Virus record (IMG/VR): IMGVR_UViG_3300032224_001944
Span: 1-20,824 of that record
Reading direction: 5' to 3' (one strand)
Length of the DNA: 20,824 nucleotides
DNA from: a virus
Part shown: positions 1-20,824 of the stretch, in pieces
Layout: every line of letters begins with the position of its first letter
Position numbering within the stretch: the first letter of the stretch is position 1
Translations under genes and position numbers: made by a program
The notes under the pieces: model-generated
What the model saw: the letters and a program-made list of their open reading frames with translations, nothing else
What the model was told of the DNA's origin: nothing
Databases searched by the model: none

Positions 1-14
1 AGGATCTTATTCAT
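1..14 (-). CDS. start of a further minus-strand gene, cut by window edge
   Basis: Reading leftward, an ATG at 14-12 begins M-N-K-I and runs off the window. It is preceded by AAGGA with 7 bases of spacing, a good Shine-Dalgarno sequence, and by a possible promoter at 58-86. Only four codons are visible, so the product is unknown. The call rests on the start signal and on the same orientation as the neighbouring genes. Confidence 0.4.
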
Positions 15-57
15 GTAGGTTTCCTTAGGTTAGGTGTGTGAACCAATTTACCTAATA

Positions 58-86
58 ATACTATATCAAAACCGGGACAATGTAAA
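58..86 (-). promoter_or_regulatory. possible sigma70-type promoter for the gene leaving the left edge
   Basis: On the minus strand a TTTACA -35 (81-86) is followed after 17 bases by TAGTAT (58-63). An alternative -10, TATAGT (60-65), has a 15-base spacer. It lies in the 126-base gap between the nuclease stop codon and the start at 14, the largest gap in this part of the window. The gap also holds the perfect palindrome ATTGTTAACAAT (125-136) and a run of six Gs on the minus strand. No clear terminator is present. Confidence 0.35.
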
Positions 87-140
87 CCCCCCAAACGATA
101 TTTTTTTAACAAAAGTGTGTTACAATTGTTAACAATCCAG

Positions 141-830
141 TTACATTTCTGGGCGGCCTTGGAAGATCTGTAGAACTCGGTCTCTATAGGGGGCAATATC
201 CTTCACAAACACCTGAGGTTCTGCCCCATCGACGGCTATGACGATGGCAAACTGTTTTACCGCCAGACCCGTCCGCTCTTCCATCATCATAGCATAGGTT
301 GTGGCCTGGAGGAAGTAGCTCTCGATCCACTTTTCCTCTTTGGGCCGCCTGGAGGTCTTGAAGTCAATAATAGACGGAACCCCGTTCCAGTCGGCTATAC
401 AGTCTGAGCGACCGGCGGCCCTAAGGCCAATGGAATATAAAGGCGCCTCGATGGCATAGATCTTCCCGATGTTGGCATCAAGGATAGGACGGATCTCATT
501 AAAGCTGAAGATATTGGACGGCATTGCATCACGGGCCCATCTGTCCTCATTCAAGAGGTATCGTTCAGCTAGAAGATGGATGGCGGTACCACGAGTAGCG
601 GCTTGTGTAGAAATCCTATTGGCTTCTTCCTCACCAACTCTCTTCCGCCATTCCATCAACCCAGTCTTATCTAGAGCAGAACCCAATACTGTGGTAACCG
701 ACATGGCAAGTGAGCCATCTGGTAGCTTATAGTATCGTTTACCTTCCACCATAATGGCTTCAAGTTGTTCAAACTCATAGAACTGATGCTCAAATACTTT
801 ACGTGATGATGTTGAGCTTTGTTTTAGCAA
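141..830 (-). CDS. PD-(D/E)XK (RecB/Cas4-like) exonuclease
   Basis: Predicted DNA exonuclease of the PD-(D/E)XK superfamily, of the kind common in T4-like marine phages. Visible core: GTAIH near residue 82, E129 (IEAP), GRSD with D143, IDFKT with D156 and K158, and Q175 (QATTYA), the order found in RecB/Cas4-type nucleases. I start it at TTG 830 because AAGGA lies 8 bases upstream; it then overlaps the phoH-like gene by 32 bases. The next internal ATG (752) has a poor ribosome site and would remove the region before the conserved SVTTVLG. There is no CRISPR array or cas gene nearby, so a Cas4 role is not supported. By eye its GC content is about 50%, well above the roughly 30-40% of its neighbours. 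Confidence 0.8.
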   Translation of the reverse strand: MLKQSSTSSRKVFEHQFYEFEQLEAIMVEGKRYYKLPDGSLAMSVTTVLGSALDKTGLMEWRKRVGEEEANRISTQAATRGTAIHLLAERYLLNEDRWARDAMPSNIFSFNEIRPILDANIGKIYAIEAPLYSIGLRAAGRSDCIADWNGVPSIIDFKTSRRPKEEKWIESYFLQATTYAMMMEERTGLAVKQFAIVIAVDGAEPQVFVKDIAPYRDRVLQIFQGRPEM

Positions 831-1545
831 TAATATATTCCTTCACCATTGCCGAGCGAACAATATCATTCTCGGTAAAATCAACGTATTCAAATGCTTT
901 CATTCTATCAAGTATCTTCATAAAGTCAATCAAACCATTTTTCTCATGTTCTTTAGTAAAGTCTGATTGGCGGAAGTCTCCACAGAAAATAATCTTACAG
1001 TTTTTGCCTACACGAGTAATGACTGAGTCAAGCTCGTGAAGTGTCATGTTGGCAATCTCGTCAACCACAATAATGCAATCATTGAGAGTAATACCACGTA
1101 TGAAAGAAGTACTGATGAAATCGACAACATTTTTTTGCTTAAGGTATTCATAAGCGTCCCCTCGTTCAAAAAGTTCTGTGAAGATTGCTTGGTACGGTGC
1201 TTCATAGACTTTGGATTTTTCTTTGTTGTTTCCTGGGAGGAACCCCATATCTCTTGTTGGTACAACAGACCTAACGATGACAAGTTTTTTGTATCTACTG
1301 TTCTCTGATAATATTGTGGCAAGGGACAAGTAGATGGACAAGAACGACTTACCTGTTCCTGCGATTCCGTGGAGGAGGAGGTTTTTGCCTTGACTGTAGT
1401 ACTCAAAAGTTTTCCTTTGATTATCCGTTAATGGTTCAATTTGTTTCAATCGAAAGTTTAACTTTAAATTATTTTCCTCATTTCTTGGATTTTGCTCTAG
1501 AATTCTTCTTTGTTTTCTTGTTAGTCTTTTTGTTATTGCACTCAT
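799..1545 (-). CDS. phoH: PhoH-like P-loop ATPase
   Basis: PhoH-family ATPase, a frequent gene of marine phages; in bacteria the family is linked to the phosphate-starvation regulon and to RNA metabolism, but its phage role is not established. Walker A GIAGTGKS is at residues 60-67 and Walker B IIVVDE at about 158-163; LVIVRSVVP and the downstream FCGD motif are also typical. The N-terminus is rich in Lys and Arg. I choose ATG 1545 because upstream GTG 1554 adds only three residues and has no better ribosome site. It lies 12 bases after the stop of the small FmdB-like gene and overlaps the exonuclease gene at its 3' end, so it is probably co-transcribed with both. Confidence 0.88.
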   Translation of the reverse strand: MSAITKRLTRKQRRILEQNPRNEENNLKLNFRLKQIEPLTDNQRKTFEYYSQGKNLLLHGIAGTGKSFLSIYLSLATILSENSRYKKLVIVRSVVPTRDMGFLPGNNKEKSKVYEAPYQAIFTELFERGDAYEYLKQKNVVDFISTSFIRGITLNDCIIVVDEIANMTLHELDSVITRVGKNCKIIFCGDFRQSDFTKEHEKNGLIDFMKILDRMKAFEYVDFTENDIVRSAMVKEYIIAKTKLNIIT

Positions 1546-1557
1546 TAAAATCACTTT

Positions 1558-1800
1558 TTAAAAAGTGTTAACGGTGCTTTTACTGATACCTTTGGAATGA
1601 TGCTTTTTGATATTCTTTAGAAGATCACGGAATCCTGCATCAGGCTTTTTCAAACCTCTTCCAGAATGTATAGTAGGTGCTCCGTTAACTAACTGGTTGA
1701 TGTTAGGGTTATCATTTAGATACTGATCAAGAGCTGAAATACTCATAAACTCTTCAAACTCTTCACCAGTACTTGTATTTAGGAAGCGATATGTCGGCAT
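1558..1800 (-). CDS. FmdB-like small protein without zinc-ribbon cysteines
   Basis: An 80-residue protein starting MPTYRFLNTSTGEEFEEFMS, the opening of FmdB-type zinc-ribbon proteins. The CxxC pairs that would bind zinc are absent, so it is a degenerate relative or a phage-specific offshoot. The second half, around GLKKPDAGFRDLLKNIKK, is a basic helix that I recognise from hypothetical proteins of T4-like marine phages. It starts at ATG 1800 and ends 12 bases before phoH. Function unknown. Confidence 0.7.
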   Translation of the reverse strand: MPTYRFLNTSTGEEFEEFMSISALDQYLNDNPNINQLVNGAPTIHSGRGLKKPDAGFRDLLKNIKKHHSKGISKSTVNTF

Positions 1801-1816
1801 TTGTTAACTTTCTTGT

Positions 1817-2038
1817 TTATCGTTCGTATTGATTGTCCCATTCATCAGTCCAGATATCATCTTCAATATCCAGAGGATCTAAACCTTCTTCAGCTGTAAG
1901 AGCATCCACATCAAGTGTTTTTAATGCTCGGTCAAAGCGTTTTTCTTTGCGTTTGTCTTTAATTTTACGGGCATCCATTGCAAAGTTTTCTTCATCAAGA
2001 TAATCACGGTCCTCGATGTTATAACGACGCTTCTTCAT
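1817..2038 (-). CDS. small charged phage protein
   Basis: A 73-residue hypothetical protein. The N-terminus is basic (MKKRRYNIEDRD), the middle has KDKRKEKR, and the C-terminal third is strongly acidic (DPLDIEDDIWTDEWDNQYE). No domain or membrane segment is visible. I use ATG 2038: it follows the stop of the DUF6433-type gene (2040-2042) by one base, whereas the longer reading would lie inside that gene. Small proteins with this basic-to-acidic layout occur in T4-like phages. Function unknown. Confidence 0.6.
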   Translation of the reverse strand: MKKRRYNIEDRDYLDEENFAMDARKIKDKRKEKRFDRALKTLDVDALTAEEGLDPLDIEDDIWTDEWDNQYER

Positions 2039-2039
2039 A

Positions 2040-2471
2040 TTACTTTTTAGTCTCCTGGGCTGGAAATAGTTCTGGAAATGCTTCGCGAACAATGTCTTCT
2101 GTAATACCTTTAAAAGGTAACTTCTTATCTTTAATTGCAAGAATCAATTCAGCATCTTTTGGTGCCAACGACTCAAGGAATTCAACAAACATTGTCTCAC
2201 GCTTAAGTGGCTTGAGATTATGGCCACTATTTTCAACAAAATAAATCAACTTACGTGAGTCTCTAATCAATACATTTTCTTGATCAACAAGATCGTTTAC
2301 TTTGTAAGGAGGAATACCTTCAGGCAACAACCATTTAATACGTGGATCAAATGCACCCTGAAGAACAGTGCGCACAGGAAACGTATTATTGTTTCTCAAT
2401 GCGTTGACTTTTTCCTCACGCTTCTTTAACTTACTTACTTTATCAAGAAATTCTGCTACACCAATAATCAT
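2040..2471 (-). CDS. DUF6433-type conserved phage protein
   Basis: A 143-residue soluble protein that I recognise as a conserved hypothetical of T4-like phages (DUF6433 type). Recognisable segments are LQGAFDPRIKWLLPEGIPPY near residues 38-57, then RKLIYFVENSG, KRETMFVEFLESL and AFPELFP at the C-terminus. It begins directly after the RNase H stop codon (TAA then ATG, no gap) and is followed by the small charged protein after one base, so translation is probably coupled. No biochemical role is established that I know of. Confidence 0.75.
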   Translation of the reverse strand: MIIGVAEFLDKVSKLKKREEKVNALRNNNTFPVRTVLQGAFDPRIKWLLPEGIPPYKVNDLVDQENVLIRDSRKLIYFVENSGHNLKPLKRETMFVEFLESLAPKDAELILAIKDKKLPFKGITEDIVREAFPELFPAQETKK

Positions 2472-3323
2472 TTAAAACTCCGAAATATGTTCCATTAGAT
2501 GTTTAAGTTTGTTGTCAATAAAATAGTTGAACATTTTGTCACGGCCTCTGTCAGTTTGTGCCTCATATGACTCAATAATCTTTGCTCTGATCTCTTGTGG
2601 GATATAGGACAGATCAATCAATTCACGATTACGATAATAATTACGCTTGATGATTTCATCTGTAATATTCTCACCCTGTTCAATAAGTGCATCAATTTTC
2701 TTTTGTGTCAGAGGTCGCTGGCGCTCGCCCGTAACAAAACAATTATCAGAAGAAAGTACGTTAGGAACACCATCGCCCGAGTCTCCTTTTAGAACATGTT
2801 CTTTAAGATATTGTTTTGGGTTGCTATGAGTAATCCACTTCTTACGAACTGGATCATATTGTTTAACATGTGAATGAACATGCAGCTGAATAAAGTCTTT
2901 ATCACCAGAAAGAATGAGAACATCATCATCGGCAAACTGACCATAGTTTTCTGCAAGTGTTGCAATGATATCATCGGCCTCGGCAGATTCAATATCAATA
3001 ACACGGTAAGGGAAATAATCTTTAAGTTCCTGGCGGATCTTATTCAAGCATTCAAAGATAGCTTTCCAATCCAATTCGGATTTTTCTTGACTCTTTTTGC
3101 GGTTTGCTTTGTAATAAGGAAAGAACTTTTTACGCCAGTAATTGGTGTTGTCACATGCAATGACAATTTCACCATATTCGTCAGAGAACTTTTTGCGGTA
3201 GTTTCGAAGAGAATTAAGAACCATGTGACGAACCATGTTCTCTTCAATTTTTGCATTTGTGTGGTTACCAATCTGAACCATAAGATTGGAAAGCATAACC
3301 TGTGACAGATCAACAATAATCAT
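2472..3323 (-). CDS. rnh: T4-type RNase H (5'-3' exonuclease, FEN-1 family)
   Basis: Flap/RNA-primer-removing 5'-3' nuclease of the T4 RNase H/FEN-1 family, acting on lagging-strand intermediates. The acidic metal-binding residues of the family are visible: D5 (IVDLSQ), D58 (ACDNT), D117-D118 (EADD), D141 and D143 (SGDKDF), and D181 and D184 (GDSGDG), followed by the H3TH-like GVPN. At 283 residues it is close to the T4 protein (about 305). It starts 3 bases after the stop of the MGNVIQFPG protein, placing it under the promoter at 3723-3751, and its stop abuts the next ATG. Confidence 0.88.
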   Translation of the reverse strand: MIIVDLSQVMLSNLMVQIGNHTNAKIEENMVRHMVLNSLRNYRKKFSDEYGEIVIACDNTNYWRKKFFPYYKANRKKSQEKSELDWKAIFECLNKIRQELKDYFPYRVIDIESAEADDIIATLAENYGQFADDDVLILSGDKDFIQLHVHSHVKQYDPVRKKWITHSNPKQYLKEHVLKGDSGDGVPNVLSSDNCFVTGERQRPLTQKKIDALIEQGENITDEIIKRNYYRNRELIDLSYIPQEIRAKIIESYEAQTDRGRDKMFNYFIDNKLKHLMEHISEF

Positions 3324-3326
3324 AAT

Positions 3327-3716
3327 TTATTCAGCCAAGAAAGGCTGATCCTCTTCATAGTCCTCGAGATTGAGATCTAAATGTTTGGTAACAGAAATAG
3401 TTCCGTCTTCACCTTCGATGAAGAAAGACTGGGATATTTCTTGGATCGGGTGTTTAATCTCATAGTACTTGCACAGTATGGATCGGATTGATTCTACTAT
3501 CATAGCACTGTCTTTAAGATTTTCATTGTCGCTCTCTTCTTCAGGAACTACATCAAACCCAGCCAATGAGATATCATTAAACAGTTTAGGAATAAGTATC
3601 TGTAGAGTTTCATGAATGTGGTTAAACTTTACCGTACTCATGTCTGTTGCTATCTTTTCCTTCTGGATCACAGAAGGATTTTTGTTAATACCAGGAAATT
3701 GAATTACGTTGCCCAT
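3327..3716 (-). CDS. conserved phage protein of unknown function (MGNVIQFPG)
   Basis: A 129-residue hypothetical protein starting MGNVIQFPG, an opening shared by uncharacterised proteins of marine T4-like phages. The middle (SAMIVESIRSILCKYYEIKHP) looks helical and the C-terminus is acidic (LNLEDYEEDQPFLAE). It is the first gene of the rnh operon. The ATG at 3716 sits six bases after the -10 box of a near-consensus promoter, which leaves no room for a Shine-Dalgarno sequence and implies a leaderless mRNA if that promoter is used. A downstream ATG (3641, MSTVKFNH) is the alternative start, but it would drop the recognisable N-terminus. Confidence 0.65.
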   Translation of the reverse strand: MGNVIQFPGINKNPSVIQKEKIATDMSTVKFNHIHETLQILIPKLFNDISLAGFDVVPEEESDNENLKDSAMIVESIRSILCKYYEIKHPIQEISQSFFIEGEDGTISVTKHLDLNLEDYEEDQPFLAE

Positions 3717-3722
3717 TCGTTA

Positions 3723-3751
3723 ATAATACCTTACGACACGTGAAATGTCAA
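3723..3751 (-). promoter_or_regulatory. near-consensus sigma70 promoter for the rnh operon
   Basis: On the minus strand TTGACA (3746-3751, perfect -35) is followed by a 17-base spacer and TATTAT (3723-3728, 5 of 6). It lies in the 44-base gap between the rnh operon and the GHMP kinase gene. The expected transcription start, about 7 bases downstream of the -10, falls on or next to the A of the ATG at 3716. This suggests early expression by host RNA polymerase. Confidence 0.75.
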
Positions 3752-3760
3752 CCATATTTA

Positions 3761-4753
3761 TTAGCAATTAGTTGCTATGCGACTACCATATTCCGTAAAC
3801 CGGAAATCGTATACCTTGCACTCGGTTCCGTCGGTAATTATGTCAATAACACGTTGGCGGTTTGCCGGATTTACATAGAATAGGAAAAACCCACCACCAC
3901 CGGCACCCAATAGCTTTCCACCAAAAGCACCGGCTTCTAGGGCTCTATTATAGATACCATCAAAATATTCATTGGTGATAGAAGTTTCAACGGCTTTCTT
4001 ATCCATCCAAGCATCATGTAAAAGAGTACCGAAATCATCAAGCTTACCTTCCTTGAGATATCTAGCACCAACATATGCTTTGTCACGTGATGCTTTAACA
4101 AGATTAAACTTGGTTTCATCACTCATTGCAGCCGATTGTTTTTGTAGAATAGAATTGGCATTACGACCACGACCGGAATAAACAAGAAGCAACCGTTCTT
4201 CAAACTTACACCATGTTTCACGGTTATACGTCATTGGTTTAATGTCAACGGAATCATCTTTATGGAATTCAAAAAGATTCATTCCACCATAAGCTGATGC
4301 ATATTGATCTTGCTTGCCAACAGGATACTTACACAACTCACGTTCAATCATATAAGCAGTTTGGGCAAGATATTCTCTGCTTACCAATGAACTATGTACA
4401 TCTGGATTGGCCAATGCATTCACAAGACCAAGTGTGAATGCTGATGATGATCCAAGACCAGAACCTTTAGCAAGGATATCAGCAATTGAAGCAATTGTAA
4501 CTTCTTTTTCAACACCAAAGTGCTTTAATGATTCCTTGGTAATTGTATGTTGCATTTGCTCCACATCTGGAAATTCTTCAATGGTATCATACATAATTTT
4601 AATACCCAGATGTGGAGTCTTATGTACCATCACGTAAATGTATTTGTCAATAGTGACGGAAAGAGCAGCACCTTTTTCTTTTTTATAAAAAGTAGGCATA
4701 TCACTGCCGCCACTAAAGAAACTAATACGAAGTGGTGTTTTTGAAAGGATCAT
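3761..4753 (-). CDS. hddA: GHMP kinase, D-glycero-D-manno-heptose 7-phosphate kinase type (HddA-like)
   Basis: GHMP-superfamily sugar kinase, most like HddA, which phosphorylates D-glycero-alpha-D-manno-heptose 7-phosphate at C1. The N-terminus (MILSKTPLRISFFSGGSD) is typical of the family. The ATP-binding motif GSGLGSSSA is at residues 97-105, and the C-terminal glycine-rich motif GGKLLGAGGGGF at about 278-289. Length 330 is normal. It is the last gene of the heptose operon and overlaps the glycosyltransferase stop by ATGA (4750-4753), so its translation is coupled. An L-fucose-type kinase is the main alternative; gmhA and gmhB next door make heptose much more likely. Confidence 0.85.
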   Translation of the reverse strand: MILSKTPLRISFFSGGSDMPTFYKKEKGAALSVTIDKYIYVMVHKTPHLGIKIMYDTIEEFPDVEQMQHTITKESLKHFGVEKEVTIASIADILAKGSGLGSSSAFTLGLVNALANPDVHSSLVSREYLAQTAYMIERELCKYPVGKQDQYASAYGGMNLFEFHKDDSVDIKPMTYNRETWCKFEERLLLVYSGRGRNANSILQKQSAAMSDETKFNLVKASRDKAYVGARYLKEGKLDDFGTLLHDAWMDKKAVETSITNEYFDGIYNRALEAGAFGGKLLGAGGGGFFLFYVNPANRQRVIDIITDGTECKVYDFRFTEYGSRIATNC

Positions 4754-5766
4754 TGGTTTGTAATTGTCCTATAAACAAACTGCTGTCTGGGAAAGTCACG
4801 GGATTCAATAGTAGGATTCTTAAAGATAAGATCCTTAAGCATTACTTCCCACTGACCTTTGATTCGCTCGATGTTGTAACGACTATCAACAAACACCTTA
4901 TTAAACTTTACCATTGGCATATGGTTCTTTTCTCTGACAAAGCTAATGGCTGCATTGAGATGGTTGATAAAGATATTTGCGTGATGTGAAATATCATCCC
5001 AATCACCATGATACATCATATTCAAACCACCTGATGTTTCAGAAAGAGCACCAGCATTTGGGTGAACACAGACAAGACCTGCAGACATTGCTTCAAGCAT
5101 TGCACGACATGATGTTTCCAACCAAAGTGATGGGTAAGCAAAGATATGTGACTTGTTCAAATGCTCCTTAACAGTTTCATTAGGAACAAAACCATGATAT
5201 GTCATTTGTGGATGATTACGAATCTGTTCATACAGTGGTTCATATTGCTCATCCATTTTGTCCCAACCATAGATCTTGAAAGAAGAAAATACATCAAGAT
5301 GGATATCTGGATTTGTTTCTGCCAACTTAGCAAAGACTGGAACAAGAAGTTCAAGACCGCGCTGTGGTGTTGATGTATAGACAATACGAATCTTTTCATT
5401 GTCCTTCATCTCATGTACATTCTCAGGTGCTGGTTCAATACCTGACTCAAGAACAATAGACTTTGTATTGTAACCCAAACCATGCATCAACTGATAGCGT
5501 TGATACTGCCAGTTAGAAATGAATACAAACTTATGGAAAGAATCTTGAAACTTCTTATCCTGAAACTTCTTTGACTCTGGATCTTCTGCAAGATCATGTG
5601 CCCAGAATACTCTGAGCTTATCCTTTTGTAGATCACGAGGACGAGAACAAACAATCTGGAAATTATCCAGAAGTTCAGGATCAATTATAGATTGAAGTTT
5701 ACGCTTGGCAATTTCAGTACCACCATTTGCATTAACTGAAACTTCATTTTCTTCAAAACCACTCAT
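4750..5766 (-). CDS. GT-B glycosyltransferase of the heptose operon
   Basis: A 338-residue GT-B-fold (GT4-like) glycosyltransferase. The N-terminal domain has the donor-side loop ANGGTEIAKR near residue 13. The C-terminal domain has IRIVYTSTPQRGLELL near 125-142 and the acidic motif ETSCRAMLEAMSAGL, with its two Glu eight residues apart, as expected for nucleotide-sugar binding in this family. There is no membrane segment or signal peptide. It overlaps the transaldolase gene by ATGA and the kinase gene by ATGA. It presumably transfers the heptose made by the operon; the acceptor (LPS, phage DNA or virion protein) cannot be read from the sequence. It is not of the GT9 type of LPS heptosyltransferases WaaC/WaaF. 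Confidence 0.78.
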   Translation of the reverse strand: MSGFEENEVSVNANGGTEIAKRKLQSIIDPELLDNFQIVCSRPRDLQKDKLRVFWAHDLAEDPESKKFQDKKFQDSFHKFVFISNWQYQRYQLMHGLGYNTKSIVLESGIEPAPENVHEMKDNEKIRIVYTSTPQRGLELLVPVFAKLAETNPDIHLDVFSSFKIYGWDKMDEQYEPLYEQIRNHPQMTYHGFVPNETVKEHLNKSHIFAYPSLWLETSCRAMLEAMSAGLVCVHPNAGALSETSGGLNMMYHGDWDDISHHANIFINHLNAAISFVREKNHMPMVKFNKVFVDSRYNIERIKGQWEVMLKDLIFKNPTIESRDFPRQQFVYRTITNQ

Positions 5767-6494
5767 ATTGCAAACCCCGACTTGAGAGCATCGTTATAAA
5801 ACATTTCACATGTTTCTTTTGAGAATTGTGTAAGATCTTTTCCGAAGCCTTTGACTTTCTTGATAAGATCAGGTGTCATAGTGATAATATCGCAACCGCA
5901 TTCCTGAGCACAGATATAATTATGAGCTTCGCGTGAACTTGCCCAGAGGAATTCTACCTTGTCATCAACTTCTCTAATAGAGTCATAGTATAAAATACCA
6001 CGAGAAATAATATCACGTGGGTTAACACCGACATCGGCAATACGACCAGCAAAGACAGAGATAATGGAAGGAGTTGTTCTGACAAGAGCATCAATAGTCT
6101 CTTCAATCTGACGAACAGTAAAGACGGCAGTTACATTGACCTTGATACCTTCTGAACTCAACTGATTAATAATTGGTGCTGTTGATGTACCGTCTGTATG
6201 CATAACAGGAATCTTTACATAGACAGGATAATTGTATTCTTCACCCCATGAATCAATGAGTCGTGCTTGACGCAGAATATTTACTGGATCATCTGCAAAT
6301 ACTTCAAGACTGAGATTTGTATCTTCGCGCTTGTCTGCCAGAAAGGAAATGACACGCTTAGCAAATTCAGTGTAATTAGTTATACCAGCTGCTCTCATTA
6401 ATGTTGGGTTGGTTGTAAAACCAGAAATGGAAGAATCTCTTGCCGCATTAATGATGCCATCCATATCGGCACCGTCGGCATATAACTTAATCAT
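5763..6494 (-). CDS. tal: transaldolase (short, TalC/FSA-like)
   Basis: Transaldolase-family aldolase, about 243 residues, comparable to the short transaldolases known from cyanophages. It starts MIKLYADGADMD; TTNPTLM is at residues 27-33, the conserved Glu in SLEVFADD near 64, and the Schiff-base lysine K94 in YVKIP. The start is ATG 6494 because GAGGAG lies 10 bases upstream; a TTG 18 bases earlier lacks such a site. It lies between gmhB (8-base overlap) and the glycosyltransferase (ATGA overlap). Transaldolase can form sedoheptulose 7-phosphate from fructose 6-phosphate and erythrose 4-phosphate. That is the substrate of the GmhA encoded two genes upstream, so here it may feed the heptose pathway. 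Confidence 0.85.
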   Translation of the reverse strand: MIKLYADGADMDGIINAARDSSISGFTTNPTLMRAAGITNYTEFAKRVISFLADKREDTNLSLEVFADDPVNILRQARLIDSWGEEYNYPVYVKIPVMHTDGTSTAPIINQLSSEGIKVNVTAVFTVRQIEETIDALVRTTPSIISVFAGRIADVGVNPRDIISRGILYYDSIREVDDKVEFLWASSREAHNYICAQECGCDIITMTPDLIKKVKGFGKDLTQFSKETCEMFYNDALKSGFAI

Positions 6495-7023
6495 CTTTAT
6501 GTAGCTCCTCAATAAGACAGGCAGCTTCTAATACACTGCCAACAATGTAATCAGGATGTATGTTATTGTATTTTTCTTGGGGTTTGTAGTTCTTACCAAT
6601 ATATATGGTATTTAATTTTGATTTGTGACCAGCAACAATGTCTTTCCAAGTGTCACCTATCATATAGCTTATATCTCTATTTATCTTGTTCTTTTTGATC
6701 AATGTTTCAAGCATACCATTATTTGGTTTATACCAAGCTGATCCACGTTCATAAGCAACCAAAGCATCATTCAGTCCTTGGTCCATAAAATATTGCATCA
6801 TTATATTTAAATATCTTTGAGGAAGCAATCCATCATCAACATCTGGTTGATTGGTTACACAATAGGCTTTGTAGCCAAGATCTTTTACTAATTCAATTGC
6901 GGTGGTTGCACCAGGTATTGGTTTGAACTCGTCAAGATTCCAAGGGGCAGTTTTTGTACCATTTGGTCTCTCAACAAGTTCATTTAATACGCCGTCACGA
7001 TCAAAAAATACTGCTTTTACCAC
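6487..7023 (-). CDS. gmhB: HAD phosphatase, heptose 1,7-bisphosphate 7-phosphatase type (GmhB-like)
   Basis: HAD-superfamily phosphatase of the histidinol-phosphatase/GmhB type, 178 residues. Motif I is FFDRDGVLNE with nucleophile D8 and acid/base D10, motif II VTNQ at 56-59, the lysine is in YKPNNGML (K99), and motif IV is MIGDTWKDI with D124 and D128. GmhB removes the C7 phosphate of heptose 1,7-bisphosphate. The Cys/His zinc-binding loop usual before the KP motif is absent (ERGSAWYKP instead). The start is GTG 7023 (a weak ribosome site), overlapping the gmhA stop codon by 7 bases, which suggests coupling. Confidence 0.82.
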   Translation of the reverse strand: MVKAVFFDRDGVLNELVERPNGTKTAPWNLDEFKPIPGATTAIELVKDLGYKAYCVTNQPDVDDGLLPQRYLNIMMQYFMDQGLNDALVAYERGSAWYKPNNGMLETLIKKNKINRDISYMIGDTWKDIVAGHKSKLNTIYIGKNYKPQEKYNNIHPDYIVGSVLEAACLIEELHKDD

Positions 7024-7604
7024 TTTGTCTTATTGATTTGTAGATTGGGATGTGAGATGATACAGTGCCAAATAACGGCTTGAAATGCCTCACTGTGTGG
7101 GGTAATACGTGAAGGTTCTACAGCAGGAACAACAATAACAGTGTCGCAATGCTTAGCAGCATAGCCGTCAGACTTTCCAACAATACAAATCGAGGTGGCA
7201 TCCTTTGCTCTTGCATACTTGATTGCCTTAATAAGTCCTACTGACACATTCCGCTCTTCATCACCGCCGCCGACGGATAGAATGAAGAGGGTGTCTTTGT
7301 AGTTGAATTTAGAGACCCGGAGATATTCTTCAAATACGGTGTTAAATCCTTCATCATTAGTTCTAGCAGTGAGCTCTGGTACGTTATCTGTAGGGCAGTA
7401 AGCTTCAATGCCGCAAAGCTTACGTAGGTCGTTGACCATGTGTGAGGCATTGCCAGCGGACCCACCGACTCCCAATACAAAAACCCTGCCTTCGCTGATA
7501 TCCCTAGTAGTTCTGAGTACACTGACTGCTTCCTCTATTTTGTTGACAAAGACATTCTTTGCAATTTCTACTACTTCATTAAAGTATTGCTCAACAAAAC
7601 TCAT
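7017..7604 (-). CDS. gmhA: sedoheptulose 7-phosphate isomerase (GmhA-like SIS protein)
   Basis: SIS-domain isomerase that would convert sedoheptulose 7-phosphate to D-glycero-D-manno-heptose 7-phosphate. The phosphosugar loop GVGGSAGNASH is at residues 45-55, followed by TARTNDEGFNTVFEEYL. A second SIS segment is FILSVGGGDEERNVS, and the C-terminus SEAFQAVIWHCIISHP...TKW is typical of the GmhA-like subfamily found with HddA. By-eye alignment places Asp59 where E. coli GmhA has its catalytic Glu. The 195-residue length is normal. It starts at ATG 7604, overlapping the nucleotidyltransferase stop by one base (TAATG). Confidence 0.85.
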   Translation of the reverse strand: MSFVEQYFNEVVEIAKNVFVNKIEEAVSVLRTTRDISEGRVFVLGVGGSAGNASHMVNDLRKLCGIEAYCPTDNVPELTARTNDEGFNTVFEEYLRVSKFNYKDTLFILSVGGGDEERNVSVGLIKAIKYARAKDATSICIVGKSDGYAAKHCDTVIVVPAVEPSRITPHSEAFQAVIWHCIISHPNLQINKTKW

Positions 7605-8026
7605 TACAGACGACCTCTCAAATCAGTTGAACTCCAAGTATGCTTGCGTTCATTATAGATAAGTTTAATGCCACGCTTTTCACAAATATCTTGGCCTGTG
7701 GTATATATATCTTTATATTCCTCACCAACAAATCTAACATCAATCGGTTGTGTTGCCAAAAGATTAATTAGATCAGATTCAGTTTCATAAGGAATTACTT
7801 CATTGATATATTTACATCCGCTAAGTTGTACATATCTTTCATATACAGATTGAACCGGCTTTTGTTTTGCCTTCACACGTTCAATTGTAGGATCAACGTG
7901 TAATCCTACAATCAAATAATCACAATACTCTTTGCATTCACGAAGCATTGCAATATGGCCCGGATGAAGAAGGTCAAAAGCACTACAGGTAAAACCAATA
8001 ATGTAACCTTTATCACGTTCAAGCAT
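7604..8026 (-). CDS. HIGH-type nucleotidyltransferase (HldE C-terminal/TagD-like)
   Basis: Cytidylyltransferase-like protein of 140 residues. The nucleotide-binding HxGH is HPGH at residues 21-24 within AFDLLHPGHIAML, and the C-terminal SSTDLRGRL (132-140) matches the SST-x-hxxRI signature of HldE-C, TagD and similar enzymes. In this operon it is expected to activate heptose 1-phosphate to an NDP-heptose. The nucleotide (ATP, CTP or other) cannot be decided. It is first in the heptose-specific set, one base after the speD stop codon, and its stop overlaps gmhA. Alternatives are glycerol-3-phosphate or ethanolamine-phosphate cytidylyltransferase. Confidence 0.8.
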   Translation of the reverse strand: MLERDKGYIIGFTCSAFDLLHPGHIAMLRECKEYCDYLIVGLHVDPTIERVKAKQKPVQSVYERYVQLSGCKYINEVIPYETESDLINLLATQPIDVRFVGEEYKDIYTTGQDICEKRGIKLIYNERKHTWSSTDLRGRL

Positions 8027-8027
8027 G

Positions 8028-8393
8028 TTAGGCCTGTCGAGTTAGGAAGTTAGGACGAATGCTCTTTGCACCAAAGTACTTGGCAACAAGACCAATGACA
8101 ATCTGTTGATCATATGGCTTGCAAGAGAATACATCAAGGTATACAGCATTACCACCAGCAAGATCATCTGGTACAAAGTGGCCAGAAATGTTTGAGGTTT
8201 CAATAAGCTGAACAAGTGAATAACCAGCTTTGTTGCCGCTACCGAAGCTAACAATCTGAGGTTCACCATATGCAACCATGTCAATATCATTGACGAGCTG
8301 CTTTGTAAAATTATAGATAGTGTCATAGTCATTGATTGCATGTGCGTCACAATCAGCGCAGTCAAGAATTAGATGATAACCCCAGTATGCCAT
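8028..8393 (-). CDS. speD: S-adenosylmethionine decarboxylase-like protein
   Basis: A 121-residue AdoMet decarboxylase homologue, the pyruvoyl enzyme that supplies aminopropyl groups for spermidine. The start is ATG 8393 with TAAGGAG about 10 bases upstream; the TTG 13 codons earlier is not needed. Aligned by eye with the class 1 motif ESHISIH, the sequence reads TSNISGH. The pyruvoyl-forming Ser67, His72 and the later Cys91 (DVFSC) are kept, but the residue before the cleaved bond is Thr66 instead of Glu. The loop between His and Cys is 4 residues longer. It follows the preceding stop codon by one base. A divergent or inactive homologue is possible. Confidence 0.75.
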   Translation of the reverse strand: MAYWGYHLILDCADCDAHAINDYDTIYNFTKQLVNDIDMVAYGEPQIVSFGSGNKAGYSLVQLIETSNISGHFVPDDLAGGNAVYLDVFSCKPYDQQIVIGLVAKYFGAKSIRPNFLTRQA

Positions 8394-8394
8394 T

Positions 8395-8679
8395 TCATTC
8401 AGTCTCCTTAGTAAGTTTGTTAATTTGTGCAAGTTTATTGTCTTCTAACCATCCAACAAGATAATCATTATCTTCATTGAATAGTTTTATATATTCTTCT
8501 TTGGTGATTTCTCTTTTTGAAAATTCTATTTCACCAAGATGATGCTGACTCATTTCTTTTGCATCATCATTATATAGTATATAATCAGATGCTACAAAAT
8601 CATAAGAATCATCTGGTATCTCAACAACATAACGATGACGAAACTGAGACAACGTCTCCACCATAACCAATTTAGTCAT
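8395..8679 (-). CDS. conserved small phage protein, acidic
   Basis: A 94-residue hypothetical protein starting MTKLVMVETLSQFRHRYVVE. I know this type of opening from uncharacterised T4-like cyanophage proteins. The rest is acidic and has no membrane segment: HHLGEIEFSKREITKEEYIKLF, then DYLVGWLEDNKL. The start is ATG 8679, one base after the stop of the next gene upstream, with AGGCGG in range; an earlier in-frame start would lie inside that gene. Function unknown. Confidence 0.65.
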   Translation of the reverse strand: MTKLVMVETLSQFRHRYVVEIPDDSYDFVASDYILYNDDAKEMSQHHLGEIEFSKREITKEEYIKLFNEDNDYLVGWLEDNKLAQINKLTKETE

Positions 8680-8680
8680 G

Positions 8681-8965
8681 TTAGCCGCCTGCAAGTTCTT
8701 GAACGTAGATTACATTTGCAACACGGAATGAGCGCCAACCTTGGGCCTCAAGATCCCATACAGCAATAATGTCTTCGTTTTCTTTCTTCTTGTGCTGCTC
8801 ATCCATGTAAACAGGATCCATTGGAACAGGAATATTACTTGGGTCCAATGTACAACGCATCCTACGTTGTTCACCATTTACTTTAGTAAAATGAACCTCA
8901 CAGATGTGCTGCTTGAGATCATTAATAAGTGGCTGTCTTTCATACGGAATAATCTTCTGTGTCAT
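8681..8965 (-). CDS. WYL_2/DUF2693-type SH3-like small protein
   Basis: A 94-residue protein matching the pattern of the DUF2693 (WYL_2, Sm-like SH3 beta-barrel) family found in T4-like phages. An ICEVHFTKVNGEQRRMRCTL segment is followed by a basic linker and DIIAVWDLEAQGWRSFRVANVI, the hallmark VWD..xxGWRSFR motif. It probably binds nucleic acid or protein, but its function is not established. It begins 8 bases after the glutaredoxin stop and ends one base before the next ATG. Confidence 0.75.
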   Translation of the reverse strand: MTQKIIPYERQPLINDLKQHICEVHFTKVNGEQRRMRCTLDPSNIPVPMDPVYMDEQHKKKENEDIIAVWDLEAQGWRSFRVANVIYVQELAGG

Positions 8966-8973
8966 CTTATCAC

Positions 8974-9240
8974 CTATTCATTAAGAAGTTTTTGAGTATT
9001 GTTGAACTGCTCATCAAGTTTAGCCTGTAACATATTATAACCACCAATGTGGAATCCGTCAACTACAACGACAGGAAAAGTTTTAGCTTCTGGGAAGGTT
9101 TCTAGAAGTTGCTCGCGAGAGAAGTCCACGTTCAACATCTTCTCTTCAAATGGAATGCTTGCGTTCCGCAGTACATTCTTTGCCTTAACACAATAAGGAC
9201 AGTCTGGCTTTGACCAGATAACTACATGACCAAAATTCAT
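8974..9240 (-). CDS. grx: glutaredoxin
   Basis: Thioredoxin-fold glutaredoxin of 88 residues. The redox centre CPYC is at residues 14-17 (WSKPDCPYCVKAKNVL), followed by the cis-Pro region FPVVVVDGFHIGGYNML, which includes the glutathione-binding GGY. In T4-like phages such proteins serve as electron donors for the phage class Ia ribonucleotide reductase, and this window also has nrdA and nrdB. Start ATG 9240 overlaps the stop of a 36-residue ORF (ATGA), suggesting coupled translation. Confidence 0.88.
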   Translation of the reverse strand: MNFGHVVIWSKPDCPYCVKAKNVLRNASIPFEEKMLNVDFSREQLLETFPEAKTFPVVVVDGFHIGGYNMLQAKLDEQFNNTQKLLNE

Positions 9241-9347
9241 AGACGTTCACTCCAATAAGCAATAATATCTTCTTTATTGGAAGGATCATAACCATTGATA
9301 TACATATCGAACATTACTTCCAATTCAAGATCACTGTGTAGATTCAT
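9237..9347 (-). CDS. 36-residue small protein upstream of glutaredoxin
   Basis: Short ORF, MNLHSDLELEVMFDMYINGY then DPSNKEDIIAYWSERL. The ATG at 9347 follows AAAAGGTG with normal spacing, and the TGA overlaps the grx ATG as ATGA. The sequence is acidic and compatible with two helices; no domain is recognisable. The start signal and coupling suggest it is expressed, either as a micro-protein or as a leader coupling grx translation. Confidence 0.6.
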   Translation of the reverse strand: MNLHSDLELEVMFDMYINGYDPSNKEDIIAYWSERL

Positions 9348-9364
9348 TTCACACCTTTTATATA

Positions 9365-10573
9365 TCAGAGACTAAGAGACTTATCTTTTAGGGATTGTTC
9401 ATAACGATTCATTTTATCTAGGTAACCACGGTTACGTAGTTCTTTAAAGACAAGATTTTCAAATGAGAATTCACCACCTTTTTGAATAGCGGCACCTCTC
9501 ATATTTCTAATCTTTGCCTTAATATCACGAATGGAATCTATATCCATTTTATCTTTAATTGCCTGATCAATCATACGCTTATAGAAAAGAACTTTTCTTT
9601 TGAGACCTGGATCGTCTTTAAAGTTATAGCTTCCCTTATTCGGGAATTGTATCCATCTATCACGGGAGAGGGAATACACTCCCTGGTTTGCTGGATATCT
9701 GTCCACGTTGTCTTGTGCATAGGGCTCAAGGGAGTAGCCAAGTATGTTGATGTTGTGCGTAAGGGTCCATAGAACTTTCTTGTCCTGGAAATATTCATCA
9801 ATAAGTTCCCTTGGTGTTCCTGGGGCAAATGCATACCGATCCATAACAATGTGAACATCAATATCAGACTTTGCTGTGTAATTATAATTGGCATTTCCAC
9901 CAGTCATAATGATATCAAGAATATAGTTTCTTGGAATCTTAGCAAAGTCTGACCAGGCATATCCAAAATCCAGTAGTTTTTCTCTTACTTCTGGCTTAAG
10001 CTTAAACCCGTTCCAAAGTTTTGTATTTAGTTCATTATGGTATTCTAAACTAATTTTTGTCTCTTGTAAATCAAATTGTTCACGAAGTTTCTTTCCTAGT
10101 GTGGAAAGTAATCTTCTGTCTTTCTCATCTTCGTATGGAGTTAAATCCAAATCATGAGGAATTGAATTAAGATGTTCTTTGGAAACTTGCTTAATATAAG
10201 GATCTAAATGATCACAGTATTGGATCCAATTCAGACCTTCCTTTTCTACTGCTTGCTTTTCCATATGGTTTGCAACTTTATGGGCATGTTGATAATCCAA
10301 ACCAAAAAGATCCAATACTGCTTTTTCAGAAACTTCATGTATACGGATAAACTTGGAAATATCCTTGCCTTTAAATCTGCAGTTTAAATGGCGGTCAATA
10401 TAGACTTTCTTTCCGTCATCCGAGTAACCACCAAGATATGGAATATCATATTTCTTAATAATTGGAGTAGAAGATGCTTTAGCCACTCTTGCAATAAATC
10501 TAGGATCCATCATGATCTCCTTGATTTGCGCAGAAGGTTTGGCTGATGTTTTTCTATGGGAAATATGTGGCAT
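9365..10573 (-). CDS. two-domain protein: HExxE-type N-domain plus nucleotidyltransferase-like C-domain
   Basis: A 402-residue protein. The N-terminal part (residues 42-112) has IPYLGGYSDDGKKVYIDRHL, then IRIHEVSEKAVLDL with H79, E80 and E83, and AHKVANHMEKQAVE. This resembles a conserved bacterial and phage domain with a possible metal site of the HExxE type. The C-terminal part has IIMTGGNANYNYTAKSDIDVHIVMD (about 222-246), which matches the GG(x)nS-DxDhh signature of Pol-beta-type nucleotidyltransferases with D237 and D239. There is no signal peptide or membrane segment. A late-type promoter box lies 28 bases upstream (10601-10608). The domain pairing is unfamiliar; both functional calls are inferred from motifs. 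Confidence 0.6.
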   Translation of the reverse strand: MPHISHRKTSAKPSAQIKEIMMDPRFIARVAKASSTPIIKKYDIPYLGGYSDDGKKVYIDRHLNCRFKGKDISKFIRIHEVSEKAVLDLFGLDYQHAHKVANHMEKQAVEKEGLNWIQYCDHLDPYIKQVSKEHLNSIPHDLDLTPYEDEKDRRLLSTLGKKLREQFDLQETKISLEYHNELNTKLWNGFKLKPEVREKLLDFGYAWSDFAKIPRNYILDIIMTGGNANYNYTAKSDIDVHIVMDRYAFAPGTPRELIDEYFQDKKVLWTLTHNINILGYSLEPYAQDNVDRYPANQGVYSLSRDRWIQFPNKGSYNFKDDPGLKRKVLFYKRMIDQAIKDKMDIDSIRDIKAKIRNMRGAAIQKGGEFSFENLVFKELRNRGYLDKMNRYEQSLKDKSLSL

Positions 10574-11240
10574 TATAAGCTCTCGTTAAATCTTCAAGAG
10601 TATTTATATCCGAATCACGAGTACATAATTCTTTGTACATGTTAATATCTTTAGACCACTTATTACCAGTCCACCATTCAAACCCAGAATATTTAGATTT
10701 GAATATACTACCTTTTTCATATCCTTGACCGATATAAAGATGATTTAACCCAAGAGTTTTAGCATATCTTATTTCAATATCAATTATACCTTTACCAAGT
10801 TGCATTTTTGGTTTATGATAGTTCCAACAGGTAAATTGACTTTCTAGTCCTTCTTGGTATCTAATAAACTTTGTGAAAGCAACCGGTATGCCTTCATCTT
10901 TTATAACCAACCAAATGGAACGATCTGGATCCGTAAAAATATTAAAATCTTCTTGATAGTTCTTATAATCTTTATATTCTTTGTATATCTTATAAATTGG
11001 ATCCAGATCGTAACTTATAAACTCGTGTGATATAGTATCTGGTAACTTAACTATTGATTTATATTCATCCACATTTAAACGTGTACTTCTACAAGGATAC
11101 CATTCTTTATTATGAATAAGCCATCCGTTCTCGAGTGCCTCAATTTCAGATAAGTTTTCTTGATCAAGAGAAAGCTTGACAAGTTGTAAGTCGTACTTTT
11201 CTTGTGAACCGTAGAAATGGTTGTATTTTATTTTTATCAT
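10554..11240 (-). CDS. arginyl/leucyl-tRNA-protein transferase-like protein (ATE-type GNAT fold)
   Basis: A 228-residue protein with the layout of aminoacyl-tRNA-protein transferases (ATE/Bpt). Near the N-terminus EWYPCRSTRLNVDEYKSIV recalls the Cys-Arg-x-x-R-h-x-h segment. Near residue 110 IWLVIKDEGIPVAFTKF is followed by KMQLGKGIIDIEIRYAKTLG and LNHLYIGQGYEKGSIFKSKY, which parallels the SLG...ILxQI...YLGYWI...KMxYK core of that family. The match is remote and by eye; a generic GNAT acyltransferase is the alternative. Its 3' end overlaps the next gene by 20 bases and contains that gene's putative late promoter. It starts 4 bases after a small membrane-protein gene. Confidence 0.5.
   Translation of the reverse strand: MIKIKYNHFYGSQEKYDLQLVKLSLDQENLSEIEALENGWLIHNKEWYPCRSTRLNVDEYKSIVKLPDTISHEFISYDLDPIYKIYKEYKDYKNYQEDFNIFTDPDRSIWLVIKDEGIPVAFTKFIRYQEGLESQFTCWNYHKPKMQLGKGIIDIEIRYAKTLGLNHLYIGQGYEKGSIFKSKYSGFEWWTGNKWSKDINMYKELCTRDSDINTLEDLTRAYNATYFP
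10601..10608 (-). promoter_or_regulatory. T4-late-type promoter box inside a coding region
   Basis: The exact T4 late promoter -10 motif TATAAATA reads on the minus strand at 10608-10601. It lies within the 3' end of the upstream ATE-like gene, 28 bases before the ATG of the 402-residue protein (10573). This is one of only two exact copies I found in the window, both suitably placed upstream of a start codon. About two or three copies would be expected by chance, so position is the main support. Confidence 0.45.
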
Positions 11241-11243
11241 TTC

Positions 11244-11468
11244 TTACCATGTATTATACACTCCTGCAATGTAGATAGCCGACACCACAGCTTGAATAAC
11301 TAATAAAGACCATTTACGCCATGAAATGGCTACAATTGCCCACCCAAAATTACCAGCCAAACACCAATAGATATTTTCTGGGTATACATTTAATGCATTA
11401 AGTATACAACCGTAAATTAATATTGCGGTTGATAACCATTCTGTCCACCATACCCAATTATATCTCAT
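11244..11468 (-). CDS. small integral membrane protein
   Basis: A 74-residue hydrophobic protein with three likely membrane helices: LSTAILIYGCILNALNVY (about 12-29), IYWCLAGNFGWAIVAISW (33-50) and LLVIQAVVSAIYIAGVY (55-71). It is unusually rich in Trp (nine). Small membrane proteins of this kind are common in T4-like marine phages; a PnuC- or SWEET-like fragment was considered but no signature residues are present. It lies between the secreted TIGR02594-type protein and the ATE-like gene. Function unknown. Confidence 0.6.
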   Translation of the reverse strand: MRYNWVWWTEWLSTAILIYGCILNALNVYPENIYWCLAGNFGWAIVAISWRKWSLLVIQAVVSAIYIAGVYNTW

Positions 11469-11485
11469 TATAAAACTTTCAAAAA

Positions 11486-12289
11486 TTATGCGTAGGTTCT
11501 ATATCCAATAACTTTACTTGCTGGATAAAGACCAACTTGAACTGATTTGTCAGTATTACCGCCAAGTACTTTTACATACTTCACGCCTTCATACCATTCA
11601 TAACCCATAAAAAAACCAACATGACCTGACCAGCCATCATTACCACGGGCTAGAACAACAACGTCACCTTCTTTTGGATCTTTTGTTTTAACACCCCAAG
11701 TAAGGAATGAACGAGCTCTAAGTGAGTCAGTTCCTTCAACATCGGTACGACGAAGAATGGCATTAGCAAATGCTGCACACCATGGAATATTTACAGGATC
11801 AACCGGACCTTGACCTGTTTCAGCAAATAGTTTCTTTAACTCTTGCTTATCTTTCTTAGCATGCTTACCTTCCCACTTCTTTGCTTCAGCAACCACATCC
11901 TTAGTAACTTCAGTTTCTGTGCAAATAAACCAGACACAATGTTTAACAATTTCACGGCGCTTTTGATCACGTGAAAGTGCTACTTTTGTTCTAACTGGTG
12001 GTTCAACATTTTTAGCTAAGATCTGTTCACGAGCTCTTTCTTGAGCCCAGTATTCAGATGAACTTTGTTCATGTGAACTTGAAAAAACCGAATTGTTCTT
12101 AAGAAAAGGATTGTGTTCTGGTGCAACCTTAGCTGCTTGAACCACTTTCTTTTTTCTTTTCTGTACAACTTTCTTCTTTACAGTTTGTTGTATAACTGGT
12201 TTTTCTGTAGAAGTTGGTTTTGCTTCTACGATTGAAGATGCTATTAAAGCACCTACTGCAACCGTGGCTGCTAAAATTACCTTATACAT
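11486..12289 (-). CDS. secreted TIGR02594-type (NlpC/P60-like) peptidoglycan amidase/peptidase
   Basis: A 267-residue exported protein. A Sec signal peptide covers about residues 1-23 (MYKVILAATVAVGALIASSI, cleavage near VEA). It is followed by a Lys-rich, low-complexity linker and a C-terminal TIGR02594-type domain with IPWCAAFANAIL (Cys171, likely nucleophile), ARSFLTWG, EGDVVVLARG, GHVGFFMGY (His223) and VLGGNTDKSVQV. Relatives cleave peptide bonds in peptidoglycan, so lysis or envelope passage is likely. The start is ATG 12289 with AGGAG upstream; it follows the RlpA stop by one base. The disulphide-like pair C118 and C123 in HCVWFICTE is unusual. Confidence 0.78.
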   Translation of the reverse strand: MYKVILAATVAVGALIASSIVEAKPTSTEKPVIQQTVKKKVVQKRKKKVVQAAKVAPEHNPFLKNNSVFSSSHEQSSSEYWAQERAREQILAKNVEPPVRTKVALSRDQKRREIVKHCVWFICTETEVTKDVVAEAKKWEGKHAKKDKQELKKLFAETGQGPVDPVNIPWCAAFANAILRRTDVEGTDSLRARSFLTWGVKTKDPKEGDVVVLARGNDGWSGHVGFFMGYEWYEGVKYVKVLGGNTDKSVQVGLYPASKVIGYRTYA

Positions 12290-12290
12290 T

Positions 12291-12707
12291 TCATTTTCTC
12301 CTGTCAAGAACTTGGATTAGCAATTTGGCTGTTCCACTATGGAAAAACCCTAATGCCTGAGCCCCACCACGTGAGACATCTAGTTCTTTATCCCTAACGA
12401 ATGGTCCACGGTCGTTCACGACAGCATCAATAGTATTACCAGTTTTCACATTCGTTAATCTTAACATCGTACCAAAAGGTAAAGTACGATGGGCTACAGA
12501 GTATTTATTCGGATTGAATATTTCACCTGAGGCAGTTTTCTTACAACATTGATACCAAGTTGCGGTGCCATGGTAACTTTTAGTTATCTTACCGTCGGCA
12601 TCGGCCTTAACAGTAGCACAACCAGAAAGAAACATGACACCGCAAATTAGTACTATATTACCGCTTCTTACCTTTGAGGCGGCGTGCTTTACGCTTTCTT
12701 GAGCCAA
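12291..12707 (-). CDS. rlpA: RlpA-like lipoprotein (double-psi beta-barrel, lytic transglycosylase family)
   Basis: RlpA-family protein; bacterial RlpA is an outer-membrane lipoprotein that cleaves denuded glycan strands at the septum. The lipobox FLSGC (Cys30 from this start) follows a hydrophobic stretch, then HGTATWY, KTASGEIFNP, VAHRTLPFG (His73), VNDRGPF (Asp99) and LDVSRGGAQALGF. The start is uncertain. I use TTG 12707, which has AAGGA 10 bases upstream and gives a signal peptide with a basic n-region. ATG 12635 would leave almost no n-region. A longer reading to 12833 would only translate the tRNA and a different-frame gene. It overlaps the 31-residue basic-protein gene by 50 bases. 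Confidence 0.75.
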   Translation of the reverse strand: MAQESVKHAASKVRSGNIVLICGVMFLSGCATVKADADGKITKSYHGTATWYQCCKKTASGEIFNPNKYSVAHRTLPFGTMLRLTNVKTGNTIDAVVNDRGPFVRDKELDVSRGGAQALGFFHSGTAKLLIQVLDRRK

Positions 12708-12753
12708 TTTTACGACGTCCTTTACGTGGGCGGTTTTTATGAGGATGTGCCAT
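12658..12753 (-). CDS. 31-residue very basic protein
   Basis: Short ORF, MAHPHKNRPRKGRRKIGSRK then RKARRLKGKKR, with 18 of 31 residues Lys or Arg. ATG 12753 has a strong Shine-Dalgarno (AAGGAG about 9 bases upstream), and no acidic residue occurs. It resembles tiny ribosomal proteins or nucleic-acid-binding micro-proteins that I have seen in T4-like marine phages. It lies 22 bases after tRNA(CAT) and overlaps the start of rlpA in another frame. RNA or DNA binding is inferred from charge only. Confidence 0.7.
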   Translation of the reverse strand: MAHPHKNRPRKGRRKIGSRKRKARRLKGKKR

Positions 12754-12775
12754 AATATACTCCTTTGTGGTGAAA

Positions 12776-12850
12776 TGGTGCGCGAGGTAGGACTCGAACC
12801 TACACTCAGACCGTTATGAGCGGCCGGCTTCACCTTTAAGCTACTCGCGC
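12776..12850 (-). tRNA. tRNA with CAT anticodon (Met, or Ile2 if lysidine-modified)
   Basis: A complete cloverleaf on the minus strand. The acceptor GCGCGAG pairs perfectly with CTCGCGC, the D-stem is GCTT/AAGC, the anticodon stem GGCCG/CGGTC holds loop CTCATAA, the T-arm is GTAGG-TTCGAGT-CCTAC, and the discriminator A is followed by an encoded CCA (12776-12778). The anticodon CAT fits elongator Met or a minor Ile tRNA that needs TilS; base identity alone does not decide. The 5' end begins one base after the stop codon of the YkuK-like gene. Confidence 0.92.
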
Positions 12851-12851
12851 T

Positions 12852-13325
12852 TTAGGCTGCAAGGATTTCCTTGAGCCGATCTGCTGCATATGAAGCAGCA
12901 AATGCATCTGGTTTAACCATTGGGACGACATTACAAGTACCACGGATATAACCGATAGCTTGTTGTACAACACAAGATGAACCATGAATCATATCTGGGT
13001 TAATATCTAGATGAACTTCACAATGACGGTCACCGATAACATCGGCCAACTCAAGATACATTTCAGAAGCTCTATAGACTTCATTCATCAATCGGAGCGC
13101 GGGACGATCGTGTCGGTTATCGTAGTCCCTTTCTGTCGAAACTTTACCGAATACTTTACAACCTCGTGAAGAATCCATATGTATAACAATGGCAACAGTA
13201 TAAGAAGCATGCCACAGATCATCACGGCCACGGTATCTTTCCGAGTCTGCACCGATATAGATCGATGTTGTTTCTGAACTGTTTTGGATGTATTCTTTGA
13301 CTTCATCTAAATTAAACTGTTTCAT
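12852..13325 (-). CDS. YkuK/DUF458-type RNase H-fold protein
   Basis: A 157-residue protein matching the YkuK (DUF458) family with a predicted RNase H-like fold. IYIGADSE (D27), VAIVIH, RLMNEVYRASEM (E82), VHLDINPD (D107) and a C-terminal KPDAFAASYAADRL (D139) supply the acidic residues expected for a metal-dependent nuclease. The biochemical activity of this family is poorly known. ATG 13325 overlaps the hydroxylase stop by 14 bases, and its own stop lies one base before the tRNA. Possible roles in RNA processing near the tRNA are speculative. Confidence 0.75.
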   Translation of the reverse strand: MKQFNLDEVKEYIQNSSETTSIYIGADSERYRGRDDLWHASYTVAIVIHMDSSRGCKVFGKVSTERDYDNRHDRPALRLMNEVYRASEMYLELADVIGDRHCEVHLDINPDMIHGSSCVVQQAIGYIRGTCNVVPMVKPDAFAASYAADRLKEILAA

Positions 13326-13938
13326 TTAGTTTCTCTTTGATATAGAACACATCAATATCAACTGATAGTATTATTCTTTCTTTAGTACCTTCATGCTTTA
13401 CACCATGTGGCCATTGTCCACCATCATAAAAAGCTAATAACTTTCCTTCTTCCCAAGTTCTTGTTTCTTTAATGTGATTACCTATTGTAATTTTACAATC
13501 TGGATCACAAACAAGACCAAGATGAACTCTCAACCATTTATTAGACCATCCATAATGTGGATTAATTATCGTACCTGGAAGAAGACGACTAATAAAACTA
13601 TTTGCTAACTTACCTTGCTCTTCAAGTTCACTAATACATTTAACAATAGTAGGACAAGCAGCTCGAGCTTTTAATGTTAAATTAGATAATAGTTTTTGTT
13701 GTTCTACTGATCCTCTGAGTTCAATATACTCATCTTTAAACTTTGAGAGAGGAGCTGCTTTCCAATAGTTTTCATATATTTTTTCATAACCAACTACTGG
13801 ATAATTTGGATAATCAATCAATGCTTCTGGACTATTACAAAACGCAACAACCTCTTTTTTGATCTGTTCATAATTATTGACTAAATCAATGCAGATTGGA
13901 AGATTTGTAATTTTATGTTCTAGAAACCGTTTTGACAT
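13312..13938 (-). CDS. aspartyl/asparaginyl beta-hydroxylase-like 2OG-Fe(II) oxygenase
   Basis: A 208-residue protein whose C-terminal half matches the AspH family (PF05118 type). NPHYGWSNKWLRVHLGL contains His139, equivalent to the AspH iron ligand in RMHLGL. It is followed by CKITIGNHIKETRTWEEGKLLAF, His178 in QWPHGV and Arg188 ten residues later, the same spacing as in human AspH. It would use 2-oxoglutarate and O2 to hydroxylate Asp/Asn or a related substrate. ATG 13938 has AAGGA upstream; the longer reading begins in tRNA-Leu and is rejected. The substrate is unknown; it could be a host or virion protein. Confidence 0.8.
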   Translation of the reverse strand: MSKRFLEHKITNLPICIDLVNNYEQIKKEVVAFCNSPEALIDYPNYPVVGYEKIYENYWKAAPLSKFKDEYIELRGSVEQQKLLSNLTLKARAACPTIVKCISELEEQGKLANSFISRLLPGTIINPHYGWSNKWLRVHLGLVCDPDCKITIGNHIKETRTWEEGKLLAFYDGGQWPHGVKHEGTKERIILSVDIDVFYIKEKLNETV

Positions 13939-13953
13939 ATCATCCTTAAATGT

Positions 13954-14036
13954 TGGTGTCCACGGTCGGAATCGAACCGACAAGCCGAAGCGGGAGATTT
14001 TAAGTCTCCTGTGTTTACCTATTTCACCACGTGGAC
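13954..14036 (-). tRNA. tRNA-Leu (TAA)
   Basis: Complete type II tRNA on the minus strand. Acceptor GTCCACG pairs with CGTGGAC, the anticodon stem GGAGA/TCTCC holds loop CTTAAAA (anticodon TAA), a long variable arm (CGCTTCGGCTTG) is typical of Leu, the T-arm is GTCGG-TTCGATT-CCGAC, and discriminator A is followed by encoded CCA (13954-13956). It reads UUA codons, which an AT-rich phage would use often. Its first 18 bases are also the 3' end of the GIY-YIG gene. Confidence 0.95.
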
Positions 14037-14450
14037 ATTAATCTTTCCTACATGTTTCTTATGTACCTTGACCATAATCCAATTATTATACCACATCTCA
14101 CTCAAAAGTACATCTTTTTCGAACTGTAATTTGGCTTCAAAATAATTGCATTCACCTTTGGATTTACAAAGGTACAAAATCTCTCGCTTGAAATTAAACA
14201 TTCCAAGTTTTTCCTTATCATCAATAAGGTCTTTATTTGAGCCGTAATATTCTTTCCAGTCTGATTCAACCTGGAAGCGCTTTTTCTTTCCTTTAACTTG
14301 CTTAGTCTTGGAACGTTTCAAAAGCTTCTTTCCGATATATTGACGCCCGTCCGAAAGATTAGTTATATTATATACAAAGCCAACGTAATTGTCAACTAAT
14401 TCAGAATCAACAATCTGGCCATTATATACCCACGGATTTTCATATGTCAT
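14019..14450 (-). CDS. GIY-YIG family nuclease (free-standing, T4-like)
   Basis: A 143-residue protein with the GIY-YIG layout: GFVYNIT (24-30) for GIY, RQYIGKK (36-42) for YIG, a basic stretch KRSKTKQVKGKKKR, then VESDWKEYYGSN, FKREILYLCKSKGECNYFEA with the probable metal-binding Glu105. This type is widespread in T4-like marine phages and often annotated as a putative homing endonuclease. Its stop codon TAG lies inside tRNA-Leu, an 18-base overlap. Its ATG is immediately preceded by a hairpin whose loop holds the Shine-Dalgarno AAGGA. Mobility as a homing element is not demonstrated. Confidence 0.75.
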   Translation of the reverse strand: MTYENPWVYNGQIVDSELVDNYVGFVYNITNLSDGRQYIGKKLLKRSKTKQVKGKKKRFQVESDWKEYYGSNKDLIDDKEKLGMFNFKREILYLCKSKGECNYFEAKLQFEKDVLLSEMWYNNWIMVKVHKKHVGKINVHVVK

Positions 14451-14469
14451 AAGGGGATCCTTTCCCCTT
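14451..14469 (-). promoter_or_regulatory. hairpin with Shine-Dalgarno in the loop before the GIY-YIG gene
   Basis: On the minus strand AAGGGGA - AAGGA - TCCCCTT forms a perfect 7-bp stem with a five-base loop directly followed by the ATG at 14450. The loop is the best ribosome-binding site for that gene. T4 homing-endonuclease genes are known to be controlled by hairpins at their ribosome sites, so translational control is plausible. It lacks a T-tract on the minus strand, which argues against a terminator. Confidence 0.6.
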
Positions 14470-14474
14470 ATTTA

Positions 14475-14621
14475 TTACTCGTCATCATACTCTGTTTCTT
14501 CATCATCCTCCATATCAGGAAGATTTAATTCACCACAGAAAGGGCAATAAAGAGGATCGGTATCAATTTCGTGAACAATTTCGTATTCTGCTTCACAAGA
14601 GTGACAAATAAACTGGTTCAT
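14475..14621 (-). CDS. 48-residue zinc-ribbon protein with acidic tail
   Basis: Short ORF with two zinc-knuckle pairs, FICHSCE and LYCPFCG, 17 residues apart (C6, C9, C26, C29), followed by a very acidic tail (PDMEDDEETEYDDE). ATG 14621 has AAGGAAG upstream; TAA is at 14475-14477. Such small Cys4 proteins are typical of T4-like phages and may bind RNA polymerase or nucleic acid; no specific role is known. It lies 17 bases after the nrdB stop. Confidence 0.75.
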   Translation of the reverse strand: MNQFICHSCEAEYEIVHEIDTDPLYCPFCGELNLPDMEDDEETEYDDE

Positions 14622-14638
14622 TTTTTTTTCTTCCTTAA

Positions 14639-15733
14639 TTACAGTGAAAATCCTTTGAAGGTATCTGTGGTAACATCTTTCTTCACACCACCATTTATAT
14701 AACTAGTAATTTCAGTTTCTTGTGGTGCAACTTGAACTTCACTACCGCTAATCCACTTTTGTGTCCAAGGTAATGGATTACTGCCACCTTTATATGGTGT
14801 AGGAAGACCAACAGCAGTCATTCTTTTGTTTGCAATCCATTCAATATATTCTGAGAGTAGCGCCTCGTTAAGACCAACCATCGACCCGTCACGGAATAGA
14901 TAATTTGCCCAACGCTTCTCTTGGTTAACAGCGTCAACGAACAGATCAATGCAAACCTGTCGTGTTTCTTCGGCAATCTTAGCAAACTCTTCATCTTCTT
15001 TAATAAGCGCCTTGAGTAGCTGCTGTGTTCCAGCCAAGTGAAGGTTTTCGTCTCTAGCAATGAACTTAATGATCTTTGCGTTCCCTTCCATCTTTTTGAC
15101 TTCTGCAAACGCCCACGAACACGCAAACGATACATAGAATCTAACCCCTTCAAGGATATTAACAGACATAAGAGCAAGCCAGAGAGCTTTCTTGTGCTTG
15201 TATTCTGTATCTCTTTCATATTGATTCTTTGGTAAATTATTCCACCAAATCAAATCATCATAATACTTACTAATGTCGCCAGCACATTCTACAATCTCAG
15301 GGATATCCATTATTTCATCGAAGATCTTAGATGGGTTTGAGTATATGTTTCTAATGATGTGCGTATAAGATCTGGAGTGAATGGTCTCTGAGAAAGCCCA
15401 AGTCGTAATCCATGTCTCGAGCTCTGGCAAAGAGCAGATTGGTCCAAATGCAACTGTTGGTGCTCTTCCTTGCACAGAGTCAAGGAGGATTTGTCGTTTG
15501 AGATTGCTTGTAAAGATGTGTTGCTCATGTACAGTCAGATCCTTAAAGTCTTTTGCATCTTTATAGATATCAACTTCCTCTGGTCTCCAAAAGAAACCAA
15601 GTTGTTTGTCAGTAAGCTTTTCAATCCATGCATACTTCTGTTTATCATAGCGTGCAATGGTTGGAGCATCATCAAAGAATGCTTTGACCTGTGTTGCATC
15701 TTTTTTATTATTTGAATCGAAAACTGAATACAT
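14639..15733 (-). CDS. nrdB: class Ia ribonucleotide reductase beta subunit
   Basis: Small subunit that carries the di-iron/tyrosyl radical cofactor for ribonucleotide reduction. All ligands are visible: D85 (LLDSVQGR), E116 and H119 with radical Tyr123 in SETIHSRSYTHIIR, E195 (LEGVRF), E229 and H232 (RDENLHLAGTQ). The 364-residue length is normal. It starts at ATG 15733, overlapping the stop of the 75-residue ORF by one base. It lies in one leftward operon with nrdA, separated by a SET-domain gene and a small ORF, an unusual split of nrdA and nrdB. Confidence 0.96.
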   Translation of the reverse strand: MYSVFDSNNKKDATQVKAFFDDAPTIARYDKQKYAWIEKLTDKQLGFFWRPEEVDIYKDAKDFKDLTVHEQHIFTSNLKRQILLDSVQGRAPTVAFGPICSLPELETWITTWAFSETIHSRSYTHIIRNIYSNPSKIFDEIMDIPEIVECAGDISKYYDDLIWWNNLPKNQYERDTEYKHKKALWLALMSVNILEGVRFYVSFACSWAFAEVKKMEGNAKIIKFIARDENLHLAGTQQLLKALIKEDEEFAKIAEETRQVCIDLFVDAVNQEKRWANYLFRDGSMVGLNEALLSEYIEWIANKRMTAVGLPTPYKGGSNPLPWTQKWISGSEVQVAPQETEITSYINGGVKKDVTTDTFKGFSL

Positions 15734-15960
15734 TACTTTTCATCTTTTTCTAAAAAGGAAATATTGTTACGTCTTAGTGTTCTATTTTGTCGAGAACGAA
15801 TCTCAGCATTTTCCCAAGTCCAACATTCACCAGTATCATCTTGAAAACAAACCCAGAATATATCATTTTCAGGTCCACTCCAAATCATCCAGTGTGCAAT
15901 AGCTCTTCCCTTCGGCGTCATCAACGGTAAAGGGGGATCAATTCTCTGAATATCTGCCAT
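15733..15960 (-). CDS. small conserved phage protein (PKGRAIAHWMI type)
   Basis: A 75-residue hypothetical protein containing TPKGRAIAHWMIWSGPENDIFWVCFQDDTGECWTWEN, a beta-rich pattern that I recognise from hypothetical proteins of marine T4-like phages (a WVxFxDxxGECWTxxN signature). It has no membrane segment. It starts at ATG 15960, 23 bases before the stop of the SET-domain gene, and ends on the nrdB ATG. Function unknown. Confidence 0.65.
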   Translation of the reverse strand: MADIQRIDPPLPLMTPKGRAIAHWMIWSGPENDIFWVCFQDDTGECWTWENAEIRSRQNRTLRRNNISFLEKDEK

Positions 15961-16345
15961 TTATTTTCTCCACAGTTTGCCAACCATCATCACAAATATC
16001 TCTATAATTTAGTGTAAGTTCTTTGCCAACTTCTATATCTTTATTGCTTATATGCATATACTTCGTTGGACTAGTTAAGTTTGGTTTGTCAGAATGATTT
16101 ATGAATATGATAGTATCTGCATGACGTATGTAAAGATCAAGTGATCTATCATAGCAATAGAAGTAATCTACATTTTCTAAGAATGTACTATACCCGTGTT
16201 TTTCTGCACTTCTAATATCTATCCAACCATCAATCAAATGATCATGTTTCCAAAATAAAGAATTTTTTGGAATACGTTCTTTTGCTCGTAAACCAAGACC
16301 GTGTATGTCGCTTGGCGCAACATATGTTTTAAATAACATTGGCAT
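15938..16345 (-). CDS. SET-domain protein (predicted protein lysine methyltransferase)
   Basis: A 135-residue protein that is almost entirely a minimal SET domain. PSDIHGLGLRAKERIPKNSL (11-30) matches the N-SET SxIhGxGLfA motif, FINHSDKPN (81-89) the AdoMet-binding NHSxxPN motif, and DIEVGKELTLNY (103-114) the GEELTxxY motif with the catalytic Tyr. It would transfer methyl groups from AdoMet to a lysine; the target is unknown. It has no pre- or post-SET cysteines. Its ATG overlaps the nrdA stop by one base, so it is expressed within the nrd operon. Confidence 0.8.
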   Translation of the reverse strand: MPMLFKTYVAPSDIHGLGLRAKERIPKNSLFWKHDHLIDGWIDIRSAEKHGYSTFLENVDYFYCYDRSLDLYIRHADTIIFINHSDKPNLTSPTKYMHISNKDIEVGKELTLNYRDICDDGWQTVEKINGRYSEN

Positions 16346-18633
16346 TAGATTTTACAACTTTCGCAATCTTCGTCATTGACGGTACCTGCGGCAAGAGAAG
16401 GCATTTCATATTCACCAGCACCATCATTGGTGTTAAAATAATATAATTGCTTGCCACCATACTTATAAAACATTAGAAGGTGTCCAATCATTTCAGACAT
16501 TGGGATTTTTTCGTCTTCATAGAACTTCGGGTTGTACGAGGTGTTAACACTGATGCCTTGATCAATAAACTTTTGAAGGATGGCGCAGATTTTAAGATAA
16601 CCCTCCGGTGACTTTTGATCCCAAAGCAAGTCGTATTTGTTTTTGAGTTTCCGAACTTCTGGTACAACTTGTTTTAATACCCCATCTTTTGATTGCTTAA
16701 CTGAAACAAGAGAGCGCGGTGGCTCGATTCCGTTTGTAGCATTGCTAATCTGCGCAGATGTCTCTGATGGCATAAGCGCCATGAGCGTTGAGTTTCTGAT
16801 TCCATAGGTCCTTGCTGCATCAGCCAATACCCCCCACGGAAAACGGTATTGCGGGGAAGCCAATTCATCAACATCTCTTTTGTAAGTATCAATAGGGAAG
16901 ATGCCTTGTCCATATTTTGTTTCTCCACTCTTAGGACATGCACCTTTCTCTTTTGCAAGATCGATAGATGCCTTGATCAAATAATAAGACCATGCTTCAG
17001 TGAAAGCATGTAGTTTGTTTAACCCATCGGCGTCGATGTACTGATAAGATAGATCATTACGAGCAAGCCAATATGCAAGATTGATAATTCCAACGCCAAG
17101 AGGACGTCTTGCCATCGTTGAGTTTCTAGCCGCAAGGACTGGATAGTCTTGGTAATCCAAAAGCTCATCAAGAGCACGTACAGCAAGAGTGCAAGGACGT
17201 TCAAAGTCAGCAGGATCACGAATCTTTCCCCAATTGATAGCAGCTAGTGTGCATAGTGAAATTTCTCCATTTGGATCATTAATATCATTAAGTGGCTTTG
17301 TAGGAAGATCAATTTCGCAGCAAAGATTAGACTGTTTGATTGGTGCTAGTTCTTTGATGAAGGATCCGTGATCGTTGGCATGGTCAACATTTTGCAGGTA
17401 AATTCTTCCTGTGTCTTTTCGCTCTTGCATAAAAGCTGAAAAGAGCTCAATGGCAGGGATTGACTTCTTTCTGAGTTTTGTTGTACGCTCATACTTTTCA
17501 TAGAGAACTCTGAACTGTTCAGTATCGACAAAGAATGCATCATAGAGATCAGGACAATCATGAGGGCTAAAGAGAGTAATATTCCCTCCCGCCAATAGTC
17601 TTTCATACATGACTTTATTGAATTGAACACCATAGTCGAGTCCTCTGATACGATTGTCTTCTGTGCCTTTGTTGTTCTTGAGAACTAGTAGGTCTTCTAC
17701 TTCCAAGTGCCAGATAGGGTAATATAAAGTTGCTGCACCGCCACGGACACCTCCCTGCGAGCAAGACTTAACCGCACTTTGGAAGTGTTTGTAAAAGGGA
17801 ATAACTCCAGTATGTGTAGTATCCCCAGCGCGAATAGGAGAGCCGAGAGCACGAATACGACCAGCACTAATGCCAATACCAGCTTTTTGACTAACGTACT
17901 TAACAATCGCGGAAGCTGTTGCATTAATGGAATCAAGTGAGTCATCTGTTTCGATAAGAACACACGAGCTGAACTGCTTTTGAGGAGAACGTAAACCTGC
18001 CATGATAGGAGTTGGTAGCGAAATTTCGAAATTAGATGTTGCATCATATAGATCCTTTACCCACTTAGTACGATCACCGCCATAGTTTCTAAACAACACC
18101 ATAGCAATAAGCATATATGCCATCTGAGGCGTTTCAAAGATTTTACCATTTGATCTATTCTTAATTAAGTATTTTCCGCGGAACTGTTCCATACCTACAT
18201 AGGCAATGTTAAAATCGCGTGTGTGATCAATATAGCGATTAAGAGCATTAATGTCAGCTCCAGAATACCAATCAAGAATACTTTTATCATAGTACCCAGC
18301 ATCCACAATATTACGAATATGAGTGAGAAGATCAGGAATGTCGAAAGTACCATAAACTTCTTTCCTTAGATGATAGTTGATAAGACGGCCGGCTACATAT
18401 TGATAACCAGGAGTATCTTCTGAAATCAAATCAGCAGAAGCTTTAATAAGAGTTTCCTGAATATCGGCTGTTTTGATTCCATCATAGAACTGAATATGAG
18501 ATTTAATCTCTACTTCAGATTCGGAAACTCCATTGATACCTTCACAAGCCCAGGACACAACTTTGTGGAATTTATTAAGATCTAAAGATTCCTTACTACC
18601 GTCGCGTTTAGTTACCTGGATCTGTGACATCAT
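16345..18633 (-). CDS. nrdA: class Ia ribonucleotide reductase alpha subunit
   Basis: Large catalytic subunit, 762 residues like E. coli NrdA. An N-terminal ATP-cone (VTKRDGSKESLDLNKF to about 90) is followed by the catalytic barrel with redox Cys224 (FSSCVLIETDD), NLCCE (N436, C438, E440) and C461 (GEISLCTLAAIN). The C-terminal tail ends CESCKI with the shuttle cysteines C757 and C760. The start is the first of two Met, with GAGGAG six bases upstream. It is driven by the promoter at 18656-18684 and heads the operon nrdA, SET gene, small ORF, nrdB. The intact ATP-cone suggests dATP control. Confidence 0.96.
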   Translation of the reverse strand: MMSQIQVTKRDGSKESLDLNKFHKVVSWACEGINGVSESEVEIKSHIQFYDGIKTADIQETLIKASADLISEDTPGYQYVAGRLINYHLRKEVYGTFDIPDLLTHIRNIVDAGYYDKSILDWYSGADINALNRYIDHTRDFNIAYVGMEQFRGKYLIKNRSNGKIFETPQMAYMLIAMVLFRNYGGDRTKWVKDLYDATSNFEISLPTPIMAGLRSPQKQFSSCVLIETDDSLDSINATASAIVKYVSQKAGIGISAGRIRALGSPIRAGDTTHTGVIPFYKHFQSAVKSCSQGGVRGGAATLYYPIWHLEVEDLLVLKNNKGTEDNRIRGLDYGVQFNKVMYERLLAGGNITLFSPHDCPDLYDAFFVDTEQFRVLYEKYERTTKLRKKSIPAIELFSAFMQERKDTGRIYLQNVDHANDHGSFIKELAPIKQSNLCCEIDLPTKPLNDINDPNGEISLCTLAAINWGKIRDPADFERPCTLAVRALDELLDYQDYPVLAARNSTMARRPLGVGIINLAYWLARNDLSYQYIDADGLNKLHAFTEAWSYYLIKASIDLAKEKGACPKSGETKYGQGIFPIDTYKRDVDELASPQYRFPWGVLADAARTYGIRNSTLMALMPSETSAQISNATNGIEPPRSLVSVKQSKDGVLKQVVPEVRKLKNKYDLLWDQKSPEGYLKICAILQKFIDQGISVNTSYNPKFYEDEKIPMSEMIGHLLMFYKYGGKQLYYFNTNDGAGEYEMPSLAAGTVNDEDCESCKI

Positions 18634-18655
18634 TTTCTTCTCCTCGTTCTTATAT

Positions 18656-18684
18656 ACTATAAATACTTTGTGTTAAAAAGTCAA
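18656..18684 (-). promoter_or_regulatory. sigma70-type promoter for the nrdA operon
   Basis: On the minus strand TTGACT (18679-18684) and TATAGT (18656-18661) are separated by exactly 17 bases, each one mismatch from consensus. The start would fall near 18649, leaving a short leader with the nrdA GAGGAG. It fits early transcription by unmodified host RNA polymerase, and its -10 overlaps the late-type box facing right. Confidence 0.75.
18658..18665 (+). promoter_or_regulatory. T4-late-type promoter box for the rightward genes
   Basis: The exact late consensus TATAAATA lies on the plus strand, 33 bases before ATG 18699, and overlaps the leftward nrdA -10. It is the only visible promoter for the two plus-strand genes, which fits late expression by a gp55-type sigma factor with the sliding clamp. 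Confidence 0.65.
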
Positions 18685-18698
18685 CAAAAAGGTGTGAC

Positions 18699-18986
18699 AT
18701 GGACGTTAATTCTATATTTAAGTTGATTTCAGATGTCGGCTTTCCTATTGCCGCGGCTTGTGCCATGGGATATTTTATTTTCCTTACAATCAAATTTATA
18801 CTTGCTGGCGTGATGAGTTCCGTCAATAGTATGAAAGGAATCATTATAGCCTTGGACAACCGTGTTAAAACTATGAATCATGATGTTATCCGTATTGATA
18901 CTTTAGTTTCTAATGTTATGGGTGTTAAACCGGATACCGACAGAATTGCCAGAGCTGATGGCAAAAATGATGCAAGGAGAGATTAA
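18699..18986 (+). CDS. small membrane protein, paralogue 1 (holin-like)
   Basis: A 95-residue protein. A short N-terminal segment is followed by a hydrophobic stretch with VGFPIAAACAMGYFIF at about 12-28 and a possible continuation to residue 40, then a heptad-like region (IIIALDNRVKTMNHDVIRID) and a charged C-terminus (RADGKNDARRD). ATG 18699 has AAGGTG upstream. It is clearly related to the next gene. Size and topology suit a holin or a small virion membrane protein, but no holin family can be named with certainty. Together with its neighbour it forms the only plus-strand operon of the window. Confidence 0.75.
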   Translation: MDVNSIFKLISDVGFPIAAACAMGYFIFLTIKFILAGVMSSVNSMKGIIIALDNRVKTMNHDVIRIDTLVSNVMGVKPDTDRIARADGKNDARRD

Positions 18987-19327
18987 TGGGTAATCTAGCT
19001 GACCTAATTGCAAAATATGGCTTTCCTATTGTAGCTGCTGGCGGTATGGGATATATGATTTATTATGTATGGACTTGGGCAACCAAAGAAATTAAACCGG
19101 TGTTGTCAGATGCCAATGTTGTACTTATCGCGCTCATAGACCGAATCCGTATGCTTGACAATGATTTAATTAGAATGAATCAAAAAGTCAACGTAGTACT
19201 TATGCTGCGTGAAATGGAACAAGAAGAACTTTTAAAGAAAGCATCAGAATTCCGTAAAGGTGAAAAGAAATTATCAGCACCTAAAAAGGTTATTGAAGAA
19301 ACAAATAGTAAACTTCAAGCTGATTAA
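18986..19327 (+). CDS. small membrane protein, paralogue 2 (holin-like)
   Basis: A 113-residue protein starting on the last base of the previous stop codon (TAATG), with a strong AAGGAG site. Residues 12-30 (YGFPIVAAGGMGYMIYYVW) form one membrane helix. The region IALIDRIRMLDNDLIRMNQKVNVVL looks like a coiled coil, and the C-terminus is highly charged (EEELLKKASEFRKGEKK). It shares GFPIxAAxxMGYxI, IALxxR and NxDxIR with the preceding protein, so the pair arose by duplication. This form resembles small hypothetical proteins widespread in T4-like marine phages. Its stop overlaps the stop of the convergent glycosyltransferase gene by TTAA. Confidence 0.75.
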   Translation: MGNLADLIAKYGFPIVAAGGMGYMIYYVWTWATKEIKPVLSDANVVLIALIDRIRMLDNDLIRMNQKVNVVLMLREMEQEELLKKASEFRKGEKKLSAPKKVIEETNSKLQAD

Positions 19328-20295
19328 ACTCTTAGATTGTCAATAAACATCTTAGCAGTTTTCTTCCAATCATAGTTTTCTTTAATGAACTTAGAGCAGT
19401 CAGATCTTTTCAGTTTGACTGCTTTTTCACAAGCAACTTTAAGATCCCAATCCATTGCACCAACTTTATCAGTTAGAATATCAATTGGTCCTGTAACTGG
19501 ATATGCAGCAACTGGTGTACCACAAGCAAGAGCTTCAATAATAACTAAACCAAACGTATCTGTCTTTGATGGGAAAACAAACACATCCGCATTCTGATAT
19601 ACAAATGCAAGGTTCTTACCAGATAACTTACCCATAAAATTAACATATCTATACTTTTGTTTTAATCTTTCTAATTCTGGGCCATCACCAACAACAACCT
19701 TTGTTGCTTTCATATCCAAATTAAGAAATGCTTCAATGTTTTTTTCTACAGAAACTCTACCAACATAAAGAAGCATTGGTATCTGCCCCTTCAAATTTTT
19801 TGGCTTTGGTGGTTTAAATAGATTTGTATCTACACCTCGTGTCCATTTTACAAGATTAATAAAACCGCGATCTTCTAGGTCTTTCTTTAAACTATCAGTT
19901 GACACCATAAGAGCAGAACTTTTAGAGTGAAACCATTTCATATAATGATATGTTAAGTTAGCTGGTACATTAATCATTGCTTCTAAAAACTCAGGAAACT
20001 TTGTATGATAACTTGTGGTAAAGTTTCTTTTGTTTTGAATACACCAGTTTCTTACTGCTAGACCAATCGGCCCTTCAGTTGCAATATGAATATATTTTGG
20101 ATTTAATTCTTTAATCTTTTTACCAATACCAAAAGGCACAGATAATCTTATCTCTTTATAGAACGGACACGGAAAAGACTTAAAGTCATTTGGCGTAATG
20201 AATATAACATCATTACACTCTTCTTGTATCTTTTTTAATGTCATCACAACGCCGTTAACTTGCGGCTCCCAAGCATCAGTTGCTATTAATATCAT
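19324..20295 (-). CDS. GT4 glycosyltransferase, lipid-glycosyltransferase (Agt) type
   Basis: A 323-residue GT-B, GT4-family enzyme. The N-terminal domain has the acceptor-side loop TDAWEPQVNGVVMTL (6-20), EIRLSVPFG, YIHIATEGPIGLAVRNWC (68-85) and FTTSYHTKFPE (92-102). The C-terminal domain has LLYVGRVSVEKNIEAFL, VVGDGPELE and the E-x7-E-like motif in TDTFGLVIIEALACGTPV (E254). These features closely match the alphaproteobacterial glycosyltransferases (Agt) encoded beside plcP that make glucosyl- or glucuronosyl-diacylglycerol. Start ATG 20295 overlaps the PlcP-like gene by 20 bases, so the two are coupled. The sugar donor cannot be read from the sequence. Confidence 0.82.
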   Translation of the reverse strand: MILIATDAWEPQVNGVVMTLKKIQEECNDVIFITPNDFKSFPCPFYKEIRLSVPFGIGKKIKELNPKYIHIATEGPIGLAVRNWCIQNKRNFTTSYHTKFPEFLEAMINVPANLTYHYMKWFHSKSSALMVSTDSLKKDLEDRGFINLVKWTRGVDTNLFKPPKPKNLKGQIPMLLYVGRVSVEKNIEAFLNLDMKATKVVVGDGPELERLKQKYRYVNFMGKLSGKNLAFVYQNADVFVFPSKTDTFGLVIIEALACGTPVAAYPVTGPIDILTDKVGAMDWDLKVACEKAVKLKRSDCSKFIKENYDWKKTAKMFIDNLRV

Positions 20296-20824
20296 TCCAT
20301 CTTACCAATTCAAATTGACCATTATAGTGTTCAACAATAGCGGTACAAGATTCTACCCAATCACCGCAGTTATAATATTTAATACCATTAAACTCACCAA
20401 TATTAGCATGATGAATATGACCACAGACAACACCGATAACTTCTTGAGTTTTGGCATATGAAGCAAGAGTCTCTTCATAATTACCAATAAAATTAACGGC
20501 TTCTTTTACTTTATACTTTGCCCAAGCACTGAGAGACCAATACGGTAAGCCAAACCAATTACGAACTTTTGTTACCATAGTGTTTAGAGCCATTGCAAAA
20601 TCATATGCCCAAGAACCGAGATGTGCTAACCACTTTGCATTCTTAATTACAGCATCAAATTGATCACCATGAATAACTAATATTGGTTTATTATCAACTG
20701 TAATATGAATAAAACGTTCCAGTATATGAATGTTACCAAAAAATTGATCACCAAAATTTCTTAATACTTCATCATGATTACCAGAAACGTATATAATATC
20801 GGTACCTTTACGACCTCGGCGAAG
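20276..20824 (-). CDS. plcP: PlcP-like metallophosphoesterase (LpxH-related), N-terminus beyond window
   Basis: C-terminal 182 residues of a calcineurin-type metallophosphoesterase; the start lies beyond the right edge. Visible motifs are SGNHDE near the left end of the fragment, VIHGDQFDAV, then LAHLGSWAYDFA, GLPYWSLSAWAKYKVKEAV, GVVCGHIHHANIG (metal-binding GHxHxA) and YYNCGDWVESCTAIVEH. This is the pattern of proteins often annotated as UDP-2,3-diacylglucosamine pyrophosphatase, of which bacterial PlcP is the studied member; PlcP cleaves phospholipids to diacylglycerol under phosphate limitation. Pairing with an Agt-type glycosyltransferase supports that over an LpxH role. The open frame runs without a stop to base 20824. 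Confidence 0.82.
   Translation of the reverse strand, partial: LRRGRKGTDIIYVSGNHDEVLRNFGDQFFGNIHILERFIHITVDNKPILVIHGDQFDAVIKNAKWLAHLGSWAYDFAMALNTMVTKVRNWFGLPYWSLSAWAKYKVKEAVNFIGNYEETLASYAKTQEVIGVVCGHIHHANIGEFNGIKYYNCGDWVESCTAIVEHYNGQFELVRWNDINSN

Follow-up and report, generated by a model that had tools for sequence, protein, structure and literature searches.

The virus record analysed here, a stretch of 20,824 bases referred to as the window, probably encodes a working pair of the enzymes PlcP and Agt, with phosphorus as the most likely benefit for the phage. It carries a T4-type gene set (NrdA, NrdB, glutaredoxin, PhoH, SegE and two tRNA genes), mostly on the minus strand, and the pair itself comprises the following features:

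19324-20295, minus strand: agt-like GT4 glycosyltransferase of 323 amino acids (open reading frame, Pfam, identity to the PA3218 type, residues, profile and structural model)
20276-20824, minus strand: plcP-like metallophosphoesterase, C-terminal 182 amino acids, the frame being open at its 5' end (open reading frame, identity, tree and LpxH alignment)
20276-20295, minus strand: overlap of 20 bp between the end of plcP and the start of agt (open reading frame calls)

Under phosphate scarcity, bacteria employ these two enzymes to exchange the phosphate of membrane lipids for sugar. In the proposed scheme, PlcP, a metal-dependent phospholipase C, the metal being manganese in this class of enzyme, would strip the phosphate-bearing head groups from host phospholipids and leave diacylglycerol, to which Agt would transfer glucose or glucuronic acid from a UDP-sugar. 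The resulting phosphorus-free glycolipid would keep the membrane intact and prevent the build-up of diacylglycerol, while the freed phospho-alcohols would be broken down to feed phage DNA synthesis, the T4-type phage also carrying NrdA and NrdB. As PlcP would free phospho-alcohols rather than free phosphate, the gain would depend on further enzymes.

The GT4 glycosyltransferase overlapping a metallophosphoesterase that was reported in the preliminary description is indeed found, and the motifs quoted there (GNHDE, HGDQFD, GLPYWSLSAWAK, GHIHHA and GDWVESC) are all present in the phosphoesterase translation. The latter frame is open because the contig stops inside the gene, so that about 72 N-terminal residues are absent by comparison with the relative L002, whose phosphoesterase, 91% identical to that of the window, is the full form of 254 amino acids. 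Both genes are retained in the relatives L002, L004 and L005 at 71-91% identity, with dN/dS between the window and these relatives of about 0.04-0.10 where computable, the synonymous sites of the L005 glycosyltransferase being saturated; kept in three relatives at such low dN/dS, the two frames are genuine genes.

At the sequence level, there is good support for the two predicted proteins being orthologues of PlcP and Agt. Regarding the phosphoesterase (PF12850, 6e-7), it is 50.5% identical, over 100% of the fragment, to an enzyme from Sinorhizobium meliloti encoded next to a LuxR-type regulator and an acyl-homoserine-lactone synthase (locus L084), i.e. in what we take to be the sinR/sinI neighbourhood where PlcP (SMc00171) resides; this PlcP differs from the phage one in being cellular and in having no adjoining agt in that locus. 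It is also 49.7% identical to the PA3219-type enzyme of Pseudomonas aeruginosa, whose gene is followed by that of a PA3218-type glycosyltransferase. The metal-ligand set (DxH, GD, GNHD, H and GHxH) is invariant in 28 phage relatives, L002 included, and its C-terminal members are present in the window protein, the N-terminal ones falling past the contig end. In a tree of 69 rows, the phage phosphoesterases form at least two distinct groups among the PlcPs and LpxH stands on a very long branch, with the long branches leaving the exact placement unsure.

The closest solved fold is nonetheless LpxH (Z 18.6, 21% identity), the fold search returning LpxH and distant phosphoesterases with no PlcP-labelled structure among the matches listed, and the PDB sequence search with the fragment gave nothing useful. 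Such a top match is expected within the superfamily, as PlcP and LpxH have the calcineurin-like fold in common at about 20% identity. A reading of the pair as an LpxH-like lipid A enzyme with a lipopolysaccharide or polysaccharide glycosyltransferase could also invoke database names, namely "putative UDP-2,3-diacylglucosamine hydrolase" for the counterpart in phage Mosig and "UDP-2,3-diacylglucosamine diphosphatase" for that in cyanophage S-SRM01, the latter being a cultured phage whose distant relative of the phosphoesterase (L083:4806-5510, plus strand) is 31% identical and of unsure place in the tree. With the NCBIfam models of LpxH, however, for which the cut-offs are 134 and 190.35 bits, the full-length phage relative scored 50.5 and 40.8 bits and the window fragment 19.8, in the range of known PlcPs (38-55 bits) and far under LpxH from Escherichia coli (364-389 bits). 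Besides, the alignment gives GNRDF in E. coli LpxH, which has no GDWVESC, vs. GNHDE in the PlcPs and the window protein, and the glycosyltransferase belongs to the Agt clade. By identity, tree, GNHDE and GDWVESC, the phosphoesterase thus resembles characterised PlcPs more than LpxH; the match to bacterial PlcP that had been proposed is borne out, and grouping with true LpxH, which had been named as the outcome that would speak against it, is the opposite of what the tree gave, LpxH being far out. An LpxH identity is contradicted by the models, the motif and the tree, and this reading of the pair is most improbable.

The glycosyltransferase of the window (PF00534, 1e-20; PF13439, 9e-11) is 43% identical to the PA3218-type Agt1 of P. 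aeruginosa and 42-51% identical to bacterial genes adjoining plcP. PA3218 has been shown to form MGDG, with DAG and UDP-glucose as substrates (PMC8528852). Within GT4, the Agt/GTcp clade is characterised by the motifs GRVAxEKN and FPSxTDTFG and by a His104-Asp256 dyad where Asp replaces the usual Glu, and the sugar- and lipid-binding residues of GTcp have been named, including Arg163 and Trp320 at the lipid site (PMC8231724). Correspondingly, the window protein exhibits GRVSVEKN from residue 179, FPSKTDTFG from residue 241, a His97/Asp246 dyad, and Arg153 and Trp310 at the positions of the diacylglycerol site. All 14 of the residues mutated or docked in the SAR11 Agt (GTcp) are matched, their location in the window protein relying on published numbers and spacing rather than on the GTcp sequence; across 24 relatives, 13 of the 14 show little or no variation, only the docking residue Thr162 departing from this pattern. 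A family profile containing one PA3218-type row and scored against 9-29 candidates per genome recovered 1-3 matches in each of 16 alphaproteobacterial genomes (20 of 21 matches at 1e-106 or better, the remaining one at 8e-21), and the AlphaFold model (pLDDT 91.8) matches retaining enzymes of the GT-B type. The glycosyltransferase tree was built without E. coli WaaG and WaaB and the second GT4 of the window (outgroup branches of 8-10, saturated). By identity, profile and residues, the protein belongs to the Agt clade, set clearly apart from the GT4 enzymes of lipopolysaccharide and polysaccharide synthesis with which an affiliation had been set beforehand as a ground for rejection. The Agt-like character suggested in the preliminary description is thereby strengthened.

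Among cellular systems, PA3219-PA3218 of P. aeruginosa (PlcP-Agt1) has plcP then agt, overlapping, with the same motifs, but is under Pho-box control and is accompanied by a separate Agt2 making a glucuronosyl lipid (PMC8528852). In SAR11 strain HTCC7211, PlcP (PB7211_983) and GTcp/Agt (PB7211_960) form the same two-step system, likewise cellular (PMC4796936, PMC8231724), and the window glycosyltransferase has in common with GTcp both UDP-sugar motifs and the Asp in place of Glu.

As to whether other phages carry the pair, it recurs in many T4-type phage contigs. Locus counts come from the best-scoring loci, which biases the linkage fractions, and a few contigs are in both seed sets. Seeding with the glycosyltransferase gave plcP near agt in 75 of 75 viral loci, whereas seeding with the phosphoesterase gave an adjoining glycosyltransferase in 23 of 80 and no close agt in 57, some of these being short fragments. 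Where both genes occur, plcP precedes agt with no change of strand in each of the 98 viral loci and in 69 of 70 bacterial pairs, and the two genes overlap or are at most 30 bp apart in 52 of the 98. A relative of the glycosyltransferase was detected in at least 535 viral stretches, and not all of these relatives need be Agt. In L002, a radical SAM protein is encoded directly behind agt (11503-12660, plus strand) and is missing from that place in the window. L009 and L013 adjoin the window group in one of the two protein trees and lie elsewhere in the other, a conflict which suggests that agt has been exchanged between phage lineages.

The pair is not obligatory, as evidenced by the 57 loci without close agt and by large contigs with lone plcP, none of which (0/8) has agt anywhere; the close relatives L006 and L008 also lack it. 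Selection might then act on PlcP, with Agt as an optional detoxifier: the phage would need the breakdown of phospholipids as such, and diacylglycerol, membrane thinning and phosphorus release would be the useful effects. Yet agt, where present, is under strong purifying selection, and its constant neighbourhood with plcP in the loci seeded from it also goes against this reading, to which we grant little likelihood.

The contig could also be host DNA miscalled as viral, or the pair a recent stray host insert, since IMG/VR contigs can be misassigned and some "phage" database matches look bacterial by gene content. This is contradicted by the phage-type NrdA/NrdB, SegE and PhoH genes on the same contig, by the long-diverged clades that the phage orthologues form and by 10 pair-bearing contigs of 60-338 kb encoding the T4-type major capsid protein gp23, so that such an origin has a negligible probability. 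NrdB and PhoH of the window point to T4-type phages in general, and psbA is absent from 32 records, which thus give no sign of cyanophages. No genuine cultured phage with an Agt was found, the best glycosyltransferase matches in the phage collection being bacterial-looking by gene content or unannotated fragments.

Among the phosphate genes known from phages is pstS. A PstS-type gene occurs in only 7 of 32 records, but in five of the seven its distance from plcP is no more than 5 kb (P about 1e-5 under uniform placement, the true figure being weaker because G154 and G163, among the five, are close relatives); in L244/L245, it stands directly behind agt. The cultured T4-type Pelagibacter phage Mosig EXVC030M carries a pstS-like gene divergent from its plcP-like gene, which is 43% identical to that of the window but has no adjoining agt and falls in another branch of the PlcP tree. 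These neighbours lend support to the phosphate reading and appear to be a better phosphate link than PhoH, which had been pointed out in the same window with its connection left open. The PhoH gene is present (799-1554) but, being about 18 kb from the pair and of a type found in many phages (matches in 3,458 phage records), it provides no evidence of a link and was rejected as a linked phosphate gene. Regarding control, a Pho box (at least 12 of 14 matches) was found upstream of bacterial plcP in 21% of loci vs. 0.2% in shuffles, and upstream of phage plcP in 0% at the same threshold, the window's own upstream region falling past the contig end. The phage version is thus not wired like the bacterial one, and with no Pho box its expression would track the phage programme and not the phosphate state of the host.

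Using the same enzymes for another purpose, the phage could instead make glycolipids that alter the envelope in order to exclude other phages, protect the cell against predators or prepare lysis, with phosphate as a side issue. This main rival is in keeping with the lack of Pho boxes in phage loci and with a review arguing that phage binding may change when lipids are renovated (PMC9804370). It could also draw on a heptose-nucleotide cluster with a second GT4 at 3761-8026 (minus strand) of the window, typical of surface modification, and on a block of curlin-repeat, FecR and CHASE2-adenylate/guanylate cyclase genes standing before plcP in relatives. On the other hand, pstS genes cluster with plcP, a lone plcP would yield only diacylglycerol, not an evident mask for the cell surface, and we know of no phage that takes such glycolipids as receptor. 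Phosphate salvage is hence favoured, envelope alteration being unlikely though ahead of the other alternatives.

The heptose-nucleotide cluster encodes an HddA-like GHMP kinase, a GmhB-like phosphatase, a GmhA-like isomerase, an HldE-like nucleotidyltransferase and a transaldolase that could supply sedoheptulose 7-phosphate, and its order is largely conserved in L034 and partly in L041. The curlin-FecR-cyclase block lies shortly before plcP in L002 (5768-9813, plus strand), where the end of the cyclase gene overlaps the start of plcP, and is also found before plcP in L005, L009, L035, L044, L063, L071 and L078. A curli/FecR/adenylate-cyclase block is known in pelagiphages (PMC9599517, PMC7029224), and these two papers, checked for phosphoesterase and lipid content, report no plcP or agt with it; the cyclase of the block is likewise present in cultured methylophages and in HTVC008M. 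Besides, the window encodes an S-adenosylmethionine decarboxylase (SpeD; 8028-8432, minus strand), i.e. a polyamine gene in a phage, as well as a CHAP-domain protein beside a protein of lytic-transglycosylase type (DPBB), adjoining tRNA-Met (11486-12833, minus strand), both likely with cell-wall or lysis functions. A pair of neighbouring small proteins of membrane type, both from family phrog_18771 (18699-18986 and 18986-19327), is encoded on the plus strand, unlike the rest; they bear a weak resemblance to a phage holin family, and many relatives retain them between plcP/agt and nrdA.

Taking phosphate salvage further, it is conceivable, and put forward tentatively, that a wide range of T4-type phages perform an infection-timed swap of phospholipid for glycolipid which funds DNA synthesis and is coordinated with pstS and the curlin-FecR-cyclase block; such phages might, just as tentatively, act without waiting for the host phosphate sensor. 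No report of plcP as a viral auxiliary gene was found in the open-access literature that was searched. One viral gene named "lpxH" appears in a viral metatranscriptome from Lake Baikal (PMC9611531) and may, at a guess, be a misnamed phosphoesterase of the PlcP type. More generally, viral PlcP and Agt genes are probably annotated as "lpxH" and "glycosyltransferase". Lipid remodelling has already been measured in natural waters. If the proposed role is true, a phage opening the membrane lipids of its host as a phosphorus store would represent a new kind of resource capture, and re-reading such genes as PlcP-Agt would tie viruses in natural waters to membrane lipids and phosphorus in a way that can be tested.
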